Shown in pieces: positions 1-64,000 of a stretch of 64,000 nucleotides of DNA (positions are counted from its first letter, which is position 1; each line of letters opens with the position of its first letter). Both the position numbers and the translations under genes were made by a program. Below the pieces are notes generated by a model, which saw nothing but the letters and a program-made list of their open reading frames with translations, was not told where the DNA came from and made no database searches. The stretch spans positions 62,001 through 126,000 of the forward strand of contig JAQGHR010000157.1 in assembly GCA_028291545.1 (NCBI GenBank), given 5' to 3'. The DNA comes from Planctomycetota bacterium (lineage in GTDB: Bacteria; Planctomycetota; Planctomycetia; Isosphaerales; Isosphaeraceae).

Positions 1-519
1 GTCGAAGCGATTGATGACGGGCTTCTCGACGAGGTTGGTGCCGCCCTCGCCACCCGAGGCGTCTCGTCCGTGACAACTGGAGCAGTGCTCCGAGAACAGT
101 CGCCCTCCTCGCTCCGCCTTGTCCCGAGTTCGCGACAGATCGGCCGGCTCCGGTTGGGCGGAGATCAGGTCCTCCGCGCGCTTGATCGTGATCCGACTGG
201 GACGGACGGGAGGAATCTGGGCGCCGTAGGTCTTGCTCAGGTAATCGAGCAGGACCGGGTGCTCTTCGGCTGTGACGGGCGCCCCCCAGCCGACCATCTT
301 GGTGATCTCCGCCTTCCACTGCTCGGGGGTCAGTCGTTGCGAGGAGATGATCTCGGCGGTGTGGCACAGGAAGCAGTCGTTCTGAAGAAGCTGTCGACCG
401 CGAACCGCGCGAGCCTCCGGTTCGTCGCCTTGTCTCGCGAGACCGATGTGGACCGTGAGGCTGCCTGCGGCCGCGAACGTCAGCGCGGCGATGAGGAGAC
501 CGGCGTGTCTTGCGATCAT
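1..519 (-). CDS. Di-heme cytochrome c, secreted (partial, runs off left edge)
   Basis: Reading the minus strand from an ATG at 519 gives 173 codons open to the window edge. The N-terminus is a signal peptide (MIARHAGLLIAALTFAAAG). Two class I heme c motifs are visible: CFLCH near residue 50 and CSSCH near residue 150, so it is a periplasmic electron carrier with at least two hemes. Its start overlaps the stop of the upstream sulfite-oxidase-type gene by 4 bp (ATGA), so the two are translationally coupled. The likely role is electron acceptor for that molybdoenzyme, as SorB is for SorA. This is inferred from order and overlap; SorB itself is usually mono-heme, so the pair is not a simple copy of SorAB. 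The C-terminus is not in the window. Confidence 0.85.
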   Translation of the reverse strand, partial: MIARHAGLLIAALTFAAAGSLTVHIGLARQGDEPEARAVRGRQLLQNDCFLCHTAEIISSQRLTPEQWKAEITKMVGWGAPVTAEEHPVLLDYLSKTYGAQIPPVRPSRITIKRAEDLISAQPEPADLSRTRDKAERGGRLFSEHCSSCHGRDASGGEGGTNLVEKPVINRFD

Positions 520-1664
520 CGGACCACCTCGAATGCCACGGAGTCGATCCCGTTCCAGAGGTAGCCGCTCTTGTTCCAGGGCGTTTTCTCGGGCTGGACC
601 GCCCCGGAGGAATCGGTCGCTCGGGCCCGGATCACGTGACGGCCCGGCGTGGGCGTCCAGTCGAATCGCCAGAGCCGCCACGCGTACTCGTGATCGGGCC
701 CATGGAGTTCCGCCAAAGACCACGGTCCGTCATCCACGGACACGTCGACCCTGGCGACCCGTCCCGCTCCGGTCCAGGCGACGCCGTGAATTTTCAACTC
801 GCCCGGCGGGAGACGATGGCCCTCCGTGGGCGAGACGAAGAGCGACTTCACGTTCAACGCGGTGACCGGAACCGTATCCTCGGGCTTCACGTTGACCCCG
901 GGTGGCACGGGCGTCCTGGGCATACGGTAGCCGGTCCTCTGATAGAAGCCGGGGGCTTCCTCGGCCGAGAGAGTGATCGTCCTCAGCCACTTGATCCAAT
1001 GATTCCCGGCCCAGCCGGGGACGACCAATCGAACCGGCCCCCCATGCAGGCGGGGCAGTTCTCGACCGTTCATGCTGTAGGCGACGAGTGTGTGGGGATC
1101 AAGCGCACGCTCGATGGGAAGACTTCGTAGGAAGGCCGGCGTCTTCGGATTCGGAGGGCCATCGGCGCCGAGGAAGTGAACGTGCCGTGCCTCGGCTGAG
1201 AAACCGGCCATTTCCAGGAGGTCTTTGAGGCGAAAACCGGTCCACTCGGCGTTCCCCACCGCCCCTTTTTCCCAGCCGACGCCGGGGATTCTCGGCGAGA
1301 AGAGGGCACGGCCGTTACCCGAGCACTGGAGGACTGCGGGAAGCGTCGCCTGCTTGATACGTCCCCAGCGATCCCGGGCCAGTTCCAACGGCTTGTTCAC
1401 CAGGCCATCGACGCGAAGAATCTGATCCGTCGGGATCGACGGCGGGCCGAAATGGCTGCGGACGAAGAACCGATTCATCGGGGTGAGATAGGAATCGAGC
1501 CCCTCGACGGGTGTCTCCGCGTTCAGGGGAGCCCCTCCCCGGACGATCAGCTCGAACGCTCGCTCCTTGATGTCGATCGCACTCGAGGAGGGGATCGCCG
1601 ACGCAACGAGACCGCCAAGGGCGCCTCGAATCACGTCGCGGCGGCTTGCTTCACAGGAGAACAT
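516..1664 (-). CDS. Sulfite oxidase-family molybdopterin oxidoreductase, Tat-exported
   Basis: 382 residues from the chosen ATG. That start gives an immediate twin-arginine signal (SRRDVIRG followed by a hydrophobic stretch); the frame stays open further upstream to 1781 but with low-complexity charged sequence. The molybdopterin-binding domain covers about residues 50-260 and contains LQCSGNGR, whose Cys (about 114) is the expected Mo ligand, plus GGPVRLVVPGWAG. A C-terminal Mo-co dimerisation domain follows at about 270-380 (VDVSVDDGPW). The family oxidises sulfite to sulfate or similar S/N-oxo substrates in the periplasm. The adjacent cytochrome c overlaps by 4 bp and is the probable electron acceptor. 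The exact substrate cannot be read from sequence. Confidence 0.9.
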   Translation of the reverse strand: MFSCEASRRDVIRGALGGLVASAIPSSSAIDIKERAFELIVRGGAPLNAETPVEGLDSYLTPMNRFFVRSHFGPPSIPTDQILRVDGLVNKPLELARDRWGRIKQATLPAVLQCSGNGRALFSPRIPGVGWEKGAVGNAEWTGFRLKDLLEMAGFSAEARHVHFLGADGPPNPKTPAFLRSLPIERALDPHTLVAYSMNGRELPRLHGGPVRLVVPGWAGNHWIKWLRTITLSAEEAPGFYQRTGYRMPRTPVPPGVNVKPEDTVPVTALNVKSLFVSPTEGHRLPPGELKIHGVAWTGAGRVARVDVSVDDGPWSLAELHGPDHEYAWRLWRFDWTPTPGRHVIRARATDSSGAVQPEKTPWNKSGYLWNGIDSVAFEVVR

Positions 1665-1983
1665 ACTTGGAATCCTTCCGCGAACCTCGATCTCGGGGAT
1701 TGACTCATTATGATAGCGGAGCGCACGGCAGTCCACGCCCGACTCCTCCGGCAACCGCGATAGACGTTGAAAGCGGCACAATCGTTAAAATTCACATCAT
1801 TTGGTGTTTTTTCTCAACGAGTGGATTCGGTACAACAATTGCCGTAGATTTGTACGGTGTCAACAAGCCCCGAGGAGCCTGTCGGATGACCCTTCAAGGG
1901 CTCCGCTGAAGGAGTGGAAACCGAAGTCGTCGCAACGCGTTTCAAGGTGGCCTTTCCCGGGTTTCCTGCGCGGATGACGTGTG
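1665..1983. other. Intergenic region between divergent genes
   Basis: About 320 bases between the sulfite-oxidase-type gene (minus) and the small zinc protein gene (plus). It holds an A/T-rich patch at about 1785-1865, a likely place for divergent promoters, but I see no convincing -35/-10 pair, palindrome or small gene. Confidence 0.5.
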
Positions 1984-2283
1984 ATGAACAAAGCTCGCCC
2001 CCATCGTCAGCAAGCCAAATTCGCCCGCCTTCGCCGTCACCTCGACCTCAGCCTCGATCCCGACAAGCCTCGACGTCTTCGCACCCGATCGGCCCGCTAC
2101 GCGGCAGCGCTCGCGGAGCAGCTCGGGCTGCTGGAGCGACCGAAGGGTTGCTCGTGGTGCCGCAGGCGTTCGAGGCTGGAACGGCATCACTGGGATTACG
2201 ACCAGCCACTACTCGTCACCTTTCTCTGCCCCGATTGTCACGACATCGCGGACGGGATGGTGTCGCGTCAGGAGATTGCCTGA
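1984..2283 (+). CDS. Small HNH-like / zinc-ribbon protein
   Basis: About 99 residues; a GTG sits directly before the ATG at 1981. The N-terminal half is basic and helical. The C-terminal half has CSWC, then ERHHWDY..PL, then CPDCHDIA, so two CxxC knuckles flank an HH pair. The spacing resembles the Cys4/HNH treble-clef fold of small phage and bacterial HNH-like proteins, which typically show C-x2-C, HH-x-DY-x-PL and C-x2-CH. The fold assignment is a family inference; nuclease activity is not demonstrable because the full catalytic set cannot be confirmed. It stands alone, with strong hairpins downstream. Confidence 0.6.
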   Translation: MNKARPHRQQAKFARLRRHLDLSLDPDKPRRLRTRSARYAAALAEQLGLLERPKGCSWCRRRSRLERHHWDYDQPLLVTFLCPDCHDIADGMVSRQEIA

Positions 2284-2339
2284 AAAGCCGGCGTCGTAGA
2301 TCGAAATTCGATCGGCGTTCATCTGGGTTTGTGGGTGCA

Positions 2340-2434
2340 GCGGATCGGCCCTCCCGATCCGCTCCGGTAGGTCCGACTTCATTCGGTCCCATCCACGCTT
2401 CGTATTGTGGTCAGGACCGACTGAAGTCGGACCT
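2340..2434. repeat. Two adjacent palindromes between convergent genes
   Basis: The first hairpin pairs 2340-2348 (GCGGATCGG) with 2354-2362, nine perfect pairs and a 5-nt loop. The second pairs 2369-2389 with 2414-2434; 20 of 21 positions match, starting AGGTCCGACTTCA on the left arm, with a 24-nt loop. They lie between convergent genes, so they may end transcription in both directions, but neither has a T-tract. The long second stem looks like a dispersed palindromic repeat or miniature mobile element. Confidence 0.7.
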
Positions 2435-2539
2435 CCTCCTCATCCAAGGCCTCAAGCAGCGGGAATCCCGCAACCCCAGACGACCCTTGCTCGAATATTG
2501 CTTCCGTCGAGCGAGACGGATCGCGCCATGGCAAACTCG

Positions 2540-4480
2540 TTACACCACTGCGGGAGGCTCGATCGGCAGTACCACGGAGAAGACCGACCCTTGTCCGGGA
2601 GTTGAGCGCCAGGAAAGGTCTCCGCCCACTTGCGCGATGAATCGTGCGACGCGGGGGAGGCCCAGGCCCAGCCCTCGACCGGCCTGTCGTCCGCAGAAAA
2701 AGGGCTCGAAGAGGTGTTTCCCCTCATCCAGTGCAATCCCTCGGCCCGAATCGCGAATGATCCAGGAGAGACGGTCACCGACACGACCTGAGCTTACCCG
2801 GACGGTTCCTCCGGACGGCGTGGCTTCCAGGGCATTACGAACCAGGACGTCCATCAGATGGCGTAGGGGATCAGGATCGGCCCAGGCGACGGGAACCGGC
2901 TCACGGCATTCGGAGACCAGGCGCACGCCTCGGGCCTCGGCCTCGGGCTTGAGGTCGCGGAGCGAGGCGCGCACGATCTCATCGGGCTGACATGGGCGGG
3001 GACGGATGGCCGGGGGCCGGGCGACATACATCAGGTCGCGCAAGATCCGGTGTGCTCGTTGTGCCTGTCCGATGATCACGCGGAGCGACCGCTCGGACCC
3101 GGGATCGGAAACGTGAGGCAAGAGCAACTGGGCACGTCCCAGGATCACGGCCAGCGGGTTGTTCAGCTCATGCCCGGCTCCTCCGGCGAACTCCGCGAGG
3201 CTCGCGAGGCGAGAGGTCCGGTCGGCGGTCTCTTCACGATCGACCCGCGATCGGTGTGCGGAGATCGCCTCATCAAGCCGACTCCCCCTCCGGTCTCGCT
3301 CCGCCAGCAATTCCGCCCAGGCGCTCCAGGCGGGAAGGACCGAGTCGATCCGGGAGGAGAGATCACCGGAACCGGGCTCGGCCCAGAGGGAGACCTTGGC
3401 GCTGGACCGACCGAGACGGAAGACGGTCGAGGGAGGCCGAATCGTCGTCGGCTGGGCGAACGGCTCGGTTTCCTCGCCCCAGATGACCTTTGCCGATGCG
3501 ACTCCCGGTTCCTCACACCAGGCCCGAGACGCCCGTTCGGCCCAGCTCGCAGGGTCTTCGGACGGATCGGCCGCCGCGATCGCGCCCAGGACCCGATCGC
3601 GAGAGGCGAGGGCGCGCTGAGACCGGGCGTAGCGGACGCGGAGTCGTGCCAGGGACCTCGTGGCCCGCTCCTCGCGTTCGGTCGCCTCGGGATCGAGCAG
3701 GCTGGCTCCGCAGCGGACCTGGACCTCGGCGATCAGGATTCGAAGTCGCGCGTCGGACGGCGAAGGGTCGGGCACCGTGGAGGGGAACAGCGCCCAGGGG
3801 GTCTTCTCGGCCCATTCGAAGGCTTTCTGCAGGATCGTGAGCGCTTCGGGATCGTCCGTCAGGCAGTCCAGCTCGGTCTGGCGATCGGCATGCAGCCAGG
3901 CGGAGGCGGCAAGGAGCGGGCCGCAGCACCACTTCTCAGCCAGGTCACGACCCAGCGCCGCAAGATCCTGGCCGAGCAGGCTTCGCTCCAGGCGAATGCG
4001 TCGCGGACGATCGGCGACCTCCAGAAGTTCCGTGAGCACAGACGGGTTGACGGCGGCGACCGCCCACAATCCCAGTTGCTGGAGCAGCCCGGCGCGGGCG
4101 ATCGCGTCGACATCCTCGCGTCCGGCTTCCACGGCCAATCGCTTCGCCGCGCCGGACGTCGCGACGGCATGCCTCCAGAGCCGCTCAATCGCGTCGGCGC
4201 TGCCCTTTGAGGGCACACGCCACCACGGGTGGCGGCCGACGATGTGCAGGGCGTCGCCATCGTCCGTCCCTCGCATCTCGGCCAGGACCCAGCCGGGGTC
4301 CGTCTCGAAGAATCTGGGCAAGACTGGGGGCGCAGGGGAATCGTCTGGCTCGTCGCCGGGTTCGGGATAGCTTTCCATCGCCGCGATCACCGTCAGCGGG
4401 CGGAGGGGCAGTCCCTCCAACCGGCCAAGGGCGCGGCGAAGATCGCTCGACCGGGGGTTACGATCCACGGGCGGACGCAC
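2540..4480 (-). CDS. HDOD-domain histidine kinase
   Basis: 646 residues, cytosolic (no membrane segment). The N-terminal part (about 55-200) resembles an HDOD domain: LWRHAVATSGAAKRLA then a DVDAIARAGLLQQLG helix pair. The middle (about 260-430) is helical and charged. The kinase core has the H-box GHELNNPL with His at about 437, an N-box (VRNALEATPSGG), a DSGRGI G1 box and the GRGLGLGLPR G2 box. It autophosphorylates and presumably passes phosphate to the response regulator encoded just upstream on the same strand, 112 bp away. HDOD domains commonly sense or scaffold signalling complexes; the stimulus here is unknown. Confidence 0.85.
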   Translation of the reverse strand: MRPPVDRNPRSSDLRRALGRLEGLPLRPLTVIAAMESYPEPGDEPDDSPAPPVLPRFFETDPGWVLAEMRGTDDGDALHIVGRHPWWRVPSKGSADAIERLWRHAVATSGAAKRLAVEAGREDVDAIARAGLLQQLGLWAVAAVNPSVLTELLEVADRPRRIRLERSLLGQDLAALGRDLAEKWCCGPLLAASAWLHADRQTELDCLTDDPEALTILQKAFEWAEKTPWALFPSTVPDPSPSDARLRILIAEVQVRCGASLLDPEATEREERATRSLARLRVRYARSQRALASRDRVLGAIAAADPSEDPASWAERASRAWCEEPGVASAKVIWGEETEPFAQPTTIRPPSTVFRLGRSSAKVSLWAEPGSGDLSSRIDSVLPAWSAWAELLAERDRRGSRLDEAISAHRSRVDREETADRTSRLASLAEFAGGAGHELNNPLAVILGRAQLLLPHVSDPGSERSLRVIIGQAQRAHRILRDLMYVARPPAIRPRPCQPDEIVRASLRDLKPEAEARGVRLVSECREPVPVAWADPDPLRHLMDVLVRNALEATPSGGTVRVSSGRVGDRLSWIIRDSGRGIALDEGKHLFEPFFCGRQAGRGLGLGLPRVARFIAQVGGDLSWRSTPGQGSVFSVVLPIEPPAVV

Positions 4481-4592
4481 CGACTCGGGCTCCTTCCCGC
4501 CAGCCGAGATTCCCGCCAGGACGCGCTAACATCCTGGCGACCAGACGAAAAACTCGCCGTGGACGCCATCCTGTCATGCGACGGGGTGACGT

Positions 4593-5174
4593 TCAGACGT
4601 GCGTACCGGTCTCAATATCTAAGAGTCGGCAGATTCGCCGCAGCAATTCATCGATGTCCAGCGGCTTGTGGAGGAAGTCGTCGGCCCCGGCGTGCTTGAG
4701 CTCTTGAATCTTGTCCTCTTCAACCATCCCCGAGATGCAGATGATCTTGATGTCCTGCATCGTCGGGTCGGCCCGAATCAGCTCGCAAACGGCCTTGCCG
4801 TTGATGTCCGGCAGCATCACGTCCAGGATAATCAGGTCGGGATGATACTCCTTGGCGAGCATGCCGGCCCCGAAGCCGTTGTTCACGACCTTGGTCTCGA
4901 ACCGGGGGTCGCCGGCCAGCACATCGCTGATCAGGTCGACGACGGCCTGATCGTCATCGACGACAAGAATTCCGCGCTTACCGCTTTCCAGGGCGTCGGT
5001 CGGGATGCCGTTTTCCTTCATGAATCGGTAGAGAGCCTCGCGGGGAATTCGCCGAAAACGCGAGCCCGGAACGCGAAAGCCCTTGAGCTGGCCCGAGTCG
5101 AAACAGCGAATGATCGTCTGCTGGCTGACCTTGCAAATCTTGGCCGCCTCGCCGGTCGTGAACACGGTCTTCAT
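4593..5174 (-). CDS. Response regulator with N-terminal excisionase-type HTH
   Basis: 193 residues from MKTVFTTGEAAK; an in-frame ATG four codons upstream (5186) is the alternative. Residues 1-60 form a MerR/excisionase-like winged helix (TGEAAKICKVSQQTIIRCFD) and residues 68-190 a receiver domain. In the numbering from 5186, the acidic pocket is DDD at 77-79, the phosphoacceptor Asp is 122 (LIILDVMLP) and the conserved Lys is 174 (HKPLD). The order HTH then receiver is the reverse of the usual NarL/OmpR layout and is common in planctomycetes. It is the first gene of an operon with the HDOD kinase and has a consensus promoter about 250 bp upstream. Confidence 0.9.
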   Translation of the reverse strand: MKTVFTTGEAAKICKVSQQTIIRCFDSGQLKGFRVPGSRFRRIPREALYRFMKENGIPTDALESGKRGILVVDDDQAVVDLISDVLAGDPRFETKVVNNGFGAGMLAKEYHPDLIILDVMLPDINGKAVCELIRADPTMQDIKIICISGMVEEDKIQELKHAGADDFLHKPLDIDELLRRICRLLDIETGTHV

Positions 5175-5560
5175 GGTCGGGTACATCCCAATTGTGCGAG
5201 CCGAAGCGGCTCGGTCACTCCCCCGGCCGGCGCAGCCTGGCGACTGGCGCCCAGGCTCGACGACCGCCTGGTCATCGTCCTTGATAGGACCTATCTCGAC
5301 GGCCGGCGATCTCCCGAGTCCGGTCCCGGAGACATCGTCTGCCGACAGATCGCCTCTGCCCTAAGGTGAAAAATCAATCGGTACAGTTTGCGGAAGCTAA
5401 CGAGCTTGCCGATCTTACCAATTCGCCCAATTATAATAGGCCGCACAACCGTGTCAACCCAGATGGCGTGCTGTACGTGACTGGGGTGGGTGAGGAGAGT
5501 CGCGGAGGGATAGAAAGGCGGGTCGCCATGCAGCGGACATCCTCCTTCATGTGGTGGATC
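5175..5560 (-). other. Leader region upstream of the response regulator
   Basis: 386 bases between mnmG (ends at 5561) and the response regulator, all oriented minus. It contains the consensus promoter at 5430-5457, leaving a leader of about 250 nt. I see no credible gene in it. The length would allow post-transcriptional control, but I recognise no known riboswitch. Confidence 0.5.
5430..5457 (-). promoter_or_regulatory. Consensus sigma-70 promoter for the response regulator operon
   Basis: On the minus strand a perfect TTGACA (5452-5457) is separated by 16 bp from a perfect TATAAT (5430-5435). It sits in a short A/T-rich patch inside high-GC DNA and points at the response regulator/HDOD kinase operon. 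No other gene lies between. Such an exact match is rare by chance in this base composition. Confidence 0.8.
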
Positions 5561-7408
5561 CTAAAGGGAATCCGCAATCTGTGGCGAAACGGTAGGCAAT
5601 CCGTGTCTTAATCCGATCATTAACGTTGTGATGTCGGCCGGATTGATCCCACTGATCCGCCCCGCTTGCCCAATCGACCTGGGACGAATCTTCGTGAATT
5701 TCTCGCGAGCCTCGGCTCGTAGTTGCGGAATGGCCGCGTAATTCAGATCCGCGGGCAGGGGTTTATCTTCCTGACGACGGAAACGCTCGATCTGTTCGGC
5801 CTGCCTCGTGATGTAACCGCCGTACTTCGCCTCGATGACGACCTGTTCGACGACCGTGGCATCTCCCGTCTCGTCCTTGAGGTCCGGGGCGAGTGCGACG
5901 ATGTCGCTCCAGGTGGTCGGAGGCCGCCTGAGCACCGTCTCCAGGGTGGTCCCCTCGATTCGGGTCGATCGCAATCGAGCATTCAGGGCGTCGATCCGGC
6001 TCCTCCGCACCTGGAATCGCTCCCAGCGCGGGTCTCCGACGAGGCCGATCTCTCGCCCGAGCTCGGTCAGGCGCAGGTCGGCGTTGTCGTGCCGCAAGAG
6101 GAGGCGATATTCGGAGCGGCTCGTGAACATCCGGTACGGCTCGTCCACGCCGCGAGTCACGAGGTCGTCGATCAGCACACCGATGTAGGCCTGCGAGCGG
6201 TCCACGACGAATGGCGGGCGACCCGACACCACGAGCGCGGCGTTGATGCCCGCGATCAATCCCTGAGCGCCGGCCTCCTCGTATCCGGTGGTCCCATTGA
6301 TTTGCCCGGCGAAGAACAGGCCGGGGACGAGCTTCGTTTGCAAGGTGCTGTCGAGCTGGGTCGGAGGCGCGTAATCGTATTCGACCGCATAACCAAACCG
6401 GAGGATCTCCGCGCGCTCCAGCCCCGGAATCAACGGGATGATCGCCTCCTGCACGTCGCGGGGGAGACTGGTGGAGATCCCGTTGCAGTAGTATTCCAGC
6501 GTCGAGCGACCTTCCGGTTCCAGGAAGATCTGATGCGAGTCGCGTCCGGCGAACCGGACGATCTTGTCCTCGATCGACGGGCAGTACCGCGGGCCGGTGC
6601 TTTCGATCTGGCCGGAATACATTGGCGCGCGATGGAGATTTGCGCGGATCAGGTCATGCACGGCCGGATTGGTCGCGGTCAGGTGACAGAGGAGTTGCGG
6701 GGCGTCGATCCGGTCGGTCAGGAACGAGAACGCGACCGGTTCGGGGTCACCCGGCTGGGGCTCCAGCGCGGAAAAGTCGATCGTCCGGCCGTTCAAGCGG
6801 GGCGGCGTGCCGGTCTTGAACCGGCTCAGCTCGAACCCCAGCTCCCGCAGGCTCCCCGAGAGTCCCTGGGCCGAGACATCCCCTGCGCGGCCCCCTTCCG
6901 TCTTGGTTTCGCCCGTGTGCATCAGGGCGTGGAGGAAGGTCCCGGTCGTCACAACGACGGCCTTCGCGTGATAGACGACTCCGCCCCGGACCCGGACGCC
7001 GGAGACGCATCCCCCTTGCACCACGAGCGATTCGACCATCTCCTGACGGAGCGTGAGGTTCTCCTGGCTCTCCACCGTGAGCTTGGCGAGTGCCTGATAC
7101 GCCTTCTTATCGCACTGCGCCCTCGGCGAGTGCATCGCCGGCCCCTTGCCCCGGTTGAGCAATCGGAACTGGATGGCCGTGGCATCGGTCAGGACGCCCA
7201 TCGCGCCGCCGAGCGCGTCAATCTCCCTGACGATCTGGCCCTTGGCGACCCCTCCGATCGCCGGGTTGCAGCTCATCTGACCCACCGAGTCCGCGTTCAG
7301 CGTGAGCAACGCGGTTCGCCTCCCCATCCTGGCCGAGGCCAGCGCCGCCTCGATACCCGCATGGCCGGCGCCGATGACGATCACTTCATAGTGGTAAGGG
7401 TCGGGCAT
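5561..7408 (-). CDS. mnmG: tRNA uridine-5-carboxymethylaminomethyl(34) synthesis enzyme MnmG
   Basis: 615 residues, near the usual full length. The N-terminus has the FAD dinucleotide-binding motif (VIGAGHAGIEAALASARMG) and the MnmG hallmarks SCNPAIGGVAKG and GPAMHSPRAQCDK. A second GxGxxG-like segment and the C-terminal helical domain (YGGYITRQ, RPRSIGQAGRISGI) that contacts tRNA and MnmE are present. With MnmE it installs the cmnm5 modification on U34 of certain tRNAs in the cytosol. The start ATG at 7408 is immediately followed by the conserved N-terminus. It is separate from the downstream response regulator operon, which has its own promoter. Confidence 0.97.
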   Translation of the reverse strand: MPDPYHYEVIVIGAGHAGIEAALASARMGRRTALLTLNADSVGQMSCNPAIGGVAKGQIVREIDALGGAMGVLTDATAIQFRLLNRGKGPAMHSPRAQCDKKAYQALAKLTVESQENLTLRQEMVESLVVQGGCVSGVRVRGGVVYHAKAVVVTTGTFLHALMHTGETKTEGGRAGDVSAQGLSGSLRELGFELSRFKTGTPPRLNGRTIDFSALEPQPGDPEPVAFSFLTDRIDAPQLLCHLTATNPAVHDLIRANLHRAPMYSGQIESTGPRYCPSIEDKIVRFAGRDSHQIFLEPEGRSTLEYYCNGISTSLPRDVQEAIIPLIPGLERAEILRFGYAVEYDYAPPTQLDSTLQTKLVPGLFFAGQINGTTGYEEAGAQGLIAGINAALVVSGRPPFVVDRSQAYIGVLIDDLVTRGVDEPYRMFTSRSEYRLLLRHDNADLRLTELGREIGLVGDPRWERFQVRRSRIDALNARLRSTRIEGTTLETVLRRPPTTWSDIVALAPDLKDETGDATVVEQVVIEAKYGGYITRQAEQIERFRRQEDKPLPADLNYAAIPQLRAEAREKFTKIRPRSIGQAGRISGINPADITTLMIGLRHGLPTVSPQIADSL

Positions 7409-7497
7409 GATCGAACGCGCACGGAGACAAGGGGATGAGACCTCAGATATCTTAGCGACTCGCGGCCTGTTCCGTGAAGTTTTCCGAAGGCGGGCTT

Positions 7498-7553
7498 TGC
7501 CTTTTTATTAAATAAAGGCAGACGTTTTCGTGACACTCGCGAATAAAAAGGCA
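7498..7553. repeat. A/T-rich short inverted repeats (TGCCTTTTTATT units)
   Basis: TGCCTTTTTATT at 7498-7509 is repeated in inverted form at 7542-7553, 12 of 12 bases. The left copy also pairs locally with AAAGGCA at 7514-7520 to form a compact hairpin with an A/T-rich loop. The same unit recurs at 8069-8080, after the next gene. It is far richer in A/T than its surroundings. It may be a small dispersed repeat or act as a terminator for mnmG-side antisense transcripts. Confidence 0.6.
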
Positions 7554-7565
7554 GATCATTTTTGT

Positions 7566-7919
7566 TCACTTTTGCGCGGGCAGATCTAGCTCCTCGTCGA
7601 GCCAAGGAAAGAGAACGGAACGCGTGTAATTCTCAGGCAATCGGTCGATTGGAACAGCCAAGCGTCGCTTAACCCAGAAAATCGCAATGCCAATCGCAAC
7701 GACGATCGGCGGGGCCGCGAGCGATGGGAGGACTTCTTCGATCCACCTTCGTCGAACATCCGCCTCTTCATCGGCCAGTGACATCCCTTTCGTGCAAGAC
7801 GCGAAACGTGGCTCCCAGCTCGACTGGACGCGGATCGCAAATCGCGAGTAGGCGAGTCCTGCCCCCACGATCGCCACCACGACCATCATCCGCCGAAGGG
7901 TGAACCGGAGTCGGGGCAT
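7566..7919 (-). CDS. Small membrane protein, MPRLRFT family (copy 1)
   Basis: 117 residues. The N-terminus MPRLRFTLRRMMVVVAIVG is a basic stretch running straight into a membrane helix, and a second helix is predicted near residues 68-86 (APPIVVAIGIAIFW). It shares its first ~20 residues with the next two genes but not the rest, so the conserved part is the N-terminal anchor. I know no function; proteins with this beginning are frequent in planctomycete genomes. The conserved MPR(L/F)RFT start fixes the initiation codon at 7919. Confidence 0.75.
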   Translation of the reverse strand: MPRLRFTLRRMMVVVAIVGAGLAYSRFAIRVQSSWEPRFASCTKGMSLADEEADVRRRWIEEVLPSLAAPPIVVAIGIAIFWVKRRLAVPIDRLPENYTRSVLFPWLDEELDLPAQK

Positions 7920-8068
7920 GGGCGGGGCTCCATTCGACCGATCGCGTCGGCGGGTGGTGATTTCCCGCGACTCGGGCGACCGCGCCCTTGATTCGACCGG
8001 CCGCGCCTGGCACCGTCAATGGTTCAGTCCGGGGACGCTCCCGGCCGATGAGCAGACTCGCCCGGCTA

Positions 8069-8109
8069 TGCCTTTTTATTGGCACCTGCCTTTTTTCGTA
8101 ACGTCTGCC
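8069..8109. repeat. Third TGCCTTTTTATT copy with inverted partner sequence
   Basis: TGCCTTTTTATT at 8069-8080 is a direct copy of 7498-7509. About 20 nt on, AACGTCTGCC at 8100-8109 is the exact inverse of GGCAGACGTT at 7517-7526. The two intergenic gaps flanking the first small membrane gene thus carry matching sequence, as if the spacer had been duplicated and inverted. Confidence 0.5.
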
Positions 8110-8140
8110 CGAGAATGGCGAGAGCTGCGTAGCGTTCCGT

Positions 8141-8569
8141 TCACTCCGTCTCCGGCGGGTCGGGGGCGACGGGGAGCCAGGGGTAGCGGGCGGCACGCTC
8201 GTATTTCTTGCGTCGCAGTTCGTGGAAAAGGATGATACGGCCGTATTGCTTCTCGGCGGCGTGTCTCTCCTGGATCGCCTCGGTGTAGTCTTGATGGAAG
8301 CCGACCCGATACCGAACCCTCCCCCCGGAAATTGCCGGCCCGGACGGAACCAGGCTCGCCACCCACTCCGTCGCAAGTCTGCCGGACGGCCACGCGCCGG
8401 CGGAGCGTCCCTCCAGGATCTTGCGAGCATAGCCCTCCATCCCCGCGTGATAGTCGGCCCGTTGCCTGTAGTGAGCGTGTCGGGTCTTGAGAATGATGGC
8501 CGTGAACACAATGGCGGCAATCGCCACGGCGGCCATCATCCGCCGCACGGTGAATCGGAGTCGGGGCAT
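8141..8569 (-). CDS. Small membrane protein, MPRLRFT family (copy 2)
   Basis: 142 residues from the conserved MPRLRFTVRRMM start at 8569; ATGs 6 and 18 bases upstream are alternatives. One N-terminal membrane helix (AAVAIAAIVFTAIIL) is followed by a soluble, charged tail of about 110 residues with several Tyr, Arg and His. The N-terminal 20 residues match copies 1 and 3, while the tails are unrelated in sequence. Function unknown. Confidence 0.75.
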   Translation of the reverse strand: MPRLRFTVRRMMAAVAIAAIVFTAIILKTRHAHYRQRADYHAGMEGYARKILEGRSAGAWPSGRLATEWVASLVPSGPAISGGRVRYRVGFHQDYTEAIQERHAAEKQYGRIILFHELRRKKYERAARYPWLPVAPDPPETE

Positions 8570-8627
8570 CCGCATGACGGTACTCACTCTGGCTTTGGCG
8601 GGCCGGGCACGACGGGGCTTTGGCGGC

Positions 8628-8936
8628 CTACTCGTATCTCTTCAGTCGGTTCCTTGTCCGGTGCAGCGCCTCGAGGTATGTCGCGAGAATCGACTCCTGC
8701 GCGCCGATCTCGCGCTGCAACTGCGCCCTTCCGGATAGGTCGCTTCTGCCCGCATAGTCCTTGAGCTTGGCGATCGAGGTCCTACTTCTTTCGATCATCT
8801 CGGCGTACCGGGCTGCGCTGGCGCGGAGATCCGAGATCATCATCGCCCGTGCAGCCCACACCAACAGCCCCATCAACACCGCCACGACCGCCACCACGAC
8901 CATCATCCGCCGCACGGTGAACCGGAATCGGGGCAT
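8628..8936 (-). CDS. Small membrane protein, MPRFRFT family (copy 3)
   Basis: 102 residues starting MPRFRFTVRRMMVVVAVVAV at 8936. After one membrane helix (to about residue 30) the tail (about 35-100) is a likely coiled coil rich in Ala, Arg, Leu and Glu (AEMIERSRTSIAKLKD, LQREIGAQESILATYLEALH). This is the third tandem member, in the same direction, 58 bp from copy 2. Function unknown; the coiled coil suggests a periplasm- or cytosol-facing interaction module. Confidence 0.75.
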   Translation of the reverse strand: MPRFRFTVRRMMVVVAVVAVLMGLLVWAARAMMISDLRASAARYAEMIERSRTSIAKLKDYAGRSDLSGRAQLQREIGAQESILATYLEALHRTRNRLKRYE

Positions 8937-9153
8937 GGAGGTGCCTGCTTCATGTTTGCCGATCGACCGAGCGTCGAGTTGAGGATACTCCCTCGGGCAA
9001 ACCGGGACACGACCCAAAGCCGGTATTCGCGCCGATCGCGCCGCTTGCAGCCACACGGGCCCGGCGGCTAGTCTGAGCGGGTCGCATCGGGCGAGCCGGG
9101 CCGGTCGTGCCCGGCGACGGGGATTTGTGGGCGAGATACCGGGAGAGTGATCC

Positions 9154-9684
9154 ATGTCGGACGTGCGCAGCGGCGAAGTGACGATGAAGGGCAACCCGAT
9201 CGATCTGGTCGGCCCCAAGCTCAAAGCCGGAGACAAGGCGCCGGATTTCACTGTCGTGGGCGCGGGCCTCTCGGTCGTCAAATTGGCCGACACCGCGGGC
9301 AAGGCCCGGCTGTTCAGCGTCGTGCCGTCGCTCGACACGCCGGTTTGCAACATCCAGACCAAGAAATTTGCCGAGCAATTGAACAGCCTGGGAGACAAGG
9401 TCGCCGCCTATACCGTCAGCCTCGACCTGCCGTTCGCCATGGCCCGATTCTGCGGCGAGGCCAAGATCAACAACATGGCCAACCTGTCCGATTGCCACGA
9501 TCATAGCTTCGGCAAGAACTACGGCGTCCTGATCCAGGGGTTGCCCATTCCCCTGCTGGCACGGGCGATCGTCGTGGTCGATCCGTCGAACACGATCACC
9601 CATTTCGAGCTGGTCCCCGAGATCGCGACCGAGCCGAATTACGACGCCGCGATGTCGGCGCTGAAAGCGGCGGCCGGGGCCTGA
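9154..9684 (+). CDS. tpx: Thiol peroxidase (atypical 2-Cys peroxiredoxin)
   Basis: 176 residues, typical of Tpx plus a short N-terminal extension; an internal Met at residue 11 (9184) is the canonical position. The peroxidatic Cys is 65 in PSLDTPVC and the resolving Cys is 100 in FAMARFCGEAKI, the spacing of Tpx. It reduces hydrogen peroxide and alkyl peroxides with thioredoxin as reductant, in the cytosol or periplasm. It is transcribed alone, divergently from the small membrane genes. Confidence 0.95.
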   Translation: MSDVRSGEVTMKGNPIDLVGPKLKAGDKAPDFTVVGAGLSVVKLADTAGKARLFSVVPSLDTPVCNIQTKKFAEQLNSLGDKVAAYTVSLDLPFAMARFCGEAKINNMANLSDCHDHSFGKNYGVLIQGLPIPLLARAIVVVDPSNTITHFELVPEIATEPNYDAAMSALKAAAGA

Positions 9685-9976
9685 TGACGCTCGTCTGGAG
9701 CGAGCACCCGCCGAGCGCCGCCGGAGAAATCGGTCGTGGCGGTCGGCCGGTGTTTGTTGCGGACGAGTCACCGGTTATGAAGATCAGATCTGAGTTTCCG
9801 AGTCGCATTTTCGCCCAGATCGAAAGCCCCTCAGTTTTCCCGATCAGCGGCCCGCCAGGTCGCGATGTTATTATCGAGATCCGGGTTCGTAACTCGTCGA
9901 AGGCGGCCCGGATCGTGGGAGAAACGGACTCGGAACCTCACAGGGAATCAGGTTCCGGACCCGAGACGACGACCAA

Positions 9977-10056
9977 TCTGGGTGGCACTCGCAGCTTGCC
10001 TGCCAGTGGCTTCGCTCGGACGAACACTGGCAGGCAAGCTGCGAGTGCCACCCAGA
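9977..10056. repeat. Long perfect palindrome, 32-bp arms
   Basis: Positions 9977-10008 pair perfectly with 10025-10056 (32 bp), leaving a 16-nt loop that itself contains TTCG/CGAA pairing at 10011-10014 and 10021-10024. The left arm contains GGTGGCACTCGCAGCTTG. Arms this long and exact cannot be ordinary terminators and have no T-tract. It fits a dispersed palindromic repeat of REP/miniature-element type between convergent genes. Confidence 0.85.
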
Positions 10057-10146
10057 ATCCTGATGCCAGCGTCAAACTGGCCTCATGAGCCACCGGACGA
10101 TTGCGGATCGTGGCGCGGGCCGTCAATCGGCGGGACGGGAACCGGG

Positions 10147-10175
10147 TTGCCGGGGTCGGGGTATTCCCCCGGCAA
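10147..10175 (-). terminator. Hairpin downstream of the DUF1080 gene
   Basis: TTGCCGGGG (10147-10155) pairs with CCCCGGCAA (10167-10175), 9 bp, 11-nt loop. It lies about 40 nt past the stop of the DUF1080 gene on the minus strand. There is no T-run, so it is only a candidate terminator. Confidence 0.35.
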
Positions 10176-10213
10176 GGCCGAGGCCACGGGAATTTCCACC
10201 GAATCACCGCGCG

Positions 10214-10897
10214 TCACTTTCCCTCGTTCAGCGGCACGATCCAGATATTGCGATACTGCACGTCGTTCCCGTGGTCCTGGAGCAGCAGGGGTCCCGGCTC
10301 GCTTTCCTTGCCGCCCCAGTTCGCGGGGCAGGGGACGATCTCGGCGTCGTCGATGATGGTGATGCCATTCTGAACGACGGTCAAACGGGTCTTCTTGACG
10401 AGCTTATCCCCGTCGTACTTGGCCTTGTGGAGCGTGACGTCGTACGTCTGCCACTGGAGCGGGGGCTTGCAGGCGTTGAACTTGGGGATGACCTGCTTGT
10501 AGATCGCGCCGCAGTCGTTGTCCTGCGGCTTCAGGCCGTAGGAATCGAGGACCTGGAGTTCGTACAGCCCGGCGAGATAGACGCCGCTATTGCCTCGGCC
10601 CTGTCCGGTGGCCTTGGGCATGTACGGCACGTTGAATTCCAGATGGAGTTTGAAGCCGTCGAACTTGTCCTTGGTCATGATGTCGCCGGTCTTGGGTCCG
10701 ACAGTGAAGACGCCGTCGCTGACCGGCCAGGAGGCGGGCTTGCCGTCGCGGTGGATCCAGCCTTCAAGGCTCTTGCCGTTGAACAGGACTTTCGCCCCTT
10801 CGGGTGGCTTGGCATTCAGGGTGGAGTCATTCGGCTTGGGGTCCGCGGGCGCGAACATGCCAACGGCCAGCGCGGCGGCCAGGCAGAAGAGGCGCAT
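10214..10897 (-). CDS. Secreted DUF1080 (3-keto-disaccharide hydrolase-like) protein
   Basis: About 227 residues from the ATG at 10897, which begins a signal peptide (MRLFCLAAALAVGMFAPA). The remainder is one DUF1080 concanavalin-like beta-sandwich: LFNGKSLEGW near the start, then GDIMTKDKFDGFKLHLEF, RGNSGVYLAGLYELQVLDSY and WQTYDVTLH, all characteristic. Some family members hydrolyse 3-keto-glycosides; many planctomycete paralogues have unknown substrates. Exported to the periplasm or surface. It stands alone between tpx and the fetAB-type pair. Confidence 0.93.
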   Translation of the reverse strand: MRLFCLAAALAVGMFAPADPKPNDSTLNAKPPEGAKVLFNGKSLEGWIHRDGKPASWPVSDGVFTVGPKTGDIMTKDKFDGFKLHLEFNVPYMPKATGQGRGNSGVYLAGLYELQVLDSYGLKPQDNDCGAIYKQVIPKFNACKPPLQWQTYDVTLHKAKYDGDKLVKKTRLTVVQNGITIIDDAEIVPCPANWGGKESEPGPLLLQDHGNDVQYRNIWIVPLNEGK

Positions 10898-10993
10898 GGT
10901 GAAAACTCTCTGGGCAGGATGGTCACATCGAGGCACACGACACGGCAGGCCGTTCAGTGTAGCTGAGCCGGCGAGGATCTCAAGCCCGTCGAT

Positions 10994-11788
10994 TCACTCC
11001 CCGTCCCGCGCGGCAAGTCGTTCAATGCGGAGCTGGTCCCAGGGCGTGAAATAGGTCCGCAACCGGACGGCCAGGAGCGCCAGAGTGCTGAGACAGACCG
11101 TCCCCGTGATGCCGAGGTAGATGAGAATCTGATAGCGGATGGCCTCCTGGACGGGAGCGCCGGCGAGCAGTTGCCCCGTCGTCATTCCGGGAATGGCGAC
11201 GATCCCGGCGATCATCATGTTGTTGATCGGCGGCGTGAGTGCCGCCCGAACCGCCGCGCGAAGTGCAGGCAAGGCGGCGTCCCGCGACGACGCCCCCAAC
11301 GCCAGACGAAGTTCGACGCGATCTCGTTCCGCTCTCAGATCGCTCTCCAGGCGTTCCGCCGCCAGGGCTACACCCGTGACACTATTACCCAGAATCATGC
11401 CGAGCAGCGGGATCACCACATGAGGGTCGTACCAGGGATCGACTCGCAGCCCGAGCCGAAGGGATACGGACATGACAAGCACAATTCCAAGCCCCATCGC
11501 GACGAACGCTTCCAGGCGGAGTGGCCAGCCCCCGCCTTTCAGCCGCGATCCGACCGTGTGCGCGGAGACGAGTAGCATGACCAGGGCGATCGCGCCGACG
11601 AATGCGGGGTTTCGCGTGGTGAAGAGCCATTGGAGCACGACTCCCAGCAGCAGCAACTGGGCTACGAGTCTCGCCAGGGCGACGAGCAAGGGCCGCACCT
11701 GGCCGAGCCGAAGGGCGGAGAGGATTGCGACGGAGAAAAGCACCGGCGCGGAGGAGTAGAGCAAACCGGTCCATGTAGGCGAGTTCAT
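10994..11788 (-). CDS. fetB: FetB-type ABC transporter permease (UPF0014)
   Basis: 264 residues with about seven membrane helices. The ATG at 11788 overlaps the TGA of the ATPase gene by 4 bp. Family features are GMILGNSVTGVALAAERL, LALGASSRDAALPALRAAVRAALTPPINNMMIAGIVAIPGMTTGQLLAG, recognisable here in shorter form around residues 125-215, and the final helix before LRTYFTPWDQL. In E. coli FetAB exports iron and helps resist oxidative stress; the substrate here is inferred from family. The pair forms a two-gene operon. Confidence 0.9.
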   Translation of the reverse strand: MNSPTWTGLLYSSAPVLFSVAILSALRLGQVRPLLVALARLVAQLLLLGVVLQWLFTTRNPAFVGAIALVMLLVSAHTVGSRLKGGGWPLRLEAFVAMGLGIVLVMSVSLRLGLRVDPWYDPHVVIPLLGMILGNSVTGVALAAERLESDLRAERDRVELRLALGASSRDAALPALRAAVRAALTPPINNMMIAGIVAIPGMTTGQLLAGAPVQEAIRYQILIYLGITGTVCLSTLALLAVRLRTYFTPWDQLRIERLAARDGE

Positions 11789-12588
11789 GGTACGATCTCG
11801 GCCTCGACTACGGGCAACGCGGACTCCCAGAACCGGGAGTCGACCCTGGCCAGGAGCTCGCCAATCGGGCCCTGATCCACGACCCGGCCGCGATCGAGGA
11901 CGACGGCCGTCTCTCCCAGCATCGGGGCGTGGCCTCGATGATGGGTCACGGCGATGGTGCGAAGTCCTGTGGTCTCGACTCGCTCCGAGAGGATGTCGGC
12001 GATCCGGCGCGCGGAGCCCGGGTCGAGGGCGGAGGTTGGCTCGTCGAGCGCGAGGATCTCCGGGTCCGCTCCCAGGGCCACGGCCAGGGCCAACCTCTGG
12101 CGCTCGCCTCCGGAAAGACCCGAGGCGTCCCGGCCCAGCCATCGCGGTTCGAGGCCGAATTCAAGCAGACTTTCGGCCATCACGTCCGGACCCGGCGGCG
12201 TCCAGCCACGGACCGTGAACGGATAGGCAAGATTCTCGGCTACGGAGCCGGGCAGGGGCCGAGGGGATTGGAAAACCAGGCCGACGCCGCTTCGGACGGC
12301 TCGCACCGAGAGATCGGTAAACGCCGTCTCTCCGATTCGGACGTGTCCACCCGAGGGATCCTCAAGCCGATTCAGCAAGCGGAGGAGTGTGCTCTTGCCC
12401 GAGCCGGAGGCCCCGACAAGCACGTACCGACGCCCAGGCTCGAAAGCAAGGTCGATTCCATCGAGGATGGCGGCGCCTCCCCGACGCATGCGAACGGCCT
12501 CAAGGATCAGTGCGCGATCTCGCGGCCAGGCCGGATCTCGGCCGGGGGATCTGCCGTATCTGGCGCGAAACGGTCCCAGGCGAAGCAT
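11785..12588 (-). CDS. fetA: FetA-type ABC transporter ATP-binding protein
   Basis: 267 residues from MLRLGPFRARYG at 12588; the frame extends to 12783 but without ABC-like sequence. Walker A is GASGSGKST, the Q-loop is VFQSPRPLPGSV, the signature is LSGGERQ, Walker B is ILALDEPTS and the switch His is in VTHH. An unusual ~30-residue N-terminal tail precedes the ABC domain. It powers the FetB-type permease encoded with a 4-bp overlap downstream. Divergent from the grpE-like gene, sharing a 157-bp spacer. Confidence 0.88.
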   Translation of the reverse strand: MLRLGPFRARYGRSPGRDPAWPRDRALILEAVRMRRGGAAILDGIDLAFEPGRRYVLVGASGSGKSTLLRLLNRLEDPSGGHVRIGETAFTDLSVRAVRSGVGLVFQSPRPLPGSVAENLAYPFTVRGWTPPGPDVMAESLLEFGLEPRWLGRDASGLSGGERQRLALAVALGADPEILALDEPTSALDPGSARRIADILSERVETTGLRTIAVTHHRGHAPMLGETAVVLDRGRVVDQGPIGELLARVDSRFWESALPVVEAEIVP

Positions 12589-12745
12589 CAGGTCGGTTAC
12601 CCTCCAGTCGGTCCGCGGTTGGAGCGGCTCCTGCCACCCTACGGGAATAACGGGACTTACGGATAGGGCTGAAGGCTTGTTCGCGGGCGAAGAAGGAAAT
12701 ACTCTGAGGCGAGTCCTACCCCAGACCCCGGTCCGAGTCGCCCCC

Positions 12746-13471
12746 ATGAGCGAGCCGATTCCCGAGGAATTCCCCCCGATCACGATCGAGCCTGACGCGG
12801 TCGAGGCGGCCGACGTGGCGTTCGTCGTCCCGGCCTCGGCCTACGATTCGATCGCGACCGACGACGAGTTATCGCGGATGGTCGAGCCCCAGCGGCTAGA
12901 ACCGCTGTCTGACGTCCCGCCAGACCTCAGCCCGATCCTCAAAGGCATTGAGGGAATCGGGCAGATGCTCGGTGGGAAACTTGAAGCGCTCGCCACCCTC
13001 TTCGATCGCGAGATCCGGGCCGAGTCCACGCGAGAAAAAGTGGTGGACCGTCTTCATGCGGAGCTTCAAGAATACAAGCAAGATCTCCTGCTCAACATCC
13101 TCCGCCCGATCTTCGTGGATCTGATTCAGCTTCACGATGACGTCGGGAAGATCGCCGCCTCATTGCGGTCCGAGGGTGACATGGACGGCGGTATCTCGAG
13201 GTTTCGCGAGCTCGTGATCGGAGTCCAACAAGGCATCGAGGATATCCTCTACCGCCAGGGTGTGGAGCCGTTCAGTCACGATTCGGACAATTTCGATGCC
13301 CGACGGCAACGGGCAGTGTCGACGGTGCCGACGGAGGACGCGTCGCTCGGTCGTAAAGTCGCGGAGCGATTCCGGAAGGGGTTTATTTCGGGGGAGAAGA
13401 TCATCCGGCCCGAGGTCGTTTCGGTTTACGTCGTTCGCAATCCCGTTGAACGGCAGGCTGCGTCGTCCTGA
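12746..13471 (+). CDS. Atypical GrpE-family nucleotide exchange factor
   Basis: 241 residues from the ATG at 12746. Residues 60-115 form a long helix (REKVVDRLHAELQEYKQDLLL), and residues 120-230 a compact C-terminal domain with GIEDILYRQGVEPF, a TVPTEDASLGRKVAERFRKGF segment and IIRPEVVSVYV, which correspond to the GrpE helix and beta-wing that contact Hsp70. The N-terminal 60 residues are acidic and disordered. It is diverged from housekeeping GrpE: the usual LGvekidp.Gq.FDPn.HEA signature appears only in outline (GVEPFSHDSDNFD). No dnaJ is next to it; two unusual Hsp70 genes lie 5-8 kb away on the same strand. Confidence 0.75.
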   Translation: MSEPIPEEFPPITIEPDAVEAADVAFVVPASAYDSIATDDELSRMVEPQRLEPLSDVPPDLSPILKGIEGIGQMLGGKLEALATLFDREIRAESTREKVVDRLHAELQEYKQDLLLNILRPIFVDLIQLHDDVGKIAASLRSEGDMDGGISRFRELVIGVQQGIEDILYRQGVEPFSHDSDNFDARRQRAVSTVPTEDASLGRKVAERFRKGFISGEKIIRPEVVSVYVVRNPVERQAASS

Positions 13472-13692
13472 TGGGTATGCGCAACGTGGTGGGCTTAGGG
13501 AAAAGGCGCGCGATTTGCACCTCGACTGAAAATAGCCGGAATCGATGCGGATTCCAGCGAACCCCTCCCAGGAAATCGGCAGATTCGCGCGAAATTGCAG
13601 CAACCGCCAGTTCAACACCACGCGATGTCAATCCCCTGACCCCGTTCGAACGCCGAAGCCCGCCTCTCAACTTCGGCCCGAGGAACCGGAAC

Positions 13693-13917
13693 ATGCCATT
13701 CGCCCAGATCGGGCTCCATGATCTGACCCACTCGTTGATCTCAAGAATTCAGGCCCGGACGCACGGACAGGTCCGCGAGCTGAGTGTCGAACTGGCCGAC
13801 CAACAGGTTGTGATCCGCGGTCGGGCGCGTACGTATTACGCGAAGCAACTGGCCCAACACGGAGTCATGGACCTGATCGACGGCCAGACGATCGTGAATC
13901 GGATCGAGGTAGGTTGA
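13693..13917 (+). CDS. BON-like small protein
   Basis: 74 residues from the ATG at 13693. The pattern LISRIQARTHGQVRELSVEL, then VVIRGRARTYYAKQLAQH and a closing TIVNRIEV, is a single alpha/beta BON-type unit: helix, two strands carrying V-x-L-x-G-x-A, helix, last strand. No signal peptide, so cytosolic. BON domains bind lipids or mediate oligomerisation in envelope and stress proteins; the partner here is unknown. It follows the grpE-like gene after 221 bp without another gene and ends at a bidirectional hairpin. Confidence 0.65.
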   Translation: MPFAQIGLHDLTHSLISRIQARTHGQVRELSVELADQQVVIRGRARTYYAKQLAQHGVMDLIDGQTIVNRIEVG

Positions 13918-13930
13918 GGCCGAATTTGTA

Positions 13931-13959
13931 GGGCGTGATCGGACGGATCGATCACGCCC
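13931..13959. terminator. Bidirectional hairpin between convergent genes
   Basis: GGGCGTGATC (13931-13940) pairs perfectly with GATCACGCCC (13950-13959), 9-nt loop. It is placed 13 nt after the BON-like gene and 14 nt after the stop of the convergent VIT-VWA gene, so it can serve both. No long T-tract. Confidence 0.6.
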
Positions 13960-13973
13960 CGCGAGCGATCGCC

Positions 13974-16250
13974 TTACTTCGCCTTGGGCCGCTCGATACG
14001 GTAGACCTTGCCATCGAGCTCGACCGTGACCGGTTCCTCGAACGTGAGGTACTGGTTCATCTCGGCGGTCTGCTTGCGCGCCAGCTCGAAGTAGGCCTCG
14101 CTGAACTGCTCGACCACCGTCGCCTTGGCGTCCGCGTCCGGCTTGACCGAGGCATCGACCCAGCGGTTGTCCTTGCGGAAGAACGTCTTTCCGCCGATCT
14201 GGCGCATCCTGGCCGTCGCGGCTCCCATGGGGGCCGACGGTTGACCGCCCAGTCCGCCCCCACCGACTGGGGCCCGCATGGCTCTCGCCTTGGGGCTCGC
14301 CGATGCGGGGCCAGTCGCCAGAGCACCGAACCCAGCGCTGCGATCGTATGCGGGGGCGGCCGCTGCGTCCGACGGCTTGTTCGCCATCTGATACGCGCCC
14401 TTCGCCTCTCGTTGCAGGACGCCGCCGGCCTGGCTGACTTCGGACAGCATGTACAGGTTTTCGGTCGTCTGTGCCGAGTTTGCCCGGTAGGCGTGGAGTT
14501 GGGTGCGTTCGTCGGCCAGGAATGACGTGTACGGCGTGAGTATGCCGTACTTCGTGCTCAGCGAGACGAGCTCGTCGGTCAATTCCTTGTTCTGCCCGTG
14601 CAGATCGATCTGGTCGATGATGAAGCCAACACGGCGCACGGCCCAGAGCTTCTCGACGAAGTCGTAGTTGCGATTTCCACCCGACGAGGCCAGCTCGACC
14701 GGGAATTCATGCGTGCGACGCTCGCCGGAGACCTTGCCTTCGATCTTGACCGTCGCCTTGCCCGATTGGTGGTATCGGCCGACCCAGATGAGCTGGCCGC
14801 CATCAAAGAGGTCGGGCAGGTCCCGGGGATAGGTCCGGTTCACGTCGGTCCCGGTAAACGTGATGCTCAGGTTGCTGAGAACGGGGCTACTCATCTTGGC
14901 GTAGAACCGGCCGACGTGAGACTCGATATCTTCGTCGGGCTTCACGTACTCGCTGGTCCCGCCGTTACCGCCGCTGAGGCGATCCAGCAAACGGGCGTTC
15001 ACATCAAATCCCACCCCGAAGGCGAAGACACGAGCGTGGATCGGGTTCGCTTTCTTGGCGTCCTCGGCGATAGCCGTCTCGCGGGTTTCCCCGGCGGTCG
15101 GCAGGCCGTCGGTGAGGAACAGCACGTAGTTCGGTCGCGAGTCGTCCTTGATCTGTCCCAGGGCCGCCTTCAACGCATCGTCGATATTCGTGCTGCCACC
15201 GGGCTGGATGTTCTCGACGAACCGGACGGCGTCCGCGCGTGCATCCTTGGAATATCGTTGGAGTTCCGGCTTGTAGGTCTCGACGCGATCGTCATAGATC
15301 ACGATGTTGAAGAGGTCGTCATCTCGCAGGTTTTCCAGGACGAACTTGAGGGCGTTCTTGGCCTGCTCGATCTTCTTCCCGGACATGGAGCCGGACCGGT
15401 CGAGGACGAACACGACCGTCTTGGGCTGGGGCTTGGCGTCGGGCCGTTTGACTTCGGGGCTGGCCATGAGGAGAAAATAGCCGTCCTCTCCTTCGCTGGG
15501 ACGGTAGCTGAGGACCGAGGCTCCCAGCGCCCCCTCGGCGAGCGAGTAGAGCATGCGGAAATCATTCGACGGAACGATGTTGCGTTGCTCGAATTTGACC
15601 GTCGCGTTGTGATCGCCGGAGCGGCGGACCTCGGCGTCGTGGGACGGGCTGTACAGGCTCTTGATCGCGTCGCGGCTCTCGATCTGCGCCGTGATGGCGA
15701 GCCGCTGGATCGGCTTGGCCGTGAACTTTTGCGTCGCCAGGGGATAGGAGAATTCCACCATGTCGCGGTCCCGACGGCAAACCTGCGTGTAGCGCATGGT
15801 CACCTTGCGATCCTGGCCGGCGGGGATCGGGAAGACGCTGGTGCGAAACAGTCCTCGGCCCATGTATTCCAACAGCGCCGGGTCACGCTTGGTCCGGACG
15901 ATCTCCTCGAAGATCCGCCTGGCCTCGTCCTTCGGCAGGAGCCGACCCGGCAATTCCCGACCGTCGACCATCAGCACGAAGTTCTGGATAGCCCCGTCTT
16001 CCGGCAATGGGAACAGGAATTCGGATTCCAGCTCGAACGACCCGGGGTTGTGAAACGTCTGCGAGACCTGGACGTCGGCCACCTGGTCGCGAACCTTCGC
16101 GTCCACGGTCACTTCACGAATCTCGTAGCTTCTCGCGATCGGGACGTGATGCCGGCGATCGACGATGAAGCCCTGACCCCGAGCGAGCGGAGCGAGCGCG
16201 CTGAGGGCGAGCAGGGCGATGGCCAGCGAACCATGAAGGCGGCGAGGCAT
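13974..16250 (-). CDS. Secreted VIT and VWA domain protein
   Basis: 758 residues. Residues 1-26 are a signal peptide ending at ARG. A VIT domain covers about 28-165 (VADVQVSQTFHNPGSFELESEFLFPLPEDGA region, with KDEARRIFEEIV). A VWA domain covers about 275-455, with the MIDAS motif DRSGSMSG (DxSxS), the later Thr/Asp elements in PGGSTNIDDAL and LFLTDGLPT. The C-terminal 250 residues include a Gly/Ala-rich linker and a conserved end domain. This is the inter-alpha-trypsin-inhibitor heavy-chain-like architecture, common in planctomycete envelopes; probably an extracytoplasmic, metal-dependent protein-binding factor. Confidence 0.92.
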   Translation of the reverse strand: MPRRLHGSLAIALLALSALAPLARGQGFIVDRRHHVPIARSYEIREVTVDAKVRDQVADVQVSQTFHNPGSFELESEFLFPLPEDGAIQNFVLMVDGRELPGRLLPKDEARRIFEEIVRTKRDPALLEYMGRGLFRTSVFPIPAGQDRKVTMRYTQVCRRDRDMVEFSYPLATQKFTAKPIQRLAITAQIESRDAIKSLYSPSHDAEVRRSGDHNATVKFEQRNIVPSNDFRMLYSLAEGALGASVLSYRPSEGEDGYFLLMASPEVKRPDAKPQPKTVVFVLDRSGSMSGKKIEQAKNALKFVLENLRDDDLFNIVIYDDRVETYKPELQRYSKDARADAVRFVENIQPGGSTNIDDALKAALGQIKDDSRPNYVLFLTDGLPTAGETRETAIAEDAKKANPIHARVFAFGVGFDVNARLLDRLSGGNGGTSEYVKPDEDIESHVGRFYAKMSSPVLSNLSITFTGTDVNRTYPRDLPDLFDGGQLIWVGRYHQSGKATVKIEGKVSGERRTHEFPVELASSGGNRNYDFVEKLWAVRRVGFIIDQIDLHGQNKELTDELVSLSTKYGILTPYTSFLADERTQLHAYRANSAQTTENLYMLSEVSQAGGVLQREAKGAYQMANKPSDAAAAPAYDRSAGFGALATGPASASPKARAMRAPVGGGGLGGQPSAPMGAATARMRQIGGKTFFRKDNRWVDASVKPDADAKATVVEQFSEAYFELARKQTAEMNQYLTFEEPVTVELDGKVYRIERPKAK

Positions 16251-16446
16251 GGGGAAGTCTCCGATTCGAGGCCGGGCGGCCCGCCATGTCCTCCAAGAAC
16301 GCGACGGGGCCGGACCGAAAGTGGACTGTGAAACCGCTGCACGTACCGCTCCAAGCCGGTCGTGCGACGATCCCGCTATCCTCTTAGACGATCTAGAGAT
16401 GGATTCGTCTTCGGATTTCTTTTCGGACGCCGAACTGGACCCTGCG

Positions 16447-18633
16447 TCAACTCTTATGTCCGCGATGGGCCAGGGCCAGGGCCCTCACTCGGGCCTTCCC
16501 GGTGAGCAGCTTCTGGGGATGTCCGAATCGGGTAACCTGGATTGTGTGGGTGGTATGGGTGGCCTTGCCGTGGTGCTTGTCCCGGTGGAGGGGGATGACC
16601 ACGGTTTGCACGGGGGATGGCGAGCCGACCGTCGTCGCCGCAGAGCCTCCCACCGTGCTTGACCCTGGGCCGACGGCGGAACCTGGCGGAACCGGTGGGA
16701 TGACGATGTGTTCGGTCCCGCCCGGGGTGATTCCGGAAGCAGGGGGGGTACCGTCCGCGGGAAGTACGGATGCAAAGTTGTGAAAGGTGTGAGTCTCGCC
16801 CGAGGAGTCGGTGACGGTCACGCTCAGGATGTGCGTACCGACGCCGTGGTAAATGTGGTCTCCCTGAACGACCAGGACTGTACCGGCCGGCATGTACATC
16901 GCGGACCAGGGCTCGTGATCGACTCGCTTGGCGACGATTGTCCCGGACTCGGTCGGGGAACCGTCGCCCCAGTCGATGGTCGCCTTGAAATCGGCGGGCG
17001 AGGCGTCCACGCCCGGGATGCCCACGGTTGCCACCCCGTTATTTCCGAACGAGCTGAATGGGACACCGTCGTTGATCGCGGCGAAGCTGGCGAACCCGGT
17101 GAATCGCGAGACATTGACCGTCGAGTCAACCGAGGCTGAGGCGGCCCCGTCGATGCCTGTGACCGTTACGTGGACGGTATAGGTCCCGGCCAGCGCGTAG
17201 GTGTGGCCGCCGAGGACGGAGAAGGCGTGAGGGTCGGCCTGGCGCGTCGCCCCGTACTTATCGGGCGAGATGAACCCGGCCTCGGGCGCCGTGCCGTCGC
17301 CCCAATCGATGGTCGCCTTCATCATCGCGGCATTCTGGTAGCCGGCGAGGGCCGCGTCGTTCCCTCGGGCCAGGATGCCGCCGTTCGTGAGGTTGCGGAC
17401 CAGATCGAGGGTCTGAGGGTCGAGCGAAATCGATTCTCCGACCGCGTGAATCGTGGCCACGACGCTGGCGGAATGACCGGACTCGTCGTGGACCGTGATC
17501 GTCGCCGAATGGTCGCCGAGCGTCGCGTAATCGTGCGAGCCATAGACGGTGAACCGGGGCCGACTTGTCGGGATTGGTGGGTAGTACCAGGACTCGACCA
17601 GGTGTCCGTCGGTCGGTGGAGAACCATCGCCCCAGTCGATGGTGGCATGGTAGGTGGAAAACTTTGCGGGGGACGAGTCGTTCGAGGTGAGGTCGGCGAA
17701 CTCGGCGAGGGCGAGATCGGGTGGGGGGATCGTACCCGAGGGATCGGCCACGACCGTGTTGTCATGGGGCACGATCACGAGCGGCGAGTCGCCGACTGCG
17801 ATGCTGGCTGTGGTCGTGGCGGACAGGCCGTGACCATCGTTGATCGTGATCGTCGCGGTGTAATGGCCGGATTCGGCGTAGGCGTGGTCGCCATTGACGT
17901 TCAGGTGATCGGAGTTCCAGGGTGAGATGGTGATCCCGGGACCACCGATGACGTACGAGAACACTTCATAAACCGGGTTGGACCGCTCCAGGATCAACGG
18001 GTAGAAGTAGGGCTCACGATCGACCGTGCCGCTCGTGGCCGCCGAACCGTCGCCCCAGTCGATGCTGGCCGTCCAGGCGGACGGATCGGTCGAGAAATTG
18101 GTGCTGAAACCGGCGAGCGGATCGGCAACGGCAAAGCCGGTCGCCCCGAGGATGGAACGTGCGGGCTCACCGTTGACGGAATGGGAATCGACGGTCAAGG
18201 TCGAGGTCGTGCCGATCGTCTGGTCGTCCTGGCCGTGGACGCGTGCCACGACCGAGGTCTTGATCGTGAACGTCCCCGTGGTCGCATAGGCGTGCGAACC
18301 GAAGATCGTCCCGCCGTGTCCGGAGGTGGGCGGGGGCGGCGAACCGTCACCCGAGATGGGGAAGACGATGTAGGACTCGTAGCCGAATACCCGGCCGTCG
18401 GTCGTGGTGCCGTCGCCCCAATCGATCATCGCGTGATCCAACTGGGCATCGCCGGCGGGGATCGCGTAGCGGGCGACGGCCCCCTGAGCCAGTTGGCCGA
18501 TCACGGTTTGGCCGTCCATGCCTGTGAGCGTGACTTCGCCGCTCAGGAGCTGGCGAGATTCCAGGATTTCCGCGATCGGGGCGATAACGCGTCGGCCCGG
18601 CCGACGACCGCGAATGTCGGGATGACTCATCAT
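16447..18633 (-). CDS. PKD-repeat exoprotein with LESRQLLS N-terminal motif
   Basis: 728 residues. Instead of a plain signal peptide the N-terminus is basic (RGRRPGRRV) and then has EILESRQLLSG at about 22-32, the LEPRxLLS-type motif found at the start of large planctomycete surface proteins. Five copies of a PKD-like repeat are recognisable by their (A/K)x IDWGDG(T/S) strand and a HxYAxxGxxTxxVTV strand. The last 60 residues are Thr/His/Lys-rich (VIPLHRDKHHGKATHTTHT). It is presumably an exported adhesive or structural protein. Its five repeats are imperfect; the spacing between IDWGDG motifs is about 90-150 residues. Confidence 0.88.
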   Translation of the reverse strand: MMSHPDIRGRRPGRRVIAPIAEILESRQLLSGEVTLTGMDGQTVIGQLAQGAVARYAIPAGDAQLDHAMIDWGDGTTTDGRVFGYESYIVFPISGDGSPPPPTSGHGGTIFGSHAYATTGTFTIKTSVVARVHGQDDQTIGTTSTLTVDSHSVNGEPARSILGATGFAVADPLAGFSTNFSTDPSAWTASIDWGDGSAATSGTVDREPYFYPLILERSNPVYEVFSYVIGGPGITISPWNSDHLNVNGDHAYAESGHYTATITINDGHGLSATTTASIAVGDSPLVIVPHDNTVVADPSGTIPPPDLALAEFADLTSNDSSPAKFSTYHATIDWGDGSPPTDGHLVESWYYPPIPTSRPRFTVYGSHDYATLGDHSATITVHDESGHSASVVATIHAVGESISLDPQTLDLVRNLTNGGILARGNDAALAGYQNAAMMKATIDWGDGTAPEAGFISPDKYGATRQADPHAFSVLGGHTYALAGTYTVHVTVTGIDGAASASVDSTVNVSRFTGFASFAAINDGVPFSSFGNNGVATVGIPGVDASPADFKATIDWGDGSPTESGTIVAKRVDHEPWSAMYMPAGTVLVVQGDHIYHGVGTHILSVTVTDSSGETHTFHNFASVLPADGTPPASGITPGGTEHIVIPPVPPGSAVGPGSSTVGGSAATTVGSPSPVQTVVIPLHRDKHHGKATHTTHTIQVTRFGHPQKLLTGKARVRALALAHRGHKS

Positions 18634-18698
18634 CGGGCTGGGCTCGCACGGTGGGGACGCAACGGGGCGCGGTGAGATTCGCCATCAAATCGCTGACG

Positions 18699-18829
18699 GC
18701 ACGTTGCAAGATATCGTGCAATTGCCCTCGGGTCAACGATCAGTAAATCAGATTGCGCCGGCGCGTTGCGGCGACAAAACGAGGCCCAGCCGGCATGGGG
18801 TCGCGACGGATCGTCGGGCCTTTTACAAT
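18699..18829 (+). promoter_or_regulatory. Possible operator and -10 element upstream of the Hsp70 operon
   Basis: The 274-bp divergent spacer holds GCACG (18699-18703) paired with CGTGC (18715-18719), and overlapping it TTGCA-N8-TGCAA (18704-18721). A TACAAT at 18824-18829 could be a -10 for the Hsp70 operon, but its -35 is poor. No CIRCE-type element is visible. Weak evidence. Confidence 0.22.
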
Positions 18830-18907
18830 AACGGTGACTCTACGGCGAAGATCTCTCTGAATTCCGTACTTGCGCGTCCGAGCCAACCGAGTCTAGGAGC
18901 CCCCGAC

Positions 18908-20584
18908 GTGAGCGACGGTCTGAAGCGGGTTTACGGCATTGACCTGGGAACGACGTACTCGGCAATCGCCTATGTGGATGAGCACGGCAAGCCCGTGATC
19001 GTCCCGAACCAGGAGAGCGAGAGGATCACGCCGTCGGTGGTGCTCTTCGACGGCGATAACGTGATTGTCGGGAACACGGCGAAGGAATCGGCGAAGGTGG
19101 AACCGCACCGCGTCGCTCAACGCATCAAACAGGCCATGGGCGACCCGAATTTCGTCTTCGAGTGCGAAGGGCAAGTCTACAGCCCAGAAGATATCTCATC
19201 CTTCATCTTGAGAAAGGTCGTCGGCGACGCCGAGATTGCGCTCGGGCTGGAAGGCGACGATAAGATCACCGACGTCGTGATCACCTGCCCCGCCTACTTC
19301 GGTACGGACGAGCGCGAGGCGACCGCCAACGCGGGACGGCTCGCGGGCCTCAACGTCCGCGCGATCCTCAACGAGCCCACGGCGGCGGCGATCGCGTACG
19401 GCCTGGAGCAAGGCGAGGATCAAACCGTACTCGTCTACGACCTGGGTGGCGGGACGTTCGACGTCACGATGATCGAGATCAAGGACCGACTCATCCGCGT
19501 GATCTGCACCGGGGGGGACCATCGTCTCGGCGGCGCGCTCTGGGACGAAGCCATCGTGTTCCACCTCGCCGACGAATTCAAGAATCAAACGAATCTCGAA
19601 GCCGACCCCATGGACGACCCGGAGGTGCTCAACGACCTGTTCCTCCAGGCCGAGCGGGGCAAGAAGACCCTCACGCAACGCGACAAGGCGCCGTTTCGCG
19701 TCACCCACGCCGGGCAGCAGGCGAGGGTCGAGCTGGAGCGGGCGAAGTTCGAGGAAATCACGAAGCACCTTCTTGACCGCACGATCGAACTGACGCACGA
19801 CATGCTCAACGACGCGAAGGCGAAGGGGCATACGGCCTTCGACAAGATTATCCTCGTCGGTGGGGCCACGCGAATGCCGCAGGTGCGCGACCGGATCGCG
19901 GGCGAGTTTAACCTGGAACCGGAGAGTTTCGATCCCGACGAATCCGTGGCGAAGGGCGCGGCCCTCTTCGGCCTCAAGGAGTCGCTCCAGGACGAGGTCC
20001 GCGACATCCTCACTCCCACCAACCCGGATGCCGAAGGCGAGTATGGCGGACTTGACCTCGCAGCCGTGAGCCCGGAGGAAGTGGCCGCCGCGCTCGATAA
20101 GATCGAGCGTGAGATCGGTTTCACCCTGACTGGCCCGGTGCGGGAACTGGTCAACACGCAGATCGTCAACGTGCTCTCAAAGAGCCTTGGCGTCGTCGCC
20201 CGCGACCAGAACGGCAAGGAGATCGTCGTCACCATTCTGCCTCGCAATGGCGAGGTCCCGATGTCCAGCCAGACCGATTTCGGAACGGACACCGAGAATC
20301 AGATGGGCGTGGATATTCGCGTGATGGCCGGGGAGCGCGACTCGCCGCAACCCGAGGACTGCAAGGATGTCGGCACGGCCCAGTTGAGCCTCCCCGGTGG
20401 GCTCCCCTCGCGAAGCCCCGTCCGGGTGAAATTCACGATCAGTCGCGATGGCCGGTTGAGTGTCACGGCCACCGATCTGACCGGCGGCGGCCAGATTGAC
20501 GTCGACTTCGAGACGGAGGCGGTGATGGGTGCGGGAGAAGTCGAGGAGAGGTCGACTGCACTGAGGTTGTTGAACGTGTCGTGA
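18908..20584 (+). CDS. Divergent lidless Hsp70 (DnaK-like)
   Basis: 558 residues from a GTG start chosen because AGGAG (18895-18899) lies 8 nt before it and the DnaK N-terminus (YGIDLGTTYSAIAYV) follows at once. The ATPase domain is complete: DLGTT at 12-16, VYDLGGGTFDV near 176 and ILVGGATRMP near 314. After it comes a ~90-residue insert, then a beta substrate-binding domain at about 430-545 (KSLGVVARD, DGRLSVTATDLTGG). The C-terminal helical lid of DnaK is absent, as is the EEVD-type tail, and the protein ends about 80 residues short of DnaK. First gene of a five-gene operon. Confidence 0.92.
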   Translation: MSDGLKRVYGIDLGTTYSAIAYVDEHGKPVIVPNQESERITPSVVLFDGDNVIVGNTAKESAKVEPHRVAQRIKQAMGDPNFVFECEGQVYSPEDISSFILRKVVGDAEIALGLEGDDKITDVVITCPAYFGTDEREATANAGRLAGLNVRAILNEPTAAAIAYGLEQGEDQTVLVYDLGGGTFDVTMIEIKDRLIRVICTGGDHRLGGALWDEAIVFHLADEFKNQTNLEADPMDDPEVLNDLFLQAERGKKTLTQRDKAPFRVTHAGQQARVELERAKFEEITKHLLDRTIELTHDMLNDAKAKGHTAFDKIILVGGATRMPQVRDRIAGEFNLEPESFDPDESVAKGAALFGLKESLQDEVRDILTPTNPDAEGEYGGLDLAAVSPEEVAAALDKIEREIGFTLTGPVRELVNTQIVNVLSKSLGVVARDQNGKEIVVTILPRNGEVPMSSQTDFGTDTENQMGVDIRVMAGERDSPQPEDCKDVGTAQLSLPGGLPSRSPVRVKFTISRDGRLSVTATDLTGGGQIDVDFETEAVMGAGEVEERSTALRLLNVS

Positions 20585-20657
20585 ACGTCCTGGGACACGA
20601 ATCGTAATCCCGATCCTTTACACTGACTCGTTCGGTCCCCGAACGGGATAGCCTATC

Positions 20658-22718
20658 ATGTCCATCCCCATCGGCATCGATCTGGGCACCACCAACTCCG
20701 TCGTCGCGGCGCGGAACGCGTACGGCAGGCCGGAAGTGATCGCCAACAAGGAAGGCCATAATGTCACCCCGTCGGTCGTCTATTTCGGCACAGAACCGCC
20801 GGTCGTGGGGCAGGAGGCGAAGGAGTACGCAAGGCTGGGCGATGACCAGATCGCCAGCTTTTTCAAGCCGCATATGGGGAGCCCGCTCTATCGTTTGCAC
20901 TTTGGTGCGACGGACTATTCAGCAACCGATCTCTCGGGCCTCGTTCTCAAGCGACTGAGGAACGACGCCGAAGCGAAACTGGGCCAGGTTGTCGATCAGG
21001 CTGTGATCACCGTCCCGGCGTACTTCGCGGATGCCCAGCGGAGAGCCACCATTGAGGCCGGTCGACTTGCCGGGCTGGACGTATTGCGGATCATCAACGA
21101 GCCGACCGCCGCCGCGCTCGCTTACGGCCTGCAAAAATCGGGGATCACCGAGACCGTCCTGATCTACGATCTGGGCGGTGGCACGTTCGATGTGACGGTG
21201 GCGAGGATCGCTCCCGATGAGATCGCCGTCGTGTCCACGGCCGGAGATCACGATCTCGGCGGCAAGAACTGGGACGACCGGATTGCCACGTCCCTGGCCG
21301 AAAAGTACGCCGCGGAGACGGGGATCGATCCTCTCGACGATCCGCTCGCACTTAACGAGGTCTTGATCCGCAGCGAGCAGGCGAAATGGGCGTTATCCGA
21401 ACGGACTTCGACCCGGGTGACCCTGCAAATCGGGAGCGCACGCCGAACCTTTGAATTGACCCGCGCGGAATTTGAGGGGATGACGTTCGCACTCATGGAT
21501 CGGACTCGAAGGCTCACGGAGGAGGCCCTGGAAGAAGCGGGCCTCTCCTGGAAGACGCTTACCGGCGTGCTCCTGGTCGGTGGCTCGACACGCATGCCGA
21601 TGGTCCGACAATACGTGACCCAGATGGCCGGCCAGCCGCCCAGGGCAGGGGTCAACGTGGATGAGGTCGTCGCGCTGGGCGCGGCGATCCAGGCGGCGAT
21701 GGACGTGGGCCAGGCATCGGAATCCGCCACGCCCAAGTTCACACTGGCGGGTGCCCGGCGGGTCACGGATGTCATGTCCCATAGCCTCGGGACCGTCGCG
21801 GTCAGTCCGGACGGAGCCTCCTATGTGAACGATATCATCATCCGGCGAAATGTCCCGATCCCGGCGGAGAACAAGACTTCCTACCTCCACGAGACCCACG
21901 GCGGGGCGAACTCCCGGCTTGAGGTCTATCTGACCCAGGGCGAGAGCACCCGGCCGCTGGATTGCTCGGTCCTGGGCAAGTATGTCTTCTCAGGAATCTC
22001 CGCCACCGATCGGGAAGTCACCGTCGATATCGGCCTCTCTTATGACGCGAACGGAGTGGTCCAGGTCCGCGCCACGCAGCGCGACACGGGGCATCTTCTC
22101 GCCATGCGCGTCGAGCCCGTGCCGGACGACCTCACGTGGCTCGGCCTGCCGCCGCAGCCGGTAGCGAGTGAGGCGGTTGCCGAGCCGTGCCGGATCATCC
22201 TCCTGATCGATGGTTCGTCGAGCATGGCGGGTCATCCGCTTCTTGATGCCCAGAATGCCGCCCGGGCGTTCCTGGAGAAGTGCGACTTCACGGCAACGGA
22301 GGTCGGCCTGATCTCGTTTTCCGACCAGGTGGTCCTCCAGTGTGAGTTGACCTCGAACCCGCGTAAGATTCAGGCGGCGCTCGTTCGCCTGGAAGCGGAG
22401 GGGACGACGAATCTCTCGGAAGCCCTGGAGCTTGCTCGCGATCGCTTGCTCGCTCGCGATCAGCGGCGATATGTCGTGATCTTGACCGACGGCTATCCCG
22501 ACTCGACCGAGGCGGCCGTCGATCAGGCCGCGCGAGCACGGGAGGAGGGAATCGAGATCGTCGCGATCGGGATCGGTGACGCGGACCTCGCCTACCTCCG
22601 CCGCCTGGCCAGTACCGAGGAGGGATCAATCTTCGCCCGGCAAGGCGAGCTGGTCGGGACGTTCGGCCACATCGCCCGCATGATCGCTCAGGGCGGTCGC
22701 GGATTGCGGCAACTTTGA
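20658..22718 (+). CDS. Hsp70-VWA fusion protein
   Basis: 686 residues. Residues 1-345 are a full Hsp70 ATPase domain (DLGTTNSVVAARN; IYDLGGGTFDV near 170; LLVGGSTRMP near 304). Residues 370-500 are a beta substrate-binding domain (SHSLGTVAVS; DANGVVQVRATQRDTG). Where DnaK has its helical lid, residues 513-680 form a von Willebrand A domain with an intact MIDAS: D518-G-S520-S-S522 (LLIDGSSSMAGH), a Thr in EGTTNLSEAL and Asp in ILTDGYPDS. No signal peptide, so cytosolic. The VWA domain could replace the lid as a metal-gated clamp or recruit a partner. 74 bp after the first Hsp70. Confidence 0.93.
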   Translation: MSIPIGIDLGTTNSVVAARNAYGRPEVIANKEGHNVTPSVVYFGTEPPVVGQEAKEYARLGDDQIASFFKPHMGSPLYRLHFGATDYSATDLSGLVLKRLRNDAEAKLGQVVDQAVITVPAYFADAQRRATIEAGRLAGLDVLRIINEPTAAALAYGLQKSGITETVLIYDLGGGTFDVTVARIAPDEIAVVSTAGDHDLGGKNWDDRIATSLAEKYAAETGIDPLDDPLALNEVLIRSEQAKWALSERTSTRVTLQIGSARRTFELTRAEFEGMTFALMDRTRRLTEEALEEAGLSWKTLTGVLLVGGSTRMPMVRQYVTQMAGQPPRAGVNVDEVVALGAAIQAAMDVGQASESATPKFTLAGARRVTDVMSHSLGTVAVSPDGASYVNDIIIRRNVPIPAENKTSYLHETHGGANSRLEVYLTQGESTRPLDCSVLGKYVFSGISATDREVTVDIGLSYDANGVVQVRATQRDTGHLLAMRVEPVPDDLTWLGLPPQPVASEAVAEPCRIILLIDGSSSMAGHPLLDAQNAARAFLEKCDFTATEVGLISFSDQVVLQCELTSNPRKIQAALVRLEAEGTTNLSEALELARDRLLARDQRRYVVILTDGYPDSTEAAVDQAARAREEGIEIVAIGIGDADLAYLRRLASTEEGSIFARQGELVGTFGHIARMIAQGGRGLRQL

Positions 22719-22739
22719 CCTGCGGGATGAGACGACCGG

Positions 22740-23636
22740 ATGGATAACCCTTCGCCAACACCCTCGACCAAGCCCGCGATTCCAGCCGTTCTGGCTGGCC
22801 TGCGGCGCGGCTACGACCTGTCCCTGGCCGGGGCCATCGGCGCGGTCTTCGGTCTCTATTTCTACGTCGAGCTCGTCCACACGCAGAACCTGAGGACGCG
22901 AGACGCCCTGGCGGGTGCGCTCATTGGCGGATCGATCGGGTTCTATCTCAATGCGGCCGAGGCGTTCCGCGAGGGCGCCTGGCATAAGCTGGCGCGAACG
23001 GCCTCCTGGGGCGCGATCGCCGGATCGGCAGGGGGGGCGCTCGGATTGCTACTCGGCGAGATCATCCTCGGAGGATTCCGGGGCGGGCTCCTCGGCCGCG
23101 CGGTCTCCTGGTCGATCCTGGGACTGGGCATCGGGGTCAGTCAGGGCCTGGCCTATCGCTCGCTCCCGAGGCTCCGCTTCGGCCTGATCGGCGGAGGGCT
23201 CGGGGGATTCATCGGCGGGTTCTTGTTCGAGGCCTTACGCGACCGCCTCGGGAGCCGGTACGACCTCAGTCAGGGTCTCGGCATGGTGGTCCTCGGTGCC
23301 GGTCTGGGGCTTTGCCTGGCCCTGGTAGAGCAGGTTCTCGGTCGCGTCTGGGTTCAGGTGCTCAACGGGCGGCAGGAGGGCCGTGCCTATCTTCTCGCCG
23401 GGAAGCGTTCGACTCTCGGACTCGACGAGCGGGCGGACGTCGGGCTGTTTGGAGACCCGAGCGTCTCACGACGTCACGCCGAGATCGAAGCTAGCCCGTC
23501 GGGTTACGTGATTCACACTCGCGAGGATCAAGGTCGAACCAAGGTCAACGGGATGATCGTTTCCGGGAGCAACCCCCTCAATGATGGCGATCGGATCGAG
23601 CTGGGACAGACGATTCTGGTCTTTCGGAGACGATGA
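22740..23636 (+). CDS. Membrane protein with C-terminal FHA domain
   Basis: 298 residues. Residues 15-200 are Gly/Ala-rich with about five or six membrane helices of glycine-zipper type (AGALIGGSIGFYL, GAIAGSAGGALGLLLGE, LIGGGLGGFIGGFLFEAL). Residues 210-298 are an FHA domain: RSTLGLDERADVGLFGDPSVSRRHAEI with the phosphothreonine-binding Ser-Arg-x-His, then KVNGMIVSGSNPLNDGDRIELG. The FHA should read phosphothreonine on the cytosolic face and so may tether a phosphorylated partner to the membrane. It starts 21 bp after the Hsp70-VWA gene. Confidence 0.9.
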   Translation: MDNPSPTPSTKPAIPAVLAGLRRGYDLSLAGAIGAVFGLYFYVELVHTQNLRTRDALAGALIGGSIGFYLNAAEAFREGAWHKLARTASWGAIAGSAGGALGLLLGEIILGGFRGGLLGRAVSWSILGLGIGVSQGLAYRSLPRLRFGLIGGGLGGFIGGFLFEALRDRLGSRYDLSQGLGMVVLGAGLGLCLALVEQVLGRVWVQVLNGRQEGRAYLLAGKRSTLGLDERADVGLFGDPSVSRRHAEIEASPSGYVIHTREDQGRTKVNGMIVSGSNPLNDGDRIELGQTILVFRRR

Positions 23637-23654
23637 GTTGGGACGCTTTCGATC

Positions 23655-25103
23655 ATGAAGACACAGAACGCAATCGACGCCTGGTCCCTCGAAGTCGTCC
23701 GCGGTCCGGACGCGGGACGGAGCTACGCGCTGGGTTCGGGAGCGGTCGTTCTGGGCAATGCTCTCGACGGCGAGCCGGGCATCGATCTGTCGGACCAGGA
23801 GCGGACCGCCCCTCGCAAGATGGCCGCCAGGCAAGCGAGGATCGATATCACGAACGGGTCCGCCACCCTCCGCGATCTGGACAGCCCCGGTGGCACATTC
23901 GTCAACCGCCAACGCGTCTTGCCGGGTGAGGGGAGATCGCTCCAGGCCGGCGACGTGATCCAGCTTGGCGGGGTTCAGCTCCGCGTGTCCCGCGCCGGCA
24001 CCCGCCCCCCCGCGCCGACCCGGCCGGAGTCCAGGCCCGCCCCTCCGGCCTCGCCAGGACCGGCGCGGACTTTCCTGTTTGCGATGAAAAGCGGTGCATC
24101 CTGCCGTTCGTGGGACGACTTCTTGACCGTCTCCGCCCAACGCTGGACGGACCTCCGCGATGAATTGACAAGTGGACGTCTCGCCGGCTTCCTTGCCTCT
24201 ATCGGTCGCCCGGACCTGATGCCGGACCCGAACGAACGAGGGACGCCCGATGAACGCCTTGACGCCTGGATCGGTCGGCTGCCCGCCACCAGGCCCGCGA
24301 AGCCTGAGCTGGACGTCCATCCCCGAACGCTTGTCATCCGCGCCCCCGTTGGTGGCGGTACGACCCGGCGCAAGCTCCAGATCAGCAACGCGGGCTACCG
24401 ACTTCTCAAGACGACGGTCCGCGTGGAGCCTGAGGGCTCGTCCTGGCTCAGAATTTCGGGAGCCTCCGCCGGGCAAATTTTCGTCACCATGGAAGCCGAC
24501 GAGCTGACGATTGAAGCGGATCTGCCCGAAACGATGAACGCCCCGCTCTCGGCCACGATTGTTCTCGAGAGTAACGGTGGAAAAATCGCGGTTGTCGTTC
24601 GTGCGGAGCCGGGTGCCTCGAAACTCGACGAGGCGACCTCGCCTACGCCGATAAAACGTCCGGCTTCCTTCGGGCTGAGAGAGCGGATCGCGTCCCAGAG
24701 CGAGTCCTCACGCCTGGTCTCGTGGCCGATCGCTGCATCACTTCTTCGCGCCCTGCTGGCCATCGCCGATCGCCTCGTCCCGAGCGCCGCAGGCTCACCC
24801 GGGCTTCTGGGACCAGCGGCGGTCTTCGCGGGAATCGGCGCCGTCCTTGCCGGAGCATTGTCGTTACGAGGCCGGGGTGAGGGAAAGGACCTCTTACCTT
24901 CAACCCTTGCCGGGGCGATCCTGGGCGCCATGCTCGCGGCGATCCTCGTGGCGCTTTGCCGGGTGATAGAGGCCCCGTTCCTTGGGACATTCGGCTCATC
25001 CTGGCTAATTTCTTGCCTGGTCTGGGCGGTGATCGCCGCCGGATTGGCCGGGACCTCACGTCTGCTCATCCCCGCGCGATTGGAACCGGAGACAACGCCG
25101 TGA
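23655..25103 (+). CDS. FHA / Ig-like / membrane protein
   Basis: 482 residues with four parts. An FHA domain at 9-115 (VVRGPDAGRSYALG, DSPGGTFVN, LQAGDVIQLGG) in which the usual SRxH has become AARQAR, so phosphothreonine binding may be lost. A small helical module at 135-210 (WDDFLTVSAQRWTDLRDEL then LAGFLASIGR). An Ig-like beta-sandwich at 217-318 (LDVHPRTLVIRAPVGGG, LQISNAGYRLL, IVLESNGGKIAVVV), the type seen beside Hsp70s and kinases in other phyla. Three or four membrane helices at about 355-470. 18 bp after the previous gene, and 4-bp overlap with the next. Confidence 0.88.
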   Translation: MKTQNAIDAWSLEVVRGPDAGRSYALGSGAVVLGNALDGEPGIDLSDQERTAPRKMAARQARIDITNGSATLRDLDSPGGTFVNRQRVLPGEGRSLQAGDVIQLGGVQLRVSRAGTRPPAPTRPESRPAPPASPGPARTFLFAMKSGASCRSWDDFLTVSAQRWTDLRDELTSGRLAGFLASIGRPDLMPDPNERGTPDERLDAWIGRLPATRPAKPELDVHPRTLVIRAPVGGGTTRRKLQISNAGYRLLKTTVRVEPEGSSWLRISGASAGQIFVTMEADELTIEADLPETMNAPLSATIVLESNGGKIAVVVRAEPGASKLDEATSPTPIKRPASFGLRERIASQSESSRLVSWPIAASLLRALLAIADRLVPSAAGSPGLLGPAAVFAGIGAVLAGALSLRGRGEGKDLLPSTLAGAILGAMLAAILVALCRVIEAPFLGTFGSSWLISCLVWAVIAAGLAGTSRLLIPARLEPETTP

Positions 25104-26125
25104 ATTCTCCTCGGGTCGTGGTGGTCGCTCTCAGTTTGAGCGTTGCACTCCTCGCACAATCCGGCGTCGCGCAGGAGACTGCGGCCCCGACGCCCAAGGG
25201 CGAGCCCTCCGTGAAGGTGGCCCAGACCGACGAGAAGGGGTTTCCCAATATCACGGTTGAATTCGAGGTCAAGTCGCCTACCGGCGGGAGAATTCTCGAC
25301 GCGACTCAGGATGACTTTCGGGTCGAGGAATATGGCTCGCCGGTGGTGTTCACGGGGTTTCGGAGTCCAATCTCAAAGGAGTTCCGGCCGACCACCGTCG
25401 TCCTGGTGCTGGACCGCAGCGGCAGCATGATGGCGGAAAACCGGATCGGTGGACTGAAACAGGCGGTGAGCGCCTTCTTGCGAAGGCAACCCGAGGGATC
25501 TCGCGTCGCCGTGATCGCGTTTGGTGATGAAGTGGAACTGATCTGCCCATTCACCGATGACCCAGATCGCGTGCGGCTCGCCGTGGGCGACCTGATTCCC
25601 GGCGGCAAGACCCGCTATTACGACGCGGTCTCGGCTGCGATCAAGCTCCTTGGCGACGAGACCGGTCGTCGCGCGGTGCTGGCCATGACCGACGGGGAGG
25701 ATAATCAGAGCCGATCGACGCTGACGTCGGTCGTCCTAGAGGCTCGACGCCAGGGACTGGCCGTTCATACGCTTGGACTCGGCTCGGAAGAAGAGATCGA
25801 GACGGACAAGCTTCGTGAACTGGCGGACAGCACTCGGGGGAAATCGTTTTCCGCTCGCGAGGCGGACGGACTTCGAACGATCTTCGAAGAAATTGCCGAA
25901 GACCTGGGTGGGCGATACAGCCTCACGTATCGGACCCAACACGAGCTTCAGGACGGAACCTTACGTCCGATCAGGGTTTACTACAAGAAAAGCAGCAAAG
26001 CGGGCGAATACGACGTGTATATTCCAGGGATGGTTGTACCCGCTGCAGGCTGGTCTTGGCTATTCCTGTCGCTTGTCGTCGCACTCGGCACGCTGACCGT
26101 CTTGCCCTCACGCTTGCGTCGATGA
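25100..26125 (+). CDS. Secreted, membrane-anchored VWA protein
   Basis: 341 residues. The GTG at 25100 overlaps the stop of the FHA/Ig gene (GTGA) and starts a signal peptide (VVVVALSLSVALLAQSGVAQ, cleavage near 25). A VWA domain at about 98-275 has MIDAS D105-R-S107-G-S109 (VLDRSGSMM), GGKTRYYDAV and AMTDGED. A single membrane helix at about 317-335 (WSWLFLSLVVALGTLTV) and a short basic tail anchor it, leaving the VWA outside the cytosol. It is the last gene of the Hsp70 operon, so the operon has VWA domains on both sides of the membrane. Confidence 0.9.
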   Translation: MNSPRVVVVALSLSVALLAQSGVAQETAAPTPKGEPSVKVAQTDEKGFPNITVEFEVKSPTGGRILDATQDDFRVEEYGSPVVFTGFRSPISKEFRPTTVVLVLDRSGSMMAENRIGGLKQAVSAFLRRQPEGSRVAVIAFGDEVELICPFTDDPDRVRLAVGDLIPGGKTRYYDAVSAAIKLLGDETGRRAVLAMTDGEDNQSRSTLTSVVLEARRQGLAVHTLGLGSEEEIETDKLRELADSTRGKSFSAREADGLRTIFEEIAEDLGGRYSLTYRTQHELQDGTLRPIRVYYKKSSKAGEYDVYIPGMVVPAAGWSWLFLSLVVALGTLTVLPSRLRR

Positions 26126-26444
26126 CGACGCCTGAATGTCGGATTCCTGGAAGATCCGCAATTTGCGCGGAATTTTCTGCGGCCTTGGCACGCAGCAAGC
26201 AGGCGACTGCCCGCCGCACTGCCTGGATCAAGGACCACCGACCGCGAGGCATTGCTGGCTACTCAGCGACGTAGCCGCGCCGACCGAACTCTTGTGGGAG
26301 AGTTCGGCATTGTCGGCAAATTCGACGCGACTTGGCGCTTTGTCCAAAGTTTGCGGTCAAGAGGGCACGGGGCGATTGGCGATGTCTGACTTATCGGGGT
26401 CTCTCCGACCCACCAAGAGTCACGATCTGCTGAGAGGAGTTACC
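26126..26444. other. Intergenic region after the Hsp70 operon
   Basis: 319 bases. It contains a hairpin at 26284-26307 (see separate entry) and, just before the next gene, a good Shine-Dalgarno GAGAGGAG at 26431-26438. I see no gene. Confidence 0.5.
26284..26307 (+). terminator. Candidate terminator hairpin after the Hsp70 operon
   Basis: CCGAACTCT (26284-26292) pairs with AGAGTTCGG (26299-26307), 9 bp, 6-nt loop. It lies 158 nt after the last gene. No T-tract, so it is tentative. Confidence 0.35.
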
Positions 26445-28526
26445 ATGCAACGAACCCGCACCTGGATGTTTGCCCTGATGGCCGGAGGGCTGGCATTCAA
26501 CCTTGGGGCCGCGCCCGCAACGCCGACCTACATCAATGTGGAAGCGGCTATCGCTCGCGTTCAACAAGCGTGGGCCACTCCCGGTGTGACCCCGGACCCC
26601 AATGCGCCGGGCTGGAATGCACTCTTCGACGCCATACGGAGAGACCTAGTCGGCTACACGACTGCAAAATCGGAAGATGATCGGCTACGAGCACTAGGTC
26701 GCTTGTATCAGATTACCGCCGCTCTGGACGCGGTGAGCTGGGAGCCGGCGTTCGAGCTTCGGAACGAGTTGCGGACCTGGCTCCGTCCTCGCATCGTGCT
26801 CGCCTGGGCGTCACGCCGGCTTGTCGCGACGGTCCAGGGGCTGCCTCCCGCTCCCGACGCCAACTTGCAGGGAAATCGGGAGCGCTGGGTCACGTTCGTC
26901 GGGAACGACCTTGGTTCCGCCCTTCGTGACTATGAAGCGGCCGGTCAGGTCCGTGAACGACGAGTGGCGCTCGGGAAAGTTTACTCGGCATTGAGCTCGA
27001 TCCATCAGGGCAACCAGGCGCACCCGTGGGGGCCCTCGGTCGAACTGGAGTTCGCGCTCGACGACCTGTACAACGGCCCGAATCTCCAGGCGACGGCCGA
27101 TGCGCCTTCCGTTTCTTCTCGTCTGGCGAACTACGTCGTCGAGTCCGGGCCGGTCTACCGAAACGGGCAGACCACCTACGTTACGGCCGGGCCGTATCTC
27201 GGATTCGGGCTGATGGCCAGTGACGACGGGATCATTTTCTTCAATCGGCAAGCGCTCAGCAGCGTGACGCCGATCAACGGGTTCCAGCAGCAGGTCAACA
27301 GCGATCCCCAGGGGCGACGCGCCGCCAAGCTCTACCAATTCGATGCGACTTCCACGGATCAGTCCGTTTTGACGGTCGTTGCTGTCCTTCGGCCCAGTGG
27401 ACTCCAACTGTTTCCGGACAACACGCACGCCACCAATGCCACGGTCGGGTCGGCCCCCCAGCCCGGAAAAGGGTTGGGGCGAGGGATTGCCTCGTTGATC
27501 GGTCTGAATCAGTACAAGATCACCGAGAAAGTTCACGACGGCGCGATTGATAAGATCCGGCAGCAAGTTGCGCAGGGGGCACGCGAGGAGGCCACGGAAC
27601 GATCGGCCCGCCGGGCCAGTCAGACGAATGCGACTCTCGCGAACGTCTTCTCCGGGCCGGACAAGCTTGTCGTGAAGACGATCGAGATTGATGGGCTTCG
27701 TCTTCGATCGCGGCCGGAGTTCGTCATTGTGGACGGGCGAGTAGCATGGAGAGATGTAGCCGATCAGTTTGGCGCCGAGATGCCGAAGCCGTGGAAGTTC
27801 TTCACCGCCGGCACCGGCGTTTCCGCCGACGTCCAAATTGCTTCGGTCATGAACAACCTGACCCGCGGCTACCTCCAGACCGACCCGGTCAAGTCCGTCA
27901 ATAATTTGATGATCGTGACCCGTAAGGTCCCTCCCGGCGCGCCCGCCAAGGAAGGGATCACCGTTTCGGAAAATGTCGATTTCGCCAGATTCGTCACGGC
28001 CGTGAACGACGCCCGAGCCGCCAATGATCCGAAAGTCATGGCGATTCGAGTGAAGAAGCCCGGCCAGCCTCCCGAGTTCTCGGTCGATCGCAACGGCTTC
28101 CTGGTCGCGATCGTCCGTGATTTCAGCCTTGAGGTCCCGGCCCCCGAAGCCGCCGCCAAGGGCGGACTGGCGGGGCCCGCCGCCAAGATCTACCGGATCG
28201 AGGCACCGGCGGCCGAATTCGCGATCTCCTTCCAGGTCACCCCGGCCTCGAACAATCTCCCGATGCGATTTGTCGGACGCATCGAGTCGTTTGACCCCGG
28301 TCCGGGGGCACGGGTCCTTGCCATCAACGATGACGAGACCAAGGCCCTGCCCTTGACCGCCTTCACTTCGGCTTTTGTTCTGAACGTATTTGGGAGCAGG
28401 CTCAAAGGTCAGCCAATCGACGCGCCGCTCTCGAACCTGAACATTCCCGGGTTCAACCTGACATCGGTCTCTGCCATCGATCCGACGGGCTGGATGAGGG
28501 TGACGATGACCCCGATCGCACGCTGA
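26445..28526 (+). CDS. Large secreted protein of unknown function
   Basis: 693 residues from the ATG at 26445, with GAGAGGAG 6-13 nt upstream and a signal peptide (MFALMAGGLAFNLGAAPA). I recognise no domain. The first 200 residues are helical with many Trp and Arg; residues 240-330 are beta-rich (TYVTAGPYLGFGLM); the middle has a charged helical segment (IRQQVAQGAREEATERSARR); the C-terminal third is beta-rich again (RFVGRIESFDPGPG). No Cys-rich or heme motifs. It follows the Hsp70 operon in the same direction but behind a 319-bp gap, so it may be separate. A good terminator follows. Confidence 0.8.
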   Translation: MQRTRTWMFALMAGGLAFNLGAAPATPTYINVEAAIARVQQAWATPGVTPDPNAPGWNALFDAIRRDLVGYTTAKSEDDRLRALGRLYQITAALDAVSWEPAFELRNELRTWLRPRIVLAWASRRLVATVQGLPPAPDANLQGNRERWVTFVGNDLGSALRDYEAAGQVRERRVALGKVYSALSSIHQGNQAHPWGPSVELEFALDDLYNGPNLQATADAPSVSSRLANYVVESGPVYRNGQTTYVTAGPYLGFGLMASDDGIIFFNRQALSSVTPINGFQQQVNSDPQGRRAAKLYQFDATSTDQSVLTVVAVLRPSGLQLFPDNTHATNATVGSAPQPGKGLGRGIASLIGLNQYKITEKVHDGAIDKIRQQVAQGAREEATERSARRASQTNATLANVFSGPDKLVVKTIEIDGLRLRSRPEFVIVDGRVAWRDVADQFGAEMPKPWKFFTAGTGVSADVQIASVMNNLTRGYLQTDPVKSVNNLMIVTRKVPPGAPAKEGITVSENVDFARFVTAVNDARAANDPKVMAIRVKKPGQPPEFSVDRNGFLVAIVRDFSLEVPAPEAAAKGGLAGPAAKIYRIEAPAAEFAISFQVTPASNNLPMRFVGRIESFDPGPGARVLAINDDETKALPLTAFTSAFVLNVFGSRLKGQPIDAPLSNLNIPGFNLTSVSAIDPTGWMRVTMTPIAR

Positions 28527-28548
28527 AGCGGCGCGCAATGAGTGCCGT

Positions 28549-28585
28549 GCCGGCCGAGGCCCCTGGTCTCGGCCGGCTCGTTTTG
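28549..28585 (+). terminator. Rho-independent-type terminator
   Basis: GCCGGCCGAG (28549-28558) pairs perfectly with CTCGGCCGGC (28568-28577), 9-nt loop, followed by TCGTTTT. It lies 22 nt after the stop of the large secreted protein gene. It is the clearest terminator in the window. Confidence 0.75.
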
Positions 28586-28643
28586 GTGGACTGATCACTG
28601 AGAGATCGATCTCGGACACATCTCGACACTGGATGAAAACGCA

Positions 28644-29324
28644 ATGGCGTCCCGCGATTCGGAACCGCTTCTCGCAATTTTCGACCATGATGGCGTCCTC
28701 GTGGACTCTCTGGAACTTCATCAGAACGCGTGGCTCGAACTCGGTCGCAGCGCGGGGCTGGACGTGACGCCAACGTTCATCCACGAGACGTTCGGGATGA
28801 CGAACCCGAGCATTTTTCGCAGGCTGCTCGGCGAGGACATCGGAGAAGAGGAGATGGCCCGGTATGGGCTGATCAAGGAGACCTACTATCGGGACTCGGC
28901 TCGGGGAACGATCAGTCTCATGGATGGCGTGAGGGACCTGCTCGACGGACTCTCCGAGGCCGGCGTCCTGCTGGCGATCGGTTCCAGCGGCGTCCTTCCC
29001 AACCTGGAGTTGACCGTCTCGGAGTGCGGGTTGGAGGGCCGATTCGCCGCGATCGCATCGCTCGAGGACATCCGCCGAGGCAAGCCCGATCCGGAAGTCT
29101 TTCTTGTCGCGGCAAGTAAGGCCGGCGTCGCCCCGAGCCGGGCGGTCGTGTTCGAGGATGCCACCGTCGGAATTCAGGCGGCGAAGGCGGCTGGAATGAG
29201 GGCGGTCGGGGTAGGCACGACCCATCCGCTCGAAGCCCTCCTCGCGGCCGGAGCGGACGAAGTCGTGATGAACCTGGCGGACTATCCCATCTCTCGACTC
29301 CTACGTCAGATGCGCGCGGATTGA
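28644..29324 (+). CDS. HAD-superfamily phosphatase / beta-phosphoglucomutase-like
   Basis: 226 residues, typical for the subfamily. Motif I is IFDHDGVLVDS with nucleophile Asp14 and acid/base Asp16 (Met is commonly His here). A helical cap follows at about 20-85, motif II is the Ser/Thr in AIGSSG, motif III the Lys in RRGKPDPEVF and motif IV VVFEDATVGIQAAKAAGM. The family dephosphorylates or isomerises sugar phosphates in the cytosol; the substrate cannot be assigned. It stands alone after a terminator. Confidence 0.93.
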   Translation: MASRDSEPLLAIFDHDGVLVDSLELHQNAWLELGRSAGLDVTPTFIHETFGMTNPSIFRRLLGEDIGEEEMARYGLIKETYYRDSARGTISLMDGVRDLLDGLSEAGVLLAIGSSGVLPNLELTVSECGLEGRFAAIASLEDIRRGKPDPEVFLVAASKAGVAPSRAVVFEDATVGIQAAKAAGMRAVGVGTTHPLEALLAAGADEVVMNLADYPISRLLRQMRAD

Positions 29325-29646
29325 CCCCTCGGTGGCGAGCCGGGTAGTTGCCGGATGTGTCCCACCGCGGCTACAGTTCAGGTGACCGGGCCGATGTTGC
29401 CAATGGCAGCCGCATTGGGGACCGCGCACCGACTTCGAATTTGCGGGGAGGGCCGTCGAGATGGAACCATCCAACTGTCATCGGGAGAGATGGCATTGAG
29501 CCATGAATTCAACCTCTCGACGGAGATTTTGACGATCACGTCGATCGACAAGGCCAGGCGAAGTCTAGGATTTACGGCCTCATCGGGCGTCTACGGTAAC
29601 ACCCCCTGGATTTTGGCCCAGATTGCCGTCAGGGGGATTTAAGTCC
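29325..29646. other. Intergenic region
   Basis: 322 bases between the HAD gene and the methyltransferase gene. An open frame at 29355-29642 has no family resemblance and no good start. I see no repeat or known RNA. It likely holds the methyltransferase promoter. Confidence 0.45.
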
Positions 29647-30333
29647 ATGCCCTCCTCTCATTCCACTGCGGGCGATCTGGAACATCTCTACGCCCACCGA
29701 TTCTCGGCCAGAGAACGGATTGAAAAAGCGAAGCTTTGGCGGATCCTTTGCGACGATTTCTTCAGTCGCTATGTACCGCCCGACGCCACGATACTCGACC
29801 TGGGTGCGGGATATTGCGATTTCATCAATAACGTCCGCGGCGCTCGCAAGATTGCCGTGGATCTGAACGCGGAAACCGTCCGAGCGGCGGCGAGTGACGT
29901 GGAAGTTCTGACGATCGACCTCGAACGCATCGCCGAACTGATCGAGCCGGAGACGGTGGACCTCGTATTTGCGTCCAATGTCTTCGAGCATTTGCGGGGG
30001 CCGGATTCCTTGCTCGCAGTCTTGGCCGCGGTCCACCGTGTCCTTCGTCCTGGAGGCCGCATCGTCGTGACTCAGCCCAACGTCGGGCCGCTCGGCGCTG
30101 CGTTCTGGGACTTCATCGATCACACCCTGCCGTTGACCGAGAAGGGGATGGCCGAAGCGATGGGAATCACCGGGTTCGAAGTCATCGAGTCCCGCGCCCG
30201 GTTCCTGCCCTACACGACGAAGAGCCGCCTCCCGAAATGGTCCGTCCTGGTTCGCGCCTACATTCGACTCCGGCCCGCCCACTGGTTTTTCGGCAAGCAA
30301 ATGTTGATTGTTGCGCGGAAGCCTGGGCCATGA
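29647..30333 (+). CDS. SAM-dependent class I methyltransferase
   Basis: 228 residues from the ATG at 29647 (an upstream in-frame Met exists at 29623). Motif I is ILDLGAGYCDF with the following acidic VDLN, motif II the VDLVFASNVFEHL stretch and motif III VLRPGGRIVVTQPNV, a Methyltransf_11/23 Rossmann fold. The substrate is unknown; context with a possible glycosyltransferase remnant suggests surface polysaccharide or lipid modification. Its stop overlaps the start of a 24-codon reading frame that may be a gene relic. Confidence 0.9.
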   Translation: MPSSHSTAGDLEHLYAHRFSARERIEKAKLWRILCDDFFSRYVPPDATILDLGAGYCDFINNVRGARKIAVDLNAETVRAAASDVEVLTIDLERIAELIEPETVDLVFASNVFEHLRGPDSLLAVLAAVHRVLRPGGRIVVTQPNVGPLGAAFWDFIDHTLPLTEKGMAEAMGITGFEVIESRARFLPYTTKSRLPKWSVLVRAYIRLRPAHWFFGKQMLIVARKPGP

Positions 30334-30404
30334 ACGCGCGTCCTGAAGTCGACTTCTGGATCTCGGCCTACAATCAAGGCAAATATCGGCCGCTGATCCG
30401 ATGA
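30330..30404 (+). pseudogene. Possible relic of a family-2 glycosyltransferase start
   Basis: The ATG at 30330 overlaps the methyltransferase stop by 4 bp (ATGA), the arrangement of a coupled gene, but the frame ends after 24 codons. Its PEVDFWISAYNQGKY resembles the opening strand of GT2 enzymes (V-x-V-V-I-P-x-Y-N-x-x-x-Y). No continuation in any frame over the next 500 bases matches a GT2. It may be a truncated gene; it is too short to be sure. Confidence 0.3.
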
Positions 30405-30943
30405 GACCGATCGACTCGTTCCAATGCCCGCGTGCCTTGATCGTCAAGGATCCGGACCTGGATGACCCGGCGCCATCACGGGGGTGATGGCCGAGGTCGA
30501 TATTCTCCCGATGACGGATCGTTCCAACATCCTGGCCATCGGTGGCACTGACTCGAGACAACGGCTACCATATCGCTCGGGCGTCACGATTCGTAATAGC
30601 CTGCAGGTAGATCGGTGGCACTCCGTCAGGCAGACGCTCTCGCGACCCTCGGGCAACTCGCTGGCGTGGCACACCGCGATGCCCATCCACGACGCGACGC
30701 ACGCCTCACGCGGCCGTCAACCAGGCACCTTGATCTCGATCAAGTGCCAGGGCGAACATGAACTCACGAGGCAAATTCCTGCGAAAGCCGATGCCGACGG
30801 CCGGAAGATCACCTAAACTTCCTGGACCCGACACGAAAAGCCCACAGAGTCCTCTAGATTTCGACTCCGTAACTTGCTGCCGAGTTAACTTTGTTGGTAC
30901 GGCGATTCATGACCCACCGTCCGCCTGGCGGAGCCCGCCCGAG
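30405..30943. other. Region with no supported gene
   Basis: About 540 bases before the large membrane protein gene. Frames present at 30484-30816 and on the minus strand at 30444-30686 lack any recognisable family or consistent codon preference. It follows the possible glycosyltransferase relic, so it may be decayed coding DNA. GGTGGCACT occurs twice, at about 30542 and 30614. Confidence 0.45.
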
Positions 30944-32734
30944 ATGAGCGGTATGGCCCGAGATGATGATCGGCTCTCCGAGGTGAAACCGGAATCGGGG
31001 CCGGGCCCAGGGCGACGGGCGGCCGTCCTCGCCGGCATCGTTTCCATGCTCGCGGGATTGTTGATTTCGGTGGCCCCACATCTCGCCTGGTGGGCCAAGA
31101 GCGGCGAGCCCGTATACATCGCCGATCACGACGACACGTTCTATCTCGCGTACACCACGCAGGCCTTTTTTCAGCACCCTTTGCGGATTACCGATCCCAT
31201 CCTGAAGACGGGCGGTTCAAGTCAGTTCCCCAGGGTGCAACTTGTCCCCCCGGTCGTGCTCGCCAAAGGTCTTGGCCTCCGGCCTGTGGACGTTCTCCTA
31301 CTCTGGCGGATCTGGGGTGGGTTGAGCATCGGACTGGCGTGCTATTGCCTGGCGCTCATCATCGTCAAGCGTCCGTGGGTCGCCGCAGGCGTCGCAATCC
31401 TTTTTTTTTCGGATACGAGCGTTGTGATCGGTCGGCCGATCGTGAGGAGTCTCCTGCTCGCCGCAAGGGCCGCTACTGGCGGTCTGACGGTTGCCGACAT
31501 CGGAAAGCGCCCGAACCTCATGCCACATTGGCGGCTGATCACCCCGTCGGTGAGCTTCGCGTTCTTGCTCGCCCACACGTCGCTGATGCTCCACGCTCGG
31601 GAGAAGCCGACACGATCCAACATCGTCCTCGCAGGCATCGGCTTCGGCCTGTTATTCCATGTCTATTTCTACTTCTGGACGGCGGCAATGGTAGCGCTCG
31701 GGCTGGTTTGGTTGGTCGACACCGGGCATCGCCGGGTCCCCTTCATGGTCGGCCTGATCGGTCTCACTCTGGGTTGTCCCTCGATACTTGCGAACGTCCG
31801 ATTCAAGTGGGACTATCCGAGCGACTGGCTCTACCGAATGGACAACTTCCTGCCCATACCCAGAACATCGGAGTGGCTGATTCCGTGGGGTACGATCGCC
31901 ATCCTGGCGGTCGCCGTCCCGTGGGCGTTCTTCCGCAGGAGGGAACTCTCCTACGTCGCCTGCATGGCGGTCGCCGGATTGATCATGGTCAATCACCAGT
32001 TGGCCACGGGCGTTCAGATCCAGAACTGGCATTGGTGCTACGTTTGGGGACCGTTTACCTGGTTCTTGGTTGTGTTTGAATTGCTCCCGATTGTCCAACG
32101 TGCCACAACTCGTTCGAGGAATCTCCGTATCACTGTGTCGGCTGGGGTCCTGGCTCTCTACGGGTTTGGTCTCTATCTTCGAGCCTGCGAATCGACGCGC
32201 GCTCCCGATTCCCGTCTCGTCCAATCCCTCTATTGGTCGTATCGAGATCAGAAGCGTTCGCCGGGATGGCCGGCATTCTCCCCGAACGAAGTCGTCGCCG
32301 GAGATCCAGGATTCCTGGAGATCGCCGGCATGGCGGAGGATCTCCGACCGCTCGATCATTATGCTTTGACAGCCAGTCCGAGCACGCTCGAGCCGGAGCG
32401 AGAGGAACGGATCGCATTGAACGCCGTTCTCCGGGGCATGACTCGCGACGCATTTCGCGCGTGGCAGGCCGAAGAATTGAGCGGGGGATGGGGACCATGG
32501 CTGCGCGATCCGGCCCTGCGCGAGGAAAAGCTGGCTCGGATGCTCTCTCGTTTCGAGCGATTGAGCGAGAATCGATCGGCTGACGTCCGACGATTTCAGA
32601 TTCGCTATCTGGGCCTCCCCGCCGGCAGTTCCGACAAGCACCTCGGAGCCGGATGGGGGCGGCTCCAATCGGGACCTACGTGGGATATTTACGAGTATCT
32701 CGATCGATCGAAGAACTCCTCTCCCGGCACCTGA
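30944..32734 (+). CDS. Multi-pass membrane protein, GT-C-like, function unknown
   Basis: 596 residues from the ATG at 30944; ATGs upstream in frame (30758) and at 30953 are alternatives. About ten membrane helices between residues 25 and 430. Between helices 1 and 2 is an acidic loop (YIADHDDTFYLAYTTQAFF) whose HDD resembles the Asp-containing first loop of GT-C glycosyltransferases. The soluble C-terminal part (about 450-596) is Arg/Glu-rich and not recognised. Its role is therefore only a guess: transfer from a lipid-linked sugar or another envelope function. It precedes gpsA by 17 bp, so both could be one operon. Confidence 0.75.
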   Translation: MSGMARDDDRLSEVKPESGPGPGRRAAVLAGIVSMLAGLLISVAPHLAWWAKSGEPVYIADHDDTFYLAYTTQAFFQHPLRITDPILKTGGSSQFPRVQLVPPVVLAKGLGLRPVDVLLLWRIWGGLSIGLACYCLALIIVKRPWVAAGVAILFFSDTSVVIGRPIVRSLLLAARAATGGLTVADIGKRPNLMPHWRLITPSVSFAFLLAHTSLMLHAREKPTRSNIVLAGIGFGLLFHVYFYFWTAAMVALGLVWLVDTGHRRVPFMVGLIGLTLGCPSILANVRFKWDYPSDWLYRMDNFLPIPRTSEWLIPWGTIAILAVAVPWAFFRRRELSYVACMAVAGLIMVNHQLATGVQIQNWHWCYVWGPFTWFLVVFELLPIVQRATTRSRNLRITVSAGVLALYGFGLYLRACESTRAPDSRLVQSLYWSYRDQKRSPGWPAFSPNEVVAGDPGFLEIAGMAEDLRPLDHYALTASPSTLEPEREERIALNAVLRGMTRDAFRAWQAEELSGGWGPWLRDPALREEKLARMLSRFERLSENRSADVRRFQIRYLGLPAGSSDKHLGAGWGRLQSGPTWDIYEYLDRSKNSSPGT

Positions 32735-32751
32735 GCGAGCATCCCCGATCT

Positions 32752-33762
32752 ATGTCTCAACCAGCATTTCAGCACGTGACGGTACTCGGAGCAGGCGGCA
32801 TGGGAACCGCCCTGGCCCTTCTGCTCGCTCGTTCGACCGGCTCGATCCGGCTCTGGGCGCGAGATCCTGTACGCGCCCGATTGATGCGGGAAACGAGGGC
32901 GAACCTGCTCCACCTCCCCGGAGCCCTGCTCCCCGAGAACATCCTTGTCACGTCCGACCCCCGCGAAGCCTGTGACGGGTCCGACCTGGTCGTCGTGGCG
33001 ATCCCGACAGCGTTCCTCCGGTCCACCCTTCTTTCCCTGAATGTCTCTTTCCCTCCGCAGGTTCCCGCTCTGAGCGTGGTCAAGGGGATCGAGCAGGACT
33101 CGTTCGCACGACCGAGCGAGATCATCGTGGACACCCTGGGCTCCCGACCCGTCGCGGTCCTCAGCGGCCCGAGCCACGCTGAGGAGATCGCGCGCGGGTT
33201 GCCTGCGTCGGTCGTCGTCGCGTCCGACGAGGAACCGCTCAATGTGGCGATTCAGGAAGTCTTGAATGGTCCGACGTTTCGAGTCTACACGAACTCGGAC
33301 GTGCTGGGAGTTGAACTGGCGGGGGCCATGAAAAACATCCTCGGCATTGCTGCCGGGATATGCGACGGGCTGGGTTTCGGTGATAATGCGAAGGCAGCGC
33401 TGCTGACGCGGGGACTGGTTGAGATCGCGCGGTTCTCCTGCGAGATGGGCGCGCGGCCGTCAACGTTCCTGGGTCTGGCGGGGGTAGGCGACGTGATCAC
33501 GACCTGTTACAGCCCTTTCGGACGCAACCGTTCGGTGGGGATCAAGATCGGTCAGGGTGCGACGCTCCCCGAGGCGCTCGTCGGCATGACGAACGTGGCG
33601 GAAGGCGTAACGACCGCCAGGAGTGTCCATGCTCTGGCCCGTTCGCGAGGCGTGGCGATGCCGATTACCGATGAAGTCTATCGGATTCTGCACGAGGGCA
33701 AACCGCCCCGCGCGGCCGTGACTGATCTCATGCTCAGGCTCCCGAAGGTCGAATGGCCCTGA
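32752..33762 (+). CDS. gpsA: Glycerol-3-phosphate dehydrogenase [NAD(P)+]
   Basis: 336 residues, normal for GpsA. The NAD-binding motif GAGGMGTALALLLA is at 11-24, the catalytic region includes LSGPSHAEEIARGLP and the Lys in GAMKNILGIAAGICDGLGFGDN, and LGLAGVGDVITTCYSPFGRNRSVG ends the domain (family blocks seen here in shorter pieces). It reduces dihydroxyacetone phosphate to sn-glycerol-3-phosphate for phospholipid synthesis in the cytosol. It overlaps the DUF1802 gene by 10 bp. Confidence 0.97.
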   Translation: MSQPAFQHVTVLGAGGMGTALALLLARSTGSIRLWARDPVRARLMRETRANLLHLPGALLPENILVTSDPREACDGSDLVVVAIPTAFLRSTLLSLNVSFPPQVPALSVVKGIEQDSFARPSEIIVDTLGSRPVAVLSGPSHAEEIARGLPASVVVASDEEPLNVAIQEVLNGPTFRVYTNSDVLGVELAGAMKNILGIAAGICDGLGFGDNAKAALLTRGLVEIARFSCEMGARPSTFLGLAGVGDVITTCYSPFGRNRSVGIKIGQGATLPEALVGMTNVAEGVTTARSVHALARSRGVAMPITDEVYRILHEGKPPRAAVTDLMLRLPKVEWP

Positions 33763-34358
33763 TCTCTCCTACTTCGGTCGTACTTGATCCGGATCGTGTG
33801 AAAGTCGCCTACAAGGAATGGGCGGGGATATGCCGCGCGCTGGGTTCGGGAAGGCAGTCGATCCTGCTGCGAAAGGGGGGGATTGCCGAGGGTCCAGCTG
33901 GCTTTCGGCCCGAATACCCGAGATTCTGGCTCTACCCCACTCATCTTCATGAGGCCCAGCAGGGTGTCCGCGAGCCGTCGGGCGAGCCTCCCCCCACAAG
34001 GTACGACGGGTTGGTGGATCTGGAACTCTTCGCCGTGGTCGAGACCGTTGCGCGGCTCGAACGTGCGGAAGAAATCGGTGCGCTCGACGAATTCCATGTG
34101 TGGACCGACGAGACCGTTCGATCGCGATTCAACTACCGGTCGCCGGGCCTCTGGGTCTTGGCGGTGAGGGTCTTTCGACGTTTACCGTCTCACCGCATCG
34201 CCGCAACCTCCGATCACGCCGGATGCAAGTCGTGGGTGCTTCTGGACGACTCCCTTCCGATGGACCACTTGGTACCAGTGCTTTCGGAGAGCGAGGCGTC
34301 CAGCCGGCATGCGGCGCTGGCCATGGCCCTTTCACTCTCCCCGTCTCTCTCCAAATGA
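33753..34358 (+). CDS. DUF1802 family protein
   Basis: 201 residues. The N-terminal AYKEWAGICRALGSGRQSILLRKGGI is split by the family hallmarks KEWA and LLRKGGI, followed by FWLYPTHLHEAQ, a match to DUF1802 (usual form: FWLYPTyfHQ). Function is unknown; the family occurs in cyanobacteria, firmicutes and planctomycetes as a stand-alone cytosolic protein. The overlap with gpsA shows cotranscription and translational coupling. Confidence 0.85.
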   Translation: MALISPTSVVLDPDRVKVAYKEWAGICRALGSGRQSILLRKGGIAEGPAGFRPEYPRFWLYPTHLHEAQQGVREPSGEPPPTRYDGLVDLELFAVVETVARLERAEEIGALDEFHVWTDETVRSRFNYRSPGLWVLAVRVFRRLPSHRIAATSDHAGCKSWVLLDDSLPMDHLVPVLSESEASSRHAALAMALSLSPSLSK

Positions 34359-34379
34359 CCCTCGCGACCGAGCACCTCC

Positions 34380-35501
34380 ATGGATGACGCCAGACAACAT
34401 CCTACGACCTACGCCCTCTCGGCCCTGTGGATACTCGTGTACATCGGAATGACGCTGGCCCAAGGCGAGTTTCTCACCGGGGACGGGCTGCTGGGATGGG
34501 GCGGAATCAAGATCGACGTGGCCCACGCGTTCGGAGCACTGACGGCGCGAGATGTCGCGTCGGGGCAGTTATGGAGGACCGTCACGGCGACGTTCGTCCA
34601 CTTCAGCTTGCTCCATATGGTGATGAACATGACGTGCCTGATCTCCTTCGGGCGCGTTCTGGAGTCGTGGTATGGCTCGCCCCAGTTTCTCGCCATTTAC
34701 GTGGCCATCGCCGGCGTCGGCAACTCTCTCGCCGTGGCGGCGCGGTATGCCGTGGGAACGTACGCATCCACGGGACCTCTGGGGCTACATTCCTATATCG
34801 ACGTGGTTTGCGCGGGCGGTTCATCCGTGATGTTCGGATTCATCGCGATGATTGCGGTCGTCGGCTGGCGCTCGAAGACTCGGTTCGGCGATTACGTGCG
34901 GAGGCAGATGACCGGGAAGCTGATTTTTTACGGATTGATCGTCGGCATCGCCGCACGAGGGATTCTCGATAACTACGGTCACGGCGGCGGCGCGATTGCC
35001 GGTGCCGCTCTTGGTTTCGGTCATCGCTACCTCCTTCGCTGGGAGGAGCGTCCCTCAATCGCCAGGGCCTTGGGTACGGTCGCAGCGGTGGTCCTCGTGG
35101 CCTGCGCGATCGCGCAAGCGCGGGCCGAGCGGCGCCCCATCGCCACGCAGGCTATGGAAGACCCGCGTCTGGTCGCTTACCTATGCGTCGGCACGGCGAG
35201 CGAAGCCTATGAAACGATTGTCAGGAGCTACAGGACGGAACCCGTACGGACAAAACCTGCCAGGAGTCTCGCGCTGTTGATCGGAAAGGCCCTGGTAACA
35301 CTGGACCAGGCCTTCCCCACCGGTATCCCCGGAGTTGAACGCGGCCTGTACCAACGGTGGCGTACGTTGGTCGAGATCGCCGCGAAACGGTTTCCAACAC
35401 CCGACGAGGTTCGCGAGTTTGAGAGGATCACGCCACCCCTGATCGAGAAGGTCAAGCCGGAATCGCTTCGCAAGACGGGGGTGGCGACGAAGTCGCCCTA
35501 A
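34380..35501 (+). CDS. Rhomboid-family intramembrane serine protease, variant active site
   Basis: 373 residues. The six-helix rhomboid core spans about 12-215: L1 loop to TFVHFSLLHMVMNM (about 71-84), then GRVLESWYGSPQF, and the catalytic Ser region CAGGSSVMFG at about 144-153. The family motif is GxSGxxxA; here it reads GGSSVMFG, with Ser148 as the probable nucleophile and Ser in place of the following Gly. The catalytic His is probably 201 in NYGHGGGAIAGAALG. A soluble C-terminal tail of about 150 residues is unassigned. It ends tail to tail with the PHP gene. Confidence 0.85.
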   Translation: MDDARQHPTTYALSALWILVYIGMTLAQGEFLTGDGLLGWGGIKIDVAHAFGALTARDVASGQLWRTVTATFVHFSLLHMVMNMTCLISFGRVLESWYGSPQFLAIYVAIAGVGNSLAVAARYAVGTYASTGPLGLHSYIDVVCAGGSSVMFGFIAMIAVVGWRSKTRFGDYVRRQMTGKLIFYGLIVGIAARGILDNYGHGGGAIAGAALGFGHRYLLRWEERPSIARALGTVAAVVLVACAIAQARAERRPIATQAMEDPRLVAYLCVGTASEAYETIVRSYRTEPVRTKPARSLALLIGKALVTLDQAFPTGIPGVERGLYQRWRTLVEIAAKRFPTPDEVREFERITPPLIEKVKPESLRKTGVATKSP

Positions 35502-36136
35502 TCCACCGGCCCGCTTGTGCGTCGACGCCCCGCGGTGTGGCCTGGGCTACCGGATCGCGATCGCAGCGCCCTGACGAAGTCCCCCATCGAGAGGATGGGC
35601 GCCGGAAACGACGTGTAGTAGCAGCCGACGACCGACGGCTCGTGGCCATCGCTCGACCCGGTTGTCCCGAGCGAGTGCCGCGAGGCAACCCGTTCCGTCA
35701 GCGCCCGAGTCTGGGGCGTGATATTGTTGCTGACGAGCTCCAAGGCATCGAAATTCGGGCCACACTCGGCGATGATCGCGTCGAAATCCTGCTCCCAGCG
35801 GAACGGATGAGCGGCCACGATGGCTGCATCATGACGACGTACGTAAGCGATCAAGTCCTTGACGTCGATTCCGGGGGAGGCCCCATCCAGATTCGGCAGG
35901 CCATAGACGAGGAAGTGTCCCTGCCTCGTCGATATTTCTGCCCCGGACAGGACGAGGAGTCGGCCCGCCCGAGCCTGTAACTCGGCCAGTTCCTCGGCGG
36001 CCCACTGGTAGTCGTGCTCGGTGATGACGACCCCGTCGAGGCCGGCGAGGCGGGCTTCCGCGACCAAGTCGTCGGGTTCAATGACGCTGTCCGGCGAATG
36101 CCGCGATGTGTGGACGTGATGATCGATCTTCGACAT
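35498..36136 (-). CDS. PHP-domain metal-dependent phosphoesterase
   Basis: 212 residues from the ATG at 36136 (MSKIDHHVHTSRHS); the frame stays open to 36196. The metal-binding PHP motif is HHVHTSRHSPDS, then DGVVITEHDYQW, GAEIST near residue 65, AAHPFRW and SSDGHEPSVVG. The small size and motif order fit the stand-alone PHP phosphoesterases related to the N-terminal domain of DnaE. Substrate unknown. It overlaps the 3' end of the rhomboid gene by 4 bp. Confidence 0.88.
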   Translation of the reverse strand: MSKIDHHVHTSRHSPDSVIEPDDLVAEARLAGLDGVVITEHDYQWAAEELAELQARAGRLLVLSGAEISTRQGHFLVYGLPNLDGASPGIDVKDLIAYVRRHDAAIVAAHPFRWEQDFDAIIAECGPNFDALELVSNNITPQTRALTERVASRHSLGTTGSSDGHEPSVVGCYYTSFPAPILSMGDFVRALRSRSGSPGHTAGRRRTSGPVD

Positions 36137-36332
36137 GAGGAGTCGGGGTCCAGACGGGGCCGACTTGCCGGGACGCCCCGACTCATACAGGCCCATTTGG
36201 TCTCATTCCAGGCTACGACCCGACGGCCCGCCCTGTCGAGCCCTCCTTTGGACAGTAAGGGGTTGACCCCGACGGGCCGTACGGACGAAATGGAACACGT
36301 CGAATTCACGATTCTCCCAGGAAGGGGCTCTC

Positions 36333-38657
36333 TTGTCGCCACGTCGTGTTATCGGCCTTTGCGCGATCTTGGTCTCACTCCTCGTCCAGACGACGAAGGG
36401 TCAAGAGAAGACGCCGATCCGTCTCGGTCACTACGGGTCGATGTCCGGCGCGAATGCGGCCTTTGGCGAGCAGACCGATCAGGGTATTCGTCTGGCCGTC
36501 AAGCAGGCCAACGCAAGGGGCGGTGTCCTGGGACGGCGGATCGAGGTGTTCACCGAGGATGACCAGTCGAACCCCGACCAGATCCTGCCTGCTCTCTTTG
36601 CCCTGATCGACGGCAGGAAGGTTGATGTCGTCCTCGGCGAGGTCGCCAGCACATTGAGCCTCGTGGGTGCGCCACTCTGCCAGGAGCGAAAGGTTCCGAT
36701 GATGACGCCGTCCTCGGTGGCGGCGGCCATTACCCAGACGGGCGATTACATCTTCCGCGCCTGCTTCCTGGATGTCGATCAAGGTCGCGCCGCGGCACTA
36801 TTCGCGGTGCGCGACCTCAACGCCCGTCGCGCCGCAATTCTCGTCGATCAGAAGAGCGACTATGCCGTGGGCGTCGCACGGGCGTTCCGACAGCGCTACG
36901 AAGCGCTCGGAGGCCGGATTGTGGCGGAGAGGGATTACCTCCAGGGTGAGAAAGACTTTAAATCCCAACTCTCAGCGATTCGCGATGCGAGGCCGGACGT
37001 GATCCTCGTCCCGGCCATGTATCACGATGTGCCGGGGATCGCCCAGCAGGCCCGCGCCCTCGGCTTGAAGGTCCCGCTCATCGGCGGCGATGGCTGGGAC
37101 TCGGCCGATTTGCTCCGAGGTGGAGCGGCGGACCTGGAGGGCGCCTATTTCCTCACCCAGTACGCTCCAGACGCACCGGACGAAGCGGTCCGCGATTTTC
37201 AGAGCACCTACAAGGCCGAGTTCCGCGGGCAGATGCCGGACGGGATCGCCGCGCTCGCGTATGACGCGACCCGGATCGTGCTTGACGCGATCCGTCGAGC
37301 CGGATCAACCGACAAGACGGCGATCCGCGACGCGCTGGCGTCGACCCGAGATTTCCGTGGCGTGACCGGGCGAATCACGATGGGTCCGGATCGCAACCCG
37401 TCCAAGAGTGCCCGCGTGATCCAGATTCGCTCGGGCGCCTTCCACCTCGCGACCACGATCGACCCGACGGATGCGGAGGCCGCTCTGAGCCTTTACCGGA
37501 CCGTTCCGACCGCAGGCGAGACGCCGGAGATCGCGACCAGGACCTCGTGGCTCCAGCCCCTGGCCAACGGGCTCAGCCTGGGGGCGATTTACGGGTTGAT
37601 AGCGCTGGGCTACACCATCGTCTACGGCATACTTCGGTTGATCAATTTTGCGCACGGCGACCTCTTCATGCTCGGGCCTCTGCTGATTTTCGGTATCGCC
37701 ACGACGGCGGGATTCCAGGGAACTCCCGCATGGCCCGTGACCTCCGCTCTTCTCACCATCGCCCTGGCGATGACGCTCTGCGGCCTTGCCGGGCTGATGC
37801 TCGAACGGGTGGCGTACCGTCCGCTGCGGGAGCCTTACGGCAAGACCGCCATCGCGGTGACGACCATCCTCGCACCCCTCATGATTCTTGGGATCAGCCT
37901 GGTGCTCCCGGCGTCCTGGGCGGACGCTCGAAAACTAGGACGGATCGCGGCGATCGGTGTCGGACTCTACGGCGTGGCTCTCGCGCTCAATCGGCTCGCT
38001 CATCGCTGCGGGGTGAGAACCGAGGGCCGGATGATCCCGCTGATCACCGCGATCGGGGCCTCGCTGTTCCTGGAATCCCTTCCCCAGCAGCGCGGGCTGT
38101 TCGGCAATCGCGAGGAGGTGTTCCCCTCGCAGTTGATTTCGGCGGCGCTCGGTGGATCCGGGCCACTTCACCTCGGTCCGGTGATTGTTGATCGCCTCGA
38201 TTTGCTCGTCCTGGGCGTGACCGTCGCGCTCATGATCGCGCTCTATTTCGTGGTCCGAAATTCTCGCATGGGGCTCGCGATGCGGGCCGTGAGCGATAAC
38301 CCCGAAGCCGCCTTGTTGATGGGCGTGAACGTCGATCGCGTGATTCGATTCAGCTTTCTGCTCGGCGGCGCGCTGGCCGGGGCAGCGGGCGTGTTGTGGG
38401 CGACGAAGTACCCGACGATCGAGCCGAGAATCGGAGTCCTGCCCGGCCTCAAGGCGTTTGTCGCGGCCGTGCTCGGCGGCATCGGAAGTCTGCCGGGCGC
38501 AGTCCTGGGTGGGCTCATCCTGGGCGTGAGCGAAGCGTTCCTCGCGGCCGGGCCGCTATCGAAATATAAGGAAGCCCTGGCGTTCCTCCTGCTGATCGTG
38601 ATCCTCCTCGTCCGCCCGTCCGGCCTGCTAGGCCGACATCTTCCGGAGAAGGTCTAG
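36333..38657 (+). CDS. Branched-chain amino-acid-type ABC transporter: substrate-binding protein fused to LivH permease
   Basis: 774 residues with a TTG start supported by AGGAAGGGG just upstream and by the signal peptide it begins (VIGLCAILVSLLVQTTKG). Residues 27-385 are a type I periplasmic binding protein (PIRLGHYGSMSGANAAFGEQ; VDVVLGEVAS; VPLIGGDGWDS). Residues 400-774 are a LivH-type permease with eight or so helices (GLIALGYTIVYGILRLINFAHGD and the EAA-like MLERVAYRPLREP). The binding protein is normally a separate polypeptide, so this fusion tethers it to the membrane. First gene of the operon. Confidence 0.9.
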   Translation: MSPRRVIGLCAILVSLLVQTTKGQEKTPIRLGHYGSMSGANAAFGEQTDQGIRLAVKQANARGGVLGRRIEVFTEDDQSNPDQILPALFALIDGRKVDVVLGEVASTLSLVGAPLCQERKVPMMTPSSVAAAITQTGDYIFRACFLDVDQGRAAALFAVRDLNARRAAILVDQKSDYAVGVARAFRQRYEALGGRIVAERDYLQGEKDFKSQLSAIRDARPDVILVPAMYHDVPGIAQQARALGLKVPLIGGDGWDSADLLRGGAADLEGAYFLTQYAPDAPDEAVRDFQSTYKAEFRGQMPDGIAALAYDATRIVLDAIRRAGSTDKTAIRDALASTRDFRGVTGRITMGPDRNPSKSARVIQIRSGAFHLATTIDPTDAEAALSLYRTVPTAGETPEIATRTSWLQPLANGLSLGAIYGLIALGYTIVYGILRLINFAHGDLFMLGPLLIFGIATTAGFQGTPAWPVTSALLTIALAMTLCGLAGLMLERVAYRPLREPYGKTAIAVTTILAPLMILGISLVLPASWADARKLGRIAAIGVGLYGVALALNRLAHRCGVRTEGRMIPLITAIGASLFLESLPQQRGLFGNREEVFPSQLISAALGGSGPLHLGPVIVDRLDLLVLGVTVALMIALYFVVRNSRMGLAMRAVSDNPEAALLMGVNVDRVIRFSFLLGGALAGAAGVLWATKYPTIEPRIGVLPGLKAFVAAVLGGIGSLPGAVLGGLILGVSEAFLAAGPLSKYKEALAFLLLIVILLVRPSGLLGRHLPEKV

Positions 38658-38664
38658 CCGGCCC

Positions 38665-40569
38665 ATGAATGCCGATCCGAGTACGTTGAATGACCCGACC
38701 CCGGCTCCCGCATGGGGAAGGCTCGCCCTTCTGCTGGCGATTCTCGTCGCGATCATCCTGATCAAGACCCCATTCGAGTCGAGGCTCGGCGAGGGCGATC
38801 GCGAATTGATCCTCCGGATGGGGATCGTCGCCCTGATGGCCGCCAGCCTCGCGCTCGTCAATGGAGCGGCGGGGCAGTTCTCGCTCGGTCATGCGGCCTT
38901 TCAGGGTGTCGGTGCCTACACGACGGCGGCAATCTTCGCGCTGGTCTATTCCAACGCCTCCGGTCTATTCACGACGCCGAACCCTCTCGCCGACAGAAAC
39001 CCATGGCTTGTCGCCATCGGTGCCCGCGGCGCCATCTTGCTGGGAGGGGTGGCCGCGGCGATGGTGGGGTTCTTGGTCGCCCTTCCGTGCCTGCGTCTCC
39101 GAGGTGATTATCTCGCGATCGTGACCCTGGGTTTCAACGAGATTGTTGGGGTCGTGATTCGTTCGCTCGGCAAGGTCGGCCGCGTGGACCTGCGGGGGAA
39201 CCTCGGCTTCAATGCCATCCCTCGCCATATCGCGGGCGGCTTCCTCGATGTCTACCTCACGCTTGTGATCGCGCTGATCGTCCTCTATCGGCTTGTTCAT
39301 GGCGGACGAGGGCTGGCGTTCGCGGCGGTGAAACAGGACGAGATTGCCGCCGAGGCGGTGGGGGTGAATACCACCCGCACCAAGGTCGCCGCGTTCGTCG
39401 CGTCATCGTTCATAGCCGGGCTGGCCGGCGGTTTGCTCGCCTTCAAAATGGGCACGATCAATGATCGGGCCTTCGATATGGCCCACTCCTTCGATTATGT
39501 CGTCATGGTGATACTCGGAGGTAATGGCAATCTCATCGGTGCGGCGCTCGCCGGTGCGGGGTTGACGTTTCTCAACGATCGATTGCGATCGTTCGAAAGC
39601 TGGCGGATGGTCGTCTATAGCTTCGCGCTGGTCTGGATCATGGTCTCCCGGTCTCAGGGGCTCCTGAAAAAACTTGCGGAACGGGTCACGCGACGCGCGG
39701 AACCGGTGGATCGCGAGGCTGCCCGGGAAGTGGAAACCTCCGACAGGACGGACGACCTGGAACTCCTGGCGTCTGGAGGCCGTCACATGAACGGCCCTGT
39801 CCTTGAACTCCGAGGTCTCTCCGTACGATTCGGCGGTCTGGTGGCAGTCGAGGGGTTGGATCTAGACGTTGCACCCGGTGAATGCGTCGGCCTGATCGGC
39901 CCGAATGGGGCGGGCAAGAGCACGGTTTTTAATGCCATCACCGGGATCTATCCGGCCTCTTCCGGCCACATCCTCGTGGGTGGCGTGGCCGTCGAGGGAC
40001 AGCGTCCCAATAAAATAGTGAAGCTTGGCGCGGCGAGAACTTTCCAAAATATTCGCCTGTTTCGCGACTTGTCGGCGCTCGACAATGTCCGCGTGCCGAG
40101 CGTTGCGCTCCAGGGCGGAGGGTTGATCGCCGGAATTCTCCCGACCAAGGCCATCCGAACCGCTGCCGATCGCTCGAGACTTCTGGCCGAAGGTTGGCTC
40201 CGTGTCGTGGGACTGGCGAACCAGGGCGCGCGGAAAGCCGGGAGCTTGCCTTACGGATCTCAACGCCGCCTGGAAATCGCCCGAGCCATGGCTACCTCGC
40301 CCCGTCTGCTACTCCTCGACGAGCCGGCGGCCGGACTAAATCCGACCGAGAAGGGAGAGCTGATTGTCCTGCTTCGGTCGATCCTCACGAACCATGGGAT
40401 TTCCATCCTCCTCGTCGAACACGACATGGGCCTCGTGATGGAACTTTGCTCGAAGATCGTCGTTCTCGATTACGGCCGAAAGATTGCCGAAGGGACTCCC
40501 GAACTGATCCGCTCGAATCCGCAAGTGATCGAGGCCTATCTGGGGCCCGAAGAAGGGGATGCGGCATGA
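38665..40569 (+). CDS. LivM permease fused to LivG ATPase
   Basis: 634 residues. Residues 20-340 are a LivM permease (FSLGHAAFQGVGAYTTA; LRLRGDYLAIVTLGFNEIV; GLAGGLLAFKMGTIN). Residues 375-634 are an ABC ATPase: Walker A GPNGAGKST, Q-loop ARTFQNIRLF, Walker B RLLLLDEPAAGLNP and VEHD; the signature LPYGSQRR is the LivG-type variant of LSGGQ. The frame runs through without a stop, but GGAGG at 39775-39779 sits 7 nt before an ATG at 39787 that starts exactly at the ATPase, so a separate LivG may also be made. 7 bp after the previous gene. Confidence 0.9.
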   Translation: MNADPSTLNDPTPAPAWGRLALLLAILVAIILIKTPFESRLGEGDRELILRMGIVALMAASLALVNGAAGQFSLGHAAFQGVGAYTTAAIFALVYSNASGLFTTPNPLADRNPWLVAIGARGAILLGGVAAAMVGFLVALPCLRLRGDYLAIVTLGFNEIVGVVIRSLGKVGRVDLRGNLGFNAIPRHIAGGFLDVYLTLVIALIVLYRLVHGGRGLAFAAVKQDEIAAEAVGVNTTRTKVAAFVASSFIAGLAGGLLAFKMGTINDRAFDMAHSFDYVVMVILGGNGNLIGAALAGAGLTFLNDRLRSFESWRMVVYSFALVWIMVSRSQGLLKKLAERVTRRAEPVDREAAREVETSDRTDDLELLASGGRHMNGPVLELRGLSVRFGGLVAVEGLDLDVAPGECVGLIGPNGAGKSTVFNAITGIYPASSGHILVGGVAVEGQRPNKIVKLGAARTFQNIRLFRDLSALDNVRVPSVALQGGGLIAGILPTKAIRTAADRSRLLAEGWLRVVGLANQGARKAGSLPYGSQRRLEIARAMATSPRLLLLDEPAAGLNPTEKGELIVLLRSILTNHGISILLVEHDMGLVMELCSKIVVLDYGRKIAEGTPELIRSNPQVIEAYLGPEEGDAA

Positions 40570-41321
40570 CCCACCCTGCAAACCCGCGATCGCTCATGAT
40601 CCGGAGTCTTCGAGTGGCGTACGGTCCGATTGTCGCAATCCACGGTTTGGATCTCGACCTCGCGGATGGCGAAATCGTCGCCCTGATCGGTGCGAATGGC
40701 GCGGGCAAGACCTCGATCATGCGGGCGCTGAGCGGACTGGCGACGGCCTCAGGCTCGGCGGTCGTATCATTTGACGGGCAAAGTCATGAATTGATCGGCA
40801 TGCCGCCTCGCTTGGTTCCGTCGCTGGGAGTTGCTCACGTTCCGGAGGGTCGAGGGGTATTCTTGAATCTAAGCGTTCGCGAGAATCTCTTGATGGGCGC
40901 GATGTTGCGCCGTGACCGCGCGGTAATCCACGCGGACCTCGAGCGTAGGCTCGAGCAATTCCCGAGACTGAGAGAACGACTGGGTCGCCCCGCGATGACG
41001 CTTTCCGGCGGCGAGCAGCAAATGCTCGCGATCGCTCGCGCGCTGATGGGTCGGCCCCGATTCTTGCTGATGGATGAGCCCTCTCTCGGCCTCGCGCCCA
41101 AGCTTGTTGCCGAGGTCTTCGCGTCGATCCAAGGCCTCGCCGCCGAGGGCATGTCCATACTTCTGGTCGAGCAAAACGCCAGGATGGCCTTGAAGGTCGC
41201 GCAGCGAGGATATGTGCTCGAAGGAGGCCGCGTTGTGCTCTCCGGCCCGGCCGCCACGCTCGCGCAGGACGAACGCGTTCGCGATGCCTATCTGGGAGGC
41301 GTGGGACGCCGCACAGCGTGA
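40566..41321 (+). CDS. livF: Branched-chain amino acid ABC transporter ATPase LivF
   Basis: 251 residues from an ATG that overlaps the LivMG stop by 4 bp. Walker A is GANGAGKTS, the LivF-type HVPEGRGVFLNLSVRENL loop follows, the signature is LSGGEQQM, Walker B is RFLLMDEPSLGLAP and the switch is LLVEQNA. It is the second ATPase of the importer, pairing with the LivG domain. Substrate could be branched-chain amino acids, other amino acids, urea or short amides; sequence alone does not decide. Confidence 0.92.
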   Translation: MTHPANPRSLMIRSLRVAYGPIVAIHGLDLDLADGEIVALIGANGAGKTSIMRALSGLATASGSAVVSFDGQSHELIGMPPRLVPSLGVAHVPEGRGVFLNLSVRENLLMGAMLRRDRAVIHADLERRLEQFPRLRERLGRPAMTLSGGEQQMLAIARALMGRPRFLLMDEPSLGLAPKLVAEVFASIQGLAAEGMSILLVEQNARMALKVAQRGYVLEGGRVVLSGPAATLAQDERVRDAYLGGVGRRTA

Positions 41322-41336
41322 CGAGACGTGAGGGTA

Positions 41337-42050
41337 TTACAAACCGAGGTCTCCGCCATCTTCCACGACGACAAGCTGGGCCGAGTGGTCGTCTACTCGA
41401 AGATAGCTGGACCGATCGTGCCATCCGCCGAGAAGGACCATGCGCGGCGTCCCTTCGCGATCGTCGTGCGTGACGTGGATGTGACCGAAGACGCAACAGT
41501 CCGTCTGGTCCGCGATTCGATCGGCCCGACGCCGCAGGATCGCAAGGTGCTTCGTCTGGATCGCATCCCGAGTGATTTTGTTCGTCGAATCGAGCAAGCC
41601 GTCCAACACGTTGGCGAGCGGGCCAGGGAGGGCCGCAAAGCTGTGGAGGAAGGTCCGACTCTCCATCGCGCCTTTCCAGGGTGACCGAGCGCCGAGCCTG
41701 TGCCCGTGCGTCGCCCGGTACCTCACGCCCCCGACTGTAAGATCGATCGCATCGCCCGCGAATCCGGTCCCGAGCACACTTTCGAAAAACGGCCCGAGCC
41801 AGCCGTCGTGGTTCCCCGGCAAGAGCGTGAGTACGCCGCCTCGCGAACGGAACGAGGAGAGACTTAGCAGGCCCTCGCAACGACGAGCCCATCCGCGACG
41901 CTCTCGACTCGCAAACCAGAAGTCGCAGAGATCTCCGACAACCACGAGTTGATCCGATTCGCCGAGCGATGCGACGAAGCGAGACAGACGGCGGGCACGC
42001 TCGGGGCGATCGAGACGAAGGTGGACGTCGCTGAGGAAGTAGAGCGCCAC
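41337..42050 (-). CDS. LpxH-like UDP-2,3-diacylglucosamine hydrolase
   Basis: 237 residues. A calcineurin-like fold with FLSDVHL, GDLCDFW, LLPGNHDGW, THGHRLG and FGHIHV, in the order and with the D-x-H/GD/GNH/GHxH residues of LpxH. LpxH cleaves UDP-2,3-diacylglucosamine to lipid X in lipid A synthesis at the inner membrane; planctomycetes do carry lipid A genes. Similar metallophosphoesterases of other function cannot be fully excluded. It lies 32 bp after the WalJ-like gene and converges with livF. Confidence 0.82.
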   Translation of the reverse strand: MALYFLSDVHLRLDRPERARRLSRFVASLGESDQLVVVGDLCDFWFASRERRGWARRCEGLLSLSSFRSRGGVLTLLPGNHDGWLGPFFESVLGTGFAGDAIDLTVGGVRYRATHGHRLGARSPWKGAMESRTFLHSFAALPGPLANVLDGLLDSTNKITRDAIQTKHLAILRRRADRIADQTDCCVFGHIHVTHDDREGTPRMVLLGGWHDRSSYLRVDDHSAQLVVVEDGGDLGL

Positions 42051-42082
42051 ATCACACCGGAGACGGACGGAAAAAGTCGAAT

Positions 42083-42994
42083 CTATTCGACGGTCAGACG
42101 GAACGGTACTTCGTCGGCGTCGGACTCCCAGGGGAACGCGGTCGCGACCGTGGGTTGTCTACGCGAGGGCGTGACCGGCAAGTGGGGATGCGGAATCCAC
42201 TGTGACGCAGCGTGGATTCGCGCCGAGGCCCCGCGATCACGTACCGCAGCCTTCGCGGCATTGATGGCCAGCGCGGGGAGATTACATTGCTGACTGAGAT
42301 GCAACAGGACAACGTGCCGCACGGTTCGCCGCGCGGATCGCTCCAGGACGGCCGAGACCAATCCCGCACCTTGATCGTTCGAGAGGTGGCCCCGGTTTCC
42401 GAGATTTCTCGCAATCAAATAGGGGGCTCGTCCGGATCGCCGCTGCATCTCGACGTCGTGATTGAACTCCACCCCTAGGACGTTCACGTCGGTGAGGCAG
42501 TCGGCCGTCGCGCGGGTCCAGCAACCGGTGTCGGCGAGGTAGCCGATCGCCACGGGCCGGCCCCGTCTTGAGGAGCGGGCCTCGATGCGAAACCCGAAGG
42601 TCGGGCCGCCATCGTGACTCAGGACAATCGGCTCGATGCGCTTGCCGTCCGGCGTGAGGAACGGGCGCTCGTCGAACGAGCGAACGCAATCGGCCCGTTC
42701 AAGGTATTTGAATCCCGCGTGTCGCGAGAGTTCCGCGCGATGTCCCTCGTGGCAATAGAGCGGGATTCCATGCGAAGCAAGCATCTTGAGGGAGGCACTT
42801 TGAACGTGATCGCCGTGAGTGTGCGTGAGCAGAGCCGAGGCAACCCCGGCCCAACCGGCGCTAACCTCGCTCATCCGCGCCGCCATGACACGTGGGCCGA
42901 GGCCCAGGTCGATCAAGAGCCCCACGCCTCCCGAGCGGATGAGCGCGGCATTTCCTCGCGACCCGCTGGCGAGCACGGTGAAATCGACGGACAT
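42083..42994 (-). CDS. MBL-fold metallohydrolase, WalJ/YycJ type
   Basis: 303 residues. The opening VLASGSRGNAALIRSGG and the metal motif LLTHTHGDHVQ (HxHxDH) define the family, with further ligands in LSHDGGPTFG, YLADTG and EFNHD. Related YycJ/WalJ proteins are DNA-processing or signalling-associated exonuclease-like enzymes in the cytosol. The C-terminal ~50 residues (HAASQWIPHPHLP onward) look like a family-atypical tail. Divergent from upp. Confidence 0.85.
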   Translation of the reverse strand: MSVDFTVLASGSRGNAALIRSGGVGLLIDLGLGPRVMAARMSEVSAGWAGVASALLTHTHGDHVQSASLKMLASHGIPLYCHEGHRAELSRHAGFKYLERADCVRSFDERPFLTPDGKRIEPIVLSHDGGPTFGFRIEARSSRRGRPVAIGYLADTGCWTRATADCLTDVNVLGVEFNHDVEMQRRSGRAPYLIARNLGNRGHLSNDQGAGLVSAVLERSARRTVRHVVLLHLSQQCNLPALAINAAKAAVRDRGASARIHAASQWIPHPHLPVTPSRRQPTVATAFPWESDADEVPFRLTVE

Positions 42995-43191
42995 CGCGAC
43001 GCATCGCCTCCCGGATTTGGTAGCATCTCAGCCACCGTGGATCTCGCCGGCCCTATGTAAGTTTAGGGATAATTGCGCTCCCGGACAACCTCAGGAGCTT
43101 GCGAGAGAAAACCCGATCGCCTCGCCGAAAAATCGGGTAGCATCGTCGCGGTCGAGAACCGCCCGGTTTCCGTCCCAATTCTGCACGTTTC

Positions 43192-43205
43192 GGAGGTGTC
43201 AAATC
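43192..43205 (+). promoter_or_regulatory. Ribosome binding site and ATC start of upp
   Basis: GGAGG at 43192-43196, a 6-nt spacer, then ATC at 43203-43205. No ATG, GTG or TTG is in frame at a suitable distance. The ATC places exactly seven residues before the conserved HPLV, as in E. coli Upp (M-K-I-V-E-V-K-HPLV). This points to ATC as the initiation codon, a very rare choice. Confidence 0.6.
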
Positions 43206-43826
43206 CCGGTCTTCGCGTCATCGCATCCTCTGGTCCAGGCCAAGCTCGCGACACTTCGCGACGTCGCCACGGCGCCTCCAGCCTTCCGGGCGCTCGTGAG
43301 GGATCTGGCCGTGCTCCTGGCCTATGAGGCCACGGCCGATCTGCCGACGAGGCCGATCTCTGTTCAGACCCCGATGGGACCGTGCGCCAGCCGCATGCTG
43401 GCCGATAGCGTGGGAATCGTCCCCATTCTTCGGGCAGGTCTGGGTATGGCGGATGGGGTTTTGGAGTTGATCCCCGAAGCTGCGGTCTGGCACATCGGAG
43501 TCTACCGTGACGAGGCCACCCTCCGGCCGATGGAATACTACAACAAGATTCACGGGCGGTGCCGGGCGGATCTCGTCCTGGTCGTGGACCCGATGCTCGC
43601 CACGGGCGGGTCGGCCATCCATACCTGCCGGATTCTGCGGGACTCGGGCGTGACACGGATGAAGCTGCTCGCGCTCATCGCCGCGCCGGAGGGGATCGAG
43701 GCGTTTTCGGGCGAGTTTCCCGACGTGTCCATTCACGTCGGTGCCATCGATGATCGTCTGACCGAGATCGGGTTCATTTTCCCCGGGCTGGGCGACGCCG
43801 GGGATCGTCAGTTCGCCACGAGCTAG
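43203..43826 (+). CDS. upp: Uracil phosphoribosyltransferase (apparent ATC start)
   Basis: 207 residues, matching the usual ~208. Family blocks are HPLVQAKLATLRD, LLAYEATADLPTR, VPILRAGLGMADGVLELIP, the PRPP loop VLVVDPMLATGGSAIHT, LLALIAAPEGIEAF and FPGLGDAGDRQFAT. It converts uracil and PRPP to UMP in the cytosol. The start is odd: see the ribosome binding site entry. The frame is open much further upstream, but that stretch is antisense to the WalJ-like gene and unlike Upp; the first standard in-frame start candidate inside the gene, CTG at 43230, would cut into HPLV. First gene of the nucleoside salvage operon. Confidence 0.92.
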   Translation: MPVFASSHPLVQAKLATLRDVATAPPAFRALVRDLAVLLAYEATADLPTRPISVQTPMGPCASRMLADSVGIVPILRAGLGMADGVLELIPEAAVWHIGVYRDEATLRPMEYYNKIHGRCRADLVLVVDPMLATGGSAIHTCRILRDSGVTRMKLLALIAAPEGIEAFSGEFPDVSIHVGAIDDRLTEIGFIFPGLGDAGDRQFATS

Positions 43827-43836
43827 GAGGATTCCC

Positions 43837-45153
43837 GTGAGAGCCGTCGACATAATTCGCAAGAAGCGAGACGGTCACCGGCTCGACACCGACGAGATCG
43901 GCTGGATGATCGGCGGAATCGCGTCGGGAGAGGTCGCCGATTATCAGTGGTCGGCCCTGTTGATGGCGATTGTCTGGCGAGGGATGGACGATCGTGAGAC
44001 CGCCGATCTGACGGGCGCCATGATGCGGTCCGGCTCCATTGTCGACCTGTCCGAAACGCCGGGACTCAAGATCGACAAGCACTCCACCGGTGGCGTGGGA
44101 GATAAGACATCGCTCATTCTCGCACCGATCGCCGCTGCGTGTGGGGTCCCGGTCCCCATGGTCTCGGGCCGCGGTCTGGGCCATACGGGAGGCACGCTCG
44201 ATAAACTCGAAGCCATTCCTGGGTTCCGGGTCGACCTGGATCTTGACCGCTACAGGCAGATCTTGAACAGGTGCGGCCTTGTTCTGATCGGGCAGACGGC
44301 GGAGATTGCCCCGGCGGACAAGCGGCTGTATGCCCTGCGCGACGCGACCGGTACGGTCGAATCGATCGCGCTGATCTCGGCCTCCATCATGTCGAAAAAG
44401 CTTGCCGAGGGAATTGATGGTCTTGTCCTCGACGTCAAGACAGGTAACGGCGCGTTCATGGAACGGCTCGAAGATTCGCGAGCATTGGCCGAGGCCATGT
44501 GTGCGATTGGCCGGGGGCTCGGAAAACGTGTGGTGGCGCTGATCACCAGGATGGATCAACCCCTGGGTCGCGCCGTTGGCAATGCCGTGGAAGTCGCGGA
44601 GTGCGTCGAGTCGCTACGTGGGCACGGTCCGGCCGATCTCGTCGATCTCTCGGTCGAACTCGCGGCGGAAATGGTCTTGATGGGCGAGAAGTCGAGAACG
44701 CTGGACGAAGCCCGCGCACTCTGCCGGCGGGTCATCGACGACGGTTCCGCTCTGGACCGATTCCAGCGCGTGGTCGAAGCCCAGGGAGGCGATCCCAGAG
44801 TCATCGACGATCTCTCGCTCCTCCCGAAAGCAAGATTCGGCTCCGACGTTCTCGCTCATGAGACCGGGTTTGTCCACTCCCTCGCGGCCAGACCGATTGG
44901 CGTGGCGACCATGCTCCTTGGCGCGGGCCGGGCGCGTGTCGATTCAACGATCGAGCCGGCCGTGGGTGTGACCCTCCACAAAAAGGTCGGCGATCACGTC
45001 CAGGCGGGCGAACGTCTCTGCACGATCCTGGCCAACCACGAAGGTAGTGCCTTTGAGCGGGCGAAATCGATGGTTCAGGCGGCGTATGTCCTTGGTGAAG
45101 TCCCGGTCGTGGTCCCGCATCTGATCGTCGAGCGATTGCGAGAGGAGAGATGA
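43837..45153 (+). CDS. Pyrimidine-nucleoside / thymidine phosphorylase
   Basis: 438 residues from a GTG with TAGGAGG 6 nt upstream, the SD overlapping the upp stop. Hallmarks are DEIGWMIGGIASGEVADYQ, the phosphate-binding KHSTGGVGDKTSLILAP, GRGLGHTGGTLDKLEAIPG, and the GLVLDVKTGNGAFM region; the C-terminal domain has VGVTLHKKVGDHVQAGE. It cleaves uridine/thymidine with phosphate to base plus (deoxy)ribose-1-phosphate in the cytosol. The length and sequence fit PdpP/DeoA; I leave open which pyrimidines it prefers. Second gene of the salvage operon. Confidence 0.95.
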   Translation: MRAVDIIRKKRDGHRLDTDEIGWMIGGIASGEVADYQWSALLMAIVWRGMDDRETADLTGAMMRSGSIVDLSETPGLKIDKHSTGGVGDKTSLILAPIAAACGVPVPMVSGRGLGHTGGTLDKLEAIPGFRVDLDLDRYRQILNRCGLVLIGQTAEIAPADKRLYALRDATGTVESIALISASIMSKKLAEGIDGLVLDVKTGNGAFMERLEDSRALAEAMCAIGRGLGKRVVALITRMDQPLGRAVGNAVEVAECVESLRGHGPADLVDLSVELAAEMVLMGEKSRTLDEARALCRRVIDDGSALDRFQRVVEAQGGDPRVIDDLSLLPKARFGSDVLAHETGFVHSLAARPIGVATMLLGAGRARVDSTIEPAVGVTLHKKVGDHVQAGERLCTILANHEGSAFERAKSMVQAAYVLGEVPVVVPHLIVERLREER

Positions 45154-45461
45154 TGGCCAGGCTAAGCACAAGTGTGAGTGGATCTCTCCGGCTGTTCGCG
45201 TTCTTCATCGCGAATGGCACCCTGTGCGACGAGATCATGGGAGACATCGACTATGACGATGTCCTCACCGATCCGAGCACACTGGAGCGAATGTTTGCGA
45301 TCTTCGCGAACGTACTCGAACTTGATGATGAGGGGCGTGTTTTGAACGACGATGTGGCCACGAGAAGGGCCGCACAGTGGTTGCGGAAGAGTTACGACCG
45401 GAATGGGTACGTCGTCGAGCCTGCGTTTGAGCCTTACGAACTGGAACTGCATCGGCCCTGA
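45150..45461 (+). CDS. Small acidic protein of unknown function
   Basis: 103 residues, start overlapping the phosphorylase stop by 4 bp (ATGA), with GAGGAGAG just upstream. Features are LFAFFIANGTLCDEIMGDIDY, ANVLELDDEGRVLNDD and RAAQWLRKSYD, which I believe belong to a small uncharacterised bacterial family of similar size. It is cytosolic. The tight coupling inside a nucleoside salvage operon is curious; nothing in the sequence shows a nucleotide-binding motif. Confidence 0.65.
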   Translation: MMARLSTSVSGSLRLFAFFIANGTLCDEIMGDIDYDDVLTDPSTLERMFAIFANVLELDDEGRVLNDDVATRRAAQWLRKSYDRNGYVVEPAFEPYELELHRP

Positions 45462-45490
45462 ACCAACTGCCATTTACCTGGGCGGTCTCC

Positions 45491-46762
45491 ATGTCTTCCG
45501 TCATCTCTCTGGACCGATTTCGAGGGTTTCTCGGGATCGCCGCGATCCTCGGCCTCGCGTTCTTGCTCTCCGAGAACCGTCGTGCGATCTCGAAACGGGT
45601 AGTCTTCTGGGGCCTGGCCTTGCAGTGGGGATTCGCGGTGCTTGTGCTCTGGATTCCAGCCGGGGCAAACGCGATGGAGAGCGCCGGAAACGCGATCAAG
45701 GCCGTGCTCGATAATGCCCTGGTGGGAGCACGCTTTGTCTTCGGGTCCAAACTCGTCGCCCCCGATGGCCCCGCGGGTTTCGTGTTCGCGTTCAGAATCC
45801 TACCGACCGTCATCTTCGTTGCCGCGCTTTCCGCGGTCCTCTATCACCTGGGGGTTATGCAGTGGGTCGTCCGCGCGTTCGCCAGGGTGATGGCTCGCTT
45901 GATGGGAGCAAGCGGGGCGGAGTCGTTGAATGTGGCTGCTTCGCTGTTCCTGGGTCAGACGGAGGCCCCGCTGACAATACGCCCTTACCTGCCGAGACTC
46001 ACGAGGTCGGAGTTGCTGACCGTCATGACCTCGGGCATGGCTCATGTTTCCGGCGGTGTGATGGCCGCGTATTTCGAGTTTGGAGTCTCGCCCAGGCACA
46101 TCCTCACGGCCGTGATCATGACGGCGCCGGGGACGATCCTCCTGGCCAAGATGCTCATCCCCGAGGCCGAGAAGCCGGAAACGCTCGGAACCGTGCGGGA
46201 AGACTCCGAGAGACCCGACACGAATCTTCTCGATGCCGCGTCCCGCGGAACACGCGAGGGGCTTAGCCTGGCGCTGAACATCGCGGCAATGCTCATCTCG
46301 TTCATCGCCCTGATCGCTCTCGTGAATGCCGGGCTCGGCCTCATCTCGGGTGGACTCGACCTGCTCGCCCCGAAATTGGGCCAGAGGCCGCCGAATTGGA
46401 ATCTCTCCCTTCAGTCAATCCTCGGAACATTCCTCGCCCCGGTGGCCTGGCTTCTGGGCGTCCCCTGGCGCGACTGTCAGGCGGTCGGAGGCCTGCTCGG
46501 GACGCGAACCGTCCTCAACGAGCTCATCGCCTTTGGCGATCTCGGCGCACTCAAGGACACGATCTCACCTCGTTCCTTCGTGATCTCGACTTTCGCCCTC
46601 TGCGGATTCGCGAATTTCAGCTCGATCGGCATTCAGCTCGGCGGGATCGGAGCGCTCGCGCCTGAACGTCGTCACGACCTCGCGCGGCTTGGGTTACGGG
46701 CTCTGTTGGCCGGGACGCTCGCAAACTTCTTGTCGGCCTGCATCGCGGGGATCTTGCTATGA
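45491..46762 (+). CDS. Concentrative nucleoside transporter (CNT family)
   Basis: 423 residues with about eight to ten helices. Family signatures are FLGQTEAPLTIRPYL (the GQTEAPL loop), MTSGMAHVSGGVMAAY, LNELIAFGDL and FALCGFANFSSIGIQLGGIGALAPERR, all typical of NupC/CNT. It is a proton- or sodium-coupled inner-membrane importer of nucleosides, which supplies the phosphorylases encoded on both sides. 29 bp after the small unknown gene; its stop overlaps the purine nucleoside phosphorylase start. Confidence 0.95.
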   Translation: MSSVISLDRFRGFLGIAAILGLAFLLSENRRAISKRVVFWGLALQWGFAVLVLWIPAGANAMESAGNAIKAVLDNALVGARFVFGSKLVAPDGPAGFVFAFRILPTVIFVAALSAVLYHLGVMQWVVRAFARVMARLMGASGAESLNVAASLFLGQTEAPLTIRPYLPRLTRSELLTVMTSGMAHVSGGVMAAYFEFGVSPRHILTAVIMTAPGTILLAKMLIPEAEKPETLGTVREDSERPDTNLLDAASRGTREGLSLALNIAAMLISFIALIALVNAGLGLISGGLDLLAPKLGQRPPNWNLSLQSILGTFLAPVAWLLGVPWRDCQAVGGLLGTRTVLNELIAFGDLGALKDTISPRSFVISTFALCGFANFSSIGIQLGGIGALAPERRHDLARLGLRALLAGTLANFLSACIAGILL

Positions 46763-47586
46763 AAACGGATGAGATCCAAGAGTGGGCCACCGAGGCGGCA
46801 CTGGCCATTGCCGAGCGAGTGCCCAGTTTTCCGCGACTTGCCGTGATCCTCGGCTCCGGCATGGGGGCGTTCGTCGACGAGCTGGGCGATCGGATTACCA
46901 TCCCCTACAGCTTGATCCCGCACTTCCCTGTCCCCACCGTGGCGGGCCATCGAGGGAACCTGGTCGTCGGCAGCCTTGGTGCCACTTATGTCGCCGCCAT
47001 ACAGGGCCGATGTCACTCCTACGAAGGACACGACCTGCGCACAGTCACTTTTCCGGTCCGCGTGCTCCAGTCACTGAGCGTGCGAACGCTCATTCTTACT
47101 GCCGCTACGGGGGGAATCCGCCCGGGGTTGGCACCGGGAGATCTGCTGGTATTGTCGGATCACCTGAATTTGATCGGCGGCAATCCCCTCCGCGGTCCGA
47201 ATGACGACCGATTGGGAACGCGGTTCCCGGATATGAGCGAGGTCTATTCGAAGCGGCTGCGATCCGTCGCGATGGTGGAGGCGAAGGCCCTTGGATTCAC
47301 CCTCCACGAGGGCGTTTATGCGTGCCTGCCCGGCCCAAGCTACGAGACTCCCGCCGAGATACGCATGCTTCGCAGTCTCGGAGCCGATGTCGTGGGCATG
47401 TCCACGGTGCCCGAGGCGATCGTCGCGAGACATGCGGGGATGGACGTGCTGGCATTCGCGATCGTCGCGAACGCGGCGGCTGGAATCTCGGACACGCCGA
47501 TCACACACCAGGAGGTGCTGGCTGCGGTCGCGGGAGCAGGTCCACGGCTAAGTTCTCTCATAGGGGCGGTGGTGGGGAAGCTCTGA
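46759..47586 (+). CDS. Purine nucleoside phosphorylase (PNP-I, trimeric type)
   Basis: 275 residues, overlapping the transporter stop by 4 bp. Blocks are VILGSGMGAFVDEL, HFPVPTVAGHRGNLVVG, GRCHSYEGHD, LTAATGG, LPGPSYETPAEIRMLR and GADVVGMSTVPEAIVARH. It splits purine nucleosides with phosphate in the cytosol. In most trimeric PNPs the base-contacting stretch reads TNAAGG and the ribose-contacting one GRFHxYEG; here they read TAATGG and GRCHSYEG, so specificity may be shifted. Last gene of the salvage operon, ending 5 bp before glcF. Confidence 0.95.
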   Translation: MKTDEIQEWATEAALAIAERVPSFPRLAVILGSGMGAFVDELGDRITIPYSLIPHFPVPTVAGHRGNLVVGSLGATYVAAIQGRCHSYEGHDLRTVTFPVRVLQSLSVRTLILTAATGGIRPGLAPGDLLVLSDHLNLIGGNPLRGPNDDRLGTRFPDMSEVYSKRLRSVAMVEAKALGFTLHEGVYACLPGPSYETPAEIRMLRSLGADVVGMSTVPEAIVARHAGMDVLAFAIVANAAAGISDTPITHQEVLAAVAGAGPRLSSLIGAVVGKL

Positions 47587-47591
47587 CGGGC

Positions 47592-48902
47592 TCAGTTCCC
47601 CGAATACGCCCGATCGAGCAAGTCCATCGGGTGCGCGATCGTCATCGCGCTCTCCCTCTCCTTGATCTTCCGAGCGATCTGCAGGATGCACCCGACATTC
47701 CCGGTGACGACCACGTCGGCCCCGGTGGCCTCGATGAAGTCCATCTTGCGGCGGCCGAGTTGCTCGGACATCTCGGGTTGCGTCAGGTTGTACGTGCCCG
47801 CCGCGCCGCAGCAGATCTCGGATTCCTCCAGCGGAACGAGCTCGACGCCAGGAATCATCTGCAAGAGTTGCCTGGGTTGAGAGCGAATCTGCTGAGCGTG
47901 GCAGAGGTGGCAGGCATCGTGGTAGACGACCTTCGTGTTGAGCGGATTCGTCGGCGGGATCGGACCGAGCTGGACGAGGAATTCGGAAACGTCGCGGACC
48001 TTGTTAACGAACGCCTTGGCGGCATCATGCTCGGGACCGGAAAGGAGATGAGCGTAGTCCTTCAGCATCGCCCCGCAGCCGGCGGCGTTGACGATGATGG
48101 CGTCGAAATCGTCGGGCCGAAAGGTGGCGATATTTTTCCGGGCGAACTCCAGGGCAGGGGCTTCCGATCCTGAATGATAATGGATCGCGCCACAGCACGC
48201 TTGCTCGCGAGGAATAACGACCTCGCAGCCGTTGTGCTGGAGGACGCGAGCCGTTGCCGCGTTGGTCTCGGGATACATCGCATCGGCCACGCAGCCGAGG
48301 AACAAGGCCACTCGGGCACGCTTCGGGCCGATGGGAGGCAAGACTTCCGGTAGCCGTGAGCCCGTGGCGCCGAGTTTCGGCAACATCGCCTGCATTCGTC
48401 GCACGGTTGGCGGGAGAAGCTTGGTCAGACCGATCTTGTCCATCAGATCCATCAAACCAAGCTTCTGCATGAGTCTCGCCGGGAAGAGCGCGGCGCGGAC
48501 GCGGCCGGAATAGGGAAAAAGGCGATGCAGGATCAACTTCTGGAGCAGACTTGTCCGGTTTCCACCCGTCGCGGATTGCTGCATCGCGACCTTGAACGGC
48601 TCGATGAGCTGGCCGTACTGGACGCCCGAGGGGCAGGCGGATTCACAGGCCCGGCAATCGAGACACAAGTCCAGATGCTTGCGCACCTCGTCACTCATGC
48701 CGAGGCGGCCGTCCGTCACGGCCCGCATGAGATAAATTCGGCCGCGAGGGCTGTCATTCTCGTTGCCGGTCTCGATATACGTGGGGCAACTCGCGGTGCA
48801 GAGGCCGCAATGAACACACTCCTGGAACCGTCGATAGTCGATCTTATCCGCAAGCCAGCCCAGGTCGATGCCGGGGTCCTGGACCTTCGCTTCGGTCGCC
48901 AT
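47592..48902 (-). CDS. glcF: Glycolate oxidase iron-sulfur subunit GlcF
   Basis: 436 residues. Two 4Fe-4S clusters are at about 27-40 (CVHCGLCTASCP) and 81-93 (CLDCRACESACPSG). Two CCG domains follow, including FLGCVADAMYPETNAATARVL, QACCGAIHYHSG, YHDACHLCHAQ and EICCGAAGTYNLTQPEMS. It passes electrons from the flavin subunits of glycolate dehydrogenase to the quinone pool at the inner membrane. Last gene of the glc operon, 57 bp after glcE, convergent with the purine nucleoside phosphorylase gene. Confidence 0.96.
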   Translation of the reverse strand: MATEAKVQDPGIDLGWLADKIDYRRFQECVHCGLCTASCPTYIETGNENDSPRGRIYLMRAVTDGRLGMSDEVRKHLDLCLDCRACESACPSGVQYGQLIEPFKVAMQQSATGGNRTSLLQKLILHRLFPYSGRVRAALFPARLMQKLGLMDLMDKIGLTKLLPPTVRRMQAMLPKLGATGSRLPEVLPPIGPKRARVALFLGCVADAMYPETNAATARVLQHNGCEVVIPREQACCGAIHYHSGSEAPALEFARKNIATFRPDDFDAIIVNAAGCGAMLKDYAHLLSGPEHDAAKAFVNKVRDVSEFLVQLGPIPPTNPLNTKVVYHDACHLCHAQQIRSQPRQLLQMIPGVELVPLEESEICCGAAGTYNLTQPEMSEQLGRRKMDFIEATGADVVVTGNVGCILQIARKIKERESAMTIAHPMDLLDRAYSGN

Positions 48903-48959
48903 ATGCTGGCCGTCCTCGGTGGGGCGGGTGGGTTTCGCTTGGACTGCAGGCGGGCATGT

Positions 48960-50276
48960 TCAAATTGTACCCACGAATCGCCCGGGATTCATCACTCCGG
49001 CGGGGTCGAGTGCGCCTTTGATCTTCTCCATGATCGCCCAGTCGCCGCGACGATCGCCCCAGACCTTCAGGCGGGCTTTCCATTCAATCGGGCAGCGGGA
49101 AAGGATCAACGAGCCGCCAAGTCGATCGGCCGCGTCGCGGAGGCGTTGGATCTCGCCCGTCCACGTCTCTTCGGGAAGGTCCAACGGGTTGGCGTGGGCG
49201 TGAATGATACCGCTACCCGCGTGTGCGACGGCGAGCCATCGGTCCAGTTGAAGCGATTCCAGAAAGGCCGAGACCGAGCCACGCCGAACCGAGGCAACAA
49301 AGCTGAGCGGGCTCTGCGAGGGGTGGTCCGAGGAGCCGTCGATAGACTCAATTCGATCGGCCGGAAAGCTTGAAATCGCGAGGAGTATCGCTCTCGTTAA
49401 CGAGTCTTCGCCCGTGGTGTGCGTCTCGATCTTGCCTGCGGAGAGCTCGGCGGAGGCTCGCTGGACTTGCCAGGCGACAGACGCCGCGTTGTCCTCATAG
49501 CCGAGTACCAGCGTCCACATCCGCTCGCGAAGCCCGTGAGATCCTCGGTTCGCTTCGGCTTCAAGCAGGTAACCGGCCTCGGGGCTAAGGACGTCCATCA
49601 TCATCGGACGTGTGTCCGATGTGTTCATCCGCGCGAGGTCCGCCGCGAGGTCTCCAAGCCGTGAATATCCGGCGATTACCAGCGCCGACGCCTCCGGTTT
49701 TGGCCTCACCTTCAGCGTCATCTGGGTGATTATGCCGAGCGCGCCCATCGAGCCGGTCAGAAGCTTTGGAAAGTCATAACCCGCCACGTTCTTGACGACC
49801 CGGCCGCCGCCCTTGACCCCTTTTCCGTCGGCCGTGACGAAACTCACCCCGATGATCATGTCCCGGGGACGACCCCATCCGAATCGGCGAGGTCCGCAGG
49901 TGTTCGTGGCATAAATCCCACCAAGAGTGGCACTATCGGGATGCGGCGCATCAAGCGGTAGGAATTGGCCCTCGGTCGCGAGGACTTCCTGAAGCTTTGC
50001 GAGTGTGATTCCCGAGCCCACGGTAATCGTCATGTCGGCGGCGGGATAATCGATGACGGAATTGAGCGCGGTCGTATCAAGTGCGACTCCCGGCCGTCGC
50101 GGGATGCCCCCATAATCGAGCGCGGTCTTGCCGCCCTGGGGATAGATGGCGAGTCCTTCGGCCGCGCGACGACGCACGATCTCTCGAAGGACCTCCACGG
50201 AGTCGGGGCGATCCACGGCGACGGCGCGGCGGCCATCGCCCAGCGGGGGGGCGTCGGAAGACTCGGGCCAGTCCAA
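48960..50276 (-). CDS. glcE: Glycolate oxidase FAD-binding subunit GlcE
   Basis: 438 residues from a TTG start, which is uncertain. The FAD_binding_4 (PCMH) domain spans about 20-190: VDRPDSVEVLREIVRRRAAE, IYPQGGKTALD (a variant of the usual GxGT loop), DAPHPDSATLGGIYATNTCGPRRFG and GGRVVKNVAGYDFPKLLTGS. The C-terminal half is the FAD-oxidase cap. With GlcD and GlcF it forms glycolate dehydrogenase. It is separated from glcD by the sensor kinase and an unknown gene, but lies in the same direction. Confidence 0.92.
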   Translation of the reverse strand: MDWPESSDAPPLGDGRRAVAVDRPDSVEVLREIVRRRAAEGLAIYPQGGKTALDYGGIPRRPGVALDTTALNSVIDYPAADMTITVGSGITLAKLQEVLATEGQFLPLDAPHPDSATLGGIYATNTCGPRRFGWGRPRDMIIGVSFVTADGKGVKGGGRVVKNVAGYDFPKLLTGSMGALGIITQMTLKVRPKPEASALVIAGYSRLGDLAADLARMNTSDTRPMMMDVLSPEAGYLLEAEANRGSHGLRERMWTLVLGYEDNAASVAWQVQRASAELSAGKIETHTTGEDSLTRAILLAISSFPADRIESIDGSSDHPSQSPLSFVASVRRGSVSAFLESLQLDRWLAVAHAGSGIIHAHANPLDLPEETWTGEIQRLRDAADRLGGSLILSRCPIEWKARLKVWGDRRGDWAIMEKIKGALDPAGVMNPGRFVGTI

Positions 50277-50338
50277 GGGGCAAGACTCCAGGCGGCGATC
50301 TCTACGTTCAGGCTCGGCGGGCCAGGACTACTTGCATA

Positions 50339-53110
50339 TCACATCTCAAGCCCAGACGCGAGGGCCGAGCCATTCTCGCGAGCGGCCGGCTCCTTGGTCC
50401 GAACCCCCATTTTGAGCGGCAAGTGAACGGTAAACTTCGTTCCTTGGCAGGGTGTGGATTCGACTTCGATGCTCCCACCGTGGTCCTGAACGATCCCGTA
50501 CGAGATCGACAAACCCAGCCCGGTGCCGATGCCCACGGGCTTGGTGGTGAAAAACGGGTCGAAAATCCGCTCGCGAACTTCCGGAGGAATGCCCGAGCCG
50601 TAGTCCTCGACTTCGATCCGAACGCCGGAGGCCTCGGCCGAGGAGCGGATGGCGATGACGCCATTCTCATGGCTAGCGTCGATGGCATTCGACACGAGGT
50701 TCATGATCACCTGGTTGATCTTCGCCGGGAAGCATGCCACGGCGGGCAGGGGGTTGAGGTCGAGCTCGATCTTCACTTGCTTCTTCTTGGCATGGCCGAG
50801 CACGATATTGACCGTCGAATCAATCCCCGCATTCAGGTCCACCTCGTTCAGGTCGCTCTCATCCAGGCGAGCGAAAACGCGAAGATCCTTGACGATTTGC
50901 TGGATGCGCTTCAACCCGTCCCGCGTCCGATTCAGAAGTCCTGGCAGGTTCCCGAGGGTGTACTCCAGATCCACGTGCTCCCAGAGCGAGCGGATGGCCT
51001 TGAGCGACGCGGGTTGCGCGGCCTCGATCGCGGGATCGCATTCGCGGTAGAGGGCGATCAGTTCCGTCACCTCGGCAAGATCGCGCTGGAGGACGCAGAC
51101 ATTGTTGGAGACGAACGAGAGGGGGTTATTGATCTCATGCGCCACGCCCGCCACCATCTCGCCCAATCCAGCGAGCTTCGCGGTCGAGACCATGCGACTC
51201 TGGGCCTGCTTGAGATCCTGGTGAGCCTTTCGTTCGGAACGCGCCATCTCCTGGAGCTTGACGTTTTGTTCGAGAAGCTGCGCCTCGGACAGTTTCCGCG
51301 AGGTGATGTCCGAGAGCGAACCGGCCATCCGCGTCGCGCGATCCTGCCGGTCCCAGAGCGCCTGCCCTCGCGCATGGAACCAGTGATACTCATTCGACTT
51401 CGTCAGGATACGATACTCGATATCGAACGGGACACGGTCCTTGATGTGACTGAGGACCCTCTCCTGCACACGATCGACGTCGTCGGGGTGAACCCGGGCT
51501 ATATGCATGTCGACGGAGTTTGGGAGCTCGTGGTCCAGGAAACCGAGTAGCTCCTTGAATCGTGGCGAGTAATAGATCTCATCCGTAACAATGTTCCAAT
51601 CCCACAAACCGTCGTTGGAGCCGCGTACGGCAAGCGCGAATCGCTCCTCGCTCCGAGCCAGTTCCTCCTCGGCACGCTTCTTCCCGGTCACGTCCCAGAA
51701 AATTCCCTGAATGCCCGTGACCGCGCCGTCCGTATCGAGCAAGGGTGACTTGATCACCTGGACATAATGGATCTGGCCGTCCGGTGTGATATGTTTCTCG
51801 ACGGTCTCATAAGGCGTACGGTTTCGTACCACGTCCTGGTCGTCGTTTCGATACTTGTCGGCCAGTTCAGGCGGAAAGAAATCAGCGTCGGTCTTTCCCA
51901 GAATTTCCTCGGCGGTTTTTCCGACGGTGGCGCAGAACCGGCGGTTGACGAAGCTGAAACGCTCGTCGGTGCCCTTGCGAAAGATATTCTGGGGGAGCGT
52001 TTCCACGAGGGAGTGGTAGAGGACCTCGGAATCGCCCAGCGCCCGCTCGGCCTTTTCGCGCTCGGCGAGCTCCGATTCGAGCGTGACTCGCAGCTTCGCG
52101 TGGCTTGAGTTAATGGAAAATGCGAGGATCGTGGCGGCGATCAGGGCCAGCATGATCGCGGCTGCGCCATAGAGCCAGACTCGGTATTCTCGGACGGCGT
52201 CGGTGAGATTGACGTGCTCGTCATGCTGGTAGGGGGGGAGCCTCAGGTCCCGGAGCATCTGGCGCACCGAGCTGTAGATCATCGGCGTCGTCCAGCCGGA
52301 GGAGTGCGCGGCGATCACCGCCGGGTCGTCGGGGGGCAGCTTCAGGAGTGCGATCACAACCTTACGAGAGAGATCCTCGGGAGTGGCTTTGAGGGCTGTC
52401 AACGGCCACTCTGGCGCGAGAGGCGTGGTGCTTGGGAGCGGATAGTCCGCAATGTCGGCCCGGGGTTCGAGGACTCGCAACCGGGTCGCATCGACCGGGC
52501 CCAGGAGGTCGGAGCGAATCGTCCCGCCATCGGCCGTGCCGTCGAGGAGGGAGCGGATGACGGCCTCCTGCGAGCCTGCGAACCGCAGTTCCGCGAAATC
52601 TCGGGCGGGGTTAATCCCCCGCCGGTAGAGTTCATGCCACGCCATGATCCAACCCCCGAAGGAGGTTCTCTCGACGGCGACGAATCTCTTGCCCCTGAGG
52701 TCGGATAGCTTCTGGATGCCCGTCCGATCGGCTCGACAGACAATCACGGCCCCCATCCGGTTCGAGGCAACGCCCCGGTCGAGTCGATTCAGCGTGAGCA
52801 GGTGCCTCGCGCCCTGGCGGATCTCCAGCTTGATATACTGAGCCGGGTCGGACAGGACGAAATCCACCTCACCTCGCTCGGCGGCGTCCTCGATCGAGTC
52901 GGCGGTCAGAGGGATAATGACGAAGGTGTTACCCGGCAACTCCGCTTCGAGGTAGCGGGCCGTCGGCGTCCAGAGTCGAAGAACCTCGCCCGCGTCCTCA
53001 TCGGCGAGGATGCCGATCTTGACGATGCGAGATGGCGCCCGCGACGGTGTCTGGGCGCGTGCGACGGTCGCAATATTGAGGAGAACGAGCAGGACGAGCA
53101 GTCGTCTCAT
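50339..53110 (-). CDS. PhnD-like sensor histidine kinase with two PAS domains
   Basis: 923 residues. Order: signal peptide 1-20; a PhnD-type periplasmic binding domain about 27-285 ([36 protein letters not shown]); one membrane helix about 309-332 ([19 protein letters not shown]); a PAS at 360-475 ([20 protein letters not shown]) and a second at 485-605 ([20 protein letters not shown]); a coiled coil; then HisKA with the H-box at His658 ([12 protein letters not shown]) and a HATPase ([19 protein letters not shown]). A PhnD sensor domain usually binds phosphate-, phosphonate- or similar anions, so it may sense an anion, perhaps glycolate or phosphoglycolate. No receiver is next door. Confidence 0.9.
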
Positions 53111-53131
53111 GCGCTCACTCGCGGCCCCGCC

Positions 53132-53950
53132 TCAGTGCGGGCCGTCCGGGTGCAAGGGATCGGAGAAATAGCGGATGTCTTCGCCGGAAAGGACACGATC
53201 GACGGCCTCTTGGACACGGCGAAGGGCGTCGACGGTCGCCGGGTCCGCGGCCGCCTCGGAGGGCGAGTCGGTCAAGAGAACTTGCCCTTCGAAGGCGAGG
53301 CGGTGGAGCGCATAGGCCAGACGTCGGTCCAGGTTGGCCGCGTTGCGGAGTTCATCCTCGAGGCAAACCAGCGCACCAAGTAGCTCGCTCACGACCGACG
53401 CCCCGATCGCTTCACCTCGGCGAATGGTCGCCAGAAACGCGGAAGGATCGTCGGTGCCAACCGAGGCGTGTCGAAAGATGGTCGCTTGAGAGGCCGAGGA
53501 TTCCGCGAGGGGAGGGGGATCGACCGACGGCGACCTGTCCGCGGTCTCTTCGTTCAGGCCGCGGAGGGATGAGTTCCAATCCGCGAGGTAATCCGGGTCG
53601 CTCGCCATCGCCTCCATGCTTTCGAGCATGTCGTGCTTGACCTCCACGGCTTCGGCGCGCAGGTGGGCTTCTTCGGATTCGATCACCATCTTCAGCAGTT
53701 CTTCGCAATACTCCTGCACGGTTGCCGCACCCGCCCGCACGGCCAGCGCCTCGGCGCGATCGAGCAGGCTTCCAGGAATATAGAGTGCGAGGAGTTGGGG
53801 CTCGGCGTGAGGATCCGGCGGCTTCACATCCCCGATTCGGTACAGCCCGGGGAGGCGTCGAAATCGGGAGTAGGGCGGCCTGTCGGGCACGAGAGCATCC
53901 TCGGACGAGGCGGTCCGTGAAGTCGAGATTCGATGAGGGGAGTAAGTCAC
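53132..53950 (-). CDS. Unknown protein in the glycolate operon
   Basis: 272 residues from a GTG start at 53950, 3 bp after glcD. I recognise no domain. Residues 1-55 are basic and low complexity (PPYSRFRRLPGLYRIGDVKPPDPH); 56-120 are helical with LALYIPGSLLDRAEALAVRAG, somewhat like a ribbon-helix-helix-type region and the Glu-rich VIESEEAHLRAEAVEVKHD; the C-terminal 100 residues are helical (LVCLEDELRNAANLDRRLAYALHRLA). No membrane segment, so cytosolic. Position between glcD and the sensor kinase suggests a role with either one. Confidence 0.7.
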   Translation of the reverse strand: MTYSPHRISTSRTASSEDALVPDRPPYSRFRRLPGLYRIGDVKPPDPHAEPQLLALYIPGSLLDRAEALAVRAGAATVQEYCEELLKMVIESEEAHLRAEAVEVKHDMLESMEAMASDPDYLADWNSSLRGLNEETADRSPSVDPPPLAESSASQATIFRHASVGTDDPSAFLATIRRGEAIGASVVSELLGALVCLEDELRNAANLDRRLAYALHRLAFEGQVLLTDSPSEAAADPATVDALRRVQEAVDRVLSGEDIRYFSDPLHPDGPH

Positions 53951-53953
53951 AAC

Positions 53954-55417
53954 TCAAGCCGACGCCTTGTGTCCGGGCGACTTTCGTTCAAGGCATCCGC
54001 CGCCGCCGGGGAGCATCTTTTCAGGGCTACACCGGCCCTCGGGGTTGAAGACGGTGCGGATGGCGACCATCGCCGCGAGGTCATCGGGCGTGAAGAGCTT
54101 GGGCATGAACGACATTTTCTCGACGCCTATGCCGTGTTCGCCGGTCACGCTCCCGCCGCACGCGATGCACTCGTCGAGGATCTCATGGCTGGCGAGCAAG
54201 ACACGTTCGACCTGCTCGGGGTCACGCTCGTCGAATAGAAGGATCGGGTGAATGTTGCCGTCGCCGGCGTGAAAGACATTGGCGATCCGAAGTCCGTAGT
54301 GTTCGCCGATCCTGGTGATGGTGCGGAGAATGTGCGGCAGCTTCGTGCGAGGGACCACGCCGTCTTGCGTGCAGAAGGTGGGGCTGAGTCGACCAATCGC
54401 GCCAAAGGCGGATTTGCGGCTCTTCCAGATGGCGACGTACTCGGGTTCCTTTCGGGTCCTCCAGGGGATCGATTTCTTCACCGTACCCCCATTCTGCCGG
54501 ACGATTTCATGGATCGCGTGCGCCTCCCGATCGAGCCCAGCTTCCAGGCCGTCGATCTCGATAATCAGGACGGCCCCCGCATCGGTGGGGAAGCCGAATC
54601 CGAAGGCTTGCTCGATGGCCTGGATCATGAGGTTGTCGAGCATTTCCAGGGCAGCCGGCACGATTCCGGCGGCGATGAGGCCCGAGACGGTCTCGGTCGC
54701 GGCATCCACCGTCTCGAAGACACCAAGGAAGGTTCGGCCCGCCTCCGGGTCGCGTGTGAGATTCACGATGATCTTCGTCGCGATCCCGAACGTGCCTTCA
54801 TTCCCCACGACGAGGCCGGTCAAGTCATAGCCCGGACCGTCTTCGGCTAAGCCGCCGACTTCCAGGACCGAGCCATCGGGGAGCACCATCTCCACACCCA
54901 TGACGTGATTCACGGTCACGCCGTACTTGAGTGTATGAGGCCCACCCGAGTTCGTCGCCAGATTGCCGCCGATCGTGCAGGCCCCCTGGCTTGAGGGATC
55001 GGGAGCGTAATGAAAGCCGGTACCCGCCAGGGCACGCGTCAACCAGACATTCACAACGCCCGGCTCGACCACGGCGTAGCGATCTCGCAAGTTAATCTCG
55101 AGGATTCGCTTCATGCGTGTCATGCAAATCATGACGCCGCCGCCGACGGCCAAGGTTCCACCGGCGAGACTGGTCCCGGCACCTCGAGGGACGAAGGGAA
55201 CATCGTACTTGTTACAGAGCTTCACAATCTCGACAACTTGGTCTCGTTCCGTAGGAAAAACGACCACGTCCGGGACGTTCTTCTCAATCACGTAACCATC
55301 GCACTCATAAACGACAAGTTCGTCGCGATGATGCAGGAGATTCTCCTCGCCGACGACCTTGCTGAGGTCGGCCAGGAGTTGCGAGGAAAGCGAAGTCGCT
55401 GGGGAAGCGAGCGGCAT
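53954..55417 (-). CDS. glcD: Glycolate oxidase subunit GlcD
   Basis: 487 residues. The FAD-binding PCMH domain includes PFVPRGAGTSLAGGTLAVGGG, ending in VEPGVVNVWLTRALAGTG, GACTIGGNLATNSGGPHTLKYG and LVVGNEGTFGIATKI. The FAD-oxidase C domain has HAGDGNIHPIL and GSVTGEHGIGVEKMSFM (the catalytic/metal His region). It oxidises glycolate to glyoxylate and feeds electrons to GlcE/GlcF. It is first in the glc operon. Similar D-lactate dehydrogenases exist, but glcE and glcF in the operon support glycolate. Confidence 0.95.
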   Translation of the reverse strand: MPLASPATSLSSQLLADLSKVVGEENLLHHRDELVVYECDGYVIEKNVPDVVVFPTERDQVVEIVKLCNKYDVPFVPRGAGTSLAGGTLAVGGGVMICMTRMKRILEINLRDRYAVVEPGVVNVWLTRALAGTGFHYAPDPSSQGACTIGGNLATNSGGPHTLKYGVTVNHVMGVEMVLPDGSVLEVGGLAEDGPGYDLTGLVVGNEGTFGIATKIIVNLTRDPEAGRTFLGVFETVDAATETVSGLIAAGIVPAALEMLDNLMIQAIEQAFGFGFPTDAGAVLIIEIDGLEAGLDREAHAIHEIVRQNGGTVKKSIPWRTRKEPEYVAIWKSRKSAFGAIGRLSPTFCTQDGVVPRTKLPHILRTITRIGEHYGLRIANVFHAGDGNIHPILLFDERDPEQVERVLLASHEILDECIACGGSVTGEHGIGVEKMSFMPKLFTPDDLAAMVAIRTVFNPEGRCSPEKMLPGGGGCLERKSPGHKASA

Positions 55418-55514
55418 CGGCTCATTGTTCCAATCGGGCCGGACGGATCTCGTCTACCAGCGTAGCACCCGGGTAAGGCGTTCGCCAGAGCGTAGAAGCA
55501 TGGCTCGTCCCGTC

Positions 55515-55880
55515 TCAGGTGGCCGAAGGGTCGGCCTCGTGCAGCCCGAAGATCGAGCCCTCGGTGTCCTGGCAGTAGGCCAGCCAGCCGACGCCCGGGA
55601 TCGCCATCTTGGGAACGACGACCTTGCCGCCTTCGAATTCGACCTTGGTGACGAACTCATCGACCGATGCCACATCGATCGAGTTCACGTGCCCGACAGG
55701 CCCCATCCTCTTGAAGATCCCTCCATTGATCCCTTTATGATCGTCCGGGCCGGTCGTCACCATCCAATAATCCCTCGGCCCGCCCCACTTATCGATCTGC
55801 CAACCAAAGACGCTCTTGTAGAACGTCGCGGCTCGCTCCGGGTTATCGGCGGCGATCTCGAAATGGACCACGCGATTCAT
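55515..55880 (-). CDS. VOC-family (glyoxalase-like) protein
   Basis: 121 residues from the ATG at 55880; the frame extends upstream to 56084 but the VOC fold begins here. The single VOC unit shows VVHFEIAADNPERAATFY, FGWQIDKW, and later VEFEGGKVVVPKMAIPGVGW and YCQDTEGSIFGLHE. Four His/Glu metal-ligand positions are only partly present (H6, E116), so an enzyme role is unsure. VOC single-domain proteins act as dioxygenases, glyoxalases or binding proteins. Adjacent to glcD in the same direction, 97 bp apart. Confidence 0.85.
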   Translation of the reverse strand: MNRVVHFEIAADNPERAATFYKSVFGWQIDKWGGPRDYWMVTTGPDDHKGINGGIFKRMGPVGHVNSIDVASVDEFVTKVEFEGGKVVVPKMAIPGVGWLAYCQDTEGSIFGLHEADPSAT

Positions 55881-55959
55881 CTTCGTACCCCTCACGGGCG
55901 GGATATATCCCAATCCGATACGTACCCTGGTTAAGGACCATACTGAACGCAAGGGCAGT

Positions 55960-56694
55960 CTACCAGAATCGCTCCTCTCTCCACGGGTCGCCATGGTTGT
56001 GATAGCCATTCTCCTCCCAGAACCCCGGTCGATCCTCCGGCAGAAACTCGACGCCCCTGACCCATTTCGCACTCTTCCACGCATAAAGGCGGGGAACGAT
56101 CAGACGAAGCGGCCAACCGTGATCTGGGTCAAGATCCTCGCCGTTGTGAGCCCAGGCGAACAGGCAATCGCTGTCCAGGAAATCGGGCAGAGGCAGGTTT
56201 GTCGTGTATCCATTCTCGGCACGAATGAGGACAAATTTCGCTTCGGGCCTCAAGGTGACCGTCTTCCTCAGTTCGGAGACGAGTACGCCTTCCCAGACGT
56301 TGTTCAGCATGCTCCACCGCGTGACGCAGTGCATGTCCGCGAAGACTCGGGCCGAGGGGAGGGATCGGAACGAGTCCCACGTCAAGGTCTTGGGGGTTTC
56401 CAGCAGGCCCGACAGCGTGAAGGTCCAGTTAGCAAGATCGATCTTCGGCGTCGATCCGGCATGGAGGACCGGCCAGCGACGCGTCTCCACCTGGCCGGGG
56501 GGAACCCGACGGTCTCGGGTGGTATCCCTGCTGATCACATCGAACATCGAATTCATGGAATCACCGGGATAATTGGATCGGGCAGGGGGGCGACGGAAGA
56601 GGCTGGCGATTCCCCGAGCGGCGATCTGGACCTTGGAACCAAGGCTGGCCGAGAGCCCCCGTGTTTCTGGGTCGGACGCCGGAGTGTCGCTCAT
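55960..56694 (-). CDS. Sulfite oxidase-like molybdopterin protein (MsrP/YedY-like)
   Basis: 244 residues. The molybdopterin-binding domain carries VFADMHCVTRWSMLNNVWEG with Cys123 as Mo ligand, NGEDLDPDHGWPLRLIVP and LYAWKSAKWVRG, and the end GFWEENGYHNHGDPW. It lacks the C-terminal dimerisation domain of the SorA-type protein at the left end of the window, and I see no Tat signal or MsrQ neighbour, so it may be cytosolic. A start at residue 47 is also possible. 33 bp after gluQ. Confidence 0.88.
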   Translation of the reverse strand: MSDTPASDPETRGLSASLGSKVQIAARGIASLFRRPPARSNYPGDSMNSMFDVISRDTTRDRRVPPGQVETRRWPVLHAGSTPKIDLANWTFTLSGLLETPKTLTWDSFRSLPSARVFADMHCVTRWSMLNNVWEGVLVSELRKTVTLRPEAKFVLIRAENGYTTNLPLPDFLDSDCLFAWAHNGEDLDPDHGWPLRLIVPRLYAWKSAKWVRGVEFLPEDRPGFWEENGYHNHGDPWREERFW

Positions 56695-56727
56695 CGCGGG
56701 CCTCGTTCTCGCGGAGATTCCGCTACC

Positions 56728-57699
56728 CTATTCATTGTACGATCCTGCCATCTCCACGATCCAAGGCGCTTTCGGGATTCCTTCGAACAGGAAGGCCTGG
56801 ATGAGAGCGTCCGGTCTAATCCTCTCGCGACTGACCGCCAATCCGCACGAGTTTGCCAAAATTGCAACCAGGCGACCGGGATCGACGCCCGAATCGCGAA
56901 GGGCTGCCAGCTTGATCGATCCGTCTCGCTTTGCCAGCCGTTGTCCATCGGCATCAAGGACCAGCGGGACATGCCCGAATTCCGGTTCGGGAAGGCCCAG
57001 TGCCAGATACAGAAGGATTTGTCTCGGAGTGCTGCTGATCAGGTCGTCGCCCCGGACGACCTGGTTGACTCCCATCGCCGCATCGTCGCAGACGACCGCC
57101 AACTGATAGGCCGGCTCGCCGCTGGATCGACCGACGATGAAATCACCACCGTTTGCGTGGGGGGCACCCGCGATCATTCCTCTCACCAGATCGTCCCACC
57201 AGATTTGCCCGAACGGAACCCGGAATCGCCAGCAGAAGGAACGACCGGAGAGCGACTCGGCGTCGGCGGCGCGACGGTACGCACATGTCCCGAGATAGCT
57301 CGTGCCTTCTTCGCCGGGATGCGGAGCCGACGAGGCCCGGGCGATCTCGGCGCGCGAGCAAGTGCAGGGATAAACCCGCTCCTGAGCCTTCAGACGGTCG
57401 AGCGCGGCCTGATAGTTCAATTTCCTCATCGATTGGAGATACGGTGCATTCGGCCCCCCCACATCCGGTCCTTCGTCCCAGTCCAGGCCGAGCCATCGGA
57501 GGTCTGCGATCGACGCTTCGATCGACTCGGGACGGGCACGCGACGCGTCGATGTCTTCGATCCGGAGGATGATCCGACCGCCGGCCGACCGCGCAGCCAG
57601 CCACGCGACCAGAAACGTGCGGGCGTGCCCGATGTGTAAGCCCCCGGTCGGAGACGGAGCGAGTCGGCCGACGATGGTACGGTTCTCTTGGGGTATCAT
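56728..57699 (-). CDS. gluQ: Glutamyl-Q tRNA(Asp) synthetase
   Basis: 323 residues from the ATG at 57699 (another in-frame ATG is at 57750). A class I tRNA synthetase core: GGLHIGHARTF with HIGH, ILRIEDIDASRAR, the zinc motif CTCS...YLGTC at about 115-145, LGLPEPEFGHVPLVLD and LAKRDGS, the KMSKS equivalent. The C-terminal anticodon-binding domain of GluRS is missing, the mark of GluQRS (YadB). It adds glutamate to queuosine at position 34 of tRNA(Asp). Divergent from prfB. Confidence 0.95.
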   Translation of the reverse strand: MIPQENRTIVGRLAPSPTGGLHIGHARTFLVAWLAARSAGGRIILRIEDIDASRARPESIEASIADLRWLGLDWDEGPDVGGPNAPYLQSMRKLNYQAALDRLKAQERVYPCTCSRAEIARASSAPHPGEEGTSYLGTCAYRRAADAESLSGRSFCWRFRVPFGQIWWDDLVRGMIAGAPHANGGDFIVGRSSGEPAYQLAVVCDDAAMGVNQVVRGDDLISSTPRQILLYLALGLPEPEFGHVPLVLDADGQRLAKRDGSIKLAALRDSGVDPGRLVAILANSCGLAVSRERIRPDALIQAFLFEGIPKAPWIVEMAGSYNE

Positions 57700-57881
57700 T
57701 CGGGCGATCGAGGACGGATTGAGGTTGAGAGAAGCCGCGAGCGGTACCATGACCCGGCACAGTTCGGCTGGTCGCCGGGGCGGGCCGGGGCGTACAATGA
57801 TCCTGCCGCGCCGGGAACGGCGTGGCTAGTCCCCGTCTCGGGGACAACTGGGGTCGGCCTGAGTCGGAGGACGGAAGCGAG

Positions 57882-58995
57882 ATGGATGCCGAGTTGAAGC
57901 GCGATGCACGGGCCGTGATCGAGCGGATCACCCAACTTCGAGACTCTCTTTGACTTGGGCGAAAAAGAGGCCCGGCGAGACGAGTTGACGAAGGAGAGCG
58001 AGGAGGGCGCCTTCTGGAATGACCAGGAGAAGGCAAAGTCCGTCATCGCGGAAATGAAGTCGCTGAACGGCGTCCTCAAGCCGTTCGGGTCCCTCCTGCA
58101 ACAGTCGGACGATCTGGCGACACTGATCGAGATGGCCGACGAAGAGGGCGAGGATAGCCTCAACGATGAGATCCGCCAGGCAGTCAAGCAAGCGACGGCG
58201 GATTTTGAAGCCTTCGAGCTTCGCTCGATGCTGTCCGGCCCGAACGACCACTGCAATGCCTTCGTCACGATCCACGCGGGCGCCGGCGGCACCGAAGCGT
58301 GCGACTGGGCCGAGATGCTGCTGCGCATGTACCTGATGTGGGCCGAATCGCATCGGTTCAAGACGAATATTCAAGACCGGGAAGAGGGCGGCGCGGCAGG
58401 AATTCAAACGGCGACGATTCACATTCAGGGCGAGTACGTTTACGGCTATCTGCGAGGCGAGACCGGCGTCCATCGCCTCGTTCGGAATAGCCCTTACGAC
58501 TCGGCCGGCCGTCGGCAGACCTCCTTCGCCTCGGTGGACGTGCTGCCGGAGATCGATGAGTCGATCGTAATCGAGATTCGCGAGGTGGACCTCAAGCGAG
58601 ACGTCTTCCGTTGCGGCGGTCCCGGCGGCCAGCACCAGAACAAGACCGAGTCCGGCGTTCGCTTCACCCACCTGCCCACCGGCATCGCCGCCGAGTCACG
58701 AACCGAGCGATCCCAGCACAAGAACAGCGCGAACGCGATGGCCCTCTTGAAGTCCAAGCTCATCCGTCGCGAGGAAGAAAAGCGCGAGGCCGACTACGCC
58801 AAGAAGTACGACGAGAAGGGCGAAATCTCCTTCGGGAACCAGATCCGCTCCTACGTCCTCCAGCCCTATCAGCTCGTGACCGATCTTCGGACCGGGCTGA
58901 AAGTCGGCAATCCTCGCGCGCTGCTGGACGGCGGGCTCGATGTGTTCATCGATTCCTACCTGCGCTGGAAGCTGTCCGGGGCGTTGCCGAGGTAA
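57882..58995 (+). CDS. prfB: Peptide chain release factor 2 with +1 programmed frameshift
   Basis: An ATG-initiated zero frame (57882-57953, 23 codons) ends at the CTT TGA C frameshift site; the +1 frame then continues through 58995, giving about 370 residues. The body shows the GGQ loop (GGPGGQHQNKTESG near residue 245 of the mature protein), GAGGTEACDWAEMLLRMY and the release motif RNSPYDSAGRR. E. coli RF2 has SPF at that stop-reading tripeptide, so SPY is a variant. RF2 reads UGA and UAA; low RF2 promotes the frameshift, an autoregulatory loop. A GTCCCCG-TCT-CGGGGAC hairpin at 57829-57845 lies in the leader. Confidence 0.96.
57948..57954 (+). other. prfB: Programmed +1 frameshift site of prfB
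   Basis: CTT TGA C at 57948-57954, the canonical RF2 recoding heptamer: ribosomes slip from CUU to UUU and skip the U, giving Leu-Asp and then frame +1. The usual strong SD-like AGGGGG before the site is not obvious here (CGAGACTCT precedes it). Confidence 0.9.
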
Positions 58996-59711
58996 TGGGC
59001 ATGGTGACGATCGAGGAATCGGACGACGAGAAGGCGATCGTAACGCCCGAGTTTCGCCTGAAATTTCGATGGCTGGGAGATCGCTGGTCGCATGCCATCG
59101 AGACCCCGGCAGATCCCTGGATCACGCTCGCTGAATCCGTCGAATGGCAATCCCCGGTGGAGTCGCCGGAGCGGGTTGTGAGCCCGACATATCAGGAGTT
59201 GCACTTTCAGGAAGCAGACGACGCGGTCATCGCCTTGTTGGTCGGCGCGGCGGGTCCGCACCACTTCTCGGCCTCAGTGCATGTCTCGTGGAAAATCGGC
59301 CGATCTCCCGATCCCTACAATCAAGGATGGGAATACCCGACGACACGCATGGTCTTCGACGTGGCGGATCGGTGCCGGATCGAGAATGTTGACTTCGAGT
59401 GCAATTATCACATTCACGAACCACCTATCAAAGAGCACCTGGGTAACGACCGCGATGTGGATGCCCACGGTGATCTGATGCGAGACTGGCGAGCTCGCCT
59501 TGACTGGACGCTCCGGTCGGAAGACTCCTACAAGGCCATGCTTTCGGGTGTTCCGAGCCGTAGGCCAAAGACGACGGTAGCCTACGCAAATCGCGTCTCC
59601 GTAACCCGATGGCAAGTACGGATCGCCTCGCCTTTGAGCATCGAGGGAAGCACCCGACGCATGAACTACGCCTGGAGCCACTCTGTCCGGCAGAAAATTG
59701 AAACGAAGTAG
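58995..59711 (+). CDS. Protein of unknown function
   Basis: 238 residues. Its ATG overlaps the prfB stop (TAATG), so the two are coupled; a second ATG follows six bases later. I recognise no family. It is beta-rich and aromatic: FRLKFRWLGDRWSHAIETP, HHFSASVHVSWKIGR, TTRMVFDVADRCRIENVDF, YHIHEP and SVTRWQVRIASPL. No signal peptide, membrane helix or Cys motif. It contains many His and Trp. Coupling to prfB is a hint of cytosolic function, but no more than that. Confidence 0.7.
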   Translation: MGMVTIEESDDEKAIVTPEFRLKFRWLGDRWSHAIETPADPWITLAESVEWQSPVESPERVVSPTYQELHFQEADDAVIALLVGAAGPHHFSASVHVSWKIGRSPDPYNQGWEYPTTRMVFDVADRCRIENVDFECNYHIHEPPIKEHLGNDRDVDAHGDLMRDWRARLDWTLRSEDSYKAMLSGVPSRRPKTTVAYANRVSVTRWQVRIASPLSIEGSTRRMNYAWSHSVRQKIETK

Positions 59712-59837
59712 CTTGCCAAGCTACGGGCAATCCTCACTGGATGATGAACCGATCGCGGTCTGCAATCGCGGACCCTACGAAGTTGGAACTGGCCAGCATT
59801 CAAGCTCGACGGCCCCCTCTCCCTTGGAAATCTGTCC

Positions 59838-61085
59838 ATGAACACGCTCAAGCTCTCCGACCCCGAAGTCTTTGCCGCCATCGCTGCCGAGGAGGAGCGA
59901 CAGCGCGATGACCTCGAACTGATCGCGTCGGAGAATTACACGAGCAAGGCCATCATGGAGGCCGTCGGATCGGTCCTCACGAACAAATATGCGGAGGGCC
60001 TGCCGGGCCGTCGCTACTATGGTGGTTGCGAGCATGTGGATACGTCGGAAAGGCTGGCGATCAAGCGGGCGAAGGAGCTTTTCGGCGCGGAACATGTCAA
60101 CGTCCAGCCGCACTCGGGAGCGACGGCAAATCATGCCGTGTATTATGCGGCCCTGGAAGTCGGTGATACGGTCCTGGCGATGGATCTGGCCCAAGGAGGC
60201 CATCTCACGCACGGGATGAAGCTGAACTTTTCGGGGCGGTGGTACAACATCGTGGGGTATGGCCTCGATCCCAAGACGGAGCACATCGACTACGACCGGC
60301 TCGCGGAACTGGCTCGGGAACACAAGCCGAAGCTGATTCTCGCGGGGGCGAGTGCCTATCCGAGAATCATCAATTTCGAGCGCATGGCCGAGGTCGCCAG
60401 GGAGGTCGGGGCGCTCCTGTTCACAGATATGGCCCATATCGCGGGGCTTGTCGCCGCGGGAGAGCATCCCAGCCCGGTGCCGATGTCCGATTTCGTGACA
60501 ACGACGACGCATAAAACCTTGCGTGGGCCTCGTGGCGGCATCGTGATGTCCAAGGAGTCCTGGGCCAAGAAGGTGGATATGGCCGTGTTTCCCGGGTTGC
60601 AGGGCGGCCCGCTCGAACATGTCATCGCGGGCAAGGCCGTTTGCTTCGGTGAGGCGCTCAGGACGGATTTCAAGAGCTACGGCAAGCAGGTCGTCGCCAA
60701 TGCCAAGGTGCTCGGAGAGGAGATCATGCGCGCCGGGTTCCGGCTCGTATCGCAGGGGACCGATAACCATCTCATCCTGATCGACATGACCTCGAAGGGG
60801 CTCACCGGCAAGATCGCGGAAAACGCTCTGGGACGAGCGGGCATCACCGTCAACAAGAACCTGATCCCATTCGATACCCGAAAGCCGCTCGACCCGTCGG
60901 GCATCCGGATGGGCACCCCCGCGCTCACTACCCGAGGTCTTCGCGAGGACGCCATCCGTCGCGTTGCGGCGTGGATCGTGGAGGTTCTGGCCGCTCCCGA
61001 AGATGCCTCCCGTGCCGAGCGTGTACGAAACGAGATCCGAGAATTCGGGAAGGATTATCCCGTTCCGGCGGACGCCCGAGGTTGA
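59838..61085 (+). CDS. glyA: Serine hydroxymethyltransferase
   Basis: 415 residues, normal length. Blocks are [20 protein letters not shown], the PLP-lysine loop [54 protein letters not shown], and [14 protein letters not shown]. It interconverts serine and glycine with tetrahydrofolate in the cytosol, supplying one-carbon units. The ATG at 59838 follows a good leader; no operon with the preceding gene is evident (126 bp gap). It converges with the next gene at 6 bp. Confidence 0.97.
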
Positions 61086-61091
61086 GGCCAT

Positions 61092-63038
61092 TCAGTCGGG
61101 GGCTGAATCTGAGCGGTTCGCCGCGACCCGGTTTTCGTCCGCGACTTGCACTCGGTAGACGGCGTATCGACCTTCGACATGCAGGAGTTCGAGCGCGTCT
61201 TTATCCCTAATTTCGTTTGCCGGCGCGGCGGCGATCACGTAATCGGCACCGTAGCGTCTGGCGAGTTCGGCACGATCTGGGTCGCTCATCTCCTGATAGC
61301 GGCGCTCCAGTCCTTGCCGATCACGGAGGTAGGCCTTTGCGAACTCCTGGATCGAGCCGTGAAAGCCGACATGGTTGAGAAACTTCGTGGCCCAATCAGC
61401 CAGACCGGCGGCATGATAAGGACTGGCTGCACGGTTGAAAACGACCTGGCGACGGGACCAGAGGCGAAAGGTCTTCGGTCCGGGAGGCCCGACGAAACGT
61501 GCCGAGATCGGGGTGTGGTCGCGACACCAGAGGGCAAGCGCCTCGATGTCATCCGTCGCCCATTCGCCGAATCGACAGTGCGCGGCCAGCGTCTTCGCCG
61601 CGTAACCGGAGGAGACGTTGGCCACAATCATGGCCGCGAAAGGAACGGCCCAGGCGGATCCGAAAAGGGTCAAAGCGCGACGTCGCGACCAGGTTCGTGT
61701 GATCATGATACGACCGAGAAACGACCACGCGAGAGCCAATCCCAGGGCGCCAATCAGACGCATCTGGCCCGATTCGGTGTCGTGTCTCGAAAGGAACACG
61801 AGGCCGGTGGCGAGAACGATGATTCCGACGGAGATCTCGGATCGACGGCTGAAACGACAAGCTAGCGTCGAGGCCAGTTCAACCGCGGTCGCGACCACGA
61901 GCGCCCAGTCTCCGGTCAGGCCCGTGACCAACAATGCGGCCCGCGATTGGCCCCAGACGTCACCACGATCCCAGAGCGAGCGAACGCGGTTCGAGAGCAC
62001 GATCAGGCATAAACCTCGTGCCACGGTCGCCATTCGGAACGGCTGGAAGACGGTCGCACGGACCGAGCCGAGCCGTTCGATGGCGACCCAGGCCAGCGCC
62101 AGACCGGCGAGATTGACGAAGAGCAGAATGACGAGTCGGTTCCTGGCCTGGGGGCTTTCTGGGATGGCATCGGCGGCCTGTCCCGCCCGCTCCGCTCCGA
62201 GCGATGTCAGGACCGCAAGGATCGGATAGCAGGCCCAGGCCAACCATTGCGGCATTCGCCAGAGGTGCGGAAGCATATGCTGCGGGCTCTGGACGGTCGC
62301 GGAGAGCGTCAAATAGTCGTCAGACGACATCCCGGCCATGAGGCGTGAACTGGCTCCAGCCATCATGGCGGTACCCGGAATCATTGCGAGGCCGAGTGCT
62401 ACGAGCCCGACGACCGAGCATCGACGGCTCACGCTGGTCTGCCCCCGGAAGCCTGACCAGACAATCCAGCCCACGCCGACCATCAGGGCGAGCTGGAGTC
62501 CCAAGGAAGGATGAACGAGAGTCGCCAGACCGAGCCATCCCGCCGCCGGCCCTCGGCCGCGACCTGGATCGGCGATGACGGCGGCCAGGGCCGCCCACCC
62601 GAGGGCGAGGGCCATCAGACGGTCGAGCAACATGGCCTCGAACAGGTGGTTCGTGCCGACGTTGCCAGCCTTCGCCGTGAGGATAAGGAGGACTGCCACG
62701 ACGCCGACTCGTCCGCTGCCGTCAGGCCAGACGACGCGGGCGAGGCGGTCGACCGCGAGGCACGTGACGACGAACGTCGCGGCAAAAAGTGCGGCCAGAC
62801 CAACCGACAGGCCGAACGGGCGACTCGCGGCGTCGATCAGGGCGAGGTAACCGCGATGGGGATTGAAGTCGTCGAAGGCGCGGACGAAGGGGTCGTTCGC
62901 GAACAGGGAGGCATCTTGCGCGTGGAGCAGGAGGGGGAGACGATAGGCCTGATCGCCATCGCGACTATGGTAACCGCGAAGGGTCAGATACAGGCCCAGC
63001 GCGACGAGAACCATCCAGGCGCGAGAAGGGCGATCCAT
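61092..63038 (-). CDS. Multi-pass membrane protein of unknown function
   Basis: 648 residues from the ATG at 63038 (an in-frame start exists at 63074). About eleven or twelve membrane helices between residues 5 and 500. The loop after helix 1 is acidic and aromatic (SRDGDQAYRLPLLLHAQDA, FANDPFVRAFDDFNPHRGY), and a cytosolic HPSLGLQLALMVG helix follows. The soluble C-terminus (about 520-640) has FVGPPGPKTFRLWSRRQVVFN and GADYVIAAAPANEI. The layout resembles polytopic GT-C-type proteins; function is unknown. It overlaps no gene; the CvpA-like gene is 104 bp upstream in the same direction. Confidence 0.75.
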   Translation of the reverse strand: MDRPSRAWMVLVALGLYLTLRGYHSRDGDQAYRLPLLLHAQDASLFANDPFVRAFDDFNPHRGYLALIDAASRPFGLSVGLAALFAATFVVTCLAVDRLARVVWPDGSGRVGVVAVLLILTAKAGNVGTNHLFEAMLLDRLMALALGWAALAAVIADPGRGRGPAAGWLGLATLVHPSLGLQLALMVGVGWIVWSGFRGQTSVSRRCSVVGLVALGLAMIPGTAMMAGASSRLMAGMSSDDYLTLSATVQSPQHMLPHLWRMPQWLAWACYPILAVLTSLGAERAGQAADAIPESPQARNRLVILLFVNLAGLALAWVAIERLGSVRATVFQPFRMATVARGLCLIVLSNRVRSLWDRGDVWGQSRAALLVTGLTGDWALVVATAVELASTLACRFSRRSEISVGIIVLATGLVFLSRHDTESGQMRLIGALGLALAWSFLGRIMITRTWSRRRALTLFGSAWAVPFAAMIVANVSSGYAAKTLAAHCRFGEWATDDIEALALWCRDHTPISARFVGPPGPKTFRLWSRRQVVFNRAASPYHAAGLADWATKFLNHVGFHGSIQEFAKAYLRDRQGLERRYQEMSDPDRAELARRYGADYVIAAAPANEIRDKDALELLHVEGRYAVYRVQVADENRVAANRSDSAPD

Positions 63039-63142
63039 CCGAGTCCGGCTCCGACCCTTTGATGCGAAGCCCACCGTCGTCGTTCCCGGCTGGTTGGCGG
63101 GAGTGGTGGGCGTCGATCACCCTACAGGGATCGGGCCGACGG

Positions 63143-63910
63143 TCAAGGCCGATCGGGATCGAGGCCCTCGTGGCGCATCTCGTTTTCGAGCTCTTCCAGA
63201 AATGAGGGCGAGCCCGGATCTAGCCGTCGGGGAACGCTCAGGGTCTTGGGCCGACCCGACGCCGTACGGATGGGCGTGTCCGCCGTCGCGGACGGTTTGG
63301 CGGTCTCCGTCCCGGAGGGCTTCTCGTCGATCTTTTTTTCGAGACTTTTTGTCTCTCCGGCGGACCAAACACCTCGGCTCTTGACGCGGCTTACAAAGGA
63401 CTGGACAGGTGGCGACACCCAGAGCTTTTCGGCGGGGCAGTACTGGAGCGACCACGCCATTGCCTTCGAGGTCTTGGCCTGCTCATCCGCGAATGGGGCG
63501 GTCGAGAGATAGGGCGGACCATACTTGGTTACCGCCGCGGCCAGGAAAGAAGCGAGGATCAGGCCCTTGATTGCACCCAGTGTGAAGCCCGCTCCCTGAT
63601 CGGCACGATTCGGCTCGGGTTCGCCGTAAGTCCTGCGCCGCATGGACTTCAGGATGGATAGGCTGACCCCCGTCATCAGGACGTACAAGAGCGCGGCGGC
63701 CGTCCACCAGAGCAGACGGTCAAGGATTTCGCCGCCGATCGACGGGAAATAGCTTGCAGCATACGGCCGAGCCAGGTCACGGACCGGGTCGGCGGCGTAG
63801 ACACATCCGACCAGCGCCCCAAGGGGGATTACCTGGCGTAGGAAGCCTTTGAACCAACCACGGATCGCCCCGATAAGGACCACGATCCCGAGCGTGATGT
63901 CCAACCCCAT
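63143..63910 (-). CDS. CvpA-family membrane protein
   Basis: 255 residues from the ATG at 63910 (a GTG two codons upstream is the alternative). Four membrane helices at about 1-30, 35-65, 75-95 and 110-130 with IGAIRGWFKGFLRQVIPLGALVG, the CvpA-type first segment. The rest (about 150-255) is soluble, Lys/Ser/Pro-rich and ends in an acidic helix (SFLEELENEMRHEGLDP), a longer tail than E. coli CvpA. The family is linked to colicin V production and envelope stress. It follows the right end of the window with 90 bases of unassigned sequence beyond. Confidence 0.85.
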   Translation of the reverse strand: MGLDITLGIVVLIGAIRGWFKGFLRQVIPLGALVGCVYAADPVRDLARPYAASYFPSIGGEILDRLLWWTAAALLYVLMTGVSLSILKSMRRRTYGEPEPNRADQGAGFTLGAIKGLILASFLAAAVTKYGPPYLSTAPFADEQAKTSKAMAWSLQYCPAEKLWVSPPVQSFVSRVKSRGVWSAGETKSLEKKIDEKPSGTETAKPSATADTPIRTASGRPKTLSVPRRLDPGSPSFLEELENEMRHEGLDPDRP

Positions 63911-64000
63911 CGCCACCCCTCCGCGTTGCCATTCCCGGATCGCCTGCTCGTCTATTCGTGCGCCGAGCGGCGATCTTGTTGCAAATCATTCGGCAGTATC

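Follow-up and report, generated by a model that had tools for sequence, protein, structure and literature searches.

REPINs of Pseudomonas fluorescens SBW25 are described as two inverted REPs that are separated by a variable spacer and together form one hairpin, and as dispersed, mainly extragenic sequences that also occur as singlets and are linked to a RAYT (PMC3116915). In the REPtrons of TnpAREP/RAYT, an HUH/Y1 transposase gene is flanked by REPs carrying a tetranucleotide directly 5′ of the hairpin (PMC6006769; PMC8266576); the canonical form of this tag is GT[AG]G, and ‘double foot’ single hairpins are reported as well (PMC6006769). The same source describes subclass 2.6 and class 3 as also lacking GT[AG]G, class 3 having the foot CnGA and occurring in Planctomycetes. 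Palindromes tagged with GTAG or CGTC, often arranged as dimers, have been reported from Planctomycetes too, and R. baltica is among the species with several tagged REP families (PMC3733652). REPINs, RAYTs, and tagged REPs are already known in Planctomycetes, the literature found on REPs or REP-associated transposases of this group being PMC3733652 and PMC6006769.

The window analyzed here, a stretch of 64,000 nt from a Planctomycetota assembly (GCA_028291545.1), carries at 9977..10056 an element that is very probably a REPIN, composed of two REP units that each consist of a GTGG or GTGC tag plus a CAC...GTG hairpin, that face each other over a short spacer and that are RAYT-linked in other genomes. 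It shares the features of the SBW25 REPINs listed above, with a length of 80 bp compared to the 71 bp between the 16-mers of the GI doublet, but differs from them in its stem and loop sequences, in its GTGG/GTGC tag and in that no RAYT was seen in the assembly (PMC3116915). With the REPtrons it has in common the Y1 transposase gene flanked by REPs, the tetranucleotide directly 5′ of the hairpin and the double-foot single hairpins, whereas the fourth base of the tag is C in most units here (PMC6006769; PMC8266576). As in PMC3733652, the units are tagged palindromes that are often dimeric.

The palindrome in the window and its copies in the host assembly

An inverted-repeat search indicated two arms of 32 nt at 9977..10008 and 10025..10056, which are 100% complementary and lie 16 nt apart, and the spacer between them (10009..10024) was found by repeat search and folding to contain a further 4-bp stem; the 32-bp perfect palindrome with a structured loop described in the first-pass annotation was thus confirmed. 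Folded as single-stranded DNA, 9977..10056 reached −50.2 kcal/mol compared to −18.94 (sd 2.73) for dinucleotide shuffles, none of 200 of which equaled it. Repeat search, folding, BLASTN copies, and arm covariation together define this stretch as a whole inverted REP doublet. Two units are placed in it face to face. The GTGG tag of the first, a putative guide recognized from the sequence and from tag conservation, is at 9982..9985 on the plus strand, 5′ of the hairpin unit CACTCGCAGCTTGCCTGCCAGTG at 9986..10008 (plus strand; hairpin pattern and folding); the second hairpin unit is inverted at 10025..10047 (minus strand; hairpin pattern), and its GTGG tag, CCAC on the plus strand, is at 10048..10051 (minus strand). 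Both feet read GGGTGG, so that the canonical 5′ GT[AG]G tag is present on both units of this copy.

The inner stem of CACTCGCAGCTTGCCTGCCAGTG carries one C-C mismatch, and its fold of −5.2 kcal/mol compares with −11.3 kcal/mol for a public relative. A G-to-C change in one arm is mirrored in the other (pair 16-80), which leaves the long hairpin perfect, and the same private change costs each inner hairpin of the window copy one pair, so this copy may bind poorly. The arm motif GGTGGCACTCGC, which had been put forward as the mark of a family, is indeed present but proved private to the window copy, the others reading GGTG[GC]CACTGGC or near. An Rfam search of the window returned no family at gathering scores, and a tRNA search of 8000-12000 found none.

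The element sits in a 529-nt gap on which two genes converge, as had been annotated: a thiol peroxidase gene on its left (9154..9684, plus strand; NCBIfam PRK00522.1, 191.6 bits, cut-off 123) and a 3-keto-disaccharide hydrolase-domain gene on its right (10214..10936, minus strand; PF06439, 141.9 bits, cut-off 26.8). BLASTN comparison indicated that the right flank (10057..10091) is partly common to four other copies, on C21, C105, C1, and C36 (L009, L010, L016, and L031), and some copies may therefore have moved as a longer composite. To the left lies a second, unrelated dispersed repeat (9899..9958; longest matches 9837-9973), found at at least 18 other places in the assembly, a lower bound as 40 of 86 candidates were scored; the stretch 9899-9972 folded no better than shuffles. 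In two other loci with this repeat (C36 and C111), the hairpin family also occurs within 200 nt, and at L015, L019, and L029 the hairpin adjoins a repeat of the GTTCCCACG...CGTGGGAAC type, inside which it may lie in L029.

The host assembly comprises 6.0 Mb in 164 contigs and is 77.7% complete. BLASTN with a 93-bp query (47 rows merged) placed the unit at 24 distinct sites including the window, and a pattern search added two (C51 and C21:40294), giving 26 in total; C114:37318 and C161:29137, with three mismatches each, were left out, since the control of that pattern has 8 matches. The sequence is thus not unique in the genome, and the proposal of a dispersed REP/MITE-like family was right in kind. 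At 15 of the 26 places the inverted doublet is complete, with a spacer of 16-27 nt, and one further doublet (L027) is cut by a contig end. Single hairpins with a tag on both sides occur at L028, L029, L030, L031, and L039; from their sequences they look like doublets that have lost the middle between two CTGCCAGTG copies, and an inverted dimer that loses its center by deletion has been suggested as a possible origin of ‘double foot’ REPs (PMC6006769). Single or decayed units are found at L022, L024, L025, L026, and L038. When 25 copies were placed against rough ORF calls, 20 were intergenic; L018, L023, L026, and L028 overlap the 5′ end of an ORF, the longest start having been used in calling, and L020 lies ~300 nt into an ORF which extends almost to the end of a contig. 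By the same calls, copies at L010, L015, L017, L021, and L038 also lie between convergent genes, those at L009, L011, L013, L014, L025, and L039 between tandem genes and that at L012 between divergent genes. Two properties of REPINs were thus both observed: one genome holds many dispersed and mainly extragenic copies, and the two inverted REPs can fold, with the spacer between them, into one hairpin. A separate GTAG-type inverted doublet with 28-nt arms of 93% complementarity and a 15-nt loop is present at L028:5124-5194 and may represent another REPIN-like family of this genome.

The perfection of the arms had been taken to suggest recent activity or gene conversion; the argument for recent activity weakens once the copies are compared. 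Across the 15 doublets, both-sided changes were found at 7 of 29 arm pairs, with 97.5% of cells paired; in 500 shuffles, which ignore relatedness, none was as high for four of five measures and two were for the fifth, and sliding the arm pairings by 1-3 columns as a control left 0 or 1 both-sided pair. The inner hairpins of the same doublets covary far less (2 of 18 pairs, a level reached by 19 of 500 shuffles). Five of the 15 doublets are mismatch-free in the 29 core pairs, so that perfect arms alone do not indicate recent insertion. We read the covariation as the correction of one arm by the other, or the copying of a folded form, rather than as selection on the inner hairpins of the window copy; arms that change together fit template-switch correction or gene conversion as well as they fit recent insertion.

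The tagged hairpin and one clade of Y1 transposases

The repeated unit consists of a CAC...GTG hairpin with GTG[G/C] immediately 5′ of it. In 80 public loci, scanned with nothing required outside the hairpin, 81 of 85 units carried GTGC (54) or GTGG (27) directly 5′ and four had other bases, while the tag stood on the wrong side of the hairpin, judged by loop orientation, in 0 of the 85. Among 41 units of the host genome, counted with a hand-made pattern accepting the variants seen, 39 were tagged (23 GTGC, 16 GTGG) and two had other bases; the canonical GT[AG]G tag is accordingly not kept across the family. Both tags can occur on the two arms of one doublet (L011 and L023). In a set for which the tag was required, conservation around the units faded to the left of −6 and to the right of +1, and an inverted tagged partner lay within 100 nt for 24 of 88 units.

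Y1_Tnp genes were gathered from the host (4), from six relatives (16) and from eight genomes with the unit (60), and their flanks showed a pattern match at 14 of the 80, 12 of which were labeled for a tree after L193 and L234 had been dropped as poor matches (L234 has tagged hairpins of another stem). In the tree of 79 of the 80 genes, ten formed one clade with a support of 100/99 and a tagged hairpin at 10/10, a grouping made after the flanks had been seen; two of the 12 labeled genes (L066 and L218) lie outside it. Because the clade was first noticed through its flanks, a profile (A1) was built from nine of the ten members, omitting L207, the frame of which ends at a stop, and was used to search 392 and 45 genomes, whereupon the flanks of unseen members were read. 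All 21 new matches of at least 250 bits were tested, several of them from one genus or genome, and a tagged CAC...GTG hairpin was found near 18 (12/14 plus 6/7); L262 was counted through a second hairpin, its CACTGG unit having a stem of only 6. Of the three misses (L251, L256, and L313), the first two do have such hairpins, but with an altered tag or altered ends. Tagged hairpins were near 14 of the 37 weaker relatives tested (158-245 bits; 10/24 plus 4/13), a part of all such matches, and near 6 of 70 other Y1_Tnp genes, three of these six (L202, L216, and L234) being near relatives of the clade; L246 among the 70 was also counted among the 37, as L275. Flanks were read to 350 nt downstream of profile matches and to 650 nt downstream of Pfam matches, which end earlier in the gene, and the transposase counts in the 392 genomes are lower bounds, as only 8 candidates per genome were scored.

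In the commonest layout, a tag-hairpin lies upstream of the gene and an inverted hairpin-tag downstream. The 27 tagged hairpins of the 14-gene set carried G at −6 in 27/27 and G or T at −5 in 26/27, neither being required by the pattern. As a density control over all 80 genes, 44 CAC hairpins were counted in 101,787 nt beside the genes versus 6 in 95,899 nt of more distant sequence from the transposase loci. Two clade members tested passed the NCBIfam model REP_Tyr_transpos (NF047646) with 89.7 and 90.5 bits against a cut-off of 80, and the best solved-structure match of the clade was 4er8, TnpArep. An HUH-type H-x-H motif was present in 9/9 aligned members and Y-x-H-x-N-P in 8/9, the ninth (L070; G008:C22:11398-11961) having H for the presumed catalytic Y and hairpins beside it that differ from those dispersed in G008. 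These results showed that the tagged hairpins are closely linked to one clade of RAYT/TnpAREP in other genomes.

The REP-associated transposase that the first-pass annotation had advised looking for was thus located in other genomes but not in the host, where the profile search gave no clade member at E≤1e-10 with all 37 candidates scored; the four Y1_Tnp genes of the host belong to other clades and are without the unit. A search of the 80 public loci with an HMM built on 14 mixed Y1 proteins recovered no transposase, and its positive control detected 5/5 known genes. Across the 392 genomes, the transposase co-occurred with the CACTGGC unit (8/18 vs. 10/374, p=1e-7); within the host’s class no significance was reached (6/15 vs. 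5/25, p=0.27), perhaps because stems differ. Two Y1 transposase genes were observed beside other repeats. One of the four host genes, at L028:1501-2293 (C30), lies between the arms of a 34-bp inverted repeat that has no relation to the hairpin and resembles the TIR-associated tyrosine transposases of PMC3733652, and another is adjoined by repeated GACCCCTTTTCTTCCCC units (L037:3448-3546).

Beyond the host, at least 110 stretches of public genomes contain the core CACTGGCRGCTYGCCYGCCAGTG, and among the 80 matches listed all but one are planctomycete-titled (mostly Phycisphaer-), one being titled Armatimonadetes. GGTGSCACTGGC hairpins were found in 18 of 392 genomes of the host’s phylum, the backward control giving two matches in all. 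BLASTN of the 93-bp element in 39 relatives gave no match, whereas hairpin patterns did find relatives. G041, from the host’s family, has 149 matches to a looser pattern and high-scoring clade transposases, while G018 of the same genus has neither, although low counts from this pattern mean little, as its control matches reach up to 7 per genome. Plasmid and phage searches for the element gave no match; three stretches of viral contigs do match. IMG/VR contig L309 holds two units (1989-2015 and 2909-2935).

Fourteen distinct 23-nt hairpins from seven genomes plus the host keep the tag, the length and a GCTYG loop, and their stems differ at four pairs, always on both sides; the full pairing (112/112 cells) arises partly by construction, since 12 of them come from transposase flanks, where they were found as perfect hairpins. 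At the level of sequence, this set shows that stems vary under one recurring tag and loop. The loops beside the transposases of G238, G309, and G318 are seen again in dispersed copies within the respective genome; a counter-example is G008, with CACTGGTGA-type hairpins beside the transposase versus CACTGGCTCTG in dispersed copies. Very different stems (CACGGGC, CACTGACAAAC, CACGCCCA, and CACGGGTT) accompany the tagged hairpins at the transposase genes of L263, L267, L272, L273, L279, L281, and L282, suggesting several separate REP families under one tag.

Alternative explanations of the element

A bidirectional terminator or RNA 3′-end hairpin, immobile and maintained for its RNA structure, would suit the very stable hairpin and the position of this and several other copies between convergent genes, and an effect of REPs on mRNA stability and termination has been described (PMC6006769). 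However, no T-run follows either arm, so that the G+C-rich stem plus T-run of an intrinsic terminator is lacking, and a terminator scan of 9600-10300 listed two other weak sites and not the element. Copies also lie between tandem and divergent genes, and the same unit is found at loci that are otherwise unrelated and next to transposase genes, which makes a function in termination very unlikely as the explanation of the element. As a second alternative, a classical (DDE) insertion sequence with terminal inverted repeats could have given rise to the element as a MITE, which would likewise be dispersed, non-coding and bounded by such repeats. The conserved part here, however, is a tagged hairpin used twice rather than a simple TIR pair, and in relatives the gene linked to it encodes a REP-type Y1 (HUH) transposase; we regard this origin as extremely improbable.

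A different question is whether the family, its identity as a REPIN being granted, is a fossil that is immobile in this host and has arms alike only by template-switch correction. No clade RAYT is in the assembly, which is weak evidence given a completeness of only 77.7%; singlets and single-hairpin forms exist, and the private change in both arms of the window copy weakens each inner hairpin and not the long one. Set against this are the five doublets with mismatch-free core arms, and we consider a fossil family possible rather than probable. Under the REPIN reading, when the DNA becomes single-stranded, a RAYT of the clade would bind the hairpins, would read the tag as a guide and nick beside them, by analogy with described RAYTs (PMC8266576), and would move or copy the doublet to other, mostly intergenic sites. 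The host RAYT may be encoded in the missing 22% of the assembly or may have been lost, in which case the copies would now be immobile. The perfect arms would most simply be kept alike by template switching between the arms or by copying of the folded form.

The putative guide tag and its meaning for the family

It is in the tag that the family departs from the published rule: most units have GTGC in place of the canonical GT[AG]G, a variant that may have been described earlier in figures or supplements. In the text of PMC3733652 and PMC6006769, figures and supplements aside, no word starts with GGTG or GTGC, and the degenerate tags in the text of PMC3733652 (GYAG, GYRG, GTRG, GTMG, and GTGG), its Figure 1 consensuses aside, all keep the last G, unlike GTGC. 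For what appears to be the Marinomonas enzyme, cutting was at CC after GTAG had been changed to GTGG and at GA or GT after a change to GTAC (PMC8266576); by analogy, cuts at G-starting sites would be expected of a natural GTGC guide. We tentatively propose, with somewhat less than even confidence, that in a RAYT lineage across the phylum the fourth base of the guide tag has naturally changed from G to C with both tolerated, so that G-starting dinucleotides should be cut, like with the engineered GTAC guide in vitro, and that each RAYT would track a rapidly changing stem of its own, the CAC...GTG at the stem base remaining fixed.

A REPIN accounts for a recurrent planctomycete hairpin that could pass for a terminator. 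As far as surveyed, most experimental work on RAYTs and REPs concerns Proteobacteria; a clade outside them whose hairpins vary and whose guide occurs in two natural variants would offer a ready set for studying how guide and hairpin choose the cut site, and the same clade could be used to follow how a transposase and its non-autonomous repeats change together.
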